Position numbers and translations under genes: made by a program
Notes under the pieces: generated by a model
What the model was told of the DNA's origin: nothing
Databases searched by the model: none
Seen by the model: the letters and a program-made list of their open reading frames with translations, nothing else
From: Wohlfahrtiimonas sp. G9077
Lineage (GTDB): Bacteria > Pseudomonadota > Gammaproteobacteria > Cardiobacteriales > Wohlfahrtiimonadaceae
DNA length: 64,000 bases
Assembly (NCBI RefSeq): GCF_002252155.1
Contig: NZ_NEFD01000002.1
Span: 1 to 64,000, forward strand
Direction of reading: 5' to 3'
Shown here: positions 1-64,000 of the stretch, piece by piece
Layout: the number at the start of each line of letters is the position of its first letter
Position numbering within the stretch: position 1 is the stretch's first letter

Positions 1-84
1 CCATTCCGAACTCAGAAGTGAAACGTAGCTGCGCCGATGATAGTGTGGGGCCTCCCCATGTGAAAGTAGGTCATCTCCAGGGCC
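1..84 (+). rRNA. rrf: 5S ribosomal RNA, 3' part
   Basis: The window opens inside a 5S rRNA gene. The conserved block CCGAACTCAGAAGTGAAACG and the later GATAGTGTGGGG and CTCCCCATGTGAAAGTAGG segments are in the order and spacing of gammaproteobacterial 5S rRNA. The 5' third lies outside the window. The exact 3' end (about 82-84) is estimated by analogy. A terminator follows at once, so this is the distal end of an rRNA operon. Confidence 0.93.
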
Positions 85-94
85 TAACATGAAT

Positions 95-125
95 AGCCCT
101 CTTCAAGCGAAGAGGGCTTTTTCAT
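95..125 (+). terminator. rRNA operon terminator
   Basis: AGCCCTCTTC and GAAGAGGGCT form a strong stem around a very short loop and are followed by a run of six T residues. It ends the rRNA operon before the exporter genes start at 282. Confidence 0.9.
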
Positions 126-281
126 TTGTCTAAAAAAAATAACCATCATCCAATGCATTCACCGGATGCATGCTGCAATGCAGTGCAATTGCCTTGAAGT
201 TAATAAATATCAGTCGATAACTTGTTCGGCTATACTATAATAACTAAATCAAACGATTAAATATAACTTTAGGAAAATACT

Positions 282-1268
282 ATGCAGAAAATGACGCGTA
301 CATTATTGGGCTTAGGTGCACTGTTTATTGCCCTCATTGTGGTGCTATATTTAGTGGCCACACAACAAAAAGAGTTTGTGCTTCAAGGTGAGGTTGAGGC
401 GAATCGTGTGGACATCTCCGTGCGTGTACAAGGGCGTGCGAAAGAGGTTTTTTATGATCTTGGGGATAATGTTAAAGAAGGCGATACGCTCGTCATTTTA
501 GAAAATCCTGCAATGATTGCCCAGCAAATTACAGCCGAAGCACAATATAATGTGGCCAAAGCGAATCGTGATGTGGCCTACAGTACGCGTCCTGAACAAA
601 TTGAAATCCAAAAAGCATTACTTGCTTCTGCTGAAGATGGCGTGACATTGGCAAAACAGAGTTTTGACCGCGTACAAAAAGCCATTCAAAAGGGCGGTGT
701 CTCTCAACAAGTGTTTGATGAAGCCAAAACCTCTTATGAAGTGGCATTGAAAGATAAATTGGCCGCTGAAGCCAGCTTGCAATTGGCAGAAAATGGCGCG
801 AGCATTGAAACGAAGCATTTAGCGGATGCACAAGTGGCGCAAGCAAAAGCAGCTTTGAATCAAGTCAATACAGATGTGGATACGTTAATTGTTAAAGCCA
901 CCGCCAATGGTCAAGTGACAGCTAAAGTGGCAGAAGTGGGGCAGTTATACAATCCGGGTACGCCGCTGTATTCATTGATTGATTTAACAGACATGTGGGT
1001 GACGTTTAACATTCGTGAAGATTTTTTACGCGCTGCGAAAATTGGTGATGTGTTTGAGGTGGAAATTCCTGCCCTCAAAGAGACAGTGGAAGTGAAAATC
1101 ACGGCATTGAATGCTTTAGGGCAATATGCCAACTGGCGTGCGACCAAAGCCACTGGTGAATTTGATTTACGTACGTTTGAAGTGCGTGCCAAACCCATTA
1201 AAAATATCGAGGCATTGCGCCCGGGTATGAGTGTGATTGCGAAGTGGAACACACGCAAAGCTCAATAG
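282..1268 (+). CDS. HlyD/EmrA-type membrane fusion protein
   Basis: A 328-residue periplasmic adaptor subunit of an exporter. Residues about 8-27 form one N-terminal membrane anchor. A biotinyl/lipoyl-like half-motif follows (about 33-70, containing VRVQGRAKEVFYDLGDNVKEG), then a long alpha-helical hairpin rich in Ala, Gln and Glu (about 80-190). The second lipoyl half and beta-barrel come next (ATANGQVTAKVAEVGQLYNPG, then DMWVTFNIREDFL). The start has an AGGA Shine-Dalgarno. It heads a three-gene operon with two ABC-2 permeases 10 nt downstream, as in YhiI/YbhG-type systems. The adaptor would link the inner-membrane permeases to an outer-membrane channel. Substrate unknown. Confidence 0.85.
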   Translation: MQKMTRTLLGLGALFIALIVVLYLVATQQKEFVLQGEVEANRVDISVRVQGRAKEVFYDLGDNVKEGDTLVILENPAMIAQQITAEAQYNVAKANRDVAYSTRPEQIEIQKALLASAEDGVTLAKQSFDRVQKAIQKGGVSQQVFDEAKTSYEVALKDKLAAEASLQLAENGASIETKHLADAQVAQAKAALNQVNTDVDTLIVKATANGQVTAKVAEVGQLYNPGTPLYSLIDLTDMWVTFNIREDFLRAAKIGDVFEVEIPALKETVEVKITALNALGQYANWRATKATGEFDLRTFEVRAKPIKNIEALRPGMSVIAKWNTRKAQ

Positions 1269-1278
1269 GGCGGTCATT

Positions 1279-2475
1279 ATGAAAACTCCAATCACTAAAA
1301 CACAGGCGCAAAACAGCTTTTTCTTTGGCTTTTGGCGAGAGTGGAAGATCATTGGCCGATCAAAACCGCTGTTTGCCTCTGTGTTTCTTTATCCGCTGAT
1401 TGTCATTTTTGGCATGATGTACATGTTCAATGCCGAGGTCATTAATCGGGTGCCCATTACGGTGGTGGATCTTGACAATACATCAACCTCACGCAGTCTC
1501 ATTCAACATGTGTCAGCATCTCCATCGATTTCGGTTGCGATGCGCAATGACAATTTAAGCGATGCAAAAACGGCACTTCTTAAAGGCGATATTTTTGGGA
1601 TTTTATTGATCCCGAATGATTTTGAAAAACGCATGCTCGGCAACCTTCAGCCAGAGATTACGGGCTTTTCGAATCTGCAATATATGGCACTTGGCAATGT
1701 ATTGAAGGTAGGATTCACACAAGCATTTGGCTCAAGTTTAATGGCAATGCAGGCTGAGCGCTTGACGACGCAAGGGGTGACTGCACAATTGGCGATGAAG
1801 GAATTATCACCTGTTGCCGCAGACATGCACCCTGTTTTTAACCCCACGCTCAACTATGTGTATACCTTAGTCAATGGCATCGTGCCGACGATCTTACAGA
1901 TCATTGTGATGCTCTCCATTGCTTATACCACGGTGCAAGATAAATATGGGCAGCTCGGTGTACTTGGCATTTTACGCATGAACAACAATAGCGTATTTCA
2001 GTTTGTGGTCAATAAGATTGCGCCGTATACCTTGATCTTTTTGATGTCGCTGTTCACGCTCGACATAGGGTTGATGTTCTTTTTTCAATTGCCTCTTCGT
2101 GGTTCTTTGTTGTGGGAGATTTTGGCATCCTTTACTTTCATCACCAGCGCATCTTTGTGTGCCATTGTGCTGACTTTATGGTTGCCACAGCGCTCTTTAA
2201 ACTATGGTTCGGTGAGTATTTTTGCGTCCCCAGCCTTCGGGTTTACAGGGTTATTTTATCCACGCATGTCGATGGATTTATTTGCCCAAATTTGGGGCTC
2301 AATTCTGCCAATCACTTGGTACATTGAGGCGCGCTTAGATCAAACATTGCGTGATGCAGGTTTGCTCACTTCTCTTAAATCCATCATTGCGATGATGCTG
2401 ATTGGCATCGTGGCTTATGGTTTGATTGTGCTGCGTGTGGCATTACTGAAAAAAGCGGAGGCAAAACATGCTTAA
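1279..2475 (+). CDS. ABC-2 type transporter permease (first of two)
   Basis: 398 residues with the YhhJ/YbhR architecture: one membrane helix near residues 28-50, a large extracytoplasmic domain opening with VPITVVDLDNTSTSR, and about five C-terminal helices. The ATG at 1279 is chosen over an in-frame upstream ATG because AGGG lies just before it and the longer version would overlap the adaptor gene. It overlaps the next permease by 8 nt, so the two are translationally coupled and probably form a heterodimeric channel. No ATP-binding cassette gene accompanies them. Confidence 0.85.
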   Translation: MKTPITKTQAQNSFFFGFWREWKIIGRSKPLFASVFLYPLIVIFGMMYMFNAEVINRVPITVVDLDNTSTSRSLIQHVSASPSISVAMRNDNLSDAKTALLKGDIFGILLIPNDFEKRMLGNLQPEITGFSNLQYMALGNVLKVGFTQAFGSSLMAMQAERLTTQGVTAQLAMKELSPVAADMHPVFNPTLNYVYTLVNGIVPTILQIIVMLSIAYTTVQDKYGQLGVLGILRMNNNSVFQFVVNKIAPYTLIFLMSLFTLDIGLMFFFQLPLRGSLLWEILASFTFITSASLCAIVLTLWLPQRSLNYGSVSIFASPAFGFTGLFYPRMSMDLFAQIWGSILPITWYIEARLDQTLRDAGLLTSLKSIIAMMLIGIVAYGLIVLRVALLKKAEAKHA

Positions 2476-3652
2476 GTTGATATTTGCCGTGATGATCAAT
2501 GAGCTCAAGCGATTGCTGCGCGTCAAAGAGGTTTCCTCTGTTTTGATCATTGGCTTGGTGACCTATTTTTTCTTCTATCCATTGCCTTACAACAATGAAG
2601 AGGTGCGCGATGTGCCCATTGCAGTGATGGATCAGAACAAAACCACCATGAGCCGTGAATTGCTGCGCATGTTAGATGCCACCGATTCATTAAAAATTGT
2701 GGATCATGTGGAAAATTTAGGCGAGGCAAAAGAGCTTCTGAAACAACGTAAAATTTATGGGATTGTGGTGATTCCATTTGAGTTTGAGCAAAACATTCTC
2801 AAAGGCCGTAGAGATGCCGTCGTATTTTATGGGGATGCCAGTTATGTGATGATCTACAATGGCGCAGCCAATGCTGTGTCTTCTGTAGTGATGGCAACGA
2901 ATAAAAAGATTCTCGTGGATAAGCAAATTGCCATGGGCGTTGATCCTGCCATTGCCCAAGGCAACAGCGCACCTTTTAATCCTGTGACGGTGGATCTGTT
3001 TAACCCGCAATCAGGTTATGCCACTTACATCATTCCGCCGGCGTATGTATTGATTTTGAATCAAAGCATGTGGATTGGGATTATGTTGGCATGTATTTTA
3101 AGCCGCCGTTCGGAGTTTGATCTGACATGGCTTGCAACGCCTGATCGCTCTACGGCACAATTGGCATTTGCAGCGCTGGCCGGCCGCTATTTAGCGTATC
3201 TATTTTACGCTTATTTTGGTTATTGGATCTTTATGCTCTTTGCGCCATATTGGTATCAATTGCCGCGTTTAAGTGACATTCTCTCATTGGCGATTTTTGG
3301 CATGTTTTTCTTAAGTGCCATCATTTTCTTAGCGCTTGCCATGTCGAGTATTTTTAAGAAAATGGACAATGTTTTCTTATTGATGTTGCCATTTAGTATG
3401 ATTTTCTTCTTCTTTTCTGGAATTTCTTGGCCACAATATTTAATGCCGGATCTCTTTTTGGGCATCGCACGCATTTTACCTTCAACCTCTGCAATTGAAG
3501 GGTTGGTACATATGAATCAAATGGGCGCTTCCCTAAAAGAGGTGGAATTTCAGCTCATGAATTTGGCCATTTTGATTGTGATTTATGGTTTATTGGCATA
3601 TGGCGTCTTTTATCGTTATGTTTTGAAGTTAAAAGCGCAGCCATCGGCATAA
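2468..3652 (+). CDS. ABC-2 type transporter permease (second of two)
   Basis: 394 residues with the same layout as the preceding permease: an N-terminal helix, a soluble domain beginning with VPIAVMDQNKTTMSRELL, then a cluster of C-terminal helices with the FSGISWPQ segment typical of ABC-2 permeases. The start codon lies inside the end of the upstream gene. This is the last gene of the operon, followed by a terminator. The pair would make the transmembrane part of a multidrug or macromolecule exporter; the energising ATPase must be encoded elsewhere or be absent. Confidence 0.83.
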   Translation: MLKLIFAVMINELKRLLRVKEVSSVLIIGLVTYFFFYPLPYNNEEVRDVPIAVMDQNKTTMSRELLRMLDATDSLKIVDHVENLGEAKELLKQRKIYGIVVIPFEFEQNILKGRRDAVVFYGDASYVMIYNGAANAVSSVVMATNKKILVDKQIAMGVDPAIAQGNSAPFNPVTVDLFNPQSGYATYIIPPAYVLILNQSMWIGIMLACILSRRSEFDLTWLATPDRSTAQLAFAALAGRYLAYLFYAYFGYWIFMLFAPYWYQLPRLSDILSLAIFGMFFLSAIIFLALAMSSIFKKMDNVFLLMLPFSMIFFFFSGISWPQYLMPDLFLGIARILPSTSAIEGLVHMNQMGASLKEVEFQLMNLAILIVIYGLLAYGVFYRYVLKLKAQPSA

Positions 3653-3678
3653 TTTTGTCAAAAATTAAGAAAATATCG

Positions 3679-3709
3679 CGCTCTTTGCCATCGACAAAGA
3701 GCGTTTTTT
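3679..3709 (+). terminator. Terminator of the exporter operon
   Basis: A perfect 9-bp stem, CGCTCTTTG with CAAAGAGCG, around a 7-nt loop, followed by six T residues. Confidence 0.88.
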
Positions 3710-3773
3710 ATTTTTTCAGGTATAATATTTGCCCTTTGGCTATAAGCCGTGATCCCCTGTAAGGATGAGACAA

Positions 3774-5201
3774 ATGACACAAAGACAAGTTGAATTATTA
3801 GCGCCTGCGGGCACCTTTGAGAATTTACGTTACGCCTTTGCCTTTGGCGCAGATGCTGTATATGCAGGTTTACCACGTTACAGCTTGCGTGTGCGCAACA
3901 ATGACTTTAAAAATGAAGAACGCATGAAAATGGGGATTGATTATGCCCATGAACATGGCAAAAAATTGTTTGTGGCGTTAAATACAATGCCGCATGGCGC
4001 AAAACTCAAAACCTTCGTGGATGATTTAGCACCCATCATTGATTTAGGTCCCGATGCTTTGATCATGGCGGATCCAGGTTTAATCATGATGGTGCGTGAA
4101 CGCTGGCCTGACATGGACATTCATTTGTCTGTACAATCGAATGCTGTGAACAGCGCAACGGTTAAATTTTGGCAAAAACAGGGTTTAACGCGCGTGATTT
4201 TGTCTCGTGAGCTCTCTTTAAATGAGATTCATGAAATCCGTCAAGAGTGCCCAGACATGGAATTAGAAGTGTTTGTGCATGGTGCATTGTGCATTGCCTA
4301 TTCTGGCCGCTGCTTATTATCCGGTTACTTTAATCACCGTGATGCGAACCAAGGCACGTGTACAAATGCATGTCGTTGGAACTATGGTTTAACGGATGCC
4401 AAAGAAACACCTGAAGGTGAACTCATCCCAAAAAATGCAGATTTGGTGAACATTTACACATCCGCCAGTGGCCATGTGCAACCAAAAACTGATGATCCAA
4501 TGAAATATCTTCAAGATGAATTGAACCGCTCTGCGTTTGATGCGCCGGAAGGTTACAATCCACATCCAGAAGCGGATCGCTCTTATCTCATTCAAGAGAA
4601 CAATCAGCGCAAAGGCGAATGGATGGAGATCAGTGAAGATGAAAATGGCACTTACATCATGAACTCCCGTGATTTACGCGCGATTCATCATGTACAGCGT
4701 TTGATTGAAATCGGCGTGGACTCTTTGAAAATCGAAGGTCGCACCAAATCGCATTATTATGTGGCACGTACAGCGCAATTGTATCGCCAAGCCATTAACG
4801 ATGCGATCGCAGGCCGTGAATTTAATCCAGAATTGTATGGCAAACTAGATGGCTTAGCGAACCGTGGTTACACGGAAGGTTTCTTGCAACGCCATATGCC
4901 GCATGCTTACCAAAACTATTTAACGGGCAACAGCATTCACTCTCGTCAGCAATATGTGGCAGAAGTGAAATCCTATGATCCTGAAACAGGCATTGCTGTG
5001 TTAGAAGCGAAGAACAAATTTGGTACAGGCGATCGCGTTGAGATCATCAATCAGCATGGCAACCGTGAAGTGGTGATCGGTGAGATGAAAAATGATAAAG
5101 GCGAAGTGATCGAAGTGGCCAAAGGTTCAGGTTACATTGTGCATGTGAACATTGGGCCAGTGGATGACATGACGATGATTGCCCGTTATTTGTATGAATA
5201 A
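3774..5201 (+). CDS. trhP: U32-family tRNA hydroxylation protein TrhP (YegQ)
   Basis: 475 residues closely resembling E. coli YegQ/TrhP, the U32 'peptidase' family protein needed for prephenate-dependent 5-hydroxyuridine formation at tRNA position 34. Visible landmarks are ELLAPAGTFENLRYAFAFGA at the N-terminus, LVHGALC-like FVHGALCIAYSGRCLLSGY, the cysteine pair in NQGTCTNACRW, and SLKIEGRTKSHYY. An in-frame ATG at 3765 would overlap the Shine-Dalgarno; AAGGA at 3761-3765 is 8 nt before the ATG at 3774, which is therefore preferred. Monocistronic, with its own terminator. Confidence 0.92.
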   Translation: MTQRQVELLAPAGTFENLRYAFAFGADAVYAGLPRYSLRVRNNDFKNEERMKMGIDYAHEHGKKLFVALNTMPHGAKLKTFVDDLAPIIDLGPDALIMADPGLIMMVRERWPDMDIHLSVQSNAVNSATVKFWQKQGLTRVILSRELSLNEIHEIRQECPDMELEVFVHGALCIAYSGRCLLSGYFNHRDANQGTCTNACRWNYGLTDAKETPEGELIPKNADLVNIYTSASGHVQPKTDDPMKYLQDELNRSAFDAPEGYNPHPEADRSYLIQENNQRKGEWMEISEDENGTYIMNSRDLRAIHHVQRLIEIGVDSLKIEGRTKSHYYVARTAQLYRQAINDAIAGREFNPELYGKLDGLANRGYTEGFLQRHMPHAYQNYLTGNSIHSRQQYVAEVKSYDPETGIAVLEAKNKFGTGDRVEIINQHGNREVVIGEMKNDKGEVIEVAKGSGYIVHVNIGPVDDMTMIARYLYE

Positions 5202-5229
5202 TTCATCTGATTGATGAGACAACAATGAA

Positions 5230-5257
5230 AAACCTTGGTGAAAACCAAGGTTTTTTT
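5230..5257 (+). terminator. Terminator of trhP
   Basis: AAACCTTGGT and ACCAAGGTTT form a 10-bp stem with a GAAA loop and end in seven T residues. Confidence 0.9.
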
Positions 5258-5295
5258 GTATCTGACGCAATAATGTATCGAATTTGTAGCTAAAG

Positions 5296-5326
5296 TGTTG
5301 CATGCAACATATCACTATGCTATAAA
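5296..5326 (+). promoter_or_regulatory. Operator palindrome overlapping a sigma-70-like promoter facing into csiR antisense
   Basis: TGTTGCATGCAACA at 5296-5309 is a perfect 14-bp palindrome. Within it TTGCAT (5298-5303) is followed after exactly 17 nt by TATAAA (5321-5326), a good -35/-10 pair on the plus strand. The same palindrome occurs at the permease-gabTD promoter and, with two changes, upstream of csiD. It is therefore probably the operator of the adjacent GntR-family regulator. The promoter points away from trhP, through csiR in antisense, toward lhgO. Confidence 0.6.
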
Positions 5327-5359
5327 TTATTGAAGAGAAAGCATGGGCGGTTAAATGAC

Positions 5360-6070
5360 TTATTTATGAATCCATGAAAACTGACTCAAAAGATCAGGAT
5401 CTAACCAATCATCTCTCTTTTTCGCTTCTTGTGTGATTAACATATTAGCGGTGTTGATAATGTGACGTTTCATCGCCCGTTCTGCGGCATCGGCATCTTG
5501 CTTTAAGATGGCTTGATGAATCTCTTCATGATCAGCGAATGCTTCCATACACGTGCGAGAATGAGGAATGGTGCTAGGGCCAGTCAAAAGAACAGAGTTG
5601 CGAGTATTTTCAATAATCATTAAAGCACGATCAATGTGCGCAGCTTCTAATAAGGCAGAGTGATAATCCTTATCTGCTTTCAATGTTTCTTTGGCATCAT
5701 CTTTTTGAGCAGCAGCGGCGAAATTATCATACGCGGCGACGATCTGTTTAAGATCTTCATCTGTGCGTGATAAAGCAGCTTTACGAATGAGGGGCACTTC
5801 AAGCATCAAACGGATCTGGAAAGATTCAATGAGCTCTTGAAGTGAGGTTGGCAAAATGCGAATCCCACGATTGCGTTCAATGCGCACAAGGCCAATGGCG
5901 GCCAATTGTTGTGCAGCTTCACGCACAGGGGTTCGAGAGGCGCCAATCCATTCTCCAATTTCTGTTGCTGAATACAGTTTTCCGGGCTCAAGAACGCCAT
6001 TGAGAATGGCGTCACGAAGAAGATCAAATGCTTGGTCAGAAAGATTCTCTATTTTTTTTAGTTTTTTCAT
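5360..6070 (-). CDS. csiR: GntR-family (FCD subfamily) regulator, CsiR-like
   Basis: 236 residues. The N-terminal winged helix-turn-helix (about 10-75) contains GEWIGASRTPVREAAQQLAA, the GntR signature. The C-terminal all-helical FCD ligand domain (about 85-220) has the usual acidic and histidine positions (KDYHSALLEAAH, HEEIHQAIL, RHI). It is divergent from lhgO with only 32 nt between start codons. In E. coli and Pseudomonas CsiR represses csiD-lhgO genes and responds to glutarate; neighbourhood and family suggest that role here. The repeated TGTTGCATGCAACA palindromes near lhgO, the gab operon and csiD are its likely sites. Assignment as CsiR rests on context. Confidence 0.8.
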   Translation of the reverse strand: MKKLKKIENLSDQAFDLLRDAILNGVLEPGKLYSATEIGEWIGASRTPVREAAQQLAAIGLVRIERNRGIRILPTSLQELIESFQIRLMLEVPLIRKAALSRTDEDLKQIVAAYDNFAAAAQKDDAKETLKADKDYHSALLEAAHIDRALMIIENTRNSVLLTGPSTIPHSRTCMEAFADHEEIHQAILKQDADAAERAMKRHIINTANMLITQEAKKRDDWLDPDLLSQFSWIHK

Positions 6071-6102
6071 GTTGTATAACGCATAGTAAAAAGGAGATTG
6101 AT

Positions 6103-7317
6103 GTGTCTGTTGTCAAGTATACAGTAATTGGGGGGGGAATTAATGGATTGGCCGTTGCAAGACAATTATTGCTCGATCATCCGGATGCCAAAGTGACACT
6201 GTTTGAAAAAGAAGCGAGCGTGGCTCAGCATCAAACCAGCCATAATTCCGGTGTGGTACACGCAGGATTATACTATGCAAAGGGCAGTTTGAAGGCAAGA
6301 TTATGCCGTCGCGGTGTGCATTTAATTCGCGAATACTGTCAAACACACAATTTACCTTACGATGAATGCGGCAAAGTTGTGGTTGCCCTCAATGCCGTTG
6401 AAGAAGAGCGTTTACAGCGTTTATACAAAATTGCGTTAGACAATGAAGTGCCGGATGTGCGCATGCTCTATGGCGATGAAATTAAAGAAGTGGAACCCAA
6501 TTGCATTGGCGTGGCAGCGCTGCATTCCCCAACAACTGCCATTGTGAGCTATGAAGCGATTGCCAAAAAAATCGCCGAAGAGATTGAATCATTAGGTGGC
6601 ACCATTCATTTAAGTTCAGAAGTGGAAGCCCTTAAAAATGAAGCAGGCGGCATTCGCGTCATTTTAAAAGACGGTAAAGCTTATGAAGAAACCTTTGATT
6701 ATGCGGTGAGCTGTTCAGGTTTACAGTCGGATCGTTTAGCGATCAATTCAGGGGATGAGGCATCGCCTAAAATTGTGCCCTTCTTTGGGCAATACTTTGT
6801 GTTAGATGATGAGTTCACGCATGATGTGAAAGGCCTCATTTATCCAGTGCCAGATCCTAAATACCCATTTTTGGGCGTACATTTCACCAAGCGCATCGAT
6901 GGCAAAATGACGATTGGCCCGAACGCGTTTTTATCCTTTGGCCGCGAAAATTACACCGGTAAAAACTTCAATGCCAAAGACATTTTTGATTATTTAACTT
7001 ACCCAGGTTTTTGGAAATTTTCCCTTCGCAATTTACCTGCGGCGGTGCGTGAATCTAAAACTGTGCTCAGTAAACAAAGTTTTATTGATGAAGCCACAAA
7101 ATATGTGCCATCCCTTTCTAAAATGACGGTGCAACCGGCTACGCGCGGCATTCGAGCCCAAGCCATGAACAAAGATGGCAGCTTAGTGGATGACTTTGTG
7201 GTGCGTAAAGAGGGCAACATTACGCACATTCGCAATGCACCATCACCGGGTGCAACATCATCAATGGCGATTGCTGAATACATCGTGCGCGAAGTGATGC
7301 CGCAGCCACAAGCTTAA
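6103..7317 (+). CDS. lhgO: L-2-hydroxyglutarate oxidase LhgO
   Basis: 404 residues of the FAD-dependent DAO family. The N-terminal dinucleotide fold reads YTVIGGGINGLAVARQL and is followed by the LhgO-type segment HNSGVVHAGLYYAKGS. The C-terminal half carries PATRGIRAQ. It oxidises L-2-hydroxyglutarate to 2-oxoglutarate and passes electrons to the quinone pool, completing the glutarate hydroxylation route begun by CsiD. The start is taken as GTG at 6103, 6 nt after AAGGAG; the nearest ATG (6101) is out of frame. No convincing promoter lies in the 32-nt gap to csiR, so transcription probably begins inside or beyond csiR. Confidence 0.9.
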   Translation: MSVVKYTVIGGGINGLAVARQLLLDHPDAKVTLFEKEASVAQHQTSHNSGVVHAGLYYAKGSLKARLCRRGVHLIREYCQTHNLPYDECGKVVVALNAVEEERLQRLYKIALDNEVPDVRMLYGDEIKEVEPNCIGVAALHSPTTAIVSYEAIAKKIAEEIESLGGTIHLSSEVEALKNEAGGIRVILKDGKAYEETFDYAVSCSGLQSDRLAINSGDEASPKIVPFFGQYFVLDDEFTHDVKGLIYPVPDPKYPFLGVHFTKRIDGKMTIGPNAFLSFGRENYTGKNFNAKDIFDYLTYPGFWKFSLRNLPAAVRESKTVLSKQSFIDEATKYVPSLSKMTVQPATRGIRAQAMNKDGSLVDDFVVRKEGNITHIRNAPSPGATSSMAIAEYIVREVMPQPQA

Positions 7318-7370
7318 TCAATTTTATAGCATTACATTAAGGTTATACAAGAATCCATAGTCGTCGTGTT

Positions 7371-7417
7371 GCTGAATGCAGGGTTGGCACAATACAATCC
7401 TCATTCAGCTTTTTTTT
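7371..7417 (+). terminator. Terminator of lhgO
   Basis: GCTGAATG pairs with CATTCAGC and an inner GGGTTG pairs with CAATCC, giving a long interrupted hairpin directly followed by eight T residues. Confidence 0.8.
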
Positions 7418-7450
7418 GCGTGCTTTTTGTATCATTCATTCAGCGTCCAT

Positions 7451-7478
7451 AAAAAAAGAGCGGCAGAGCCGCTCTTTT
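7451..7478 (-). terminator. Terminator of the gab operon (probably bidirectional)
   Basis: AAAGAGCGGC, AGA loop, GCCGCTCTTT. On the minus strand the stem is followed by seven T residues. It sits 15 nt past the gabD stop codon, between convergent lhgO and gabD. Confidence 0.85.
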
Positions 7479-7492
7479 ATCGTGATCCTCAA

Positions 7493-8881
7493 TTATAGCT
7501 GACCAATGGAGAGATATTTGGTCTCTAAATAAGGTTCAATCCCTTCAATGCCGCCCTCACGACCAAGGCCGCTCTCTTTAAAGCCACCAAATGGCACTTG
7601 TGCCAATGTTGGTAAACCATCATTCCAACCCACAATACCAAAATCTAAATGATCTTGTAGATAGATACCGCGCTTATAATTGTCAGTAAAGAAGTAAGCC
7701 GCTAAGCCAAACGGCGTGCCATTGGCAATCTTAATGGCTTCATCTAAATCATTGTAAGCGATGATTGGTGCAACAGGGCCAAAGGTTTCTTCAGACATGA
7801 TGTCCATCTCAAGGGTAACGTTGCCAAGTACCGTTGGCGTCACAAAGTATGTGCCTTTTGCTTCATCGGCCAAACCTTCGCCACCGGCGAGCACAGTTGC
7901 CCCTTTTGCTTTGGCATCATTGATTTGTTCGATCACCTTGTCATAACCTTTTTTATTGATCAAAGGCCCAACATCGGTTGTGGCATCCATGCCATTGCCC
8001 ACTTTCAGCGCTTTGGCAGCCGCTGTGAATTTTTCTGTAAATTCAGCAATCACAGCTTCGTGCACGATGAAACGGTTGGCGCAAATGCATGTTTGTCCGG
8101 CATTACGGAATTTAGAGGCAATCGCTTGAGTGATCACAAAATCAATGTCAGCATCTTCACACACGATGAAAGGCGCATGACCGCCTAACTCCATTGACAT
8201 GTGTTTGACGGTGGCGGCGCTTTCACTGATGAGGCGCTTACCAACAGGCGTTGAACCTGTGAAGGTGATTTTGCGCACATAGGGGCTTGCTGTAAATACA
8301 GGACCCACTGCGGAGCCTGCGCCAATCACACATTGTACAACATCTTGAGGGAAGCCTGCTTCGTGCGCAAGTTCCACCAAACGGATCATGGTCAATGGCG
8401 TATCTTCAGCGGGTTTAACGATGAAGGTGCAGCCTGCTGCGAGCGCAGGACCTGCTTTACGCGTCATCATGGCCGCAGGGAAGTTCCACGGCGTAATGGC
8501 TGCCACTTGGCCAATGGCTTGGCGCGTCACCAATAAACGTTTATTGGTGGTGGAAGCTGGAATGGTGCGACCATAAATGCGTTTGGCTTCTTCTGCATAC
8601 CACGTTAAGTAGCTGACGGCATTGATCAATTCACCAATGGATTCACGCAACGGTTTACCATTTTCTTCCGTCATGATTTTTGCCACTTCATCTTGATGGG
8701 CTAAAATCAATTCCGCCCAGCGATTTAACAGGGCAGCACGCTCATACACAGAGGTGTTTTTCCATGTTTGAAAGGCGGCATGTCCTGCTTTTAATTTCGC
8801 TTCAATGGCATCTGTGGCATCCATCGCTAAAGTGGCCAATAGATCACCCGTTGCCGGGTTAAATACTTTTAATTCACTCAT
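7493..8881 (-). CDS. gabD: Succinate/glutarate-semialdehyde dehydrogenase GabD
   Basis: 462 residues of the aldehyde dehydrogenase family. Visible elements are [20 protein letters not shown] (NAD(P)-fold entry), FTGSTPVGK, the catalytic glutamate in MELGGHAPF, and the nucleophilic cysteine in [12 protein letters not shown]. It oxidises succinate semialdehyde to succinate and, in lysine-degrading bacteria, glutarate semialdehyde to glutarate, which would link it to csiD and lhgO. It is the last gene of the permease-gabT-gabD operon, 15 nt after gabT, with its own terminator. Coenzyme preference cannot be read safely. Confidence 0.93.
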
Positions 8882-8896
8882 TGATCCCGATCCTTT

Positions 8897-10201
8897 TTAT
8901 TGATTTGCAGCGCTTAATGCATCACTTAAAATGGCCAAACCTTTGTTTAACTCTTCATCTGTGATGGTTAATGGCGCTAAGAAACGCACAACGTTGCTAT
9001 TGATGCCAGCAGAAATCAGGAGTAAACCGTGGCTGTTTGCATAATCTGTGATGGCAGAAGTTCTGGCAGCATCTGGTTCACGTGTGGCAGGATCTTTGAC
9101 AATTTCAGCAGCAACCATGGCACCTAAACGACGAATGTCACCGATGAATGGATACTGTTTTTGTTGTTCTGTTAAATAAGCTTCTAATTTTGCGCCCATG
9201 ATTTCTGCTTTTTCGTTGAGGTTTTCTTCTTCCACAACATCCATCACAGCAAGGGCTGCCGCACATGCCAATGGGCTGCCTGAGAATGTACCACCCAATT
9301 CACCAGGGCTTGGTGCATTGACGATTTCTGCACGGCCAACCACTGCACTTAAAGGCACACCAGCGGCTAAGGATTTAGATGTGGTCATCAAATCAGGTAC
9401 GATGCCAAAGTGTTCCATGGCAAAGAGTTTACCCGTGCGAGAGAAACCGGCTTGGATTTCATCGGCCACAAACACGATGCCATATTTTTGACAGAAGTTA
9501 TACACGTGCTCAACAAAGCGTTGTGGTGGCACAATGAAACCGCCTTCACCTTGAACAGGTTCCATCACTAAACAAGCAATGGTTTCAGGTGCTGCAGTTG
9601 CTTTAAAGAACTCATCAAAACGGCCAATGGTGTAATCGATGTATTCATCTTCTGTCATGTGTGCAGGGCGCTGATAAGCATATGGATACGGCGCTTGATA
9701 GATGTCTGAGGCAAATGGACCAAAACCCACTTTATAAGGTTTAACTTTACTCGTCATGCCCATCGTTAAGTTGGTGCGGCCGTGGAATGCGCGGTAGAAA
9801 GAGACAACGCCTGGGCGACCTGTGAATTTACGCGCGATTTTAACGGCATTTTCAACAGCTTCTGCCCCTGTGTTGAATAAGATGGCTTTTTTCTCATGAT
9901 CACCATCGGTGATTTCACACAAACGCTTACACACTTGTAAATAGCTTTCATACATGATGACGTTAAAGCCAGGATGCGTGAAGTTGTCTAATTGTGCTTT
10001 GATGGCTGCAACCACTTTCGGGTGGCTATGACCCACGTTCATCACGCCAATGGCGCCTGCAAAGTCGATGAACTCTTCACCTTTCTCTGTGGTGATTGTT
10101 GCGTTCACAGCTTTTGTTGCAATGTTTAAGTTACCGTTACCTACGCCACGCGCCACATATTTTTGACGCATTGCTTGAAGTTGTTCAGTAGTGTATGACA
10201 T
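8897..10201 (-). CDS. gabT: 4-aminobutyrate (5-aminovalerate) aminotransferase GabT
   Basis: 434 residues of the class III PLP-dependent aminotransferases. Landmarks are the FIDFAGAIGVMNVGHSHPKV segment, NTGAEAVENAVKIAR for cofactor phosphate binding, the aspartate in VADEIQAGFSRTG, and the Schiff-base lysine in TSKSLAAGVPLSAVVG. It transfers the amino group of 4-aminobutyrate (and usually 5-aminovalerate) to 2-oxoglutarate, giving the semialdehyde that GabD oxidises. It is the middle gene of the operon. A 105-nt gap containing a stem-loop separates it from the upstream permease gene. Confidence 0.93.
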   Translation of the reverse strand: MSYTTEQLQAMRQKYVARGVGNGNLNIATKAVNATITTEKGEEFIDFAGAIGVMNVGHSHPKVVAAIKAQLDNFTHPGFNVIMYESYLQVCKRLCEITDGDHEKKAILFNTGAEAVENAVKIARKFTGRPGVVSFYRAFHGRTNLTMGMTSKVKPYKVGFGPFASDIYQAPYPYAYQRPAHMTEDEYIDYTIGRFDEFFKATAAPETIACLVMEPVQGEGGFIVPPQRFVEHVYNFCQKYGIVFVADEIQAGFSRTGKLFAMEHFGIVPDLMTTSKSLAAGVPLSAVVGRAEIVNAPSPGELGGTFSGSPLACAAALAVMDVVEEENLNEKAEIMGAKLEAYLTEQQKQYPFIGDIRRLGAMVAAEIVKDPATREPDAARTSAITDYANSHGLLLISAGINSNVVRFLAPLTITDEELNKGLAILSDALSAANQ

Positions 10202-10267
10202 GTCAATTCCTCTTTTTCAGTGACTATTATTTTGATGATTCGTAATACGTTTGTATTATCGCCGTTT

Positions 10268-10298
10268 GCCCATCGCTCATTTAAATTTGGCGATGGGC
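10268..10298 (-). other. Intergenic hairpin between the permease gene and gabT
   Basis: GCCCATCGC and GCGATGGGC form a perfect 9-bp stem with a 13-nt loop. No U tract follows on the minus strand, so it is more likely an RNA-processing or partial attenuation element than a full terminator. It may set different transcript levels for the permease and the enzymes. Confidence 0.55.
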
Positions 10299-10306
10299 AT
10301 TTAAAA

Positions 10307-11686
10307 TTATTTTGTTTCTAAGCTAGCATTGTTTAACTCAAATGTCTTCACTGGGCTTTTGCTTTTGTGCATGAACAAGAAGTAAGCACCGATGAAGTAC
10401 CAGCCAAACACTAAGCTCCATTCAATTGGGAAGCTCAATTCTGCTGGCATGCCTGGTAAATAGAGTGATAAGAAGCCGATGCTGAACAATACTGCCAACC
10501 AACCAATGGTTTTTGGCCATTTCACAGCATATGGGCGCTCTAAATCCGGCTCAATTTTGCGAAGTTGTAAGAAGGCCAATGTGACAATGAGGTAACCCAA
10601 TACAACGCCGATGCTGCCGGCATTTACTAACCAGTTCAACGCTTGGCGACCCAATAATGGCGCTAAGAATGCCAATGCTGTTAAGAAAATGATGGCATTG
10701 GATGGGGTTTGATATTTTGGATGCAATTTGGCAAACCATGCTGGCAACATGCCGCGGATTGCCATTGCATACATGATGCGGCTGCCACCAATCACAAAAG
10801 CGTTCCAGCTTGTGATGATCCCAGCAATCCCGCCCACAACCAATACTTGGCCTAAGATTTTGCTGTCAAATAAGTTGGTCATGGCATCAGCTGTGGCCAA
10901 TTTTGAGGTCAATAATTCTGAGTGCGGTAAACCAATCGATACGCCATAGATGATCAATACATAAAAGAGTAGGGCAGATAAAATGGAGATGACGAGCATT
11001 TTACCGATGGATTTTGTGGCTTTTACTTCAGATGCGATTTGTGGAATCACGTCAAAGCCCACGAACATAAAGGGCACCATGATGAGCACTTGCATCATGC
11101 CATCAAAGCCACCGCTGAAATAAGGTTTTAAGTTTTCGCTGTCGCCATAGTAACCGGCGCCGAAGATCAATAAAATGCCAACGCTCACAATGGCGATGGT
11201 GAAAACAGTTTGGAAAATGGTGGCAGAACGAATGCCGCGATAGTTCAAGGCACCCAAGAAAAGTGCGCCCACGGAACCAATCAATGCCCAAGTTAAATAA
11301 ACATCAGAACCCGCCACATTCCATAAATGCACTTGATGTTGAAGTGGAGAGATGTAGTCAATGACCGTTGGCAATGCAACAGCCTCAAACGCGATTACAG
11401 ACATATAGCCAAACAATACAGACCAACCAGCTAAGAATGCCAAAGGCGTGTTATAAGCGCGTTGTACAAAGGCAACGCCGCCGCCTGTTTCCGGAATGGC
11501 TGTGGCTAATTCCGCATAGGTTAAACCAATGAGAATAATCAACAATCCACCGCCGGCAAAGGCAATCGTTGCGCCTAAGAAGCCTGCGGTTGCCACCCAT
11601 TCGCCGGAGAGAATGACCCAGCCCCAGCCAAGCATTGCCCCCATTGCTAAAAACAGTACATCCATCGATGATATCTTTTTATTCAT
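10307..11686 (-). CDS. APC-superfamily amino acid permease
   Basis: 459 residues with about twelve hydrophobic helices. The N-terminus has MGAMLGWGWVILSGEW and ELATAIPETGGGVAFVQRAY, the conserved first-helix and loop signatures of APC amino acid transporters. The ATG at 11686 is chosen because GGAGG lies 4 nt upstream; a longer in-frame ORF lacks such a site. As first gene of the operon with gabT and gabD it most likely imports 4-aminobutyrate, 5-aminovalerate or a related amino acid. It does not look like classical E. coli GabP, so no symbol is given. A promoter with a TGTTGCATGCAACA operator lies upstream. Confidence 0.85.
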   Translation of the reverse strand: MNKKISSMDVLFLAMGAMLGWGWVILSGEWVATAGFLGATIAFAGGGLLIILIGLTYAELATAIPETGGGVAFVQRAYNTPLAFLAGWSVLFGYMSVIAFEAVALPTVIDYISPLQHQVHLWNVAGSDVYLTWALIGSVGALFLGALNYRGIRSATIFQTVFTIAIVSVGILLIFGAGYYGDSENLKPYFSGGFDGMMQVLIMVPFMFVGFDVIPQIASEVKATKSIGKMLVISILSALLFYVLIIYGVSIGLPHSELLTSKLATADAMTNLFDSKILGQVLVVGGIAGIITSWNAFVIGGSRIMYAMAIRGMLPAWFAKLHPKYQTPSNAIIFLTALAFLAPLLGRQALNWLVNAGSIGVVLGYLIVTLAFLQLRKIEPDLERPYAVKWPKTIGWLAVLFSIGFLSLYLPGMPAELSFPIEWSLVFGWYFIGAYFLFMHKSKSPVKTFELNNASLETK

Positions 11687-11796
11687 AATTCCTCCTATAC
11701 GGTTTGTAGTCATTGGCAAATTCATTGCGGCGTTTGCTACAAAGTGGTGATTAGGTTGTTCTGTGTTATATGAAGCCATTTCTATGAATAGCTAAC

Positions 11797-11851
11797 ATGT
11801 TGCATGCAACATAGCTCACCATATTTATACATAAGTAAAATGAATTTGCAA
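11797..11851 (-). promoter_or_regulatory. Promoter and operator of the permease-gabT-gabD operon
   Basis: On the minus strand TTGCAA (11846-11851) and TATAAA (11824-11829) are 16 nt apart. Immediately downstream, 11797-11812 is the perfect 16-bp palindrome ATGTTGCATGCAACAT, covering roughly +4 to +20. This is the classical position for a repressor. The 14-bp core is identical to the site at 5296-5309. Confidence 0.7.
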
Positions 11852-11963
11852 CAAATTGACTACTTTATTGTGGTTAATTTTTTGAAGGAAAGGCCATTTT
11901 TCGGCCGCAGATGGGGCATAAAATTTTGTACTGTGTATGATTTTTGTAATTTATTCAGGCCAT

Positions 11964-11990
11964 AAAAAAACCTTGGCCGATTGGCCAAGG
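11964..11990 (-). terminator. Terminator of groESL
   Basis: CCTTGGCC and GGCCAAGG with a 4-nt loop; on the minus strand seven T residues follow. It lies 28 nt beyond the groEL stop. Confidence 0.88.
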
Positions 11991-12018
11991 CTTTGCGTTT
12001 AAGCGTTGTTGGGATGAA

Positions 12019-13671
<1,653 letters not shown>

Positions 13672-13711
13672 CTAAAAGTTAAAATTCTGAATATTAATGA
13701 AGGGTGATTGA

Positions 13712-14002
13712 TTATGCTTCAATCACAGCCATGATTTCGTCTTCGCGCATTACGATGAAATCTTCATCACCGAATTTGACTTCAGAACCGGAATATTTAC
13801 CGAATAAGACTTCGTCGCCAACTTTAACATCAACCGCTTTAACTTGGCCGTTGTCTAAAGTTTTGCCTGTACCGACAGCAATCACTTTACCGCGAGAAGG
13901 TTTTTCAGTGGCAGAACCAGGTAATACGATACCGCCCGCAGATGTTGTTTCTTCTTCAACACGTTTGATGATTACGCGATCGTGTAATGGACGTAATTTC
14001 AT
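13712..14002 (-). CDS. groES: 10 kDa co-chaperonin GroES
   Basis: 96 residues beginning [18 protein letters not shown], with the mobile loop around [18 protein letters not shown] and the C-terminal [22 protein letters not shown] segment. The start at 14002 has AGGG upstream and gives the normal family length; a longer reading frame upstream is not supported. It caps GroEL. The heat-shock promoter lies about 100 nt upstream. Confidence 0.99.
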
Positions 14003-14102
14003 AATGATTCCCTCTAAAAAATAAATTAACAATACGATTTCGATTCGCAAAGATGCAATATCTTAGAAAATGAATCGCACTAAAATCTTTGCAGCTTCAA
14101 CT

Positions 14103-14128
14103 ATGGGGATCCTGAATATCATTTCAAG
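14103..14128 (-). promoter_or_regulatory. Sigma-32 heat-shock promoter of groESL
   Basis: On the minus strand CTTGAAA (14122-14128) is followed after 13 nt by CCCCAT (14103-14108). Both boxes match the RpoH consensus completely in these positions. The leader to the groES start is about 95 nt. Confidence 0.9.
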
Positions 14129-14173
14129 ACCCCGTGATGAATTTTTACACAAAAAAGTGTGATGCATCATAAT

Positions 14174-16351
14174 TTATTGAATTTCTTTTATTTTCAGTAA
14201 TCTCAATGCATTGAGCACCACCAAAAATGTGGTGCCCACATCGGCAATCACCGCCATCCACATTTCCGCCAAGCCAAAGAGCGCAAGGAAGAAGAAAAAG
14301 AGTTTGACCACAATGGCAAAGGCGATGTTTTGACGAATGATATTGAGGGTTCGATTGGCAATGTGAAAGAAATTTGGCACTTTCATTAAATCATCATCCA
14401 TGATGGCCACATCCGCTGTTTCAATTGCAGTGTCGCTGCCAATGCCGCCCATGGCAAAACCAATGTTTGCCTGAGCAAGTGCTGGGGCATCATTGATGCC
14501 ATCGCCAATCATGGCAATTGCCCCGTGATTTTTCTGAAAATCATCAATGAAGGCCAGTTTGTCTTCTGGCAGTTGTTCACCGTGTGCATCATCTAAATGC
14601 AAAGCTGCTGCAACATTTTGCACCGTGCGCTCACGATCGCCTGAGAGCATCGTTAAAGATAGCCCCATGTGATGAAGGGCATCAATGGCTTGGCGCGTGG
14701 TGGGCTTGATGGCATCTTCTAACACAAAAATTGCCAAAACGCGGGCATCGTCTGCCAAAAAGAGCAGGGAACCTGTGTGATCATTTAAGCGGGTTAAATG
14801 TGTATCGGCACCGCTGACATCAATGTGATAGGCATGCATCAATTTAAGATTGCCAAGATAGTAATGTGCGCCCTCAATGCTTGCACAAGTGCCTTGGCCT
14901 AAAATGGCGGTGAACGCATGAAGGGTCAGCGGTGCATTCAATGCAGATTGATAGTGTGCAGCCACTGCTTTTGACATCGGATGATCAGAGCGTGCCGCTA
15001 AATGGGCGGCAATGCTGGGAAGGTACGGTGAATTGATCAATGGGATCACTTCTGTCACTGTGGGCTGCCCTTGTGTGAGTGTGCCTGTTTTATCGAGGGC
15101 TAAAGCTTTAATGTGCCGCGCTGCCTCTAAATATTGACCACCTTTAATGAGAATGCCTTGGCGCGCGGCGGTCGTCAATCCACTGACAATGGCAACAGGC
15201 GTAGAGATCACAAGGGCGCAAGGGCAAGCGATGATGAGCATGACCAATGCATTGTAAATGCTTTGGATGATAGGCACACCAAAGAGCGGGGAGATCAGTG
15301 CAACCAAAATGGCAATGGCAAAGACAATCGGTGTATAGATGGCGGCAAATTGATCCACAAAGCGTTCAACAGGCGCGCGCTGACTTTGTGCCGCTTCAAT
15401 CGTGCGGGCAATCTTGCTGAGTGTGGAATTTTCTGCTGTGGTGGTTGTGATGAACTCGATTTCACGTTCAAAGTTGATGCTGCCAGCATAGATGGCATCG
15501 CCCACTGTTTTATCAATGGGTAAGCTTTCGCCAGTGATGGGAGATTCATCAATGCTTGAGCTGCCTTTAGTGATGGTGCCATCTAACGCAATGCGTGCCC
15601 CTGGCATGACGCGAATGGTGCTGCCTTTGGCAATGGATTCAATGGGGCGAAGGATGAATTGGTTGCCCTCAAGGACAAGGGCTTCATCGGGCGCAAGGCT
15701 CATCAGGCCGGCAATGGCATTGCGTGCACGATCTAAAGAGCGCGCTTCCAACATTTCGGAGAGATTAAAGAGCACCATCACCATGGCAGCTTCAGGCAGC
15801 TCGCCAATCAAGACGGCACCAGTGACCGCAACGCTCATGAGTGCATTGATGTTGAGCTGACGATTTTTAAGGGCGATCCAACCTTTGATGTAAGTCTCTT
15901 TACCACACAAAACAATGGCAAGGATCGCAAAGAAAGCAACGATGATGACATGCACATCAAATAGGCTCAAAATTTCAGCCGCTGCCGCTGATAGCGCTGC
16001 AATGATGAATGATCCTGTAAAGGTTTTTTTGGGCGGTGTGGGTGCGGCTGTTGCCATTTCTGAGATTGCTTCCATGCCAAGCGTTGCAATGGCATCGATG
16101 ATGTATTGTGTGGTGGCTCGATGGACCACGGTCAATTGGCGCTGAATCAGGTTAAAGGAGAGCTGATCAATCAGCGGATCATTGGCAAAATGGCGACGAA
16201 TGAGCCCCTCTTCTGTGGGGCAATCCATCGCTTCAATGATGAAGACATCGCGATGATGGCCGTTTGGAATGTCGGTGATGGGCGCTTCTTGTGGCGCGGC
16301 ATCATGACCGCATGAACATGCGCTGCAAGATTCTAAATGGTTTGAGCTCAT
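14174..16351 (-). CDS. cadA: Cd/Zn/Pb-translocating P1B-type ATPase (CadA/ZntA)
   Basis: 725 residues. The N-terminus has a Cys/His-rich stretch (CSACSCGHD) and a metal-binding-domain remnant in which the usual GMxCxxC is AMDCPTEEG, the form seen in many CadA proteins. Core motifs follow: the transmembrane CPC in IIACPCALVIS, the phosphorylation site DKTGTLTQGQ, and GDGINDAPALAQA. It exports divalent soft metals across the inner membrane. The ATG at 16351 has AGGGG upstream. It is divergent from a CadR-type MerR regulator, with a long-spacer MerR promoter between them. The choice between Cd, Pb and Zn cannot be made from sequence alone. Confidence 0.92.
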   Translation of the reverse strand: MSSNHLESCSACSCGHDAAPQEAPITDIPNGHHRDVFIIEAMDCPTEEGLIRRHFANDPLIDQLSFNLIQRQLTVVHRATTQYIIDAIATLGMEAISEMATAAPTPPKKTFTGSFIIAALSAAAAEILSLFDVHVIIVAFFAILAIVLCGKETYIKGWIALKNRQLNINALMSVAVTGAVLIGELPEAAMVMVLFNLSEMLEARSLDRARNAIAGLMSLAPDEALVLEGNQFILRPIESIAKGSTIRVMPGARIALDGTITKGSSSIDESPITGESLPIDKTVGDAIYAGSINFEREIEFITTTTAENSTLSKIARTIEAAQSQRAPVERFVDQFAAIYTPIVFAIAILVALISPLFGVPIIQSIYNALVMLIIACPCALVISTPVAIVSGLTTAARQGILIKGGQYLEAARHIKALALDKTGTLTQGQPTVTEVIPLINSPYLPSIAAHLAARSDHPMSKAVAAHYQSALNAPLTLHAFTAILGQGTCASIEGAHYYLGNLKLMHAYHIDVSGADTHLTRLNDHTGSLLFLADDARVLAIFVLEDAIKPTTRQAIDALHHMGLSLTMLSGDRERTVQNVAAALHLDDAHGEQLPEDKLAFIDDFQKNHGAIAMIGDGINDAPALAQANIGFAMGGIGSDTAIETADVAIMDDDLMKVPNFFHIANRTLNIIRQNIAFAIVVKLFFFFLALFGLAEMWMAVIADVGTTFLVVLNALRLLKIKEIQ

Positions 16352-16388
16352 AAAAACCCCTTGAAGTGAAAAATCAGATGGATATGTT

Positions 16389-16421
16389 ATAGTAGACACC
16401 TTAAAGCGACTATAAGGTCAA
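16389..16421 (-). promoter_or_regulatory. MerR/CadR-type promoter of cadA
   Basis: On the minus strand TTGACC (16416-16421) precedes a TACTAT-like -10 (16389-16394) with an over-long spacer of about 21 nt. The spacer holds the dyad ACCTTA...TAAGGT. The arrangement, and the TTGACC-TATAGT-GGTG wording, match the known CadR box type, in which the activator twists the DNA to bring the two boxes into register. Confidence 0.8.
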
Positions 16422-16437
16422 GCCTTAGGAGGTTAAG

Positions 16438-16914
16438 ATGAAGATCGGGCAACTGTCTGAATTGACAGGCGTATCCACAGAAACGATCCGCTATTATGAA
16501 AAACAAAAATTATTGCCAATGCCGGCTCGCCTTGCCAATAACTATCGTTCATATGATCAATCTCATGTTGAGCGTTTAACCTTTATCAAAAACTGTCGCG
16601 CCTTTGACATGACGCATGAGGAAATTCATCAATTGTTAGATGAAGTCAATTCGCCTTCCACAAAGGATTGCAGCCCCATCAATTACATCATTCAGCAACA
16701 TGTGTTGCATTTAGAAGCGCGCATTGAAGAATTAATGGATCTAAAGGCGCGTTTAACGGCGATTGAACAGCGCTGTCGGCGAGTGCATGCCGCAGATCGT
16801 TGCACCATTATTGAAGACATTGCTAAATTAGAGGCCATTGTGCCGCGCACAACACATTTAAATTCAACCATGCATAAAAAAAAGGAGCCGAAGCTCCTCA
16901 AGGTTTTGGATTAG
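16438..16914 (+). CDS. cadR: MerR-family Cd(II)/Pb(II)-responsive regulator CadR
   Basis: 158 residues. The N-terminal helix-turn-helix reads KIGQLSELTGVSTETIRYYE, followed by NYRSYDQSHVERLTFIKNCR and a long dimerisation helix. The metal-site cysteines expected for CadR/PbrR are visible in KDCSPINYI, EQRCRRV and ADRCTII. TTAGGAGG precedes the ATG. It is transcribed divergently from cadA and should activate it on metal binding. The lysine-rich C-terminal tail (KKKEPKLL) is encoded by the antisense strand of the csiD terminator, so coding sequence and terminator share the same bases. Confidence 0.92.
   Translation: MKIGQLSELTGVSTETIRYYEKQKLLPMPARLANNYRSYDQSHVERLTFIKNCRAFDMTHEEIHQLLDEVNSPSTKDCSPINYIIQQHVLHLEARIEELMDLKARLTAIEQRCRRVHAADRCTIIEDIAKLEAIVPRTTHLNSTMHKKKEPKLLKVLD
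16876..16897 (-). terminator. csiD terminator embedded in the 3' end of cadR
   Basis: On the minus strand GGAGC-TTCG-GCTCC is followed by eight T residues. The hairpin has an ultrastable UUCG tetraloop. It lies 35 nt beyond the csiD stop, wholly inside the convergent cadR coding region. Confidence 0.85.
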
Positions 16915-16931
16915 TTTAGTGACAGCAAAGC

Positions 16932-17849
16932 TTAGTGATAGAAGCGTCCACGTTGGCGGAGCAACTCACGATTTAAATCAGGATGTTTTTCAAAAGGTGC
17001 ACGGCCATGGAGCCAGAATTCATTGTTCAATACCACTAAATTACCCACTGGCAATGCCAATTCAATGACGTGTTTGTCGCTTTCCATGGATTGAGAAAGG
17101 GCTTTTAAGAATTTGGCTTCTTCAATGCTTTCAGGATAGGCAAATTGATCAATGAAGCAGATGCATGGGCGATTGTTTTTCAAGAAGAACAATTGGCGAT
17201 GCACGATTTCTTGAACGTTTTTGCTAGGCGGTGCAATGTATTGGAATTTATGTTGGCCTAAAGAGTTTGAACTGAATTTTTCCAACTCTTCCCAATCATC
17301 TAAGTGTAACAAACGACTTTCGCCGCCCTTGGCATTCTCTTCCACCATTTTCATCATGAGCAACCAATCTGTGGCTTCGCTGACAAATGTGCCGTCTGTG
17401 TGAAGGGTGAATAAACGATACGCTTGGCGTAAATAAGAGTCGCTGCTGTCTGTATCTTTAACCGTAAAGCGTGCATAGTATTTGCCCGTCATGGAGTCAA
17501 AGTTAGAGATGCCCACTAAATGCGCAATTGCAGTGGAGAAGATCACATATTCATCTGTGCATTCAGAAACGCCTTCTAAGCCAATCGTAAATCCGCCTGT
17601 GGCACGATCGTTGATGATGTTGCGCAAAATGTCACCAAAGTTATGACCAGCGATCTCTTCTAAATACGCGGCGATCACTTGGCGCTCATAAGGCGTGTAT
17701 TCTAAATGTTGAATCGTGATGCCTTCATCTTTAATTTTTTTTAAAAATGCTTCAATCACCGTTTTAGACAAAGTGATTTTTAAAATGCGTTTTGATTGGG
17801 CATTTTCTTCAATGGAAAATTGATCGTTTTTTTGAATGAATTGTGACAT
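16932..17849 (-). CDS. glaH: Glutarate 2-hydroxylase CsiD/GlaH
   Basis: 305 residues of the Fe(II)/2-oxoglutarate-dependent CsiD family. The iron ligands are visible as HTDGTF (H-x-D) in the middle and the distal histidine in FWLHGRAPF, with the 2-oxoglutarate-binding arginine in the C-terminal RELLRQRGRF. It converts glutarate, 2-oxoglutarate and O2 to L-2-hydroxyglutarate, succinate and CO2; LhgO then regenerates 2-oxoglutarate. The ATG at 17849 has GGAGG 5 nt upstream. Unlike the usual csiD-lhgO-gabDTP cluster, it sits about 10 kb from lhgO, behind groESL and cadRA. A related operator palindrome and a long structured leader precede it. Confidence 0.92.
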   Translation of the reverse strand: MSQFIQKNDQFSIEENAQSKRILKITLSKTVIEAFLKKIKDEGITIQHLEYTPYERQVIAAYLEEIAGHNFGDILRNIINDRATGGFTIGLEGVSECTDEYVIFSTAIAHLVGISNFDSMTGKYYARFTVKDTDSSDSYLRQAYRLFTLHTDGTFVSEATDWLLMMKMVEENAKGGESRLLHLDDWEELEKFSSNSLGQHKFQYIAPPSKNVQEIVHRQLFFLKNNRPCICFIDQFAYPESIEEAKFLKALSQSMESDKHVIELALPVGNLVVLNNEFWLHGRAPFEKHPDLNRELLRQRGRFYH

Positions 17850-17901
17850 GGTATCCTCCGGGATCAAACTTTGAATCGTTATAAAAAAATTTCAAAAAAA
17901 A

Positions 17902-18038
17902 ACCAGCAACACCCTCTACACTCTAAAATAAAGCGCAAAAAGCATTACTGGTGTCATCTGTTCTCTTACGTCATCATGGGGGATGATCTCAAACAGATGG
18001 GCAGTTCATTAACGTGACTCATGTGAAAGAAAGGGTGT
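17902..18038 (-). promoter_or_regulatory. Structured 5' leader of csiD
   Basis: The stretch between the probable start site (about 18082) and the csiD start is roughly 230 nt and can fold in a nested way. ACACCCT (17909-17915) pairs with AGGGTGT (18032-18038), ACCAG (17902-17906) with CTGGT (17948-17952), and CATCTGTT (17955-17962) with AACAGATG (17992-17999). The last stem encloses TCATC/GATGA. No known riboswitch class is recognised. Confidence 0.35.
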
Positions 18039-18088
18039 CAATCCTGTAGGTTGATTGTAGGCTCTCTTTTCTAACTTGAGTTTTGTAG

Positions 18089-18117
18089 AATGTAGCATGC
18101 AACTTTTGGAAAGGCAA
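18089..18117 (-). promoter_or_regulatory. Probable csiD promoter with CsiR-like operator
   Basis: On the minus strand TTGCCT (18112-18117) and TACATT (18089-18094) are 17 nt apart. Between and across them, 18091-18104 matches the TGTTGCATGCAACA palindrome at 12 of 14 positions. A repressor bound here would block the -10 region. Confidence 0.55.
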
Positions 18118-18125
18118 ATTTTTTA

Positions 18126-18446
18126 TCATCCTTTGTGCATTGAATGATATTGGTGATCTAAATCTCGAAGTGCTGCAATTAAGGCACTTGTTGCTTTGCC
18201 TTTATAGCTTTGGTGCACCGCTTCAATCAGGCCTTCGATGCCATCATTGAGGCTATAGCCCCTTAACAGTTGGCGAATGAAATTTTTACCAAGCTCTGTG
18301 ATCAATGTGCAATCGGCCGCTAAAATGACGCCATATTTTGGCTCAATTTCTGCGGTGATGGTCATTGATTCAAACATATGTTTTGCGGCCATGCCTTGAG
18401 GCAAACGCGCATAACCTGCAATAAAAACTGTTTTTGTGACGCCCAT
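18126..18446 (-). CDS. DUF3870 family protein
   Basis: 106 residues beginning TKTVFIAGYARLPQGMAAKH, then AEIEPKYGVILAADCTLITELGKNFI and LRGYSLNDGIEGL. This pattern fits the DUF3870 family, whose biochemical role is not established to my knowledge. The ATG at 18446 has GGAGA upstream. It lies upstream of csiD on the same strand, 276 nt away with csiD's own probable promoter between, and is divergent from the sensor kinase. A perfect 11-bp inverted repeat sits just before its start. Confidence 0.75.
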   Translation of the reverse strand: MGVTKTVFIAGYARLPQGMAAKHMFESMTITAEIEPKYGVILAADCTLITELGKNFIRQLLRGYSLNDGIEGLIEAVHQSYKGKATSALIAALRDLDHQYHSMHKG

Positions 18447-18459
18447 ATTCTCTCCATAC

Positions 18460-18485
18460 GCATTGATGCAAATCTGCATCAATGC
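18460..18485. promoter_or_regulatory. Perfect 11-bp inverted repeat upstream of the DUF3870 gene
   Basis: GCATTGATGCA, AATC, TGCATCAATGC. It lies 14 nt upstream of the DUF3870 start codon, in the divergent gap with the kinase gene. It could be a repressor operator or a leader hairpin. Confidence 0.6.
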
Positions 18486-18592
18486 CTATCAAAAGCCATT
18501 CTACAGGGATTGTCAAGCACTCAACTGTCGTCACAGTGTCACAATTGACCATTAAGATGAGCAACAAAAAAGCTATTTTTAGTGGAGAGTGC

Positions 18593-20347
18593 ATGAAAAT
18601 TATGATGCGGGTGACCCTCACTTTGATTTTTATCAGTGCAGCGGTGATGGGGCTCATCTATTTTTATTTAAACACGCATAAAGTCGATGTGCGCCAGAGC
18701 GCGCAAATCATTGATACCGTCAATGCGATTGTGCATGAGTCTTCGCGGTTAGATGTTGCCATTTTGCAGATCAATGCCGGCATTGACACAGATGAAGCCA
18801 CCATTTTACAGATCCAAAAAAAGATGGCCATGTTGATTGATCAGTTAAGCCATGAACCGGTGATTCATGAGTCATTATCAACCTTAGCAAATACGATGGA
18901 TCGTAAAGAAGAATGGATCAAACAGTTTCAGGCAGAAATTCCTGTCCTTGATGAGGCTTTGCAATCTTTACCGCAATTGTATGAGCAAATTCTTGCCAAT
19001 GATGACATTGTCGCTTCTGAATTTGATGCGCTGTTTTTGCGACTGTTTACAACTGTCGTCAAATACAATCTCAACAGTACAGATGCCTTAAAAGCATCGA
19101 TTCGTGCCCAAATGCGCATCATTGAAGCGCTGTTGATCACCACAGATTTACCCTTTGCAACGCAAGACATTTTGTATGATTTTTTGGGGCAAGTGGGCAT
19201 TGTGATGGAAACGCGTCCGGACATTGATCATATCTTGCAATCCATGGCAGCGCTGCCTGTTGTCGCCAATGCTGATGCCATTAAAACTGAAGTGCGCCGT
19301 TCGGTCAGTGCGGCATTGGCCGCTCAAGGGCGTCATCAAACAGAGTTGATGATCTATGCCGCAGCTTTGCTTGGCATTTTGACGCTGTTGGCCATACGCT
19401 TATTCATCAATTATGTGCGGTTAGAGCAACGGGTGATGGCACGCACGCAAGATTTGCAAAAGGCGCTGCATGATCTACAGGAATCTGAAATGATCTTGGT
19501 GCAAAACGAGAAAATGAGCGCCCTTGGGCAGATGGTGGCGGGCGTTGTCCATGAAGTGAATACGCCGCTTGCATACACTAAAAATGCATTGGAGCTGACG
19601 GCGGCGAACTTAACGGCGTTTCATGTGCCGCGCCTTGTGGCATTGGCGGAATCTGTGATGACATTGATTCAGGATCCAAACGCCGATGATGTGGCAGCAC
19701 GTAAAGCGCACATTGTGTACGAGGTCAAAGCGATCACCACAAATTTACAGGCCGCAGGCATCGATGATGTGCCATTCAGTGAGATGACATCCGAGATTGA
19801 ATCGCTCATTGCCGATGGTTTAACAGGCATAGAACAGATCAGTGGGCTCATTCATAACCTTCGCAATTTTAGTCGGCTAGATCGCGGGCACATTGCTCGT
19901 CAATCCTTAAAAGATGCGGTGGAAAGCACCTTAATGCTGTTGAAGTATGAGCTTAAAAACAAGTATGTCACGGTGAAGATTGTGGAAGATTGCATCATCG
20001 AATGCATGCCATCGCACATCAATCAGGTGCTGCTGAACATCATTGGCAATGCCAATCAAGCGACCGATGATGATGGTTTGATTGAAATCACCGTAGCGCG
20101 TGCCGATGCAACATTTGCCAAAATCACCATTGCTGACAATGGCTCAGGCATTGAAGAGAGCACCTTGCAACAAATTTTCAATCCTTTTTTCACCACCAAA
20201 AAAGTGGGGCAAGGCACCGGCCTTGGCCTCTCGATCAGTCATAAAATCATGCAAGAACATGGTGGCACCATTGAGGTGACATCCACCGTGGGCCAAGGCA
20301 CCACTTTTACCTTGTTATTGCCATTTGTGATTGAGTCACAATCTTAA
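18593..20347 (+). CDS. Membrane sensor histidine kinase
   Basis: 584 residues. A membrane helix at about 3-25 and another at about 252-275 bracket a 225-residue, mainly helical periplasmic sensor region. There is no recognisable HAMP; a coiled coil (QRVMARTQDLQKALHDLQES) leads to the H-box GQMVAGVVHEVNTPLAYTKN, with the phosphorylated His near residue 320. The ATPase domain shows LLNIIGNANQATDDDG, DNGSGI and GTGLGLSIS. The ATG at 18593 has GGAGAG upstream; a longer in-frame ORF starts at 18482 but would lack a proper ribosome site. It is 9 nt from its partner regulator. The ligand is unknown. Confidence 0.85.
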   Translation: MKIMMRVTLTLIFISAAVMGLIYFYLNTHKVDVRQSAQIIDTVNAIVHESSRLDVAILQINAGIDTDEATILQIQKKMAMLIDQLSHEPVIHESLSTLANTMDRKEEWIKQFQAEIPVLDEALQSLPQLYEQILANDDIVASEFDALFLRLFTTVVKYNLNSTDALKASIRAQMRIIEALLITTDLPFATQDILYDFLGQVGIVMETRPDIDHILQSMAALPVVANADAIKTEVRRSVSAALAAQGRHQTELMIYAAALLGILTLLAIRLFINYVRLEQRVMARTQDLQKALHDLQESEMILVQNEKMSALGQMVAGVVHEVNTPLAYTKNALELTAANLTAFHVPRLVALAESVMTLIQDPNADDVAARKAHIVYEVKAITTNLQAAGIDDVPFSEMTSEIESLIADGLTGIEQISGLIHNLRNFSRLDRGHIARQSLKDAVESTLMLLKYELKNKYVTVKIVEDCIIECMPSHINQVLLNIIGNANQATDDDGLIEITVARADATFAKITIADNGSGIEESTLQQIFNPFFTTKKVGQGTGLGLSISHKIMQEHGGTIEVTSTVGQGTTFTLLLPFVIESQS

Positions 20348-20356
20348 GGAGCGCGT

Positions 20357-21268
20357 ATGTTAACGTCTAAAATGACTGTGTTGTGTGTGGATGATGAACC
20401 GCTGATTTTAAATGCCCTCAAAGCATTGCTGCGCCTTCGTTATCATGTGATCACCACAACCGATCCCTTTGAAGCCCTCGACATTTTAAAAACCGGCAAA
20501 GTTGCTGTCATCATCAGTGATCAGCGCATGCCAGAGATGCTTGGCACTGAGTTATTGAGCCAAGCCAAGATCATCTCGCCGCGCACCACGCGCATTTTAT
20601 TGACGGGATTTTCAGATTTGAGCGCCATCATCAGCACTGTCAATGACAGCGAGGTGTATCGATTTTTAACCAAGCCTTGGAGCAATCAAGAGGTGCTTGA
20701 GATTGTGGCCGATGCGGTCAATGTTTCAAAAGCGGTGGCCACTGTGCCCACAAAAGTGCCACTCAAAACATACGCACAGCCTCAAACGCCTTCTTACGTC
20801 ATTTATAAAAGCAGCTTAACGGATCAACAAGGCTTTGACATTCATACTGAGTTGCCAGAGCACACGCACGCTTTACTCGCCGATACCAATGAAGCGGTGA
20901 TTGCGTTGTTACAACAATATCCCGTTAAGCTCATCATTGTACATTTTCAATCTTCCAGTGAAGCGGACATTGAACTGTTGAAATATTTAAAGCGCGAATT
21001 GCCAGAGTTATTGAGCATAGGGCTCGTTAAACACGCCGATTATCAGGACATTATTTTGCTCATCAATGAGGCCAAGCTTTATCGTTATGTGATGATGCCA
21101 TCGCGCCCGCGGCAGATTGCATTTTTTGTCAATTCCGCCATTGAGATGTTTCATCAATTACAAACAACGCCCAATCTTTTAACCACGCAGCAAGTGATGC
21201 GTCAAAGCCCCATCAAATCTTCGTTGTTAGGATTATTCAATGGCGTGAAGCGCTTTTTTACCAAATGA
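20357..21268 (+). CDS. Response regulator with a second, degenerate receiver domain
   Basis: 303 residues. The first receiver (about 5-125) has acidic VLCVDDEP, the phospho-acceptor in VIISDQRMPEM, ILLTGF and the lysine in YRFLTKPW. A Pro/Thr-rich linker follows (about 135-155). The second half (about 160-280) repeats the fold, ending YRYVMMPSRP, but lacks the phospho-acceptor Asp and the KP lysine. There is no DNA-binding or enzymatic output domain. It is cotranscribed with the kinase (AAGGAGCG Shine-Dalgarno). It probably acts by protein contact or as a phosphate relay. Confidence 0.8.
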   Translation: MLTSKMTVLCVDDEPLILNALKALLRLRYHVITTTDPFEALDILKTGKVAVIISDQRMPEMLGTELLSQAKIISPRTTRILLTGFSDLSAIISTVNDSEVYRFLTKPWSNQEVLEIVADAVNVSKAVATVPTKVPLKTYAQPQTPSYVIYKSSLTDQQGFDIHTELPEHTHALLADTNEAVIALLQQYPVKLIIVHFQSSSEADIELLKYLKRELPELLSIGLVKHADYQDIILLINEAKLYRYVMMPSRPRQIAFFVNSAIEMFHQLQTTPNLLTTQQVMRQSPIKSSLLGLFNGVKRFFTK

Positions 21269-21310
21269 ATCATTGCCCTGTATAATGAAGCCTCAATTGT
21301 AGGAGGCGGT

Positions 21311-21928
21311 ATGTTAAAAACAGTGAGTCTATGGTCGATTTTAACGGCATCTTTTGTGGTGCCAAGCTTGGCAAATGAAGCTTTTGTGGTGAAATATTTT
21401 AATGATTTGACCACGTTGCAGGCGGATTTTGAACAGACGGTGACGCAACAAAAAAATAAAGAGATCTCCGATGGTGTGTTACAAATTCGCAAAAAAAATG
21501 GCCGCGATGCCACAGCAGGTTTTTACTTTAATTACACGTCACCTTTTGAGCAAAAGATCATCAGTAATGGTCAAAAGCTCTGGCATTACGATGTGGATTT
21601 AGAGCAGGTGGTGATTAAAAATCTGGCCATTTTTGAGCAAGATTCCCCGATGTTCATGATCTTTAATGATCAACCTTTAAATGCACAATTTGCCATCAAA
21701 ACTTTGAAAAATGAGCAAAAATATCGCCTAACGCCGAAGAAAAAGGGCGATGTTGAATTCATTGAAATCGAATTTAAACGTGGTAACATTAGTAATGTGT
21801 ATGCAAAGCAAGCCAATGGCACATTGAGTTTGACGCTCTCTGATGTAGTGATCAATCAGAACATCAATCCGAACGTGTTCACATTAAAAGTGCCCAAAGG
21901 CGTGGATGTGATCGATGAGACAAAATGA
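21311..21928 (+). CDS. lolA: Outer-membrane lipoprotein carrier LolA
   Basis: 205 residues. A signal peptide (cleavage near VVPSLANEA, about residue 21) is followed by TLQADFEQTVTQQ, FYFNYTSPFEQKIISNGQKLWHYD and DVDLEQVVIKNL, the half-barrel signature of LolA. It shuttles lipoproteins from LolCDE to LolB across the periplasm. GGAGG lies before the ATG. Its end overlaps rarA by 14 nt, the same gene order as in E. coli. Confidence 0.92.
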   Translation: MLKTVSLWSILTASFVVPSLANEAFVVKYFNDLTTLQADFEQTVTQQKNKEISDGVLQIRKKNGRDATAGFYFNYTSPFEQKIISNGQKLWHYDVDLEQVVIKNLAIFEQDSPMFMIFNDQPLNAQFAIKTLKNEQKYRLTPKKKGDVEFIEIEFKRGNISNVYAKQANGTLSLTLSDVVINQNINPNVFTLKVPKGVDVIDETK

Positions 21929-23231
21929 TCTTTTTAGCGCCCAAGGCGATGATTTTGCACCATTAGCCGATCGCTTGCGTCCGCAATCTTTAGAAGATGT
22001 GGTGGGCCAACGCCATTTGATTGGGCAAGATAAGCCGCTGACTTTAGCCCTCAATGCCACAAAGCCCCATTCCATGATCTTTTGGGGGCCACCGGGCGTT
22101 GGGAAAACCACCTTGGCGCGTTTATTGGCCAATGCTTATGATTGTGAATTCATTGCGTTATCTGCAGTGTTTTCAGGCGTTAAAGAGATTCGCGAAGCCA
22201 TTGAAACAGCAAAAAATTATCAATTGCAGGGCAGGCAAACCATTTTATTCATCGATGAAATTCATCGTTTTAATAAAAGTCAGCAAGATGCATTGCTGCC
22301 CTACATTGAATCAGGCTTGGTGGTGTTTGTGGGCGCAACCACAGAAAATCCCTCTTTTGAGATCAATCGCGCTTTATTGTCACGCGCAACGGTTTATCCC
22401 TTAAAGCCGATTGATGTGGCCGCGTTAACTCAATTGGTGGAGCGCGTTTTAACGCAACATTATCCGAGCATTCACTTGGCAGAGGATGCCATTTTGCAAT
22501 TGGTAACGTATGCTGATGGCGATGCGCGCCGTTTGCTCAATCGTTTAGAACAGGTGCTTAACATTGCATCATCTGAAGGCGTCGAAACGGTGACCACAGA
22601 ATTTTTGGGTAAAGTGCTCACCGCGCAACCAAAAGCGATGGACAAAGGCGGGGATCAGTTTTATGATTTGATTTCAGCGCTCCATAAATCTGTGCGTGGC
22701 TCTGATCCGGATGCCGCATTGTATTGGTTCATGCGCATGTTAGAAGGCGGCGCAGATCCGCGATATTTAGCGCGCAGGATTGTGCGCATTGCTTGGGAAG
22801 ACATCGGCATTGCCGATCCGCGTGCGATGCAAATTGCCAATGATGCAGCCACAACATATGAGCGCTTAGGTTCGCCAGAAGGGGAGCTTGCCCTTGGCAC
22901 GGCGCTTGTGTATTTAGCATGCGCTGCAAAATCAAATGCGGCGTACAATGCCTTTAATCAAGCGCGTGCCTTTGTTCGGCAAGATCAATCCCGCGAAGTG
23001 CCGCTGCATTTACGCAATGCACCCACACAATTAATGGCGGATATGGATTATGGCAAAGCGTATCGCTATGCGCACAATGAGCCGTATGCATATGCAGCGG
23101 GGGAGAAATATTTTCCCGATGATTTGCCTGATCAAACATGGTATCAACCCACAGATCGCGGTTTAGAGCGAAAAATCCAAGAGAAATTGGCATTTTTAGC
23201 GGCGCTTGATCAATCGGCGCGCTCTGAATAA
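21915..23231 (+). CDS. rarA: Replication-associated recombination protein RarA (MgsA)
   Basis: 438 residues of an AAA+ ATPase related to clamp loaders. LADRLRPQSLEDVVGQRHLI opens the protein, Walker A is GPPGVGKTTL, Walker B is ILFIDEIHRF, sensor 1 is VGATTENPSFEIN. The C-terminal tetramerisation part has AWEDIGIADPRAMQIA. It acts at stalled replication forks. Translationally coupled to lolA through a 14-nt overlap. Confidence 0.95.
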   Translation: MRQNDLFSAQGDDFAPLADRLRPQSLEDVVGQRHLIGQDKPLTLALNATKPHSMIFWGPPGVGKTTLARLLANAYDCEFIALSAVFSGVKEIREAIETAKNYQLQGRQTILFIDEIHRFNKSQQDALLPYIESGLVVFVGATTENPSFEINRALLSRATVYPLKPIDVAALTQLVERVLTQHYPSIHLAEDAILQLVTYADGDARRLLNRLEQVLNIASSEGVETVTTEFLGKVLTAQPKAMDKGGDQFYDLISALHKSVRGSDPDAALYWFMRMLEGGADPRYLARRIVRIAWEDIGIADPRAMQIANDAATTYERLGSPEGELALGTALVYLACAAKSNAAYNAFNQARAFVRQDQSREVPLHLRNAPTQLMADMDYGKAYRYAHNEPYAYAAGEKYFPDDLPDQTWYQPTDRGLERKIQEKLAFLAALDQSARSE

Positions 23232-23278
23232 ACTAAATTTGCCAATTGAATTGGCATTCTCTATACTTTCTCCATTCC

Positions 23279-23367
23279 ACTAGAGGTGCTGTTGTGAACA
23301 GCTGAGATTGAAGTAAACTTCGGGACTCTTATGACCTGATCTAGTTAGTACTAGCGGAGGCAAGTGA
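23279..23367 (+). promoter_or_regulatory. TPP riboswitch (THI element)
   Basis: The conserved pyrimidine-sensor text GCTGAGAT and the pyrophosphate-sensor ACCTGATCTAGTTAGTACTAGCG followed by GGAGGCAAGTG are in the correct order, with a variable hairpin (GAAGTAAACTTC) between. It directly precedes the thiazole-synthesis operon. When TPP binds, expression should fall; whether by attenuation or ribosome-site masking is not evident. Confidence 0.95.
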
Positions 23368-23400
23368 TTTGGGCACAGCACAACTCCGCAATGGAGAAAT

Positions 23401-24033
23401 ATGTTTCAAATTCATGCTGTGACAGCGAACCAATCACAATCCATCGAGCAATTAAGTGAACACATTGTTGCACTGTTGCCACATGTGGATTATGTACAGA
23501 TTCGCGAAAAATCTCGATCCCCAAAAGCGATTGCCGCTTTGATCGAGCAAGTGGCACAGTATGCCCCCATCCATCAACTCATTTTGAATGATCGCACAGA
23601 CATTGCATTGGCAATGGGCATCGAGCGCGTGCATTTAACAGAATCTAGCTTGCCGCTAGCAGTGTTAAAACCGGCATTTTCGACGATGCAATTTGGGCGA
23701 TCATTTCACAATGGCGCACAAATTCAGGCGCAATTGCCTGAGTATGCATATGGATACATTGGACACATTTTTCAAACGCGCTTAAAAACAGATCCGCCCC
23801 TTGGCTTGGACGGCTTAACCGCCATTGCAAAAGCAAAGCGCGCGGGCACATTGATCGCCATTGGCGGCATTGATGAGACAAACATTGCAAGCATCGCACC
23901 AATGGTGGATGGCGTTGCGGTGATGTCTGGTTTTTTTGAGCGTTCCATTGCAGAGAGCATCGCCCATGCAAAATCCCTCAAATTGTTGGCAGAGCAGGCC
24001 ATTATTGACGCAAGGAGAACCTGTGGAAATTAG
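23401..24033 (+). CDS. tenI: Thiazole tautomerase TenI (ThiE-like fold)
   Basis: 210 residues with a TIM-barrel of the ThiE/TenI family. HAVTANQ, VDYVQIREKSRSPKAI, GRSFHN, YGYIGHIFQT, IAIGGI and GVAVMSGFF resemble Bacillus TenI more than ThiE. TenI aromatises the thiazole product of ThiG. First gene after the TPP riboswitch and joined to thiS, thiG and thiF, the same company as in the Bacillus tenI operon. A ThiE function (thiamine-phosphate synthase) is possible but less likely. Confidence 0.8.
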   Translation: MFQIHAVTANQSQSIEQLSEHIVALLPHVDYVQIREKSRSPKAIAALIEQVAQYAPIHQLILNDRTDIALAMGIERVHLTESSLPLAVLKPAFSTMQFGRSFHNGAQIQAQLPEYAYGYIGHIFQTRLKTDPPLGLDGLTAIAKAKRAGTLIAIGGIDETNIASIAPMVDGVAVMSGFFERSIAESIAHAKSLKLLAEQAIIDARRTCGN

Positions 24034-24229
24034 TGTGAATGGTGAAGTGATGACAGTGCCCGCGGACGTGACAACAGTGGCTGAGTTGATCGATCGATTG
24101 GACATTGCACATCGTAAATATTTTATTATAGAAAAAAATCGCGAAGTGGTGATGAAAGAGGACTATGCCACAGAAAAAGTCCGCGCAAATGACTGCTTTG
24201 AGATTGTCCATTTTGTTGGTGGAGGCTAA
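24023..24229 (+). CDS. thiS: Sulfur carrier protein ThiS
   Basis: 68 residues with a ubiquitin-like fold and the diagnostic C-terminal Gly-Gly (VHFVGGG), which ThiF adenylates and which then carries thiocarboxylate sulfur to ThiG. The start is a GTG at 24023, 5 nt after AAGGAG, giving an 11-nt overlap with tenI. A longer in-frame reading begins inside tenI and is not needed. Confidence 0.9.
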
Positions 24230-24231
24230 CG

Positions 24232-24999
24232 ATGACATTAAAAATTGGGGATTTTGAATTCCAATCACGCCTATTTTTAGGCACAGGTAAATATCGCACC
24301 TTTGAAGAACAAAAAGGCGCCGTTGAAGCCAGTGACACAGAAGTGTTGACCTTTGCGGTGCGCCGCATGGACATTTTTGATGCCAATCAGCCCAATTTAT
24401 TGGAGCAATTGGATTTGTCTAAATATAAATTGTTGCCAAATACGGCAGGTGCGAGCACAGCTGAAGAAGCGGTACGCACCGCAAAATTGGCCAAAGCCTC
24501 TGGCTTGTGCGACATGATCAAAGTTGAGATCATCGGTTGCCCGAAAACGCTATTGCCGGATCCTGTGGAAACATTGAAAGCGACAGAAATGTTGTTGGAA
24601 GAAGGCATGACAGTATTGGTGTACACATCCGATGATGTGGTGCTTGCCCGTAAACTTCAAGAGCTCGGTTGTCATGCCATCATGCCGGGCGCATCGCCAA
24701 TTGGCACAGGTTTGGGCATTGTGAATCCATATAATTTAAGCTACATCATTGAGGATGCGAAAGTGCCCGTGATTGTGGATGCAGGTTTAGGTTCACCGCG
24801 TGATGTGGCCATGGCGATGGAACTTGGTGCAGATGGCGTATTGCTCAACAGCGCCGTTGCGTATGCACAAGATCCCATTAAAATGAGCCGTGCGATGAGC
24901 ATGGCGTGTGTGGCCGGTCGTTTGGGTTTTGAAGCAAAACGCATGCCGAAAAAACTCACCGCCACAGCAAGCAGCCCATTGACAGGATTGATCGGTTAA
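24232..24999 (+). CDS. thiG: Thiazole synthase ThiG
   Basis: 255 residues, a TIM barrel opening with [19 protein letters not shown]. The Schiff-base lysine lies in [10 protein letters not shown], and the phosphate-binding end has [29 protein letters not shown]. It condenses deoxyxylulose-5-phosphate, dehydroglycine and ThiS thiocarboxylate. It starts 2 nt after thiS and overlaps the thiF start by one base. Confidence 0.96.
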
Positions 25000-26027
25000 T
25001 GAGCATTGATCCCCGATATCATCGCTTAGCCCGCTTTGCTCGCATTCAAACAGCGGGCGTTGAGCGCCTCAATCAAGCCACAGTTGTCATCATCGGTTGC
25101 GGCGCTTTAGGCGCGCAGCATGCTGAAACCTTAACGCGAAGTGGCATTGGGCATGTGATATTGGTGGATCGCGATTTTGTGGAATTGAGTAATTTGCAGC
25201 GTCAAACCCTTTTTACGGAGGCCGACGCTGCCGCATCGTTACCAAAAGTGGTGGCCTTAAAACAGCATTTAACGGCCATCAATCACACAACGCGCATCAC
25301 CACGCATTTGGTGGATGTCTCTAGTGACAACATTGTCGATCTGATTAAAGGTGCTGATTTGGTGCTCGATGGCACGGATAATTTGGCGCTTCGCATGATC
25401 ATCAATGATGCCTGTTATCAGCAAAACATTCCGTGGATTTTTGGTTCAGCGCTCGAAAGTTACGGCATGAGCCACAATTTTAATGTACCGCATCGTAAAG
25501 ATTTACCATGTCTTCGTTGTATTTTAGGGGCAGTGCCTTTAGAAAGCGGTGATACATGTAGTTCTGTTGGCGTCATTCAGCCAATCTTACAATTGATCTC
25601 TAGCATTCAAACCACAGAAGCCCTGAAGTTTTTTGTGGAGCCGGCTGCAATGCGCGATACCTTGTGGACGATGGATGTATGGTCATCTCATGCGCAAGCC
25701 GTGAATCTGACAAAATTTAAACGAAACAATTGCCCAACATGCGGCGACAATCCAACGTATCCTGCGTTAATGCAGGCGCAACGTGAGGCTCAACGCTTAT
25801 GTGGTGATGGCTCTGTGATGATTCGTGAAATGCAGCCGTTAGATCTAGCGGCGCTTGAAAAAATATTAATCACGCGGGGGATTGCACATCGATTTAATGA
25901 ATATTTTTTAAACATCGAAGGGGCACATCGCATCATTCTCTTTAAAGATGGCCGCGCAATTGTCTATGGTACGCACGATGTGGATGAAGCATTAGCGCTC
26001 TATCAAAATATCATTAATTTAATCTAG
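24999..26027 (+). CDS. thiF: ThiS adenylyltransferase ThiF (HesA/MoeB family)
   Basis: 342 residues of the E1-like family. The nucleotide-binding loop is VVIIGCGALGAQHAE, with DRDFVELSNLQRQ and ADLVLDGTDNLALR. Zinc-binding pairs are CLRC and CPTC. A C-terminal extension of about 80 residues follows the zinc site, as in some Bacillus-type ThiF/MoeB proteins. It activates the ThiS tail. Last gene of the operon; the enzyme supplying dehydroglycine (ThiO or ThiH) is not here. Confidence 0.88.
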   Translation: MSIDPRYHRLARFARIQTAGVERLNQATVVIIGCGALGAQHAETLTRSGIGHVILVDRDFVELSNLQRQTLFTEADAAASLPKVVALKQHLTAINHTTRITTHLVDVSSDNIVDLIKGADLVLDGTDNLALRMIINDACYQQNIPWIFGSALESYGMSHNFNVPHRKDLPCLRCILGAVPLESGDTCSSVGVIQPILQLISSIQTTEALKFFVEPAAMRDTLWTMDVWSSHAQAVNLTKFKRNNCPTCGDNPTYPALMQAQREAQRLCGDGSVMIREMQPLDLAALEKILITRGIAHRFNEYFLNIEGAHRIILFKDGRAIVYGTHDVDEALALYQNIINLI

Positions 26028-26083
26028 TCATTTATTCATTTCATCAACCCTTTACAAGCTGATTGTATCTGTTATGGTGATGC

Positions 26084-26180
26084 CTATTCAGGCGGCATTT
26101 GGCCCTTTCTTGAGGCGGATCATTCCATGAGTGATCCCATTTGTATCAAGGGCTGCGCCATGATATGAATACTCTATAAT
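26084..26180 (+). promoter_or_regulatory. Leader/promoter region of the dicarboxylate transporter
   Basis: The 170-nt gap contains GGATCA...TGATCC (26117-26137, 9-nt spacer), ATGCC...GGCAT just before it, and a perfect TATAAT at 26175-26180. No matching -35 is visible, so activator dependence is possible. The distance from TATAAT to the start codon is short. Confidence 0.35.
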
Positions 26181-26200
26181 CAAAAAAAGAAGGGATGACT

Positions 26201-27679
26201 ATGAAGAATACTCAGCTAGCCCCCATTAAACCGATACCTGCTCTGGTGGCGGTTGCATTAACATTAATCATTTGGTTCATCATTCCGACGCCTGAAGGCG
26301 TCAGCGACAATGCATGGCAATTGTTGGCGCTTTTTGTGGGCACCATTGCCGCCATCATTGGTAAAGCATTGCCAATTGGTGCCATCTCGATCATCTCCAT
26401 CAGCTTAGTGGCCATTACGGGTGTGACCAATCCTGGCAATCCAAAGGCAGCGCTTGGGGATGCATTAAGCGGCTTTTCTAATGAGCTCATTTGGTTGATC
26501 GGGATTTCCATCATGATCTCCATGAGCTTAACGAAAACGGGCTTAGGTGCACGCATTGGCTACTTTTTAATCTCATTGTTTGGTAAACGCACGGTGGGCA
26601 TTGCTTATGCGCTAGCATTTGCAGAGACCATTTTAGCGCCCGTGACACCAAGTAACACGGCGCGTGGTGGCGGCATCATTCATCCCATCATGCGTTCGAT
26701 TGCCACCAGTTTTGGCAGTCAACCTGAACGAGGTTCCACTGAAAAAATCGGTCGTTATTTAGCGCTCGTGAACTATAACACCAACCCCATTACATCTGCG
26801 ATGTTCATCACCGCAACGGCACCGAACCCATTAATTGTGGCTTTGATTTATGAGGGCACAGATCCAAGCTTTCATTTAACGTGGGGCATGTGGGCGGTGG
26901 CGGCATTTGTGCCGGGCATCATCTCCCTTTTGGTGATGCCGTGGGTTGTGTATCTCATTTGCCCGCCAGAAATTAAGAAAACACCGGATGCCCCAAACTT
27001 TGCCAAAGAACAGCTGAAAGAATTGGGACCATTGTCGTTGCCTGAAAAAATCACGTTGTGCGTGTTTGGTCTGTTGCTCTTTATGTGGGCAGGCGTTCCT
27101 GCGATGATTTTTGGCCCTGCGTTTACCATCAGCCCAACCACGGCAGCATTCATTGGTTTATCCATTTTATTGATCACAGGCGTTTTGGAATGGAACGAAG
27201 TGCTCGGCAATAAAGGCGCATGGGATACCGTTGTTTGGTTCTCTGCATTGGTGATGATGGCGGGCTTTTTAGGTAAATTGGGCTTAGTCTCTTGGTTGGC
27301 GGTGACGGTTGGTCATGGCATTGATGACTTTGGCTTTAACTGGATTCTTGGCATGCTGATTTTAGTGTTGGTCTATGTTTATTCACACTACTTTTTTGCA
27401 AGTACAACGGCGCACATTACAGCCATGTTTGCCGCCTTCTTAGCAGCTGGTATTGCCCTTGGTGCACCGCAAATGTTACTGGCATTAACATTGGCATTTT
27501 CATCTTCGCTCATGATGTCATTAACCCATTATGGTACAGGGACAGCGCCCATCATTTATGGCTCAGGTTATACAACTTTGGGCGAATGGTGGAAAGTGGG
27601 CTTTGCCACAAGCGTTGTGAACTTAGCCATTTGGTTTTACATCGGTGGCCTTTGGTGGAAAATGTTGGGTTATTGGTAA
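26201..27679 (+). CDS. DASS-family dicarboxylate/2-oxoglutarate transporter
   Basis: 492 residues with about twelve hydrophobic segments. The two substrate/sodium-site hairpins are recognisable: APVTPSNTARGGGIIHPIM and MSLTHYGTGTAPIIYGSGY, with LVNYNTNPITSAMFITATAPNP in the middle. These belong to the CitT/SODiT1 branch of the divalent anion:sodium symporter family. The ATG at 26201 is preferred because the one at 26195 overlaps the AAGGG ribosome site. The substrate is probably a C4-C6 di- or tricarboxylate. Monogenic, with its own terminator. Confidence 0.88.
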   Translation: MKNTQLAPIKPIPALVAVALTLIIWFIIPTPEGVSDNAWQLLALFVGTIAAIIGKALPIGAISIISISLVAITGVTNPGNPKAALGDALSGFSNELIWLIGISIMISMSLTKTGLGARIGYFLISLFGKRTVGIAYALAFAETILAPVTPSNTARGGGIIHPIMRSIATSFGSQPERGSTEKIGRYLALVNYNTNPITSAMFITATAPNPLIVALIYEGTDPSFHLTWGMWAVAAFVPGIISLLVMPWVVYLICPPEIKKTPDAPNFAKEQLKELGPLSLPEKITLCVFGLLLFMWAGVPAMIFGPAFTISPTTAAFIGLSILLITGVLEWNEVLGNKGAWDTVVWFSALVMMAGFLGKLGLVSWLAVTVGHGIDDFGFNWILGMLILVLVYVYSHYFFASTTAHITAMFAAFLAAGIALGAPQMLLALTLAFSSSLMMSLTHYGTGTAPIIYGSGYTTLGEWWKVGFATSVVNLAIWFYIGGLWWKMLGYW

Positions 27680-27694
27680 CAAGCACCTTCAAGA

Positions 27695-27719
27695 AAGCAG
27701 CCTGCGGGCTGCTTTTTTT
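27695..27719 (+). terminator. Terminator between the transporter gene and prpR
   Basis: AAGCAGCC, TGCG, GGCTGCTT followed by a run of T residues. It separates two convergent genes. Confidence 0.85.
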
Positions 27720-27723
27720 ATCC

Positions 27724-29340
27724 TTAAGATTTCAGGGCTTTCATTTTACGCCACAACGTGGTGCGGCTGATGCCAAGATAATTGGCCACCGCCTGTTTAT
27801 CCCCTTTAAAATATTTTAATAAGGCGGCAAGATCCGGCTCTTCGCTGATTAAAGGCGGATCTGTCAAAATACTTGGTTCATCATAATGAATGTGGCGCTC
27901 ATCTGAAAGATCAAGAATCATCCGATTATTGGGCACTTGGTTCGGATTTGCTTTGAGATACAGCGCAATGCGCTCTGTGATGTTGCGAAGCTCGCGGATG
28001 TTGCCCGGCCAATGATAATTGAGGAGCGCTTCGTCACACTTTGGCAATGCGGCTAAATATTCATGACGAATGGGTAAATTCAATGACGTGAGCGCCTGTT
28101 TTAATAAGGTTTCTGCCAATAAAATGATGTCGCGCCCACGTTTACGAAGGGGCGGATTGAAGATTCTCAGCACGCTTAAACGATAAAAGAGATCGAGCCT
28201 AAATTTGCCAGCTTTGACCCATTCATCCAGCTTTGCATGCGTTGCGGCAATGATTTTAACATCTACGGGAATCGGGTGATAACCGCCGACGCGCACAATG
28301 CTTTTTTCTTCCAAAACCCGTAACAGACGATTTTGTAGCGATAATGGCATCTCCCCAATTTCATCTAAAAAGAGCGTGCCATTGTTGGCCACTTCAAACA
28401 CGCCCGCTTTACCGCCGCGAAGTGAACCGGTAAACGCGCCTTCCTCATAGCCAAAGAGTTCCGATTCCAACAGGGATTCAGGAATGGCGCTACAGTTAAT
28501 GGCCACAAAGGGGCGCTTTTGTTGACCAGTTTTATGCTGAAAATGCGCCGTATATTCATGATGAATGGCGTGTGCAATGAGCTCTTTACCGGTGCCGCTC
28601 TCGCCTTGAATCAAAGTTGGGGCTTTGGTTTTGGAGTAGAGTAAAACCGCTGCGCGCACGCGTTCAATTTCAGGTGAAAACCCTTTGATGTCGCCCACAT
28701 GATATTTGGCATCTAACGATAATTTGGTTTCGTTGAGCTTATTTTTACGCAGATGAATCGACTGCTTGGCAATCTTAATGGCATGACGAAAGGCTTCACG
28801 GATGGTGTCTGTTGAATAGAGAAAAACGGAAGGAATGCCCGCGGCATTGGCCATTTCTGTGATGAGACCTGCGCCCACAATGACGCCAATGCCTTTGCGT
28901 TTAAGCTCATTGATGGCAGCTTTGGCATCATCCCGCGTGATGTAAATGCGCTCTTCGATCGAAATGCCAAATGCTTGCTTGAATTTTTCTAAAGCAGGCA
29001 ATGATTTACGGTAATTGATGATGCCAATCTTCGGGCTGATTTCACGGGCGCTTGCTAGGGCGTGCATCACATCAAAGCCGCTTTCACGCACATTGATGAC
29101 GGGAATCGAGAGGCGATCTTTTAAATAGGCACCATTGGAACCTGCGGAAATGATGGCATCGCAGTGATGCTCTTTTGTAGCGGATCTGATGTATTGTACA
29201 GCCTCTTCAAAGCTTTGTTTTATCGGTGTTATTTCGGCAATTTCAGAAAATTCATTGCTCATTTCTTGGAAAGTTTCATACAAATGTGTGATGGAAACGG
29301 TCCAAATGATGGGTTTTTCAGATGTGTTTTTGGTGGTCAT
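27724..29340 (-). CDS. prpR: Propionate catabolism activator PrpR (sigma-54 dependent)
   Basis: 538 residues. The PrpR_N sensor domain (about 8-200) carries IIWTVSITHLYETF and CDAIISAGSNGAYLKDRLSIPVI-type text. The AAA+ domain has Walker A GESGTGKE, the sigma-54 contact loop GAFTGS, and FLDEIGEMPL. The C-terminal Fis-like helix-turn-helix reads AVANYLGISRTTLWRKMK. It senses 2-methylcitrate in enterics and activates prpBCD. The start at 29340 matches E. coli PrpR length; further in-frame ATGs upstream would add about 26 residues without homology. Divergent from prpB, which has a sigma-54 promoter. Confidence 0.93.
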   Translation of the reverse strand: MTTKNTSEKPIIWTVSITHLYETFQEMSNEFSEIAEITPIKQSFEEAVQYIRSATKEHHCDAIISAGSNGAYLKDRLSIPVINVRESGFDVMHALASAREISPKIGIINYRKSLPALEKFKQAFGISIEERIYITRDDAKAAINELKRKGIGVIVGAGLITEMANAAGIPSVFLYSTDTIREAFRHAIKIAKQSIHLRKNKLNETKLSLDAKYHVGDIKGFSPEIERVRAAVLLYSKTKAPTLIQGESGTGKELIAHAIHHEYTAHFQHKTGQQKRPFVAINCSAIPESLLESELFGYEEGAFTGSLRGGKAGVFEVANNGTLFLDEIGEMPLSLQNRLLRVLEEKSIVRVGGYHPIPVDVKIIAATHAKLDEWVKAGKFRLDLFYRLSVLRIFNPPLRKRGRDIILLAETLLKQALTSLNLPIRHEYLAALPKCDEALLNYHWPGNIRELRNITERIALYLKANPNQVPNNRMILDLSDERHIHYDEPSILTDPPLISEEPDLAALLKYFKGDKQAVANYLGISRTTLWRKMKALKS

Positions 29341-29376
29341 AATGATTTGTTCCAATATTATTTCATTTTGTTCATT

Positions 29377-29405
29377 TGTTGCACAGAAATGATAAAAATG
29401 CAACA
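29377..29405. promoter_or_regulatory. Inverted repeat in the prpR-prpB intergenic region
   Basis: TGTTGCA (29377-29383) and TGCAACA (29399-29405) face each other across 15 nt, about 110 nt upstream of the prpB sigma-54 promoter. The position suits an upstream activator site for PrpR. Confidence 0.45.
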
Positions 29406-29513
29406 TTTTGAAATGCATGAATTATTTTCATGAACCCTGTTTTGAAAATTTAACCGTAACATAAACAGATAGATAGAAAAAATAATTACAAAAAGACTAC
29501 AAAAAATAAAAGT

Positions 29514-29529
29514 TGGCACGCCAATTGCT
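29514..29529 (+). promoter_or_regulatory. Sigma-54 promoter of prpBCD
   Basis: TGGCAC, five bases, TTGCT: the -24/-12 elements with correct spacing and all invariant bases. It lies 52 nt before the prpB start and faces the sigma-54 activator gene prpR. Confidence 0.9.
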
Positions 29530-29581
29530 CTATCACTGATAACGGTTGCATCAATACAGTTATCAAATAAAGGAGTGAAGT

Positions 29582-30469
29582 ATGGCAGTCAATTCTCAAG
29601 GCAAACGTTTTAAAGAGGCGTTAGCGGTGGAATCACCATTACAGTTGGTGGGCGTGATCAATGCGAATCATGCACTATTGGCACAGCAATCTGGCTTTAA
29701 AAGCATTTATTTATCCGGCGGCGGCGTATCAGCAGGTTCGCTTGGCGTCCCGGATTTAGGGATTGCCACTTTGCATGATTTTTTAGTGGACATCGAGCGC
29801 ATCACAAATGTGTGTGATCTCCCTTTGATTGCCGATGCTGACAGCGGCCTTGGCACCACAGCATTGAACATTGCACGCACGGTGAAATCATTCATTAAAG
29901 CGGGCGCAGCTGGTCTTCATTTAGAAGATCAAGTGACAGCAAAGCGCTGTGGCCATCGTCCGAATAAAGAGATCGTATCAACGGCTGAAATGGTCGATCG
30001 CATTAAAGCTGCGGTGGATGCGAAAACAGATCCTGATTTTGTGATCATCGCAAGAACGGATGCTTTGGCTGTGGAAGGTTTAGAGAAAACCTTAGAGCGC
30101 GCGCATGCTTACATTGAAGCGGGCGCAGATGTGCTCTTTCCAGAGGCTGTGACGGAATTATCAATGTATAAGCAATTTGTGGATAAAACCCGTGTGCCTG
30201 TGCTTGCAAACTTAACTGAGTTCGGTAAAACGCCGCTGTTCACTTTAGATGAATTACGCAGTGTAGACGTTGCGATTGCCCTTTATCCATTGTCCGCATT
30301 TCGCGCCATGAATAAGGCTGCATTGAACGTTTATCAAACACTTCGTGAGAAGGGCACGCAACAAAGCGTGGTGGATACCATGCAAACGCGTGAAGAGTTA
30401 TATCAGAGCATTAATTATTACCAATATGAAGATTATTTAGATTCATTGTTCTCATCGCAGAAAAAATAA
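29582..30469 (+). CDS. prpB: 2-methylisocitrate lyase PrpB
   Basis: 295 residues of the isocitrate lyase/PEP mutase family. Key text: [17 protein letters not shown], the metal-binding [21 protein letters not shown] with the catalytic cysteine in KRCGH, and [13 protein letters not shown]. It splits 2-methylisocitrate into pyruvate and succinate. AAGGAG precedes the ATG. First gene of the prp operon. Confidence 0.96.
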
Positions 30470-30503
30470 AAAGCGCGATGTTCAATCTTAGGAGGAGAAG
30501 ATC

Positions 30504-31664
30504 ATGAGTAAAGTATTAGAGGTTATTGCACCAAGTTTTAGGCCCAAAAAATCCGTTGCCTTATCTGGCATGATCGCCGGTTCCACAGGTTTATGCACCG
30601 TCGGCATCAATGGTAATGAATTGCATTACCGCGGATATGACATTTTGGATTTAGCCGAACATTGTGAGTTTGAAGAGGTCGCTTATCTTCTCATTCATGG
30701 TAAGTTGCCCACACAAAATGAACTCAATTTATATAAAAAGAAATTGAAGGCGTTGCGTGGTTTACCAAAGGCTGTGCAAAAAGCCTTAGAAACTTTACCT
30801 GCCTCCTCCCATCCGATGGATGTGTTAAGAACGGGCGTCTCTTTGATGGGCTGTATTTTGCCAGAAAAGGACAATCAAGATTGTGCAGCAGCGAAAGACA
30901 TTGCCGATCGCTTAATGGCATCATTGGGTTCAATGTTGGTTTACTGGTATCACTACAGCCACAATGGCGTTCGCATTGAGCTTGAAACCGAAGAAGATTC
31001 ATTGGGTGGCCATTTCTTGTATTTATTACATGGCCACAAGCCTTCGCCAGAACATGTCAAAGCAATGCACATTTCATTGATTTTGTATGCAGAGCATGAA
31101 TTTAATGCCTCAACCTTCACAAGCCGCGTGATCGCAGGAACGGGATCGGATATGTATTCTGCCATCTCTGGCGCGATTGGTGCATTGCGTGGCCCGAAAC
31201 ATGGCGGCGCAAACGAAGTCTCTTTTGAAATTCAACAGCGTTATGATTCTCCGGATGAGGCAGAAGCGGACATTGCAGCACGCGTGGCGCGTAAAGAGAT
31301 CATCATTGGCTTTGGTCATCCTGTGTATACGATTGCAGATCCGCGCAACATCGTGATCAAAAAAGTGGCGCATGATTTATCGATGGAAGCCGGTTCCATG
31401 AAAATGTTCAACATTGCTGAGCGCTTAGAAGAGTTCATGCAACGTGAGAAAAACATGTTCCCGAACTTAGATTGGTTCTCTGCGGTGTCGTATCACATGA
31501 TGGGCGTACCAACGGCGATGTTTACACCTTTGTTTGCCATTGCGCGTTCTGCAGGCTGGGCAGCACACATCATTGAGCAACGCAAAGATAACAAAATCAT
31601 CCGCCCATCTGCCCATTACGATGGCCCTGAGCCCATGGCATTTGTGTTCATTCAAGATCGTTAA
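30504..31664 (+). CDS. prpC: 2-methylcitrate synthase PrpC
   Basis: 386 residues of the citrate synthase family. The N-terminal [19 protein letters not shown], the histidine of [11 protein letters not shown], the [13 protein letters not shown] block and the aspartate-bearing [16 protein letters not shown] block are the active-site regions. It condenses propionyl-CoA with oxaloacetate. TTAGGAGGAG precedes the start, 34 nt after prpB. Confidence 0.95.
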
Positions 31665-31715
31665 TGGCACATCAACATTCATTCACACATAAAATTTAGA
31701 AAATAGGGAAGTACA

Positions 31716-33143
31716 ATGCAAAAATTTGATCAAGTTTTAGTGGACATCGTCGATTACGTCACCAACTATGAAATTCAATCACCATTGGCGTATCAAACGG
31801 CGCATTACTGTTTGTTGGACACATTGGGTTGTGGTTTAGAAGCCTTAGATTATCCGGCATGCACTAAGTTGATGGGGCCGATTGTTCCAGGCACCATGGT
31901 GCCAAATGGTGCAAAAGTGCCAGGCACACAATTTCAGTTAGATCCTGTGCAAGCGGCGTTTAACATCGGTGCAATGATTCGCTGGCTCGATTTTAACGAC
32001 ACATGGTTGGCAGCAGAATGGGGCCATCCATCGGATAACTTAGGCGGCATTTTAGCAGTGGCCGATTGGCTCTCTCGCGTGGCCATTGCCAATGGTAAGG
32101 CGCCTTTAACCATGAAAGCGGTTTTAACGGGCATGATCAAGGCCCATGAAATTCAAGGCTGTATTGCCCTTGAAAACTCCTTTAACAAAGTGGGTTTAGA
32201 TCACGTGATTTTGGTCAAAGTGGCATCCACAGCAGTTGTGGCTCAAATGCTTGGTTTGACGCGTGAAGAGATTTTAAATGCCGTCTCATTAGCGTGGGTT
32301 GATGGTCAATCTTTAAGAACGTATCGCCATGCACCGAACACAGGTTCACGTAAATCATGGGCAGCAGGGGATGCCACCTCGCGCGCCGTTCGCTTAGCTT
32401 TGATGGCCAAAAAAGGTGAAATGGGCTATCCCTCAGTGCTCACAGCCAAAACTTGGGGCTTTTATGATGTCTCCTTTAAAGGCCAAGAATTTAAATTCCA
32501 GCGCCCTTATGGCAGCTATGTGATGGAAAATGTACTCTTTAAGATCTCCTTCCCAGCTGAGTTCCACTCACAAACAGCAGTTGAAGCTGCGATGACTTTA
32601 AAAGGCACATTAGATGCCATGGGTAAAACCTATGAGGACATCGAGAGAATTACCATTCGTACGCACGAAGCATGCATTCGCATCATCGACAAGAAAGGGC
32701 CATTGAATAACCCTGCCGATCGCGATCACTGTATTCAGTACATGGTGGCGGTGCCATTGATTTATGGTCGCTTAACGGCTGCTGATTATGAAGATACGAT
32801 TGCAAAAAATCCAGCCATTGATGCTTTACGTGACAAAATGGAATGTGTGGAAGATCCGCAATTTACGGCAGATTATCACGATCCTGAAAAACGCTCGATC
32901 GCCAATGCTTTAACGGTGACATTCAAAGATGGCACGGTGTTAGATGAAGTGGTGGTTGAATATCCAATTGGCCACAAGCGCCGCAGAACCGATGGCATTC
33001 CATTGCTCATCGAAAAATTCAAAGTGAACTTAGCGCGCCGCTTCCCTGAGAAACAACAAAACACGATTCTCGATGCCAGCCTTAATTTGGATAAAATCTT
33101 AGAGATTCCTGTCAATGAATATGTGGATCTTTATGTAATCTAA
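31716..33143 (+). CDS. prpD: 2-methylcitrate dehydratase PrpD
   Basis: 475 residues of the MmgE/PrpD family. [40 protein letters not shown] and [14 protein letters not shown] are characteristic. It dehydrates 2-methylcitrate to 2-methyl-cis-aconitate, which an aconitase then hydrates. PrpD is the cofactor-independent type, so neither acnD nor prpF is required. Third and last gene; no propionyl-CoA synthetase prpE follows. A terminator stands 36 nt beyond the stop. Confidence 0.95.
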
Positions 33144-33178
33144 TCTCTCCATAATAATAAATTTGATTCCAGTCCTTT

Positions 33179-33202
33179 GCCCGCGCTATGCGGGCTTTTT
33201 TT
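33179..33202 (+). terminator. Terminator of prpBCD
   Basis: GCCCGC, GCTAT, GCGGGC, then seven T residues. Confidence 0.9.
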
Positions 33203-33243
33203 CTGTAAAATGGCGAGATAATTTCATAACAGAAGGACAAAAT

Positions 33244-34260
33244 ATGATCACCGAAACATTATTAATGAAATATGCTGTGGGCGGCGGGGTCATTTGTGTG
33301 GGTTTAGTGGCCTATTTGATCAGCGCATTTTGTGGCCGCCGTTTTAAGGACAGCAAAAAAGGCATCATCTCCCGTTTATTACAGTCGGCGCTATTGTGTG
33401 GCGTTGTGCTCGTGCTCTCGCAATATGTGCAACTGGCGCTTGTGGACTTTAAGCTGCACTTCATTGCCGCCTCAACTGTGCAGCTCATTTCAGTCTTTTG
33501 GATTGTGTTGATCATCACCAATCGCCTTTTTAAAGTGATGAACCGCTTAGAGAAAGCTCAAGTGCGTAAACATGGCGATCCAACTTCTGCCCGCATCATT
33601 AATCGCGTGTTAAAAATCATCATTTTCGGCATCATCGTGTTGATGTTTGGTGAGCATTTTGGCTTAAGTTTATCGGGTTTATTGGCCTTTGGTGGGATCG
33701 GCGGCATCGCCATTGGTATGGCGGGTAAAGACATTTTAAGCAACTTCTTTTCAGGCATTATGCTCTATTTTGATCGCCCATTTAACATTGGTGATTGGGT
33801 GAGCTCGCCGGATCGTCAGATTGAAGGCACCGTGGTGGAAGTGGGTTGGCGCATCACCAAAATCATGACGTTTGATCATCGTCCATTGTATGTGCCTAAC
33901 TCCGTGTTCTCCTCCATCAGCGTTGAAAACCCAGGGCGCATGACCAATCGACGCATCAAAACAGAATTGGGCTTGCGTTATGATGATGCTGATAAAGTGG
34001 GCGACATTGTCAATGACATCCGCACCATGTTGCAGCAGCATCCAAAGATCGATGCCACGCAAACATTGCTCGTTTATTTCAATGAATTTGCCGATTCTTC
34101 TTTAAACATCATGATCTATTGCTTCACTAAAACCACCGTTTGGGCAGAATGGTTAGAGGCGCAGCAAGAAGTCTATTTAGAGATGATCAACATCGTGCAT
34201 CAACATGGCGCAGATTTTGCCTTCCCAACGCAAACTTTGTACATGCAAAAATCAGCATAA
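33244..34260 (+). CDS. MscS-family mechanosensitive channel
   Basis: 338 residues. Three to four N-terminal helices lead into the glycine/alanine-rich pore helix [20 protein letters not shown], followed at once by [22 protein letters not shown], the hallmark of MscS. The cytoplasmic vestibule follows ([17 protein letters not shown], then [15 protein letters not shown]). It releases solutes on hypo-osmotic shock. The ATG at 33244 has AAGGA upstream; an in-frame ATG at 33163 would place the start inside the prp terminator region. Single-gene unit. Confidence 0.88.
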
Positions 34261-34279
34261 TCGCGATGATTGTATGGTC

Positions 34280-34305
34280 AATCCTGCCTTCGGGCGGGAT
34301 TTTTT
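34280..34305 (+). terminator. Terminator of the mechanosensitive channel gene
   Basis: ATCCTGCC, TTCG, GGCGGGAT, then T residues; a tetraloop hairpin. Confidence 0.9.
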
Positions 34306-34429
34306 AGGCATGCATTGTTTTATGTATTAAACAATTTTTAATAAATTATTCACTTGAATTTTATATATTAAATGCTAGAGTAGTTTTCCAAGCGATTTTG
34401 CTTATATTTTATGCATTTTGGAGGAGATC

Positions 34430-35446
34430 ATGTTGGAGTGGATGAAGCGAAAAGGGGTGCAATGGTCAGCGCGCACTTATTTCGTGGATGCCTTGAGTTA
34501 TATGGCGCTTGGGCTGTTTTCATCATTGTTAATCGGGCTCATCATCAAAACGATTGGCACGCAGCTTGGCATTGGGCTATTTGTGGAGCTTGGCACCTTT
34601 GCGATGGATGGCAAAGTGGTGGGCGCGGCCATTGGCGTTGCGGTGGCATATGCCTTGAAAGCACCGCCATTATTGTTGTTCAGTGCCATTTTTGTGGGCG
34701 CGATGGGCAATCAAGTCGGCGGCGTGGCGGGCAGCTATTTTGCTGTTTTAGTGACTGTTGAACTCGTCAAGCTTCTCTATCAAACCACCAAACTCGACAT
34801 TTTAGTGGTGCCATTTAGCATGATTTTGATCGGTTATGGCAGCGCACAATTGATTGGCGTGCCGATTCAAGAATTGATGAATTATTTAGGCGGCACCATC
34901 AATTGGGCCACCACACAACATCCACTTATGATGTCCATGATTGTGGCCACCATTATGGGGCTGGCGCTGACCGCACCGATTTCAAGCGCAGCATTGTCAT
35001 TCATGTTGGGATTAGATGGCGTGGCAGCAGGTGCCGCCGTGATTGGTTGCTCTGCACAAATGGTGGGCTTTGCAGTCATCAGTTATCGAGAAAATGGGTT
35101 TTCGGGTGTCATTGCACAAGGGATTGGCACATCGATGCTGCAAATTGGCAATATTGTGAAAAACCCATGGATTTTATTGCCGCCCACGCTCGCTGGTCTC
35201 ATCTGCGCACCGATTGCGATTGTGGGCTTTGAGATGATCAACAACAAAGCCGGCGCCGGCATGGGCACAAGCGGCTTTGTGGGGCAGTTTATGGCATTTG
35301 AAACCATGGGATTTTCTGTGCACACCGCAAGTTTAGTCTTGGTGTTTCACATCATTTTGCCTGTTGTATTGAGCCTTGGTATTGCGATGGTGATGCGTCA
35401 AAAAGGGCTGATCAACACAGGCGATTTAACCCTCACTTTGCGTTAA
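34430..35446 (+). CDS. PTS EIIC-like membrane protein (orphan)
   Basis: 338 residues, mostly hydrophobic, with about nine or ten helices and glycine/alanine-rich loops (VVGAAIGVAVAYALKAPP, GAMGNQVGGVAGSYFA, APISSAALSFMLGL, AGAGMGTSGFVGQ). This matches the PTS_EIIC_2 type of membrane protein, which usually occurs without EIIA/EIIB partners. The ATG at 34430 has GGAGGAG upstream. No other PTS gene is near, and the substrate, if any, is unknown. The 3' end overlaps the convergent esterase gene by 21 nt. Confidence 0.7.
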   Translation: MLEWMKRKGVQWSARTYFVDALSYMALGLFSSLLIGLIIKTIGTQLGIGLFVELGTFAMDGKVVGAAIGVAVAYALKAPPLLLFSAIFVGAMGNQVGGVAGSYFAVLVTVELVKLLYQTTKLDILVVPFSMILIGYGSAQLIGVPIQELMNYLGGTINWATTQHPLMMSMIVATIMGLALTAPISSAALSFMLGLDGVAAGAAVIGCSAQMVGFAVISYRENGFSGVIAQGIGTSMLQIGNIVKNPWILLPPTLAGLICAPIAIVGFEMINNKAGAGMGTSGFVGQFMAFETMGFSVHTASLVLVFHIILPVVLSLGIAMVMRQKGLINTGDLTLTLR

Positions 35447-36097
35447 TTGTTCCGCGAGCCATTGGCCAATTTGTTGGACTTCAGCTTCTGAAGCTTCATG
35501 GCGCATTGGATAGGTATGCCATGCAGCATTGACACCATGATTTTCCAAGGCATCTTTGGCCGCCTTTCCATATTCAATTGGCACCACAGGATCAAGCGTG
35601 CCATGCAGATGAATGCTTGGGATGCTTTGCTGAATCTTGGTTAAGGGTTCATCAGAACTGGTGGGGAAGTAGGTTGATAAGGCCAAAACGCCGCCAAGGG
35701 GCAAATCTTCATGCACATAAGCGGTGTGCAGTACAACGGCACCACCTTGAGAAAAGCCAGCCAAAAAGATGCGATCGATGGCAATGCCTTTGTTGACTTC
35801 ATCATCAATCAATGCACGAATGGTGCGGGCAGCGGCATCGAGCTCTTCGACTTTCACAGTGCGCGGATGGGTTAAATCAATCAAATCATACCAAGCCGGC
35901 ATCACATAGCCGCCATTGAGCGTCACCGATAAATCGGGCGCTTGGGGCAAAATATAACGGGTGGATGGTGTATTGAGTTGTTGCAAATAATGGGCAACCG
36001 GCGCAAAATCCTGCTGAGAGGCACCAAGGCCGTGGAGCCAGATCACTGCTGAATCAGCAGTGATGGGCGAATCGATGATTAATGGAGATTTTGCCAT
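35426..36097 (-). CDS. Carboxylesterase/phospholipase of the alpha/beta-hydrolase fold
   Basis: 223 residues. VIWLHGLGASQQDF forms the oxyanion side, FLAGFSQGGAVVLH contains the nucleophilic serine, HLHGTLDPVVPIEYG the aspartate, and PMRHEASEAEV the histidine. This is the acyl-protein thioesterase/carboxylesterase type and has its usual length. The start at 36097 follows AGGAG. An in-frame ATG at 36160 would add a hydrophobic, signal-like 21-residue leader (ending LGAFTMA) but has a poor ribosome site, so a periplasmic form cannot be excluded. Confidence 0.83.
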   Translation of the reverse strand: MAKSPLIIDSPITADSAVIWLHGLGASQQDFAPVAHYLQQLNTPSTRYILPQAPDLSVTLNGGYVMPAWYDLIDLTHPRTVKVEELDAAARTIRALIDDEVNKGIAIDRIFLAGFSQGGAVVLHTAYVHEDLPLGGVLALSTYFPTSSDEPLTKIQQSIPSIHLHGTLDPVVPIEYGKAAKDALENHGVNAAWHTYPMRHEASEAEVQQIGQWLAEQLTQSEG

Positions 36098-36172
36098 GGT
36101 GAAGGCTCCTAGGGGAATCATACAAAAAAAGAGTGCGATGATGCGGCGATGGAATCTCATGGCATCACACCA

Positions 36173-36469
36173 TTAGTCAACGCGCATGCTCATTTGTGTT
36201 AAAACGATGTTCATGCGGCGAATGTTTTCTGCCGTGGGCTCTGCGCCATATTGTGTGCGCCATGAGTTGACAATGCTTGGAAGGGACAATAAATACTGTA
36301 CGCGACCTGAAAATGGCAATGCCATTGAGCCGTGAGCTTGTTCAGAGGTCAACTTAATGTTAAAGGCTTCGAAGAGTTCAACGAGGATGTTCATCATTTC
36401 AGTGTATTTATGGTTCACATGTTCACCTTGATGGTTGATGGCAGTTGTGCTGCTAAGAGTGTGTTGCAT
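36173..36469 (-). CDS. Small protein resembling the N-terminal/cap part of phosphonatase
   Basis: 98 residues. From about residue 24 the order ILVELFEAFNIKLT, SMALPFSGRVQYLLSLPSIVNSW, QYGAEPTAENI follows the cap domain of phosphonoacetaldehyde hydrolase (PhnX), where one expects VEAF..FDVEIT, PMGLGKWQHIEAL..LP..W and G....ADI. The HAD nucleophile motif is degenerate (NHQGEHVN in place of DWAGTTVD), the Schiff-base lysine is missing, and the protein stops where the HAD core would continue. AGGA lies 8 nt before the ATG. A paralogue is at 52524-52832. The resemblance is by eye. Function unknown. Confidence 0.6.
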   Translation of the reverse strand: MQHTLSSTTAINHQGEHVNHKYTEMMNILVELFEAFNIKLTSEQAHGSMALPFSGRVQYLLSLPSIVNSWRTQYGAEPTAENIRRMNIVLTQMSMRVD

Positions 36470-36526
36470 TGAGGCTTCCTGAGTAATCTCGCATAGATGA
36501 TAGAGTGTGTTGATAATAAGATCAAA

Positions 36527-36555
36527 GGGTTGAATTGACCGTCAACGGATATAAT
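36527..36555 (+). promoter_or_regulatory. Possible promoter/operator of the FAH-family gene
   Basis: A perfect TATAAT (36550-36555) follows the palindrome TTGACCGTCAA (36535-36545). A -35 at the proper distance is weak (GGGTTG, 36527-36532), so an activator or repressor using the palindrome is possible. The leader to the start codon would be about 105 nt and includes a small ATGATG/CATCAT hairpin. Confidence 0.4.
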
Positions 36556-36666
36556 GATAGTACAAAAATGAAAAAGTGGCGATTTTTTATCAAAAAATGA
36601 TGGGGGGTGCTAAATTTTCAGCATCATTATATGATGGAGATTCATCATAAAAATTAGGAGGATTCT

Positions 36667-37368
36667 ATGTTTGCTGAATACATTTTCCCGCCCCACAGCG
36701 TGGTGGCTTTACCCATTAAAAAATATCAATTAACGATGCCGATTCATCGCATTTTTTGCGTTGGGCGCAATTACCTTGCTCATGCCAACGAAATGGGCAG
36801 CTCTGTGGATAAAGCGACGCAAGAGCCGTTTTATTTTCTAAAACATCCAAGCCATTATGCGCCAAGTGGCAGCACGATTGCCTATCCATCGCGCACGCAA
36901 AATCTACACCATGAAATGGAGCTTGCGGTCATCATCGGGAAAGAGGGTGCGAACATTCCTGTCGCAGAAGCAAAACACTACATTTTTGGTTATGCATGTG
37001 CGCTAGATATGACGCGTCGTGATCTACAAGCACAAATGAAAGAGCGCCGCCTCTCTTGGGACATTGCCAAGGATTTTGAAAATGGCGCCATTATCTCAGA
37101 AGTGGTGCCAATTGCTGAGTGCGGTGAATTGACAAGCGGCAAGATTGAGTTGTCCGTCAATGGTGAGGTGAAGCAATCCTCTGATTTGGCACAAATGATC
37201 TGGTCAGTGGATGAGATCATTGCCCATTTATCCACGCTTTATACGTTAATGCCGGGCGATGTTATTATGACCGGCACGCCAGAAGGCGTCGGCGCTGTGG
37301 TGGCGGGGGATGAATTGACCGGTCACATTGAAGGCGTGGGCGACATTACGCTGAAAATTGCGGAATAA
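36667..37368 (+). CDS. Fumarylacetoacetate hydrolase-family enzyme (YcgM/FAHD1-like)
   Basis: 233 residues. IFCVGRNYLAHANEMG, LHHEMELAVIIGKEG with metal-binding glutamates, YACALDMTRRDLQ with the metal aspartate, and VIMTGTPEGVGAV are the FAH signatures. Relatives are acylpyruvate hydrolases or oxaloacetate decarboxylases. TTAGGAGG precedes the ATG. Single gene. The substrate cannot be fixed from sequence. Confidence 0.88.
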   Translation: MFAEYIFPPHSVVALPIKKYQLTMPIHRIFCVGRNYLAHANEMGSSVDKATQEPFYFLKHPSHYAPSGSTIAYPSRTQNLHHEMELAVIIGKEGANIPVAEAKHYIFGYACALDMTRRDLQAQMKERRLSWDIAKDFENGAIISEVVPIAECGELTSGKIELSVNGEVKQSSDLAQMIWSVDEIIAHLSTLYTLMPGDVIMTGTPEGVGAVVAGDELTGHIEGVGDITLKIAE

Positions 37369-37385
37369 TATTTGCGTGATGAGTA

Positions 37386-37413
37386 AAAAGGCAGAACATT
37401 TGTTCTGCCTTTT
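37386..37413. terminator. Bidirectional terminator
   Basis: AAAAGGCAGAACA, TT, TGTTCTGCCTTTT: a 13-bp perfect stem ending in T residues in both directions, between convergent genes. Confidence 0.88.
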
Positions 37414-37431
37414 CTTTTGATGAGGGTGAGA

Positions 37432-37743
37432 TTAATCTGCCGAATGCATCGCGCGTAGATACTCTTCTTCATTGAGGCAGCCTTTTTTCGTCACGGCAAA
37501 ACGATCAAAGTTTAAAATGCCCATGTCTTTTGCCTCAGCACGATCTAAACAGCCATCGCCGTTTTTATCTGCTTGAGCAAAAGTGTCGATTTGAAAATTT
37601 GGCTCCACTGTTCTGTACTGTACATCAATCACTTCTGTGCCGTCTTTGGTGTCTTTGACGGTAAAAATGGTTTCCACAGATTGGGCGTGCGCAATTGCAG
37701 ATGCCATCAATAAGGTTAAGCTCAATAGGATGGTTTTTTTCAT
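37432..37743 (-). CDS. Secreted EF-hand protein
   Basis: 103 residues. A signal peptide (MKKTILLSLTLLMASAIAHA) precedes a short beta-like region. A canonical EF-hand loop, DKNGDGCLDRAE, has Asp, Asn, Asp, Gly and Glu in the calcium positions. A second, imperfect hand (FDRFAVTKKGCLNEEEY) follows. The mature protein has two cysteines, one in each hand, which could form a disulphide. AAGGAGG precedes the ATG. Probably a periplasmic calcium-binding protein. Confidence 0.75.
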   Translation of the reverse strand: MKKTILLSLTLLMASAIAHAQSVETIFTVKDTKDGTEVIDVQYRTVEPNFQIDTFAQADKNGDGCLDRAEAKDMGILNFDRFAVTKKGCLNEEEYLRAMHSAD

Positions 37744-37909
37744 TCAATGCCTCCTTAAAATTTTCTAATGGATCTTTAATGTAAATGATTTTTGGGTGTA
37801 AACCAAGATGGGCATGAGTACAAGTTTTGCCGAACCATCTATTTAGCTTCTGTCATATCACTTTCCATACTCATCCTTGGTTATACATATCCCCTTAATA
37901 AATAAAATT

Positions 37910-39334
37910 TTAATCAAAAATAAAAGCTTTTAAATCCTCTTCATTTTTTAAAATTTTGTGTTCTTTGACGCCATGCGCTCTCGCAAGATTAATACTGCTC
38001 TCCACTAAATTGATATTACTGCGTAAATCAAATGCGATTTTTCTTAAATCTTTAATATGATCAAACTCTGCTGTTATCTTACTAACCAGTGCATGATATT
38101 TTTGATCAATATCTGACAGAAACACCTGCATTGATTCCTCCATCTGTTTTGCTAATTTCGGATCTTCCCCTAACAAGATGTTACAAACCAATTTTCCTGC
38201 CAGAGAGCCAATCACGGCACCCACAACAGGGATAGGTATGAAAGTTTGTCCCATTAATGCTGCGAGTCCAACACCTGCACTATCAGCACATAAATAGATT
38301 GCATTCATCTGAAACTCAGCAAAAGTAAGATGACCATGATGTAAATCTTGTACTAAAGAACTGACACCTTTCACAGCTGTAACAAAAGCACCTGCAATGG
38401 GCGCAGATAAACCAACACAATTAGTTAAAGCATAAACAGCAGATCCAGTAATCCCAGCGGCGATGGCTGTTTGTCCTGTATTTAAGCCAATCTCTTGCCA
38501 ATCTTCAGCGGATAACTCACCTTTAAAAATATTCTTTCCATCTTTATATTTGAGATATAAAGATGTGCCTAGCGCGAGTGCGCCTCCTACAGCTGCGGCC
38601 ACACCTGCTGCTTTTAAGCCTTCACTTAAACTCGCTGAATGGTTCTCATGTATCTTTTGTTTGAGCTCTTCATTTTGTTGTTTAAGTTCTTGCTCATGTC
38701 GATCTAATGTTTGTGTGACAGTGCCTTGTTGAACTTCAGCATATTTAGAAATGCCAGGTTGCACAACATCAGTAAAAGATCGCCCACTTTGAGTCTCGAT
38801 TTCACTAATTTTATGGTGAATTGCGTTGATTGTTTTTTGGCTCAATCCCTCAACATTTTCACCGTGATAAATTTTAAGAATGGTTTCAAAATGGTCTTTA
38901 GGTATGTGATAAAAACTGCCATCTCGACCAAAATGACTATATTTATTCATATGCTCAAGCACATGATTTAAGTTATTGTTTAAACCATTAATAAATTTTG
39001 ATTGTACAGCGATGTCATTGATTAAATAATCTTCTGGTGCCGTTCTTCCAACACCCTCAAAAGTTGCACTAAAATCTCTATTGTGAAGCGCATCTTGCGC
39101 CCTTCTAATGCCAACTTCAACTTGTTCTGCGATTTCGCCATGTTTTGTTGCAGGACTACCTAGAATTTTTGATGGATCACCAATAAAATCACGAACCTTA
39201 TCAACTTCACTGATGGCCTTGATATAAGATGTATCTTGCAGATTCAATTGAGAGATTTCATCTTGTATCCGTGTCACATTAAAATTATGAACGATCGCAC
39301 TGCTGATTTGGTCTTGGATGGATGTTGTTTTCAT
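37910..39334 (-). CDS. Unrecognised coiled-coil/membrane protein, second gene of a two-gene unit
   Basis: 474 residues, not recognised. The first 200 residues are soluble and include DKVRDFIGDPSKILG, KHGEIAEQVEVGI and YSHFGRDGSFYHIPKDHF, a region that looks like a conserved domain. A coiled coil follows (RHEQELKQQNEELKQKI). Then come hydrophobic, alanine/glycine-rich stretches (GVAAAVGGALALGTSLYL, TAIAAGITGSAVYAL, GVGLAALMGQTFIPIPVVG) able to span or insert into membrane, and a helical tail. It lies 28 nt after its partner gene. Codon use is more AT-rich than in flanking core genes. A membrane-active conflict protein is possible; no function is claimed. Confidence 0.7.
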   Translation of the reverse strand: MKTTSIQDQISSAIVHNFNVTRIQDEISQLNLQDTSYIKAISEVDKVRDFIGDPSKILGSPATKHGEIAEQVEVGIRRAQDALHNRDFSATFEGVGRTAPEDYLINDIAVQSKFINGLNNNLNHVLEHMNKYSHFGRDGSFYHIPKDHFETILKIYHGENVEGLSQKTINAIHHKISEIETQSGRSFTDVVQPGISKYAEVQQGTVTQTLDRHEQELKQQNEELKQKIHENHSASLSEGLKAAGVAAAVGGALALGTSLYLKYKDGKNIFKGELSAEDWQEIGLNTGQTAIAAGITGSAVYALTNCVGLSAPIAGAFVTAVKGVSSLVQDLHHGHLTFAEFQMNAIYLCADSAGVGLAALMGQTFIPIPVVGAVIGSLAGKLVCNILLGEDPKLAKQMEESMQVFLSDIDQKYHALVSKITAEFDHIKDLRKIAFDLRSNINLVESSINLARAHGVKEHKILKNEEDLKAFIFD

Positions 39335-39362
39335 GCTTTAGCCTTAATCATCGCATTTTGAC

Positions 39363-40217
39363 CTATAGTTCTACTTTCTTTTTTAATAACATGGCTAAGC
39401 TTTCAACATGATTTTTAATTGCGATCATCAGGTTTTTCTGTTGATGATTAAATTGCTCATAATCTAAAGTGTTTAATGATGTATCTAAAACATCCATGAA
39501 ATTTTTAATACCAATAATATGCGCTTGAGTTTCATCGCTCAAATGGGATATTTCTTTTAATGCAGCAGAAAATTGTCTATTTAATACTTCGATTTCTTGA
39601 CGTTTTTCATCTGCTTCTCGTGCAATTTTCGCATTTTTACTACGCGCAAATAATCCACTGCCCACTAATGCAAGACCACCAATCGTCCAACCAATTGGGC
39701 CTGACAATGCTAATAATGCACTGCCGCCAGCCATCCCGCTGCCACCCGCTGCGAGAGCACCGCCACCTAGCCAAGCCAATGCTGCATTTGTCGCAGCGGC
39801 ACCACTCAAAGCTGAGATTGCTGTGCCCGTAGATGCTGTCCCAAAGGTTGTGGCGATCGCCATTGCTGCTGTGGGTGCAAATGCAGCGATTCCCGCACCC
39901 GCTGCGATGCCAGCGCCTGCTGTGCCGCCTGCTTGTAGATCTATTTTGCGAGCATTATCTTGTATTTCATTCAAGACATTGTTGAAAACTTTATATTCTG
40001 TTTTATAGATTGAAAAGGTTTTATCAAATTCTTTGGGTTTATTGGCAATCGCACTGAACAAACCTTCTGCGCGTTTAATGATAGAATTGGCCTTTTCTTT
40101 ACGTAGATCCATCAAAACAGTCGATGCATCACGCACCTCTTGCCCAAGCTTTTCATATTGTTGTTTTGCATTTTTAAAATTAGCAATTGCTTGTTTTTTG
40201 AGATCGCCATTTAACAT
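39363..40217 (-). CDS. Unrecognised glycine-zipper membrane protein, first gene of a two-gene unit
   Basis: 284 residues, not assignable to a named family. An N-terminal helical region (FKNAKQQYEKLGQEV) is followed by a very Ala/Gly-rich middle (about 95-190: GTAGAGIAAGAGIAAFAP, AWLGGGALAAGGSGMAGGSA, GPIGWTIGGLALVGSGLF) that could make several membrane helices, and a C-terminal helical coiled-coil part. AAGGA precedes the ATG, and a promoter is visible upstream. Cotranscribed with the 474-residue gene. The glycine-zipper pattern resembles that of the large GTPase at 44875-46710. Confidence 0.7.
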   Translation of the reverse strand: MLNGDLKKQAIANFKNAKQQYEKLGQEVRDASTVLMDLRKEKANSIIKRAEGLFSAIANKPKEFDKTFSIYKTEYKVFNNVLNEIQDNARKIDLQAGGTAGAGIAAGAGIAAFAPTAAMAIATTFGTASTGTAISALSGAAATNAALAWLGGGALAAGGSGMAGGSALLALSGPIGWTIGGLALVGSGLFARSKNAKIAREADEKRQEIEVLNRQFSAALKEISHLSDETQAHIIGIKNFMDVLDTSLNTLDYEQFNHQQKNLMIAIKNHVESLAMLLKKKVEL

Positions 40218-40255
40218 AGAATCATCCTTATTATGCGTTATTAAAATTTTTTCGA

Positions 40256-40285
40256 AGTATAGCTTTTATTCTTAGGATGTATCAA
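40256..40285 (-). promoter_or_regulatory. Promoter of the two-gene membrane unit
   Basis: On the minus strand TTGATA (40280-40285) and TATACT (40256-40261) are 18 nt apart, 38 nt before the first start codon. Confidence 0.65.
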
Positions 40286-40325
40286 GGCTTATCCCTATTT
40301 TACCACAACAGAAGTCAATGAATGC

Positions 40326-40424
40326 TTAGGTTAAAATTGGCATGAGCAGATTAATCAATTGATCAACATTTTCTTTTGTATTAAATCGCCCAAAACAGAT
40401 GCGCACGGCGCTTTTGAGATTAAC
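40326..40424 (-). pseudogene. 3' fragment of a cysteine desulfurase (NifS/IscS-like) gene
   Basis: Minus-strand codons ending in TAA at 40326 read SAVRICFGRFNTKENVDQL and then INLLMPILT, the usual C-terminus of NifS-type cysteine desulfurases (pattern S-x-R-x-S-x-G-R-F-T-T-E-E-D-V-D). Only about 32 codons remain. Upstream sequence is immediately the 3' end of the methyltransferase gene, so the rest was lost at an insertion or deletion junction. Confidence 0.65.
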
Positions 40425-40435
40425 CATTAGATTAT

Positions 40436-41017
40436 CTATTTTTTAATAAATAAAATATTGATCCATTGTTCTTGGCTTGTTGGGCGATTATCTTTTGTGA
40501 TCCACATATTGAGTAATACAATATTTTCATATGATAATAATTTCAAAATTTGTGTTTCATTCATATCAATAAATAATCTTTCCCCCTGAATGCGATCTTG
40601 ATGCCCATATTTAAATGACAGATAACAAGCGCCATTATTTTTTAATGCTTTGATGATTTTCTCGATCACTTCAGGTAAACGATTGCGTTCACAATGTAGT
40701 AAAGAAGCGCATGCCCAAATGCCATCATATTTATCTGTGGCATTTAAATCATAAAAACTTTGATGTTGAATATTCAGCCCGGTTTTGAGCTTGGCTAATG
40801 TGACGAGATTTTTAGAATAATCAAATGCATTAACATTAAAGCCTAGATTTTTAAAATACAACGCATCGCGACCTGAGCCGCAACCAATATCTAAAATCTT
40901 TCCATGTTTTGGTATGAGTTTTAAAAAAGGCTCATACAGATTATGCATGTCGATATGAAAGGTATTTTCTGCGAATGTCTTTGCATTTTGATCATAAAAA
41001 TCTTGCGTTTTGCTCAT
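40436..41017 (-). CDS. SAM-dependent methyltransferase
   Basis: 193 residues. The SAM-binding motif I is KILDIGCGSGRDALYFKNLGF, motif II VNAFDYSKNLV, and DGIWACASLLHC is the motif IV region. This is a small class I methyltransferase of the Methyltransf_25/TehB-like kind acting on a small molecule or protein. The ATG at 41017 is chosen because the family pattern starts there; a longer ORF extends into the divergent HNH gene. The ribosome site is weak. It is divergent from the HNH nuclease and ends at the cysteine desulfurase fragment. Confidence 0.75.
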   Translation of the reverse strand: MSKTQDFYDQNAKTFAENTFHIDMHNLYEPFLKLIPKHGKILDIGCGSGRDALYFKNLGFNVNAFDYSKNLVTLAKLKTGLNIQHQSFYDLNATDKYDGIWACASLLHCERNRLPEVIEKIIKALKNNGACYLSFKYGHQDRIQGERLFIDMNETQILKLLSYENIVLLNMWITKDNRPTSQEQWINILFIKK

Positions 41018-41103
41018 AGAAATCGCCAATATTAGATTGATAAAAATATTTTTAATATTTAAAGTATTATCGGAATGAAAATAAATTATAGGATAATAAT
41101 TAC

Positions 41104-42159
41104 ATGTTACCAAGCGCAGAAGAACAATTAGATTTTTTGCAAAAGATACATTTGATTCTAGAAACAGGCAATACGACGTCGACATATAAATTCGCACTAT
41201 TATTGGCCATCACCAATCTTGCAATTACGCAGGGTGAGGACAGTAATCAAACGTTGACATTGAGTTATAAAGACATTGCCGAGCAATTTATTATCCAATA
41301 TTGGAAACAAAGTTTGCCTTTTGAATACGTTGAAAAAAAAGGTTTTGTTTTACAGCAAAATACTGGAGAACAAATCGTGATTATTCAGGATATTCAAAAA
41401 TTAATGGATCGATATCCCACATTATCAAAAGCGATGAAAAGTATTGAGTGGCATCCGTTGATTCAAAAGGCAGCCAAAACCATTAAAGCTTATCCGGCGC
41501 GGTTTTTACAAAATATAGAAGGGCAAAGTTTTAATTTTTTATATACTTGGCAAGCGGCGGGGACACATTTACAGTTAAATAAAAATGTTATGTATTGTCT
41601 GCGTCAATTTAATTATATTATTCGGCAATTGGTTCAAAAAAAATGGGCGGATTTTGTCCGTAAGTTACCAAAAAATAAAGAGATTTTAAAAGATCAGCAT
41701 GATATCCAAGTATTTTTATTTGATGAGCAACGCGCATCTTTGAAAAAAGTTGCCGATATTTATCGGGAATTACAAGATAATCGCTGTTTTTATTGCCAAC
41801 AAAAAATTAATGGCACCGCTGAAGTGGATCATTTTATTCCGTGGTCATATTATCAACAAGACACATTGCATAATTTTGTGATCGCAGATAAAAAATGTAA
41901 TGGTGCAAAAAGTAATTTTTTAGCGGATCCGCAATTATTGGGCCGATGGTTAGACAGAAATAAAAAATATGGTGATGAGATCCATGCAGCCTCCGAAAAT
42001 ATTGGTATTTTAAGTCATTTAGAATCGACCAAAAATATTGCACAATGGGCTTATCAGCGAGCTTTGCATAATGAAGCATTGGTTTGGACACCACCAAAAG
42101 AATTGGTTCGATTAAATCATCATAATGGCGCAGATGTGCTTCAGGAGTATTTTAAATAA
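41104..42159 (+). CDS. HNH endonuclease with N-terminal helical domain
   Basis: 351 residues. The C-terminal third has the zinc/HNH module: CFYCQQKI, then AEVDHFIPWSYYQQDTLHNF, then DKKCNGAKSN. The N-terminal two thirds (TSTYKFALLLAITNLAI near residue 24) form a helical domain found with this HNH type in restriction and defence loci. Base composition is AT-rich. It is divergent from the methyltransferase gene 86 nt away. No DNA-methylase motif is visible in that partner, so a classical restriction-modification pair is not supported. Confidence 0.78.
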   Translation: MLPSAEEQLDFLQKIHLILETGNTTSTYKFALLLAITNLAITQGEDSNQTLTLSYKDIAEQFIIQYWKQSLPFEYVEKKGFVLQQNTGEQIVIIQDIQKLMDRYPTLSKAMKSIEWHPLIQKAAKTIKAYPARFLQNIEGQSFNFLYTWQAAGTHLQLNKNVMYCLRQFNYIIRQLVQKKWADFVRKLPKNKEILKDQHDIQVFLFDEQRASLKKVADIYRELQDNRCFYCQQKINGTAEVDHFIPWSYYQQDTLHNFVIADKKCNGAKSNFLADPQLLGRWLDRNKKYGDEIHAASENIGILSHLESTKNIAQWAYQRALHNEALVWTPPKELVRLNHHNGADVLQEYFK

Positions 42160-42395
42160 ATCGCGATGATTGATTATATAAAAATATTATGTTTTAGTAT
42201 TTTTGAATGGTTGGATTATGTTGATTTTAATGTTTTTGTTGAAAATCAAATGCTTATAAATAATTTTTTGTTAAATTAATGACATATAATGGAAAAGGCA
42301 TGCAATATTTAAAAAAGCCACATGAGAATTATATTTTGCAAAAATAAACCATTAAAAAAATATGGGTGATCAATAATTAGACAATTTTCTGTACT
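42160..42395. other. AT-rich intergenic stretch left of the island
   Basis: No reading frame, RNA gene or clear terminator is seen in these 236 bases. They consist mainly of A and T runs and separate the HNH gene from the tRNA-Leu-type repeat. Confidence 0.6.
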
Positions 42396-42479
42396 GTTTA
42401 TTGAACAACTGAACTTACAGACACAAAAAAGCCTGCTGTTTAGCAGGCTTTCAAGTTTTTGTTTGGTACCGAAGGAGAG
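42396..42479. repeat. Left direct repeat (att-like) with tRNA-Leu 3' end duplication
   Basis: 84 nt matching 49759-49842 at 74 positions by my count, without gaps. The last 18 nt (TTTGGTACCGAAGGAGAG) are identical and are the reverse complement of the tRNA-Leu 3' end. The repeat also includes a terminator hairpin, GCCTGC-TGTTTA-GCAGGC, whose stem differs from the right copy by a compensated pair. It marks the left end of an island integrated at tRNA-Leu. Confidence 0.85.
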
Positions 42480-42527
42480 TTTATAGGCTGTATTTCAGAT
42501 AACTCTACAATATCAAATCCATTGATA

Positions 42528-42560
42528 TGGCTATATTTAAAGTAATTTAAAATATAGCCA
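42528..42560. repeat. Inverted repeat just inside the island
   Basis: TGGCTATATTTAAA and TTTAAAATATAGCCA form a long stem with one bulged base and a GTAA loop. A smaller repeat, TATCAA...TTGATA, lies directly before it (42511-42527). Their position beside the att-like repeat suggests protein-binding sites for recombination, or a transcript hairpin. Confidence 0.55.
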
Positions 42561-42735
42561 AATAAGAATCAATTGGTACTATTTTTGAACATATCAGCCT
42601 AAACAATAATCGTCACTATCTATATCTACTAGATTTTGTCTTAAATTCAACTTGTCGTATTTTTAACTTCTTCAATATATAAGAAATATCTAATATTTCT
42701 TCGATGATGCCCTTACAACTCAATATATTATTTTG

Positions 42736-42936
42736 CTAACTATTTAGGATATCTAAACTATCTTGTGCTTTTATACAACATTCTGAAAAATTCGATAAAT
42801 TTTGTTCCATGATATCCAAAGCGTTGAGCATCGCTAGGGTTGCAAATAAATGCATTTCGGTTATTTGTAGATTTTTCTGGATAACTGCCGATATTACGAA
42901 ACTTAACGCTTGGGATGAATCACTATTTTCACCTAT
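42736..42936 (-). CDS. Possible small ORF after ykgJ, lacking a standard start codon
   Basis: An open frame of 66 codons reading GENSDSSQALSFVISAVIQK, then MHLFATLAMLNALDIMEQNL, CCIKAQDSLDILN. AAGGAG lies 6 nt before an ATA codon at 42934-42936, where a start would be expected. Either ATA replaced an ATG (inactivated gene), or an internal ATG is used, or initiation is at ATA. It follows ykgJ by 10 nt and would be the last gene of the GTPase operon. Helical; not recognised. Confidence 0.4.
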   Translation of the reverse strand: MGENSDSSQALSFVISAVIQKNLQITEMHLFATLAMLNALDIMEQNLSNFSECCIKAQDSLDILNS

Positions 42937-42946
42937 AAAACACTCC

Positions 42947-43222
42947 TTACGACTGTAATTTCTGACAAATTTTCACATTAACTTCAATAAAATCATCCCA
43001 AGAAATAGTTTGTGACAAATGTTTTTGGTAATATTCTTCCACTCGACATTCTAAAGGACGATTTTCATAAATAGAACACAATAGAGTTTCATCCACAAAA
43101 TGATGGCAAGTGCCATCTCCTCTATCTAAGTACATAGTTTGAGAGCTATTTCTGATGCTCTGACAACATTTACCGCAAGATGTGCAAGGAAATGGTTTGT
43201 TTAATTGGGGCTGATGACTCAT
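42947..43222 (-). CDS. YkgJ-family cysteine-cluster protein
   Basis: 91 residues. PFPCTSCGKCCQSI at the N-terminus, then DGTCHHF, LLCSIYENRPLECR and a last cysteine in VKICQKL. This arrangement (CxxCGxCC, C, CxIYxxRPxxC) is the YkgJ/UPF0153 signature, predicted to bind zinc or an iron-sulfur cluster. Its start overlaps the upstream GTPase stop by one base, so it is translationally coupled to the GTPase operon. Confidence 0.85.
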   Translation of the reverse strand: MSHQPQLNKPFPCTSCGKCCQSIRNSSQTMYLDRGDGTCHHFVDETLLCSIYENRPLECRVEEYYQKHLSQTISWDDFIEVNVKICQKLQS

Positions 43223-44865
43223 TATTTAGCATCAACTTTTGTAATTAAATGAGTTAATGTGAATAGCTGTTCCTGATGAAGAGTTTTACAACTATCTTCT
43301 AACACGATTGTCTCTTTAATTTTGTCCGTTAAATTCTTCACCCACGGGTCAAAATTTTCTTGAATATAACTAGTTATCTTTTGTGCAAATTGATCCGCAA
43401 AATCATGAGCACTATCTTCAACTTGTTGATGAAAACGTTCTCTTGCTTGGTTTTGCTGTTCTGCTTGCTGCATCATGAGCTTATCGCCTTTATCATCAGA
43501 GAATAAGTCACGCAAAGAGGTTAGAACTGTCAACGTTGTGCCAACATATGGAATCCATTTACCTACAACCGTCTGAGCCCATTTTTCCATCGTTTTAGCA
43601 CCAATGCCGGTCATCAGGGATGGTACCCAATCCTTAACAACCTGAAGCCCTTTGATAATATGATCAGGTTTGATCATCTTTGCCGCAGACTGATATGACA
43701 AAGTAACAGCATCCAGATCAAGGCTTTTATCGCTAGCCTCAAGGTTATCTGTCGCGTTATCCTCTAGCTCAATGACGGGATTCAAAGCTGCGCGTTGCAC
43801 TTGTGATTGAAGAACTAAATGTTCTATTTCTGCAATTTCATTTTGGAAACACAATGACAAGTACTTCGCTTCTTCAGCAATCATCTCAGTCATTTGTTGT
43901 GTAGATTGCTCATACACAGAGTTAATGACAGATTCAGATTGATTGGGATCTCTGAGCATTGCCGCTTTACTTTTTTGATAAATATTCTGTTGATTTTGAA
44001 TGATGCTATTCATCAAACGTCTTTTAGATTCAAAATATTGAATTTCAATTTTTTGAACTAGATTTTGATAGTGTGTGAGCAGCTCATCATTATTCACACT
44101 CTGAATATCCATTTGGCAATCGAGTAGAAAATGTTGTAATGCAGAGGATAAACGTTTGATCACATCTTGATCCGATATGCTTAATAAAAATTTATTCAAT
44201 TCTGCTTCAAACTCGATATAACCACTGGCTGCTAAGAAGGCAGGTTCTTGTCTTAAGTGGCCAGATAATGCACGTTTTGCATTGATTCTTAAAATAGGAA
44301 TATCTTTTAAGATATCGTGTAAGCCACGCTGTGAGGCAATGGACTGAATACGTTCACGCACACTATTTTTAAGGTACAGAAAGTTTTCTATTGATTGTTC
44401 ATGCTTTTCATTTAACACAAGAAATACACGTTTATGAGCGGCTAATAAATCCACTAATTTCACTAATGTATCCATCTCTTCGATGGCACCTGATGGATTC
44501 ACAACAAAGACAACGCCATCGACAGATAATAAATGTTCTTTTGTGATTGCCTCATGATCCTTTGGCGCATCGATACCGGGCGTGTCATAAATAATGAAGT
44601 TTTTCCACTTGTACTCCTGGATAACGCTGGTGGTTGGCACATCATTCATTTCGGCTTTTTCTTGGCCCAATAACGCATTGATTAATGTACTTTTACCTGC
44701 ATTGTAAACGCCATACATCATCACAGTAATGTCTAGATTGTTCTTTTTATCGTCAAATTGCTTTTGAATTGGTTCGAACTTCTTTTGCAAACTCGGATAA
44801 TTAGTTGCTTCAAGCCAATCTTTAACTTCCGTATAAAGATTAAATAATTTATTTGTAGATAGCAT
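43222..44865 (-). CDS. Dynamin-like GTPase (third GTPase of the operon)
   Basis: 547 residues. The GTPase domain (about 45-210) shows G1 GVYNAGKST, G2 threonines in DVPTTSV, G3 DTPGIDAPKDHE and a G4-like LNEKHE (NKxD degenerate). A long helical region with coiled coil follows (QNQQNIYQKSKAAMLRD, EQSTQQMTEMIAEEAKYL), then a hydrophobic patch around SLMTGIGAKTMEKW and VGKWIPYVGTTLTVL that could insert in a membrane. This fits bacterial dynamin-like/LeoA-type proteins. It is 9 nt downstream of the 611-residue GTPase and overlaps ykgJ. Confidence 0.8.
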   Translation of the reverse strand: MLSTNKLFNLYTEVKDWLEATNYPSLQKKFEPIQKQFDDKKNNLDITVMMYGVYNAGKSTLINALLGQEKAEMNDVPTTSVIQEYKWKNFIIYDTPGIDAPKDHEAITKEHLLSVDGVVFVVNPSGAIEEMDTLVKLVDLLAAHKRVFLVLNEKHEQSIENFLYLKNSVRERIQSIASQRGLHDILKDIPILRINAKRALSGHLRQEPAFLAASGYIEFEAELNKFLLSISDQDVIKRLSSALQHFLLDCQMDIQSVNNDELLTHYQNLVQKIEIQYFESKRRLMNSIIQNQQNIYQKSKAAMLRDPNQSESVINSVYEQSTQQMTEMIAEEAKYLSLCFQNEIAEIEHLVLQSQVQRAALNPVIELEDNATDNLEASDKSLDLDAVTLSYQSAAKMIKPDHIIKGLQVVKDWVPSLMTGIGAKTMEKWAQTVVGKWIPYVGTTLTVLTSLRDLFSDDKGDKLMMQQAEQQNQARERFHQQVEDSAHDFADQFAQKITSYIQENFDPWVKNLTDKIKETIVLEDSCKTLHQEQLFTLTHLITKVDAK

Positions 44866-44874
44866 GCCTAGTAC

Positions 44875-46710
44875 CTATTTCAATTCAAGCGCATGTTGAG
44901 ATTTCATATGCAATTGTTCTAATTTCGCATTGGTATCTTTCACGCTGGCTTCAATTGCTGACATAAAGATTCGAGCTTTATCCACCACACCAGTTTTAAG
45001 CGCTTTGGCCTGTTCATCGAGCACTTTCTGTAATTCATTGCCATATAGGGCAGTGGTGCTGTTACATAAATCCTGAAGATTATCGCCCACAGTCAAGGTG
45101 ATGGTTTTTGTTTCTATAGAGCTGCTTGATCCAAGAGCACCTCCAAGACCAGAACCAAGGGTTGCACCAATGGCTGCACCTGCAAAACCACCCACTAAGA
45201 AGCCACTAACACCACCAATAAGGCCGCCTAAACCACCACGTTTTGTGCGATTTCCCTTATGCATAACGGTATAGCTATCTTCAACTTGTTCTAAATTAAA
45301 TTCAGGGATATCAAAGGATGATGTTTGTACAGTTGCCACCAATGCACCATCAAGTTCTTCTGTAATGCTTGAGAAAACCTCATGAATGGCATCTTGCAGC
45401 AACGTATTGAGTTGGTTATTCCACTCGAATTTTTTAGTAGCTAATGCAGCATTCATTTGTTCCACATCATCTCTATAAGAGGCTAAAGTAGAGAAATCTT
45501 GTTCAATGGTTGCCTTAATAGAATTCTGCGCTTTTTGAATGGCTTGCGCTGAGCGACTATCAAGCGACAATGATAAACTTCGAATTGTGTGAGAGAACTC
45601 AGACAACAATGCTTGATAAGGTGATAAATCCTTCAAGCAACTATTTAAAAAGTAATTGAAGTTTTTCAATGGCGTTTGGCGTTTTAACTGCACACCCTCT
45701 TCTTGAGAGATCTGATTTAATCGAACAAATAAATCTGACATTCCACTGTTCTTTAAGTTACTGGCATTATCTGCATGTAACTCAGCATACTTTGTAGAAA
45801 CGGACAAAATCTGTAGATTATTGTGTTGAGAAGATAAGCCAATTTCAGCCAATTCCTTCAAAACAAATTGTTGCTGTTCTTTTTGTCGCTCTGGGGATTT
45901 CATGACAATCTCCGTCACGATCTCACCATCTACAATGTTTTCCTCAGTATCATCACTGCCAGTGATCAATAACACTACTTTCTTTTGCTGGTTACAGAGA
46001 TCGCATATTTCTGCTAAATCCGTCGCACGACCAGGCGCATCTGATTTCATGGTGTAAACGATCAAGTCCGCATGTTGAACATAGTCTTTAGAAAGATCGC
46101 CATTTTCACCATTAAATGAATGTAGCCCAGGCGAATCAACCCAGGTTAACCCAGGTAATTTAAATCCTTGGATAGAGCTGGTTGCCTCAATGGCACCCAC
46201 TCTAAATTGTTTAGTTTTTTCAGCTTCTTTTTCAGCATCGCCACTGGCCACATCTGTTCTTGCATGAGAAAAATACTCAGGATGTTCTGCTTTAGGGATT
46301 TGTTGCTGTATTTGTGATGAATTATCTGATTGTCCCCAGGCCATATAATTTCCCAAAGAGCTTTTACCAGATTTGACCTTACCATATACAAATACCAACA
46401 ATGAGTCTTCAAAGTCTTTTCTAAAATGAATACCTTTTTCTTTAGAATTCAATTTAGTACGCCATTCTTCGTCAATGTTTTGCAAAGCATGGAAAAAAGC
46501 TTGTACTTTCTGACGCAAAGGATTCTCGTCTGTTTTTGCTAAACTTTTCTCTGCATTTTGAATATGACTCGTAACATCTTTTGTGAAATTACGATAAATC
46601 GTTTCAAATTGGCTATCTAGCTGCTGAGCTTCTTGAAGCGAGGATTCAAAAGAATTCTGCAATTGGCGGAATGATGATAAAAACTCATTGCGGGTCATTT
46701 CTTGTGTCAT
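44875..46710 (-). CDS. Large dynamin-like GTPase with glycine-zipper membrane segment
   Basis: 611 residues. An N-terminal helical bundle (about 1-100) precedes the GTPase domain: G1 VYGKVKSGKSSLGN, G3 WVDSPGLHSF, and an ITGSDD segment where G4 (NKxD) is expected. A helical stalk follows, then a strongly glycine-rich hydrophobic region (about 490-530: GGLGGLIGGVSGFLVGGFAG, AAIGATLGSGLGGALG) preceded by basic KGNRTKRG, a likely membrane paddle. The C-terminus is helical. It probably assembles with the 547-residue GTPase, as bacterial dynamins often work as adjacent pairs. The GTPase domain has unusual acidic insertions between G1 and G3. Confidence 0.8.
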   Translation of the reverse strand: MTQEMTRNEFLSSFRQLQNSFESSLQEAQQLDSQFETIYRNFTKDVTSHIQNAEKSLAKTDENPLRQKVQAFFHALQNIDEEWRTKLNSKEKGIHFRKDFEDSLLVFVYGKVKSGKSSLGNYMAWGQSDNSSQIQQQIPKAEHPEYFSHARTDVASGDAEKEAEKTKQFRVGAIEATSSIQGFKLPGLTWVDSPGLHSFNGENGDLSKDYVQHADLIVYTMKSDAPGRATDLAEICDLCNQQKKVVLLITGSDDTEENIVDGEIVTEIVMKSPERQKEQQQFVLKELAEIGLSSQHNNLQILSVSTKYAELHADNASNLKNSGMSDLFVRLNQISQEEGVQLKRQTPLKNFNYFLNSCLKDLSPYQALLSEFSHTIRSLSLSLDSRSAQAIQKAQNSIKATIEQDFSTLASYRDDVEQMNAALATKKFEWNNQLNTLLQDAIHEVFSSITEELDGALVATVQTSSFDIPEFNLEQVEDSYTVMHKGNRTKRGGLGGLIGGVSGFLVGGFAGAAIGATLGSGLGGALGSSSSIETKTITLTVGDNLQDLCNSTTALYGNELQKVLDEQAKALKTGVVDKARIFMSAIEASVKDTNAKLEQLHMKSQHALELK

Positions 46711-46741
46711 GGTATTTCCTATCTTTTGATGTTGCCAATGC

Positions 46742-47266
46742 TTAAACGTTGAGCACTTTATCCATTAACTGACTATGATATTCTTGCAGTTCTTGCAGTT
46801 TTTGTTGTTTATCCGCTAACTCTTTTTGTATATCGGTCAAGTGGGAAGAAGGCGCAACATCGACGTTATAATACATTTTGAAACGCTGTAGATTTTTCAA
46901 TGTTGAACTATCTAAACCTTCTAATTTCAATGGGGCAACAGTGTTAATGCGTAAGTTTCCATCATCTTCTAAAATGGCCTGAAATTTACGATCAGAGTTG
47001 TAAGTCACATGGAACATTTCGATTAACATCGCTTGGAGAGCGAGGCTTGAGATTTCACCGTGCGATTTCACAGAAGATTGAATGGAAGACAATTGTTCCT
47101 CTTTCTCCTGTGCACGACGTTGTTCTTCTGCGCGACGACGACGGCGACGGCGTTCTTCATCATCATCGTCACCACCATCATTATCATCACCATCATTTGA
47201 GAATGCTTTAGCTGCCAATGCAGCGCCACCAACGATTAAACCACCAATTAGCCACGGAAGAGCCAT
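46742..47266 (-). CDS. Membrane-anchored charged coiled-coil protein
   Basis: 174 residues. A short N-terminal glycine-rich hydrophobic anchor (PWLIGGLIVGGAALAAKAF) is followed by an acidic run (DGDDNDGGDDDDEE), then an arginine run and EEQRRAQEKEEQ. A folded middle (ALQAMLIEMFHVTYNSDRKF) and a C-terminal coiled coil (IQKELADKQQKLQELQEY) follow. Not recognised as a family. It lies between the small and large GTPases in the operon, 20 and 31 nt away, and could tether them to the inner membrane. AAGGTG precedes the ATG. Confidence 0.7.
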   Translation of the reverse strand: MALPWLIGGLIVGGAALAAKAFSNDGDDNDGGDDDDEERRRRRRRAEEQRRAQEKEEQLSSIQSSVKSHGEISSLALQAMLIEMFHVTYNSDRKFQAILEDDGNLRINTVAPLKLEGLDSSTLKNLQRFKMYYNVDVAPSSHLTDIQKELADKQQKLQELQEYHSQLMDKVLNV

Positions 47267-47286
47267 AATTTCACCTTTATCTTTAA

Positions 47287-48117
47287 TTACAATTGTCTAT
47301 ATTGATTAGCACGAGTATTTAACCAGTTATGTAAGGTTTCCATTTCAGAATTGAATGGTGCCAAACTTGTGGTTAGCTGATTCTTAAGATCTTTAATATC
47401 ACATGTTAATTCTGTTTCGAGTGCATTGATCATTGCAGTCACTTCTTCGATTTTCTGAGTTTCTCTCGCGCGACGAATTTCCGAAACTTCTACACCTAAT
47501 TGTTCTAAATGATTGCTCAATTGTTTAACTTGGCTTAAATCAACCATTTGGTCTTGGTCTTTTAAGATGCCATCTTTAAATCTTTTACCAGAGACTTGGA
47601 AGATTTTAGGTTGAAAACCCAAGATGTGTTCGCATTGTTCTTGAATGCTTGACTGAATGCTTTCAATATTTTTTGTATTATCTTTATCGATTTTACTCAA
47701 AACAATGATGATGTTTTCTTCAGCATGTTCACCGAAAGATTTCTTAATTGTTGTTAAAAATTCGATTTCCTTTTGCTCAAGTTCACCTTGTAGTTGATGA
47801 ACGAATAAAATAATATCAGCTTGATCAGCACCCGCATTCGCAATCACATCATCTGCTTGTGATGCGTCTAATCCTGGAGTATCAAGGAAACAAAATTTAT
47901 CTGTTTCAAAACGTTTTAACTCGGCTGTTTCACGGACATCATTCGTCTTAAAGCATTCTGTTTCGATATGATTTGTTAGCATATTTAACAAATAACTTTT
48001 ACCGACGTTCATTAATCCCCAAGCAGCCACTACAGGCTTTGCTGATTGTGTTTGTGGAGCCTTAATAATTTTTTGTGCTTGTGCACATACATCTTCAAAC
48101 ATAAGTTTTTTGCTCAT
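47287..48117 (-). CDS. Small Era/MnmE-type GTPase (first GTPase of the operon)
   Basis: 276 residues. G1 AAWGLMNVGKSYLLNML, G3 FLDTPGLDASQADDV, G4 VLSKIDKDN, and a G5-like QVSGKRF. The last 90 residues are helical (EIRRARETQKIEEVTAMINALETEL-type heptads). It heads the operon; a likely promoter and a GTTGT/ACAAC operator-like repeat lie upstream. The weak ribosome site (AAGAATAAAATT before ATG) suggests modest expression. It is closest in motif wording to Ras-like 50S-binding GTPases, but the target is unknown. Confidence 0.8.
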   Translation of the reverse strand: MSKKLMFEDVCAQAQKIIKAPQTQSAKPVVAAWGLMNVGKSYLLNMLTNHIETECFKTNDVRETAELKRFETDKFCFLDTPGLDASQADDVIANAGADQADIILFVHQLQGELEQKEIEFLTTIKKSFGEHAEENIIIVLSKIDKDNTKNIESIQSSIQEQCEHILGFQPKIFQVSGKRFKDGILKDQDQMVDLSQVKQLSNHLEQLGVEVSEIRRARETQKIEEVTAMINALETELTCDIKDLKNQLTTSLAPFNSEMETLHNWLNTRANQYRQL

Positions 48118-48181
48118 AATTTTATTCTTTCACTTATAACTTGTTATCATTGATTAGTATACTATCATATCTTTTTGACAG

Positions 48182-48196
48182 GTTGTGTCATACAAC
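48182..48196. promoter_or_regulatory. Inverted repeat upstream of the GTPase operon
   Basis: GTTGT, GTCAT, ACAAC. It lies 65-79 nt upstream of the first GTPase start. Between it and the gene the minus strand has TATGAT and TATACT -10-like hexamers, but no clear -35, so control by a protein bound at the repeat is plausible. Confidence 0.4.
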
Positions 48197-48325
48197 GAAA
48201 CAATATAATATTTATTGAAACATATTTAGTATAAAGGAAGTTTTCCAAATTATCGTTTGATGATTCTTAATCATTGGCAATATTAAGGTAATCCTCCCAT
48301 TAATAACCGAAGTTAAAAGTAGAGG

Positions 48326-49128
48326 TTAAGCAACCATTAAAGGTGGCTTTCCTTGGTTAGCTTGATGTGGTCTTTCATGATTATAATGCCAAAGCCACTT
48401 GGTGGCATAATTTTGTACTTCTTCAAGCGTATCAAACAGATTTTGGCTCAACCAACTATAACGTACAGTTCTATTGTAACGCTCGATATAAGCATTTTGC
48501 TGAGGATTACCTCTGAATATATTCAATGCGTATTCCTTTGTCTTTAGCCCAATCTGTCATTTGATGGCGAATAAACTCAGGGCCATTATCACATCGAATC
48601 ACAGAAAGCTTTTCTCTCCATTCTAGTAGTTGATCCAATGCTCGGTGTTGGCAGTGAAAAATCAGCTTCAATCGCTAAGCCTTCACGACGATAATCATCA
48701 ATGATGTTCAACAATCTGATTTTTCGACCATCAGATAATTGATCATGCATAAAATCTAAAGACCAAACTTGATTGGCTTTAATGGGCTCTTTCAAGGGCT
48801 CAGGTTTATTTCTTTTTAATCTCCTTTTAGGTTTAATTCGTAGATTCAAAGCAAGCTCACAATAAATTCTATAAACACGTTTATGATTCCAACGATATTG
48901 AGCAACATGGCGTAGATAAGCAAAACATATTCCAAATCCCCAATCTCTATTTTCATCAGTTAATTCAACTAGTTTTGCAGCAATTAGAGCATTCTCATCT
49001 TTAAGCTTCGATTGATATCGATAACATTTTTCACTGATATTAAATGCGATACAAGTTAGGCGAATGCTCGCTGAGCTTTGTGATACAACATCCTGAGCCA
49101 TCTTTCGACGACAAGATGGCTTTACCAC
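48326..49128 (-). pseudogene. IS3-family transposase OrfB, frameshifted
   Basis: The DDE transposase is split. The first part (from 49128) reads through [20 protein letters not shown], with the first catalytic Asp, to EADFSLP. The frame then changes and continues as [22 protein letters not shown], with the second Asp, to IEYIQR. A two-base loss in an AGAG run shifts it again to RGNPQQNAYIERYNR, with the catalytic Glu, ending HERPHQANQGKPPLMVA. A few codons are also missing after FSLP. Catalytic residues survive but lie in different frames. Confidence 0.88.
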
Positions 49129-49331
49129 TTTTTTGCCATGGCTTCTTGGATAATTTCAGCTTTTAATCTTGCCATTAATGCTGTATCCATACCGCCATAT
49201 TTTGCACGCCATTTATAAAATGTCGCGTTACTCATGCTATGCTCACGACAAAGAGCTGTCACAGGTATGCCAGCTTCAGCTTGTTTTAAAATTGCCATAA
49301 TTTGGCTATCAGTAAATTTAGATGTTTTCAT
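49122..49331 (-). pseudogene. IS3-family OrfA with in-frame internal deletion
   Basis: 69 residues. The helix-turn-helix SDSQIMAILKQAEAG-type start (KFTDSQIMAILKQAEAGIPV) and NATFYKWRAKYGG are normal. [17 protein letters not shown] shows that the leucine-zipper segment normally between MARLK and LKAEII (around 18 residues) is missing. The repeated RLK/LK coding sequence suggests slippage or recombination between short repeats. Dimerisation should be lost. Confidence 0.75.
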
Positions 49332-49467
49332 TGAGAATCTCCTAACTTATTTAAATTAATATTAAGCGAAAATTCTACTTTTGAATTAGGTTATTTTTAG
49401 GGGGGATTACCTATATAACTAATTGTAATTTATAAATATATCTTGTTATAAAAATCTATTATATGGC

Positions 49468-49640
49468 GTTACAAATATTACATATTTTATTACATCATTG
49501 ATTTTAAATCAAAAATAATCAGTTTTGTGTTATCTCAATTTCATTACAATGTAACGAGTTGTAACAAAATTTTATAACAGAAAAAAATTATAATAATTAA
49601 TAGGTTATATAGTAAAAACCATCTTTGTAACGATGTAATG
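49468..49640. repeat. Cluster of TGTAA/TTACA motifs next to the right repeat
   Basis: Copies of TTACA or its complement at 49469, 49478, 49490, 49544, 49550, 49560, 49626 and 49634, two of them in the longer form TGTAACGA. The stretch 49412-49758 has no gene. Such clusters next to an att site resemble integrase arm sites or recombination-directionality sites, but an AT-rich background makes chance occurrence possible. Confidence 0.4.
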
Positions 49641-49758
49641 ACTTTCCGAAGCATATTAGATATTTTTCAATTGATTTCTTTGGTTTAAAAACGGTTTTAA
49701 ATCAGAAACAAACCATCAAAATCAGAGAATGATCAAAAAGTAGTCATTTTATTGAACA

Positions 49759-49842
49759 GTTTATTGAACAACTGAACTTCCAGATGCAAAAAAGCCCGCT
49801 GTTTAGCGGGCTCTAGAGCTTTTATTTGGTACCGAAGGAGAG
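49759..49842. repeat. Right direct repeat (att-like) overlapping tRNA-Leu
   Basis: Partner of the repeat at 42396-42479, 84 nt with 10 mismatches and no gaps. Its last 18 nt, identical in both copies, are the 3' end of tRNA-Leu plus three flanking bases. The enclosed island is about 7.4 kb. Confidence 0.85.
49788..49811 (-). terminator. Terminator of tRNA-Leu
   Basis: On the minus strand GCCCGC, TAAACA, GCGGGC, TTTTTT. The equivalent hairpin in the left repeat has T-A for C-G at the same stem position, a covarying change. Confidence 0.88.
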
Positions 49843-49912
49843 ACTCGAACTCTCACGCTTTTAAAGGCAGAGGATTTTGAATCCTCCGTGTCTACCATTC
49901 CACCACTCCGGC
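49827..49912 (-). tRNA. tRNA-Leu (anticodon CAA)
   Basis: 86 nt with a long variable arm. The 5' end is GCCGGAGTGGTGGAATGG, the anticodon loop TTCAAAA contains CAA, the T arm is GAGTTCGAGTCTC, and CCA is encoded. The acceptor stem needs two G-U pairs (positions 1-72 and 5-68). It is the integration site of the island to its left; tRNA-Leu(CAA) is also an island hotspot in enterics (leuX). Confidence 0.95.
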
Positions 49913-49924
49913 AAGTGAGAAGCT

Positions 49925-49952
49925 ATTTTAAGATCTTCTCAGAGATTGTCAA
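49925..49952 (-). promoter_or_regulatory. Promoter of tRNA-Leu
   Basis: On the minus strand TTGACA (49947-49952), 16 nt, TAAAAT (49925-49930), a strong sigma-70 promoter ending 12 nt before the tRNA. Confidence 0.8.
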
Positions 49953-49962
49953 TGATTTTTTA

Positions 49963-51594
49963 TCAAATTGCGATATTTTTTCCACCAATGTACACGGCTA
50001 TGGGCTTAATTGTATGAATTTCTTTAGGTTCTAGGGTCAATGGATTTTGATTCAGGATGACAAAATCAGCAAATTTATCCACCTCTAATGAACCAATCAT
50101 GGACTCACTACCGAGCATGTATGCCGCATCGATCGTGACAGAGCGCAAAACCTCAAGAATGGAGAGATCACGATCATTGTCATGTTTAAAGTCATCGTCT
50201 AATAAAGTGCGTGTCATCCCCACTTGAAAATGTCCCCATAAATCGAGTGGATCAATCGGCCAATCGCTGCCATATGCCACCCGAATGCCATGATCATACA
50301 ATTGACCGGCGCATTCAAAGCCTTGCATGCGCGTAGCGCCAAGGAGCTCAGTAAAGCTCTCATGCGTTGCTTGATCCATACCCGCCCATTGTAGCGATTG
50401 CGCCGCGATGACATTTAAGTCACGGTAGCGCGCATATTGATCGGGTGCAGTTAATTCATTGTGTGCAAAGGCAGGGCGCACAGTAGGATTTGGTGCTTTG
50501 GTGTGCGCGCTTTCGATGGCATCTAAAGCAAAATCAATCCCTGCATCGCCCACTGTATGCATGTGCGGATGCCAACCGAGCGGATAAGTGGCCGTTAATA
50601 ATGCGCTGAGCAGTGTTTTGTCATAATAACAATCGCCATGATGATCATTGGCATCAATGTGATAAGGCGCACGCAATAACGCTGTGTGCAGTGGCGCTTG
50701 CATCACGCCATCGATGAAAAACTTAATGTGTTGAACCGTTGTGGTGGGCGCCGTTGGCGTTTGTGGGAGAGAAAAGGTGGCCATAAAGTCAGCCACTTCG
50801 GAAATGGCCTTTGGGATGTCATCCACTGTTGGAAACTCTTTGGCCGGGATTTCGCGGGCGCCAAAAACTCGTAGCGTCAATTCATGGGCGTGCATCAATG
50901 CCTTAAAAGCTTTGAGAGAAACTTCATCGACGCGTGCATCCATCACCGTGGTGACGCCTTGCGCATTTAATAATTTTTGGGCGCGCCTTGCCACCGTGAT
51001 GGCGTAATCTTCAGAATAGCGCGTCACTTCATCAAATGCCTGCATGGCAGGGCCATCTTCTAAAATGCCTTGATCATAGGCATTTTCTGGCAATGTGACG
51101 GTTTGAAAGGCATTGAGCGCGCAGCCATTGCACACTAAAATGTGGCAATCATTGGAAAAGACGATGATGGGAACATCGCTGGCAATGGCATCTAAATCCG
51201 CCCGCGTCAGCTCACTGCCAATGGGCAGCATATCTGGCTGCATCCAACCGCGCACGATGATCCAACCGTGGCCATGTTCAGCAAGATAATCTTGCGCATA
51301 TGTTTTGATGCGTGTGAGGACGTCATCTTTCGTTAAAATCAGATGTTTTAAGTCGCAGCTCAAAGATTGCGACGCGCCCCAAAAAGGATGCAGATGCGCA
51401 TCAATGAGCCCCGGCATCACAAATTGCCCATGTAGATTGATGATGTCTGTTTCTTGGCCGGCTAAGGCAAGGATTGAGGCATCATCACCTAAAGCGACAA
51501 TGCAGCCTTCGCGGATGGCCATCGCGCTATGGATGGCATTGTCAGCATCAGCGCTGAAAATGGTGCCGTTGTGGACAATCAAGTCTGCAATCAT
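49963..51594 (-). CDS. YtcJ-like amidohydrolase
   Basis: 543 residues of the amidohydrolase superfamily. The N-terminal beta-sandwich strand ADLIVHNGTIFSAD, the metal-binding FVMPGLIDAHLHPFWG, later histidines in HPHMHTVGD and AFAHNEL, the aspartate in AYGSDWPIDP and the C-terminal DKFADFVILNQNPL are all seen. The family includes imidazolonepropionase-like and exoenzyme-regulatory hydrolases; the substrate is unknown. AGGAG precedes the ATG. A single-gene unit. Confidence 0.88.
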   Translation of the reverse strand: MIADLIVHNGTIFSADADNAIHSAMAIREGCIVALGDDASILALAGQETDIINLHGQFVMPGLIDAHLHPFWGASQSLSCDLKHLILTKDDVLTRIKTYAQDYLAEHGHGWIIVRGWMQPDMLPIGSELTRADLDAIASDVPIIVFSNDCHILVCNGCALNAFQTVTLPENAYDQGILEDGPAMQAFDEVTRYSEDYAITVARRAQKLLNAQGVTTVMDARVDEVSLKAFKALMHAHELTLRVFGAREIPAKEFPTVDDIPKAISEVADFMATFSLPQTPTAPTTTVQHIKFFIDGVMQAPLHTALLRAPYHIDANDHHGDCYYDKTLLSALLTATYPLGWHPHMHTVGDAGIDFALDAIESAHTKAPNPTVRPAFAHNELTAPDQYARYRDLNVIAAQSLQWAGMDQATHESFTELLGATRMQGFECAGQLYDHGIRVAYGSDWPIDPLDLWGHFQVGMTRTLLDDDFKHDNDRDLSILEVLRSVTIDAAYMLGSESMIGSLEVDKFADFVILNQNPLTLEPKEIHTIKPIAVYIGGKNIAI

Positions 51595-51671
51595 AGAAGG
51601 CTCCTCTTGGTTTTAATAATGGGCTAAATTTGGTTAGTATATAGCGATGATGACAATAACGGAATTCAACC

Positions 51672-52550
51672 ATGGCCAGATCAGCTCCTCAACGGGTATT
51701 AACCATTCAATCGCATGTCACGTTTGGGCATGTGGGCAATGATGCCGCCGTCTTTACTTTGCAGCGTCTTGGCATTGAAGCGATGCCCATTCATACGGTG
51801 CAGTTTTCCAACCATACAGGTTATGAGATTTTTACCGGTGAAGTGTTTGGTGCCGATCACATCGAGTCAGTGATTGATGGCTTGGTGAAAAATGATTTAT
51901 TGCGCCATGTCGATGCTGTATTGTCCGGCTATTTAGGCAGCGTTGCCATCGGGCAAGTGATCCATCGGGCGCTTGACATTGTGCGCAGCCACAATCCGCA
52001 TGCCATTTATGTGTGTGATCCTGTGATGGGGGATAAAGATGATGTGGGCGGCTTTTTTGTGGATGAGAGCATTCCGCCATTTATGCAAAAAACATTGGCC
52101 AAAGCATCGATCATCACGCCGAATCATTTTGAATTTGAAGTGTTGTGTGGCCGCTTAATCCATTCATTATCAGAAGCGGTGAGCGCGGCCCGCGCTTTGA
52201 TGGCCACAAGCGAAGCATTGCGCACTGTGCTCATCACAAGCTTTCGGGAGGATGAAGCGGCCGATGAGTTGATGACCTTGGCCATCACGCCATCAGAAGC
52301 TTGGTGCGTCACAACGCCGCGCTGTGATTATCTACCGATGCCAAGCGGCATGGGCGATACTTTTTCTGCATTGTATTTAGGGCACATTTTAAATGGGCGC
52401 TCGATCGAACATGCCATTCGTTATACGACTTCAGCCTTGTATGCTTTTGTGATGGATACGGACAATGGCGCGCGTGATCTCTCGATTATTCGTGAGCAAG
52501 CACAAATGATAGAGCCGTTATTGTTATTTGAGGCTTGCCCCATTGTATAA
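51672..52550 (+). CDS. pdxY: Pyridoxal kinase PdxY
   Basis: 292 residues of the ribokinase-like vitamin kinases. VLTIQSHVTFGHVGNDAAVF at the N-terminus, VQFSNHTGYEIFTGEV, DPVMGDKD, ITPNHFEFEVLCG and the anion-hole motif PSGMGDTFSALYLGHIL are clear. It phosphorylates pyridoxal in the PLP salvage route, which supplies enzymes such as GabT. The last 27 nt overlap the convergent small gene at 52524. The ribosome site is weak. Confidence 0.92.
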   Translation: MARSAPQRVLTIQSHVTFGHVGNDAAVFTLQRLGIEAMPIHTVQFSNHTGYEIFTGEVFGADHIESVIDGLVKNDLLRHVDAVLSGYLGSVAIGQVIHRALDIVRSHNPHAIYVCDPVMGDKDDVGGFFVDESIPPFMQKTLAKASIITPNHFEFEVLCGRLIHSLSEAVSAARALMATSEALRTVLITSFREDEAADELMTLAITPSEAWCVTTPRCDYLPMPSGMGDTFSALYLGHILNGRSIEHAIRYTTSALYAFVMDTDNGARDLSIIREQAQMIEPLLLFEACPIV

Positions 52551-52832
52551 ACAGTGAATCAAGTCGTGCAATGTTGTGACATCATCATGGGTGGGCACAA
52601 AGCCATATTCTGCCTGCCATGCTTGTTTGATCATCGGTGAGAATAGCAATGCCTCGATGTGTGCACGTGAGCCTAAGGGCAGGGCAGTGTCATACAATGT
52701 GGATAAGTTTAAAGGCAGATTAAAGGTGATGAAGGTTTTCATCACAGCATTGGTCACCTGGCAAAAGTTGTGATGGCGCATGGCATCATTCCAATGGGTC
52801 AATTGTGTGGTGATGTGGGTTGAGCGTTCCAT
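52524..52832 (-). CDS. Second small phosphonatase-cap-like protein
   Basis: 102 residues. FITFNLPLNLS, then ALPLGSRAHIEALLFSPMIKQAW, QAEYGFVPTHDDVTTLHDLI align by eye with the PhnX cap and with the 98-residue protein at 36173-36469 (same order of MALP or ALPL, R-x-(8)-sP-x-I-x-(3)-W, yG-x-x-PT). The N-terminus has no HAD nucleophile aspartate, the Schiff-base lysine position is Ser/Arg, and no HAD core follows. AAGGA precedes the ATG. It is convergent with and overlaps pdxY. Function unknown. Confidence 0.6.
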   Translation of the reverse strand: MERSTHITTQLTHWNDAMRHHNFCQVTNAVMKTFITFNLPLNLSTLYDTALPLGSRAHIEALLFSPMIKQAWQAEYGFVPTHDDVTTLHDLIHCLYNGASLK

Positions 52833-52907
52833 AATAATCCTTTGGTATTGTCATCATTGTGAAACACTATAAAAAAGGAATGTGACAACGATATGAAAGC
52901 GCACATT

Positions 52908-52931
52908 AAAAAAGCCCTCGAAGAGGGCTTT
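52908..52931 (-). terminator. Terminator of sodA
   Basis: On the minus strand AAAGCCCTC, TTC, GAGGGCTTT, then T residues. Confidence 0.88.
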
Positions 52932-52955
52932 ATTGATCATAGAACGTAAGCTGAA

Positions 52956-53570
52956 TTATTTAGCAGCTAAGAAACGACGGTTCACTTCGTCCCAGTTGAC
53001 AACGTTCCAGAATGCTTTGATGTAGTCAGGGCGCACGTTGCTGAATTTTTTATAGTAAGCGTGTTCCCAAACGTCGATCGTCAATACAGGTGTTTTACCA
53101 ATTGTTAATGGAGAATCTTGGTTAGATGTTGCCATCACTTCTAATTCGCCATCTTGGTTCACAACCAACCAAGCCCAACCTGAACCGAATTGGCCAGTGG
53201 CAGCGGCTGCAAATTTTTCTTTGAATGCATCAAAGCTGCCGAATGCTTTTTCGATCGCTGCTTTGATTTCGCCTGTGGGTTCGCCACCTGCGTTAGGGCC
53301 CATGATTTCCCAGAACAATGTGTGGTTTGCGTGACCGCCACCGTTGTTACGCACAGCATTACGGATCTCTTCAGGCACAACATCGTTTAATTTTGCGATT
53401 AATTCATCGATGGGTAATTTTGCCAATTCAGGATGGTTTGCAATGGCATTGTTTAAGTTGTTCACGTAAGTATTGTGATGCTTATCGTGATGCAAATGCA
53501 TGGTTTCTGTATCGATGTGTGGTTCTAAAGCATCGTGTGCATAAGGTAAATCAGGTAATGTATAAGCCAT
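52956..53570 (-). CDS. sodA: Manganese-type superoxide dismutase
   Basis: 204 residues. Metal ligands appear as His in LHHDKHH, His in [10 protein letters not shown], and Asp/His in [19 protein letters not shown] and the glutamine in ATSNQDSPL, with GGGHANH, favour the manganese rather than iron subtype; cambialism cannot be excluded. The ATG at 53570 follows GGAG; a longer in-frame start adds a non-homologous leader. It has its own terminator. Confidence 0.93.
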
Positions 53571-53671
53571 AATTAATCTCCGTTTAATGAATGAATTGAT
53601 GGTCATTTCAACCGCTCTAGTGTATCAGTTTCTAGAGCAGATACAAAATCACGCATGGCGTGCATCCGTGA

Positions 53672-54193
53672 TTATTTTTTGGTTTTTGGCAACTGCACCA
53701 CACGTGTTTGTGTCCATAGATCATAGAACGTGGTGCGATTTTTAAAAAATGCCATACCTAAGCCATAAAGGGCCAATAGGGCAGAGGCCATAGGAATCAT
53801 GGCTGCCGTTGTCCATTGTACGCCGATGGCATAATTGATGCCAAAAAAGGCAATGGCAATGGCAAGCACAAATAAAACAGCGCGCGTTGCACTGGTTTTT
53901 GGGGAGAGTGCTTCACCGTTTGTGGTCACCACGCGTAAACGCCAGCTGCGCATGCCTAGGGTTTGTCCACCTTTGTGCCAAAAATAAGTATAGAAAACAA
54001 TCGGTGTAAAAATGGTGCACGTTGTGATCATCAATGGATACAATGGATGACCCGGTTCAATGGCCACACCTTGATTCAATGGCAGCCAAATTAAGGTCAT
54101 CAGCATCATTAATGGAATGATCAAAAACAGATCGTAGACAAAGGCCAACATTCTTTTGAGCGCAGTTGCTTTTGGTATCGATTGTGGTGACAT
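53672..54193 (-). CDS. RDD-family membrane protein
   Basis: 173 residues with four hydrophobic segments. The RDD signature is represented by ALKRMLAFVYDLFLIIPLMM (Arg/Asp positions) and by GGQTLGMRSWRLRVV after the second helix. The function of most RDD proteins is unknown; some are sodium/proton antiporters. It is divergent from the L,D-transpeptidase gene. Confidence 0.8.
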   Translation of the reverse strand: MSPQSIPKATALKRMLAFVYDLFLIIPLMMLMTLIWLPLNQGVAIEPGHPLYPLMITTCTIFTPIVFYTYFWHKGGQTLGMRSWRLRVVTTNGEALSPKTSATRAVLFVLAIAIAFFGINYAIGVQWTTAAMIPMASALLALYGLGMAFFKNRTTFYDLWTQTRVVQLPKTKK

Positions 54194-54280
54194 TGTAAAT
54201 AACCGCTATACTATAAAATAAAATGGATCGTATAATAACATGCTTCTTTGTGGGGCTAACTTTTTAGATTGTGGACAGTT

Positions 54281-55915
54281 ATGAAAAAAACAATATTATT
54301 CTGTGTATTAGCTTTAACATCACCCATTGTGCTTGCCAACTCAAACCTTGGGCAAGAGCCTGTGTTGTCACAATCTGTGGTCAAAAGTTTAACACAACAA
54401 AATAAGGCGCAATTGCGCGCAAGTAAAGGCGCTGTGGAGACGTTTTATAAAGACTTTTACGCGGCCAATCCTGATGTTGCATTTGTCTGGTTAGATCAAG
54501 GTAAAATGACGCCGCGCGCTGAGAAAGCGTTAGAGATGCTCCGTGCAAGCAACCATAAAGGCCTATTTCCGGCCCGTTATCATGTCGCGGCGATTGATGC
54601 GCTTCGCAATGCGGATTTAACGGATGCAAACAATCAACAAACTTTAGATTTACTCATGACAGATGCCATGCTCAGTTATTTGCGTGACATCTCTGTGGGG
54701 CAACCTGAGCTCATCGCCATTGAAACCAAAAATTGGTTATTGCCCCGCGATCCATTTGATGCGGTTGCGGCATTAAAATTGGTGTTGGCATCCGATGATA
54801 TGGCATCAGAAGTGGCGCTCTTTGAGCCAAGCCACGCACAATATCAGCAATTGGTGAAAAGTTTAGGGCAATTGCTCGACAATACTGATTTTTCTGCGCC
54901 AGAAACACAAGTTAAAGTGGGCGGTAAGCTCTCTTTAAATGACAGCGGCGCAAATGTTGTGGCGCTCAATAATCGTTTGATTGAGCTTGGCTTTTTAGAA
55001 GCAAAACATCACGATCAAAAAACATTTGATGCCGCAACAAAATCGGCAGTGCAAGCCTTTCAGCGTGCCCATTTATTAGAGCCCGATGGCGTGGTTGGCC
55101 GCAGAACGCAGCTTGAACTCAATAAAACGAATCGTGATCGCGTCACACAATTGATGGCAAACATTGAAAGATGGCGCTGGATGCCAAAAGATTTGGGGCA
55201 GCACTATTTGGTGGTGGACATTCCAAGCTTTGAATATTATGTGGTCAAAGATGGTCAAGAGACTGTGCGTGCGAAAACCATCGTGGGTAAAGCGCAGCGC
55301 TCAACGCCAGTCTTTATGGCGCCGATGAATCACATTGTTTTTGCCCCTTATTGGCACGTGCCACGTTCAATGGCAGTGAAAGATCAATTGCCGAAGTTAA
55401 AGCAAGATCCTGAGCGTTTAGCGCGCTCTAAAATCCGCATTTATGACAAAGCCGGTAATGAGATTGATCCAACCATGGTGGATTGGTCACAATACAATAC
55501 CAGCAACTTCCCCTATCAATTGCGCCAAGATCCAGGCAATTACAATGCATTGGGCAAAGTGAAGTTTATGTTCCCGAATAAGCACGCCATTTATTTGCAC
55601 GATACGCCACAAAAAAGCCTCTTTGGCAAAACAGAGCGCACCTTTAGTTCAGGGTGTATCCGCATTGAAAATCCGGTGGAGCTTGCAGAATACTTCTTAA
55701 AAGATCAAGATTGGAAAATTGATCAGGTGAAAAAAGCGTACGATGGCGATAAAGAGCGCACGGTGCGTTTAAAAGAAGACATGCGTTTTCCGGTCTATAC
55801 GATTTATATGACAGCTGCGGTTAATCCCGATGGACAGACGGTTTACCGCTCAGACATTTATGATCGTGACCCGGCAATGCAAAAGGCGATTGATAAATTA
55901 ATAGGCAATCTCTAA
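54281..55915 (+). CDS. L,D-transpeptidase (YcbB/LdtD-like) with peptidoglycan-binding domain
   Basis: 544 residues. A signal peptide ends near PIVLANS. The helical scaffold follows (RALEMLRAS-like text), then a PG_binding_1 domain (LSLNDSGANVVALNNRLIELG, AVQAFQRAHLLEPDGVVGRRT). The YkuD catalytic domain has IYLHDTPQKSLFGKTERTFS and SSGCIRIENP with the nucleophilic cysteine. It forms 3-3 cross-links in peptidoglycan or attaches proteins. The ATG at 54281 is used because it begins the signal peptide; an upstream TTG is in frame. Confidence 0.9.
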   Translation: MKKTILFCVLALTSPIVLANSNLGQEPVLSQSVVKSLTQQNKAQLRASKGAVETFYKDFYAANPDVAFVWLDQGKMTPRAEKALEMLRASNHKGLFPARYHVAAIDALRNADLTDANNQQTLDLLMTDAMLSYLRDISVGQPELIAIETKNWLLPRDPFDAVAALKLVLASDDMASEVALFEPSHAQYQQLVKSLGQLLDNTDFSAPETQVKVGGKLSLNDSGANVVALNNRLIELGFLEAKHHDQKTFDAATKSAVQAFQRAHLLEPDGVVGRRTQLELNKTNRDRVTQLMANIERWRWMPKDLGQHYLVVDIPSFEYYVVKDGQETVRAKTIVGKAQRSTPVFMAPMNHIVFAPYWHVPRSMAVKDQLPKLKQDPERLARSKIRIYDKAGNEIDPTMVDWSQYNTSNFPYQLRQDPGNYNALGKVKFMFPNKHAIYLHDTPQKSLFGKTERTFSSGCIRIENPVELAEYFLKDQDWKIDQVKKAYDGDKERTVRLKEDMRFPVYTIYMTAAVNPDGQTVYRSDIYDRDPAMQKAIDKLIGNL

Positions 55916-55922
55916 AAAAAAA

Positions 55923-55950
55923 TTGACATAAAAGAAATGTTGCCTATAAT
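55923..55950 (+). promoter_or_regulatory. Promoter of the tRNA-tuf cluster
   Basis: TTGACA and TATAAT, both perfect, 16 nt apart, ending 13 nt before tRNA-Tyr. A GC-containing segment after the -10 resembles a stringent discriminator only weakly. Confidence 0.92.
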
Positions 55951-55963
55951 GGCAACTCTCTCG

Positions 55964-56048
55964 GGTGGGATACTCAAGCGGTCAACGAGGGCAGACTGTA
56001 AATCTGCTGGCTAAGCCTTCGAAGGTTCGAATCCTTCTCCCACCACCA
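55964..56048 (+). tRNA. tRNA-Tyr (anticodon GTA)
   Basis: 85 nt with a long variable arm; 5' GGTGGGA pairs with TCCCACC, the anticodon loop CTGTAAA holds GTA, and CCA is encoded. First of three tRNA genes before tuf, the tyrU-glyT-thrT-tufB order of gammaproteobacteria. Confidence 0.97.
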
Positions 56049-56067
56049 AATTATAAGATTGAAAAAA

Positions 56068-56141
<74 letters not shown>

Positions 56142-56152
56142 TTCGTTTAAGC

Positions 56153-56228
56153 GCTCATATAGCTCAGTTGGTAGAGCACACCCTTGGTAAGGGTGAGGTC
56201 GCCAGTTCGATTCCGGCTATGAGCACCA
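56153..56228 (+). tRNA. tRNA-Thr (anticodon GGT)
   Basis: 76 nt; GCTCATA pairs with TATGAGC, the anticodon loop TTGGTAA carries GGT, and CCA is encoded. 33 nt before tuf. Confidence 0.97.
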
Positions 56229-56261
56229 TTACTTCCCTTTTTAACATAGAGTGATTTGAGT

Positions 56262-57452
56262 ATGTCAAAGGAAAAATTTAGTCGTAGTAAACCACACGTA
56301 AACGTGGGTACAATTGGTCACGTTGATCACGGTAAAACAACCTTAACAGCTGCGTTGACTAAAGTAGGTGCTGACCGTTTCGGTGGCGCTTCTCAAGCTT
56401 ATGACCAAATCGACAAGGCTCCAGAAGAAAGAGCACGTGGTATCACGATCTCTACTTCTCACGTTGAGTACGAATCAGAAGGTCGTCACTACGCGCACGT
56501 TGACTGCCCAGGACATGCCGACTATGTTAAAAACATGATCACAGGTGCTGCCCAAATGGACGGCGCTATCTTAGTATGTTCTGCAGCGGATGGTCCTATG
56601 CCACAAACGCGCGAACACATCTTATTGTCTCGTCAAGTAGGTGTACCTTACATCGTTGTATTCTTGAACAAAGCAGACATGGTTGATGATGCTGAGTTGA
56701 TCGAATTGGTTGAAATGGAAGTTCGCGACTTATTGAGCACTTATGATTTCCCAGGTGATGATACTCCAATCATCGTTGGTTCTGCATTGAAAGCTTTAGA
56801 AGGCGATGAATCAGAAATCGGCGTACCTGCAATCATTAAATTAGTAGAAGCATTAGATACTTACATCCCAGAACCACAACGTGATATCGATAAGCCATTC
56901 ATCATGCCTATCGAAGACGTATTCTCCATCTCTGGTCGCGGTACAGTTGTAACTGGCCGTATCGAAGCTGGTATCGTTAAAGTGGGTGAAGAGTTGGAAA
57001 TCGTTGGTATTACACCAACAATGAAAACAACTTGTACTGGTGTTGAAATGTTCCGTAAATTATTGGATCAAGGTCAAGCTGGTGATAACGTGGGTGTTCT
57101 TTTACGTGGTACAAAACGTGAAGAAGTACAACGTGGTCAAGTATTAGCAAAACCAGGTTCAATCAAACCTCACACTAAATTCGAAGCTGAAGTATACGTA
57201 TTGTCTAAAGATGAAGGCGGTCGTCATACTCCATTCTTCAAAGGTTACCGTCCACAGTTCTACTTCCGTACAACTGACGTAACTGGTGCTGTTGAATTAC
57301 CAGAAGGCGTAGAAATGGTTATGCCTGGTGACAACATCAAGATGGTTGTTGAGTTGATCAACCCAATCGCAATGGATGAAGGTTTACGTTTCGCAATTCG
57401 CGAAGGTGGCCGTACTGTTGGTGCTGGTGTTGTAGCTAAGATCATCGCGTAA
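56262..57452 (+). CDS. tuf: Elongation factor Tu
   Basis: 396 residues. G1 [12 protein letters not shown], the effector threonine in RGITIS, G3 [13 protein letters not shown]4 [10 protein letters not shown], and the C-terminal barrel with [11 protein letters not shown] are intact. It brings aminoacyl-tRNA to the ribosome. The ATG at 56262 gives the normal N-terminus [13 protein letters not shown]. Codon choice is more uniform than in neighbours, as expected for a highly expressed gene. It is cotranscribed with the upstream tRNAs. Confidence 0.99.
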
Positions 57453-57464
57453 GAAAAAGATTAA

Positions 57465-57540
57465 GGGTTGGTAGTTCAATTGGTAGAGCAACGGTTTCCA
57501 AAACCGTAAGTTGAGGGTTCGAGTCCTTCCCAGCCCGCCA
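57465..57540 (+). tRNA. tRNA-Trp (anticodon CCA)
   Basis: 76 nt; GGGTTGG pairs with CCAGCCC (one T-G pair), the anticodon loop TTCCAAA carries CCA, and 3' CCA is encoded. It lies 12 nt after tuf and before secE. Confidence 0.96.
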
Positions 57541-57549
57541 TCATTTAAG

Positions 57550-57574
57550 AAAGCAGCACTACGCTGCTTTTTTA
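57550..57574 (+). terminator. Terminator after tRNA-Trp
   Basis: AAGCAGC, ACTAC, GCTGCTT followed by T residues. A TATAAT at 57591 downstream suggests secE-nusG has its own start site. Confidence 0.85.
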
Positions 57575-57622
57575 ATTTGAGAAAAATATGTATAATGGGT
57601 AATTTGTTTCCGAGAAATGACT

Positions 57623-58015
57623 ATGAGTAAAAAAGAAAATCAGGTTGTGGCCAAGGAAAAGGCTGAGAAAGGCAAGTTGCAGGTATGGTTGTCTGTCATT
57701 CTGTTATTGGCTGGCATTTTTGGATACTATTACTTGATGGATACGAAGTTGGCATTGGCCTTTGTGTCATTAGGTGCTGGCGTCGTACTTTTTTTAGCAA
57801 CTTTTTTAACATCAGTGACCGGGAAGAATTTGATCCTATTCTTTAAAGAGTCTCGCATTGAGCTTCGTCGTGTTGTATGGCCAAGCTGGGATGAGACCAA
57901 AAAGATGACATTGATGGTTTTAGTTGTGATGGCGCTTTTCTTGATTTTCTTACTCCTATCCGACTGGATTTTAGGTGGAATCGTGTCATTCTTGTTAGCG
58001 CGCTTTGGGGGTTAA
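57623..58015 (+). CDS. secE: Preprotein translocase subunit SecE
   Basis: 130 residues with three membrane helices, as in enteric SecE. The essential cytoplasmic/third-helix part reads [24 protein letters not shown] and ends [10 protein letters not shown]. It clamps SecY. Of two in-frame ATGs (57617 and 57623) the second has the better-placed GAG; the choice is uncertain. It is 2 nt from nusG. Confidence 0.93.
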
Positions 58016-58017
58016 TC

Positions 58018-58545
58018 ATGCGTTGGTATGTTATTCAGGCTTACTCTGGTTATGAAAATCAGGTAATGAAAGCGCTGAAGGAATACGTTGCTCGTGCAGG
58101 TTTGGATGAGTTTTTTGGCGAAATCATTGTTCCTTCAGAAGAAGTGGTCGATGTTCGCGACGGTAAAAAACGTAAAAGTGAGCGTAAATTCTTCCCAGGT
58201 TATGTATTGGTTCAAATGGATATGAACGATGATACATGGCATTTGGTGAAAAATACGCCAAAAGTGATCGGTTTCATTGGTGGCACAGGCGATCGTCCAA
58301 TGCCCATCACTGAAAAAGAAGCCAGCCACATTCTCAACAGAATGGCAGAGGCTGAAGAAGGTCCTAAATTAAAAGTATTGTTTGAAGTGGGTGAATCTGT
58401 TCGTGTGACGGATGGTCCATTTGCAGAATTCAATGGTGTTGTGGAAGAAGTCTTGGCAGATAAAGGTCGCTTGATCGTATCTGTGATGATCTTTGGTCGT
58501 GCAACGCCAGTGGAATTAGAATTTTTCCAAGTTGAAAAAAGCTAA
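58018..58545 (+). CDS. nusG: Transcription antitermination factor NusG
   Basis: 175 residues. The NGN domain begins [15 protein letters not shown] and includes [15 protein letters not shown]; the KOW domain begins [24 protein letters not shown]. It links RNA polymerase to Rho or the ribosome. Cotranscribed with secE. Confidence 0.97.
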
Positions 58546-58650
58546 TTCATAAAATATCTATTGTGGTTTGGGATTATATTATGTATAATTTCAAACCTTT
58601 TGTTATTGGGGAGCAAATTTTTTGCGCTAACCCATTTTTAGGAGATAATC

Positions 58651-59082
58651 ATGGCCAAGAAAGTAACGGCTTATATCAAATTGCAGGTTCCAGCTGGTAA
58701 AGCTAACCCTGCGCCACCAATTGGTCCAGCATTGGGTCAACACGGTGTAAACATCATGGAATTCTGTAAAGCTTTCAATGCTGAAACTCAGCAAATGGAA
58801 GTTGGCATGCCATTGCCAGTTGTAATCACAGTTTACAACGACCGTTCATTCACTTTCATCAAGAAAACCCCACCAGCGGCATACTTGTTGAAAAAAGCTG
58901 CAGGTTTAAAATCTGGTAGCTCAAACCCTAACACTAAGAAAGTGGGTAAAGTGACTCGTCAGCAATTAGAAGAAATCGCTGAAACTAAAGGCGCTGACCT
59001 TTCTGGTGCAACAATGGAAGCGAAAGTACGCACATTAGCAGGTAGTGCTCGCTCAATGGGTATTGAAGTGGAGGGTCTATAA
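58651..59082 (+). CDS. rplK: Ribosomal protein uL11
   Basis: 143 residues. [20 protein letters not shown] with the flexible proline-rich N-terminal site, and the rRNA-binding C-terminal domain with [20 protein letters not shown]. Part of the GTPase-associated centre. TAGGAG precedes the ATG, and the stop overlaps the rplA start by one base. Confidence 0.99.
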
Positions 59083-59774
59083 TGGCTAAGCAATTAACTA
59101 AACGCGCAAAAGCAATCAACGAAATGGTTGATGCACAGAAAATCTATTCTGCAGACGAAGCGTTCAAATTATTGTCTGAAATTCCACGTGCAAAATTCTT
59201 AGAATCAGTAGACGTTGCGTTGAACTTAGGCGTTGATCCACGTAAAAGTGATCAAGTTGTCCGCGGTGCAACAGTAATGCCAAACGGTACAGGTAAAACT
59301 GTACGCGTTGCAGTATTCGCACAAGGCGCAAACGCAGAAGCAGCTAAAGCAGCTGGCGCTGACGTTGTGGGCTTTGAAGATTTAGCAGAAAGCATCAAAG
59401 CAGGTAACTTAGACTTTGACGTTGTGATCGCATCTCCTGATGCAATGCGCATTGTAGGTCAATTGGGTCAAGTATTGGGCCCACGTGGTTTAATGCCTAA
59501 CCCTAAAGTGGGTACAGTAACACCTGATGTTGCTGGCGCTGTGAACAATGCTAAATCTGGTCAAGTTCGTTTCAGAACTGACAAAAACGGTATCATCCAT
59601 TGCTCAATCGGTAAAGTAGATTTCGACGCAGCTAAATTGCAAGAAAACTTAAAAGCATTGATCACTGAAGTGAATCGTTTGAAGCCTTCTTCAGCGAAAG
59701 GTATCTATTTGAAGCGTGTGACTGTATCTTCAACGATGGGTCCAGGCTTATTGGTTGACGTAGCGTCAATCTAA
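59082..59774 (+). CDS. rplA: Ribosomal protein uL1
   Basis: 230 residues. [20 protein letters not shown] at the N-terminus, [21 protein letters not shown], and [21 protein letters not shown]. It forms the L1 stalk and in E. coli represses its own operon by binding the mRNA leader. Confidence 0.99.
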
Positions 59775-59920
59775 TCAGATTAGAACTTCCCGCTTAGGCG
59801 GGAAGTGTCTGAGACCGTAGAGGCCGCAAGGCTTAATATTCTACGTAGACGGTGACCTAACTATAGTGATCCGTAAGGCCCCTTGAAAAAGGGATGTTTA
59901 ATAACTACTTATGGTGACGT
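59775..59920 (+). promoter_or_regulatory. Structured rplJ leader (L10 leader)
   Basis: The 146-nt gap before rplJ contains the hairpin CTTCCCGCTTAGGCGGGAAG and the arms GTAGAGGCCGCAAGGCTT...TTCTAC and AAGGCCCCTTGAAAAAGGG. Position and fold potential agree with the L10-leader RNA, to which the L10-L7/L12 complex binds to repress translation of rplJL. Confidence 0.75.
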
Positions 59921-60424
59921 ATGTTAACTTTACAAGAGAAACAAGCAGTTGTTGCTGAAGTTTCTGAAATTGCAAGTCGTGCGCATTCATTAGTTGCAGC
60001 TGAATACCGTGGTTTGACAGTATCTCAATTGACAGCTTTACGTGAAAAAGCTCGTCAAGGTGATGTATACTTACGCGTTGTAAAAAACAGCTTAGCTAAG
60101 CGTGCGTTAGCAAATAGCAATTTTGAAAGCATTAATGATCATCTTGTTGGCCCGATTATTCTTGCATTCTCTATGGATGAAGAAGATCCAGTTTCAGGCG
60201 TTCGTGCAATTCACGAATTCTTGAAAGACAAAGCTAATGAGAAAATGGCTGTTAAAGCAATCGTTCATGATGGTGCCCTCTATGAAGGCAGCGAATTAGA
60301 ACGCATCGCTTCACTACCAACAAAAGACCAAGCCATCTCTATGTTCTTGGCTGTGCTCAAAGCGCCTGTACAAAAATTGGCAGCAACTTTGGCAGCAGTT
60401 CGCGATCAGAAAGAAGCGGCTTAA
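59921..60424 (+). CDS. rplJ: Ribosomal protein uL10
   Basis: 167 residues. LQEKQAVVAEVSEIASRAHS, AEYRGLTVSQLTALREKAR and VYLRVVKNSLAKRAL are the rRNA-binding domain; the C-terminal helix VQKLAATLAAVRDQKEA binds L7/L12 dimers. It precedes rplL by 57 nt. Confidence 0.99.
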   Translation: MLTLQEKQAVVAEVSEIASRAHSLVAAEYRGLTVSQLTALREKARQGDVYLRVVKNSLAKRALANSNFESINDHLVGPIILAFSMDEEDPVSGVRAIHEFLKDKANEKMAVKAIVHDGALYEGSELERIASLPTKDQAISMFLAVLKAPVQKLAATLAAVRDQKEAA

Positions 60425-60481
60425 GCTTAACGCTATTTGTTTTATATAGAAGATTATTTATAAATTTTTTAGGAGTCTAAA

Positions 60482-60850
60482 ATGTCTGTTTCTAAAGATG
60501 ATATTTTAAATGCAATTGAAGAAATGAAAACTGCTGAAATCATGGAATTGATCTCTGCAATCGAAGAAAAATTCGGCGTAACTGCTGCTGTTGCTGTAGC
60601 GGCTGGTCCTGCTGCTGGCGCTGCTGCTGCTGAAGAAAAAACTGACTTTGACGTTGTAATGACAAGCTTTGGTTCTAACAAAGTAAACGTAATCAAAGTT
60701 GTTCGCGCAATCACTGGCTTAGGCTTAGGTGAAGCGAAAGCAATGGTTGAAGGCGTACCTGCAACTGTTAAAGAAGGCGTTGAAAAAGCTGAAGCTGAAG
60801 AAGTTAAGAAACAACTTGAAGAAGCTGGTGCAACAGTTGAATTGAAATAA
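60482..60850 (+). CDS. rplL: Ribosomal protein bL12 (L7/L12)
   Basis: 122 residues. The N-terminal dimerisation helix pair ([20 protein letters not shown]), the alanine-rich hinge ([15 protein letters not shown]) and the factor-binding C-terminal domain ([20 protein letters not shown]) are complete. TTAGGAG precedes the ATG. Confidence 0.99.
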
Positions 60851-60941
60851 TTACAATTTCTTTGAACGAGCTGAATTATTCAGTCCACCTGTTTAGGAAA
60901 TTTGTAATTTGAAGATCTATATTTAGATATAATTTTTAACC

Positions 60942-61031
60942 AAAGGCTAGTGGTGAACCACTGGCCTTTAGTAGCTTGTTGATCTGTAAGCTAGAAAAAG
61001 TGGATTATGGTCAATGATTTTCTTTTTCTAG
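60942..61031 (+). promoter_or_regulatory. rplL-rpoB intergenic attenuator and processing hairpins
   Basis: AAAGGCTAGTGG and CCACTGGCCTTT (60943-60968) form a strong hairpin without a T run, typical of the partial attenuator between rplL and rpoB. A second pair, CTAGAAAAAG (60991-61000) with CTTTTTCTAG (61022-61031), closes a longer stem that could be an RNase III site, as in E. coli. Confidence 0.6.
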
Positions 61032-61068
61032 TTTGCCTTTTAACTAAGTAAGCCTTGAGGATTTGATA

Positions 61069-64000
61069 ATGTATTCTTTTACAGAAAAAAAGCGTATCCG
61101 TAAAGATTTTGGGAAGCAATCGAGCGTTTTAGACGTCCCATATCTTTTATCGATTCAATTAGATTCATACGAAAACTTCCTACAACAAGGTGAAAATCGT
61201 AAGAAGCGTAAAAACCAAGGCTTACAAGCTGCCTTTGAATCTATTTTCCCCATCACAACAACGAAGGCAAAAACGCCAACGTCTCCTGGCTACACTTTGA
61301 GCCTTGAGTACATGGATTATCACTTAGGTGAGCCTGAATTTGATGTGCGTGAGTGTCAGTTACGTGGTGTAACGTATTCTGCGCCTTTACGTGTGGGTAT
61401 GCGCTTACGCATTTCTGATGCTGATACAAACGCGATCAAAGAAGTTCGCGAAGCAGCCATCGACCGTTTTGGCCGTGGTGGTGTGTATTTAGGTGAGTTA
61501 CCCCTCATGACTGAAAATGGTACATTCGTCATCAACGGGACTGAGCGCGTTGTCGTATCTCAGTTGCACCGTTCTCCGGGTGTATTTTTTGATCATGACA
61601 AAGGTAAAAGCCACTCTTCAGGCAAATTATTATTCTCAGCACGTGTGATTCCTTACCGTGGCTCTTGGTTAGACTTTGAATTTGACGTGAAAGATTTATT
61701 GTACGTACGTATTGACCGTCGTCGTAAATTACACGCAACTGTATTGCTACGCGCATTAGGCTTGAGCGATACAGAAATCTTAGATACTTTCTTCGATAAA
61801 AATACATTCCTCTTCGAAGATGGCAAAATTTACTTAGAATTAATCGCAGATCGTTTACGTGGTGAAATCGCTGCCTTTGATATTGTGGTGAATGATCAGT
61901 TAATCGCTGAACGTGGCCGCCGTATCACAGCAAAACACATCCGTGAATTGACCAAAGCGGGCGTTGAAAAATTAGAAGTACCTGTTGAATACTTAATTGG
62001 CAAAGTGATCGCTGAAGACATCTTTGATGAAGATACAGGCGAAGTATTGTTGCTTGCGAACGAAGTATTGACGTATGACTTAATTGTTGAACGTTTAGCA
62101 CAGAAAAACATTAAACGCATCAATGTATTGTATACCAACGACGTGGATCGTGGTTCTTACATCTCTGATACGTTGCGTGCAGACTTGACGAAAACTCAAT
62201 TAGAAGCACAAGTCGAAATCTATCGCATGATGCGTCCTGGTGAACCACCTGCGAAAGAAGTGGCAGAAACATTGTTCCACAGCTTGTTCTTTGACATTGA
62301 TCGTTATGACTTATCTGCCGTTGGTCGCATGAAGTTTAACCGCCGTTTAAATCGCGGTACGGATGTGGGCGAAGGCACATTATCTAACCAAGACATCATC
62401 GATGTGATCAAAACATTGGTGGACATTCGTAACGGTAATGGCAATGTCGATGACGTGGATCACTTAGGTAACCGTCGTGTGCGTTGTGTGGGCGAAATGG
62501 CTGAAAACGTATTTCGTATCGGTTTAGTGCGCATCGAGCGTGCTGTAAAAGAGCGCTTATTGCTTGCAGAAGCAGAAGGCTTAACACCACACGAACTCAT
62601 CAATGCCAAGCCTGTGGCAGCGGCTATGAAAGAATTCTTTGGTTCTTCTCAGTTGTCTCAGTTCATGGATCAGAACAACCCATTGTCAGAAATTACGCAT
62701 AAACGTCGTATCTCTGCATTAGGTCCTGGTGGTTTGACGCGCGAACGCGCAGGCTTCGAAGTTCGAGACGTTCACACCACTCACTATGGTCGTGTGTGCC
62801 CAATCGAAACACCTGAAGGTCCAAACATCGGTTTGATCAACTCATTGGCATGTTATGCGCGCACCAACGAATATGGCTTCTTAGAAACGCCTTATCGTAA
62901 AGTGATCGATGGCCGCGTGACCAATGAAATCGAATACTTATCTGCTTATGAAGAGATGGAATTCGGTATCGCTCAGGCGAACGCACGTTTGACTGAAAAC
63001 GGCGAATTCAGAGATGATTTAATTGCTTCTCACGTTAACGGTGAATTCATCCTTTTAACGCGTGATCAAATCCAATACATGGACGTATCACCTCGCCAAA
63101 TCGTATCGGTTGCTGCAGCCTTGATTCCATTCCTTGAGCACGACGATGCTAACCGTGCCTTGATGGGATCGAACATGCAACGACAAGCCGTTCCAACTTT
63201 GCGTTCAGACAAACCTTTAGTGGGTACAGGGATTGAAAGCACAGTGGCACGTGACTCTGGTGTGTGTATCGTTGCTAAACGTGGTGGTATTGTGGATTAT
63301 GTGGATGCAACGCGCATCGTTGTTCGTGTGAACGAAGACGAAACCAAGCCAGGTGAAGCGGGTGTTGACATTTATAACTTAACCAAATACATGCGTTCTA
63401 ACCAAAGTACATGTATCAACCAACGTACATTGGTGCGTGTGGGTGATCGCGTATCTGCAAAAGACGTGATGGCCGATGGTCCTTCCACTGACTTAGGTGA
63501 GTTGGCATTGGGTCAAAACATCTTAGTGGCGTTCATGCCATGGAATGGTTATAACTACGAAGACTCCATCTTAATTTCTGAGCGTGTGGTGCGTGAAGAT
63601 CGTTTCACAACCATCCACATTGAAGAACTAACATGTGTGGCACGTGATACGAAGTTAGGACCTGAAGAGATCACCTCTGACATTCCAAACGTATCAGAAG
63701 CTGCATTAACAAAATTAGATGAAGCGGGTATGGCATTCATTGGTGCTGAAGTGAAAGCCGGTGACATCTTAGTGGGTAAAGTATCGCCAAAAGGTGAAAC
63801 ACAATTGACCCCTGAAGAAAAATTATTGCGCGCAATCTTTGGTGATAAAGCCTCTGATGTGAAAGATACGTCTTTACGTGTACCAACAGGTATGGATGGT
63901 ACCGTGATTGACGTTCGCGTGTTCACGCGTGATGGCATCGAAAAAGATAGCCGTACACGTGAAATCGAAGCGGCTGAATTAAAACGCATCCGTAAAGATT
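61069..64000 (+). CDS. rpoB: RNA polymerase beta subunit, 5' part
   Basis: The first 977 codons of rpoB, open to the right edge. It begins [20 protein letters not shown]. The rifampicin region reads [20 protein letters not shown] followed by [18 protein letters not shown], with the usual Asp, His and Ser at the sites of common resistance changes, so it looks rifampicin-sensitive. GAGG lies 8 nt before the ATG. The remainder of the gene and rpoC should follow outside the window. Confidence 0.99.

What the first reader, a model, noticed from the sequence alone, without database searches (positions are those of the whole stretch)
42736..48117. Five- or six-gene operon of three GTPases, a membrane coiled-coil protein and a YkgJ cysteine-cluster protein
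Seen: tight minus-strand gene order (gaps of 20, 31 and 9 nt, then a 1-nt overlap) of a small GTPase (GLMNVGKSY, DTPG, SKID), an N-terminally anchored acidic/basic coiled-coil protein, a 611-residue GTPase with glycine zipper, a 547-residue dynamin-like GTPase and a YkgJ protein, inside a tRNA island. Known: bacterial dynamin-like proteins often act as pairs on membranes, and LeoA-type and Eleos-type dynamins are linked to vesicle secretion and phage defence. Inference: the operon is a membrane-remodelling machine with a third GTPase as switch and a metal-cluster protein as accessory. I know of no described system with this exact gene set.
Basis: partly seen in the sequence, partly recalled or inferred. 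Interest (0 to 1): 0.82.

Follow-up and report, generated by a model that had tools for sequence, protein, structure and literature searches.

The report
Three-GTPase dynamin membrane system, likely anti-phage
A cluster of genes that travel together in unrelated bacteria encodes two membrane-shaping dynamins, a switch-like GTPase, a membrane anchor and often a metal-binding protein; its surroundings suggest an undescribed anti-virus system, but no function has been tested.

Summary
Five tightly packed minus-strand genes encode a small GTPase (GTP1), a short membrane-anchored coiled-coil protein (SMALL), two dynamin-like proteins (DLP1, DLP2) and a YkgJ-type eight-cysteine protein; a sixth gene is not supported. 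They lie in a 7.4-kb insert between 113-nt repeats at tRNA-Leu; a congener keeps one repeat copy and lacks the insert.

The set is a real module. Of 54 loci with DLP1+DLP2, 41 carry all four core genes in the same order and strand; gene trees agree (Mantel r 0.91-0.98). YkgJ directly follows DLP2 in one large clade and appears at a second position in another lineage. SMALL and GTP1 are one fused protein in two distant lineages.

Context points to defence: WYL regulators just upstream in nine loci, one cassette inside a type III-like CRISPR locus, CARF nucleases, JukAB, plasmids.

It is not Eleos/LeoABC: a genuine LeoBC scores 426 bits, ours 60-108. DLP1 is predicted to fold like BDLP, mitofusin and LeoA; GTP1 resembles mitofusin, GIMAP and IRG GTPases. 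I found no description of this set in the literature held. Most likely: an inducible inner-membrane GTPase platform that loads a dynamin pair onto the membrane during infection. Function is untested.

The parts
47287..48117 (-). GTP1: 276-aa small GTPase with a long C-terminal helix; GIMAP/IRG/mitofusin-like GTPase fold
   Evidence: ORF; Pfam MMR_HSR1 4e-12, AIG1 1e-7; P-loop G34, G39, K40, S41 and DTPG 79-82 conserved in 42 of 42 homologues; model of a homologue matches mitofusin, GIMAP, IRG and Toc34 structures
46742..47266 (-). SMALL: 174-aa protein; N-terminal hydrophobic anchor, acidic/Ser linker, basic helix, C-terminal coiled coil
   Evidence: ORF; hydrophobic N-terminal stretch in 41 of 41 homologues; fused in front of GTP1 in L071 and L072
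44875..46710 (-). DLP1: 611-aa dynamin-like protein with glycine-zipper paddle (485-531)
   Evidence: Pfam Dynamin_N 8e-8; AlphaFold2 model pLDDT 81.5; best matches BDLP, mitofusin 1, IniA, LeoA; P-loop 110-117 and DSPG 192-195 nearly invariant
43222..44865 (-). DLP2: 547-aa dynamin-like protein, presumed partner of DLP1
   Evidence: Pfam MMR_HSR1 2e-16, Dynamin_N 2e-9; PDB profile hits to CjDLP 5owv, BDLP 2j68, LeoA 4aur; GVYNAGKST and DTPGIDAP nearly invariant in 54 homologues
42947..43222 (-). YkgJ-family protein, 8 invariant Cys and an RGDG motif; predicted metal or Fe-S binding
   Evidence: PF03692 29.6 bits, cut-off 23; 26 aligned members (this one included) next to the module
42427..42452 (-). 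Terminator-like hairpin downstream, inside the repeat
   Evidence: the number of such sites in the region is not above shuffles
42367..42479 (.). Left copy of the 113-nt direct repeat (duplicated tRNA-Leu 3' end plus its terminator)
49730..49842 (.). Right copy of the repeat, overlapping the 3' end of tRNA-Leu
   Evidence: single copy in congener G001
49827..49912 (-). tRNA-Leu(caa), integration site
   Evidence: same tRNA at the site in congeners
48326..49331 (-). Broken IS3-type transposase remnant between the operon and the tRNA; occupies the place where several relatives carry a WYL regulator
   Evidence: three ORF fragments; IS3 naming is my reading of the sequence

Best explanation
An accessory, horizontally moved anti-phage (or anti-mobile-element) system acting at the inner membrane. 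Proposed working, mostly inferred: expression is held down by a WYL regulator in lineages that keep one and is released on infection or damage. SMALL sits in the inner membrane by its N-terminal helix with its coiled coil in the cytoplasm and holds GTP1, a GIMAP/IRG-like GTPase with a long helical tail; this anchor-switch unit recruits or activates a DLP1-DLP2 heterodimer. DLP1 inserts its glycine-zipper paddle into the membrane, and GTP-driven assembly of the pair deforms, seals or permeabilises the membrane so that phage DNA entry, replication or lysis fails, perhaps with loss of the cell. YkgJ carries a metal or Fe-S centre that tunes or modifies the membrane component; it is an add-on, since four genes suffice in other lineages. 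Shown here: gene set, order, co-inheritance, fusion, conserved GTP-binding motifs, predicted dynamin fold, mobile context and regulator association. Inferred: protein contacts beyond the fusion, membrane action, trigger and outcome.
For: 41 of 54 loci with DLP1+DLP2 carry all four genes in one order and strand; gene trees agree, Mantel r 0.91-0.98. Reciprocal plasmid searches return largely the same records for DLP2, DLP1 and GTP1. SMALL-GTP1 fusion in L071 and L072. P-loop and DxPG conserved in all three GTPases. DLP1 model matches BDLP, mitofusin, IniA, CjDLP, LeoA; GTP1 model matches mitofusin, GIMAP, IRG. WYL domain in 12 of 119 flanking proteins, within 600 bp upstream of GTP1 on the same strand in nine loci, against 33 hits in 40 whole genomes; WYL regulators are established controllers of defence loci (PMC9122601, PMC9122588). 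Defence neighbours: JukAB, CARF-PDDEXK, type III MTase, PDC families; cassette inside a type III-like CRISPR locus of Photobacterium. Found in 1 of 369 Gammaproteobacteria drawn, in places on plasmids; empty site in G001.
Against: No experiment. The window copy has no WYL gene (transposase remnant there instead). Several flanks are metabolic genes, for example L032. A shorter relative, GTPase plus DLP1-like dynamin, lies inside benzoate or catechol catabolic clusters, which suits membrane-stress repair as well. Acetobacteraceae-type loci keep only the dynamin pair. Not found in phage genomes or viral contigs. SMALL has no recognised fold and its anchor was modelled with low confidence.
Confidence: 0.6

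Rival explanations
1. A divergent Eleos/LeoABC system: DLP2 as LeoA and DLP1 as LeoBC, doing vesicle release or Eleos-type defence, with extra genes.
For: PADLOC LeoA matches DLP2 end to end (8.6e-32) and LeoBC matches DLP1 (5.7e-17) and DLP2 (1.8e-31); both are dynamin pairs; the DLP2 C-terminus matches LeoA 4aur.
Against: A genuine LeoBC scores 426 bits against 60-108 for our proteins; the LeoA-like protein of that locus scores only 25 bits with the DLP1 profile and below threshold with DLP2. NCBI's LeoA model is missed by far (17 bits against a cut-off of 325). GTP1 and SMALL are constant here and are not part of LeoABC as published (PMC4159319).
Confidence: 0.12
2. A membrane-stress or membrane-repair system, comparable to DynA surveillance, used against toxic compounds and carried on mobile DNA as a fitness trait; protection against phage would be a side effect.
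For: Related GTPase + dynamin pairs inside ben and cat clusters on plasmids; DynA is known for membrane surveillance and phage tolerance (PMC8844932 abstract).
Against: WYL enrichment and defence/CRISPR neighbours of the full set; the catabolic pairs are a separate, shorter branch without DLP2, SMALL and the paddle region.
Confidence: 0.2
3. A plasmid or element function, for example entry exclusion or maintenance, rather than host defence.
For: Many copies on conjugative Klebsiella-group plasmids; tRNA-site insert here.
Against: Many copies are chromosomal-type contigs of unrelated genera and no transfer or partition gene is constantly linked.
Confidence: 0.08

Closest known systems
Eleos / LeoABC dynamin systems
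   Same: Two dynamin-like GTPases encoded in tandem; glycine-rich paddle; accessory island location
   Different: Not orthologous (LeoBC 426 bits for a genuine locus against 60-108; LeoA-like protein 25 bits or no hit with our profiles); here a third GTPase and a membrane-anchored coiled-coil protein are constant, and often YkgJ and WYL
BDLP, CjDLP1/2, mitofusin, IniA (dynamin superfamily)
   Same: DLP1 model shares GTPase + long helical trunk + glycine-rich tip; pair arrangement as in CjDLP1/2
   Different: Sequence identity to solved chains is about 11-15%; pair is linked to an extra GTPase-anchor unit
GIMAP and immunity-related GTPases (IRG)
   Same: GTP1 GTPase domain matches them in fold; membrane-linked immune GTPases
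   Different: Bacterial, with the anchor on a separate (sometimes fused) protein; fold similarity only
DynA of Bacillus subtilis
   Same: Dynamin-like protein giving phage tolerance
   Different: Single fused dynamin, no GTP1, SMALL or YkgJ (own knowledge and PMC4159319)
YkgJ / PF03692 CxxCxxCC proteins, FliB
   Same: CxxCxxCC metal motif; the related motif in FliB binds a [4Fe-4S] cluster (PMC8598068)
   Different: 91 aa with an RGDG motif; no methylase part; linked to membrane cassettes

Membership tests
Eleos (LeoA + LeoBC) | Protein orthologous to LeoBC | tested here: not met
   LeoBC model: 426 bits for a genuine locus in G087; 106-108 (DLP2) and 60 (DLP1) for the window
Eleos (LeoA + LeoBC) | Protein orthologous to LeoA | tested here: not met
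   LeoA-like 565-aa protein of L102 scores 25 bits with the DLP1 profile, none with DLP2; NF041922 17 bits against cut-off 325. One genuine locus compared, no full tree
Eleos (LeoA + LeoBC) | Phage protection or vesicle release | not testable with these tools
   Needs experiment
Bacterial dynamin-like protein pair | GTPase domain with intact P-loop and DxxG in both proteins | tested here: met
   Nearly invariant in 52 DLP1 and 54 DLP2 homologues
Bacterial dynamin-like protein pair | Long helical trunk with a membrane paddle | tested here: met
   DLP1 model and matches to BDLP, mitofusin, LeoA; the paddle itself (485-531) is low confidence; DLP2 by sequence only
Bacterial dynamin-like protein pair | Membrane binding and GTP-dependent assembly | not testable with these tools
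   Needs biochemistry
GIMAP/IRG immune GTPases | Shared fold of the GTPase domain | tested here: inconclusive
   Good Foldseek matches, but Toc34, mitofusin and EF-Tu match at similar levels
YkgJ (PF03692) | CxxCxxCC domain above the curated cut-off | tested here: met
   29.6 bits against 23; 8 invariant Cys
Integrative element at a tRNA gene | Flanking repeat with tRNA 3' end and an empty site in a relative | tested here: met
Integrative element at a tRNA gene | Own integrase | tested here: not met
   No integrase ORF between the repeats; congeners carry integrase-like ORFs at such repeats (read by eye)

The most novel reading that the evidence does not exclude
A new class of bacterial innate immunity in which a membrane-anchored GIMAP/IRG-like GTPase acts as a switch that loads a dynamin heterodimer onto the membrane during infection, with a metal or Fe-S YkgJ protein as a modulator shared with a second, unrelated membrane cassette; a prokaryotic parallel to interferon-induced GTPase immunity.
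Probability: 0.3. Interest if true: 0.85.

Novelty: new variant of a known kind. Interest (0 to 1): 0.68.

Why it matters
Bacterial dynamins are known mostly as pairs of unclear purpose. This set ties a pair to an upstream GTPase switch, its membrane anchor and a metal protein, with strong co-inheritance and defence-type regulation, so it turns the question of what bacterial dynamin pairs do into a directly testable one. If defensive, it would parallel animal antiviral GTPases (GBP, IRG, GIMAP, Mx). It also gives a possible defence-linked role to YkgJ, a common uncharacterised small cysteine protein.

Tried and rejected
Sixth gene at 42736-42936: no start codon, no relative found in the one neighbour gene tested by tblastn; rejected. 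SMALL against plasmids and the PDB: no meaningful match. DLP1 in phages and DLP2 in viral contigs: nothing. Megablast of the Klebsiella cassette in E. coli genomes: nothing. GTP1 in related genomes found only distant GTPases. Membership in Eleos considered and rejected. Literature searches for YkgJ + dynamin, Eleos, dynamin defence: no paper describing this set; bioRxiv as such and most subscription journals are not held, so a description elsewhere is possible. The 'dynamins' of Pseudomonas fluorescens island I55 (PMC12595487) were inactive on the phages tested there; whether they belong to this family was not tested.
Full report
Observation. The five ORFs, their strand, lengths and spacings are exactly as reported. 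Pfam finds MMR_HSR1/Dynamin_N in the 276-, 611- and 547-aa proteins and CxxCxxCC (PF03692) in the 91-aa protein; the 174-aa protein has no significant family. The stretch 42736-42936 has no usable start codon; I do not count a sixth gene.

Setting. The operon lies in an insert of about 7.4 kb between two copies of a 113-nt repeat (84% identical) at 42367-42479 and 49730-49842; the repeat holds the last bases of tRNA-Leu(caa) and its terminator. In the congener G001, 92% identical around the site, only one copy exists and the operon is absent. In congener G002 the same tRNA site is followed about 30 kb away by a second repeat copy, and the stretch between holds genes that look like phage structural genes and an integrase (my reading of ORFs); integrase-like ORFs also stand near the repeat in G004 and on the G005 contig. 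The window insert has no integrase. A broken IS3-type transposase fills 48326-49331. The neighbouring PADLOC candidate pair PDC-M09A/B (37910-40217) is a separate gain: the 2.6-kb stretch that holds it is missing in G001.

A conserved module. A scan of 84,980 species genomes with DLP2 gave 64 loci; 50 (L025-L074) hold a DLP1-DLP2 pair, the rest are other cyanobacterial dynamins. With the window and three plasmid loci (54 in all), 41 carry GTP1-SMALL-DLP1-DLP2, always in that order on one strand, mostly with gaps under 30 nt or small overlaps; L054 carries broken pieces as well. The 13 others: nine Acetobacteraceae-type loci with only the dynamin pair, one cut by the contig end (L033), two with SMALL fused to the N-terminus of GTP1 (L071, L072), and one with a 133-aa SMALL-like ORF in place (L073). 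Four Pseudomonas loci are near-duplicates, so counts overstate independence. Distances in DLP1, DLP2 and GTP1 trees correlate at r = 0.91-0.98. Searching plasmids with DLP2, DLP1 or GTP1 returns the same 29 Klebsiella-group plasmids plus Photobacterium and Acetobacter (Acetobacter is matched by the GTP1 query only through its dynamin). In an even draw of 369 Gammaproteobacteria only the window's own genome has DLP1: rare and patchy, as mobile accessory systems are.

YkgJ. It follows DLP2, usually overlapping its stop codon, in most members of one clade (window, L025-L029, L031-L033, L035-L037, L039-L049) and sits between GTP1 and SMALL in L052 and L054. Eight cysteines and RGDG are invariant. 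Unexpectedly, YkgJ relatives on plasmids end a different cassette: WYL regulator, a PDC-M09A-like glycine-rich protein, a PDC-M40B-like protein of about 545 aa, YkgJ (PADLOC names from the L052 copies). So YkgJ looks like an accessory shared by two membrane-type cassettes. A related cysteine motif in FliB binds a [4Fe-4S] cluster (PMC8598068); Fe-S binding here is an inference.

Anatomy. All three GTPases keep P-loop and DxPG in practically all homologues, so all three are probably active GTP binders. The DLP1 model (pLDDT 81.5) has a GTPase domain, long trunk helices and a low-confidence glycine-rich loop 485-531 between two strands; best structural matches are BDLP, mitofusin 1, IniA, CjDLP1 and LeoA. 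DLP2 matches CjDLP, BDLP and LeoA by sequence. The natural SMALL-GTP1 fusion of L072 was modelled: GTPase plus an 80-residue C-terminal helix, with helices in the SMALL part; the anchor is low confidence. Its GTPase part matches mitofusin, GIMAP7, GIMAP2, Irga6 and Toc33/34. SMALL has one hydrophobic N-terminal stretch in all 41 members; cytoplasmic placement of its basic helix follows the positive-inside rule and is inferred.

Why defence. Among 119 flanking proteins 12 have a WYL domain; in nine loci a WYL gene ends within 600 bp upstream of GTP1 on the same strand. A rough baseline is 33 WYL hits in 40 whole genomes (different genomes, so only an order of magnitude). WYL proteins control BREX, CBASS and other defence loci (PMC9122601, PMC9122588). 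Other neighbours: JukAB after YkgJ in L042, PLD-like and helicase-like proteins before GTP1 in L055, and CARF-PDDEXK, type III methyltransferase and a type I specificity subunit among the flanks. L063 has a relative of the Photobacterium Csm6 gene. In Photobacterium the cassette lies between cas1-cas2-csm6 and the RAMP/cas6 genes, same strand. A Pseudomonas subclade adds a fourth GTPase (DUF697) after YkgJ.

Not Eleos. The scores are far from those of a genuine LeoBC/LeoA locus; the comparison used one such locus and library models, not a full tree. It may still work like a dynamin-pair defence.

Verdict. A real, widespread and apparently undescribed dynamin-based system with constant GTPase-switch and anchor genes. 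Defence is the best reading (about 0.6), membrane-stress repair the main rival (about 0.2). Mechanistic steps beyond gene content, fusion and fold are inference.

Noticed in passing
window 37910-40217: PDC-M09A/M09B candidate defence pair (PADLOC 1e-112 and 9e-199), in a 2.6-kb stretch absent from congener G001: an independent gain.
   Followed up: partly
L109 3811-7267, L110 2794-7252, L112 4207-7309, L052 11954-15019: A second cassette, WYL - (TerB) - PDC-M09A-like - about 545 aa PDC-M40B-like - YkgJ, on Klebsiella, Vibrio and Acetobacter plasmids (WYL in the first two) and beside the dynamin cassette in Allochromatium; shares the YkgJ type.
   Followed up: partly
L106 7514-10362, L107 6499-9368, L108 6514-9380: Two-gene GTPase + short DLP1-like dynamin (no paddle region); in L106 and L107 inside benzoate or catechol catabolic clusters: possible membrane protection during aromatic degradation.
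   Followed up: partly
L036 9962-11101 and relatives in L037, L043, L046, L047: A fourth GTPase with DUF697 directly follows YkgJ in a Pseudomonas subclade.
   Followed up: partly
L025 10435-11109, and relatives in L040, L045, L041, L036, L050, L039, L029: A protein family of about 215 aa with no Pfam or PADLOC match recurs near the cassette, sometimes beside a WYL gene.
   Followed up: partly
L122, L123 (G002 contig C1): The same tRNA-Leu site in a congener appears to hold a phage-like insert of about 30 kb with an integrase-like ORF next to the repeat.
   Followed up: partly
window 40436-42159: TehB-like methyltransferase ORF (minus) and HNH protein (plus) overlap at their 5' ends; the methyltransferase probably starts further downstream. 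Both are also present in G001.
   Followed up: no
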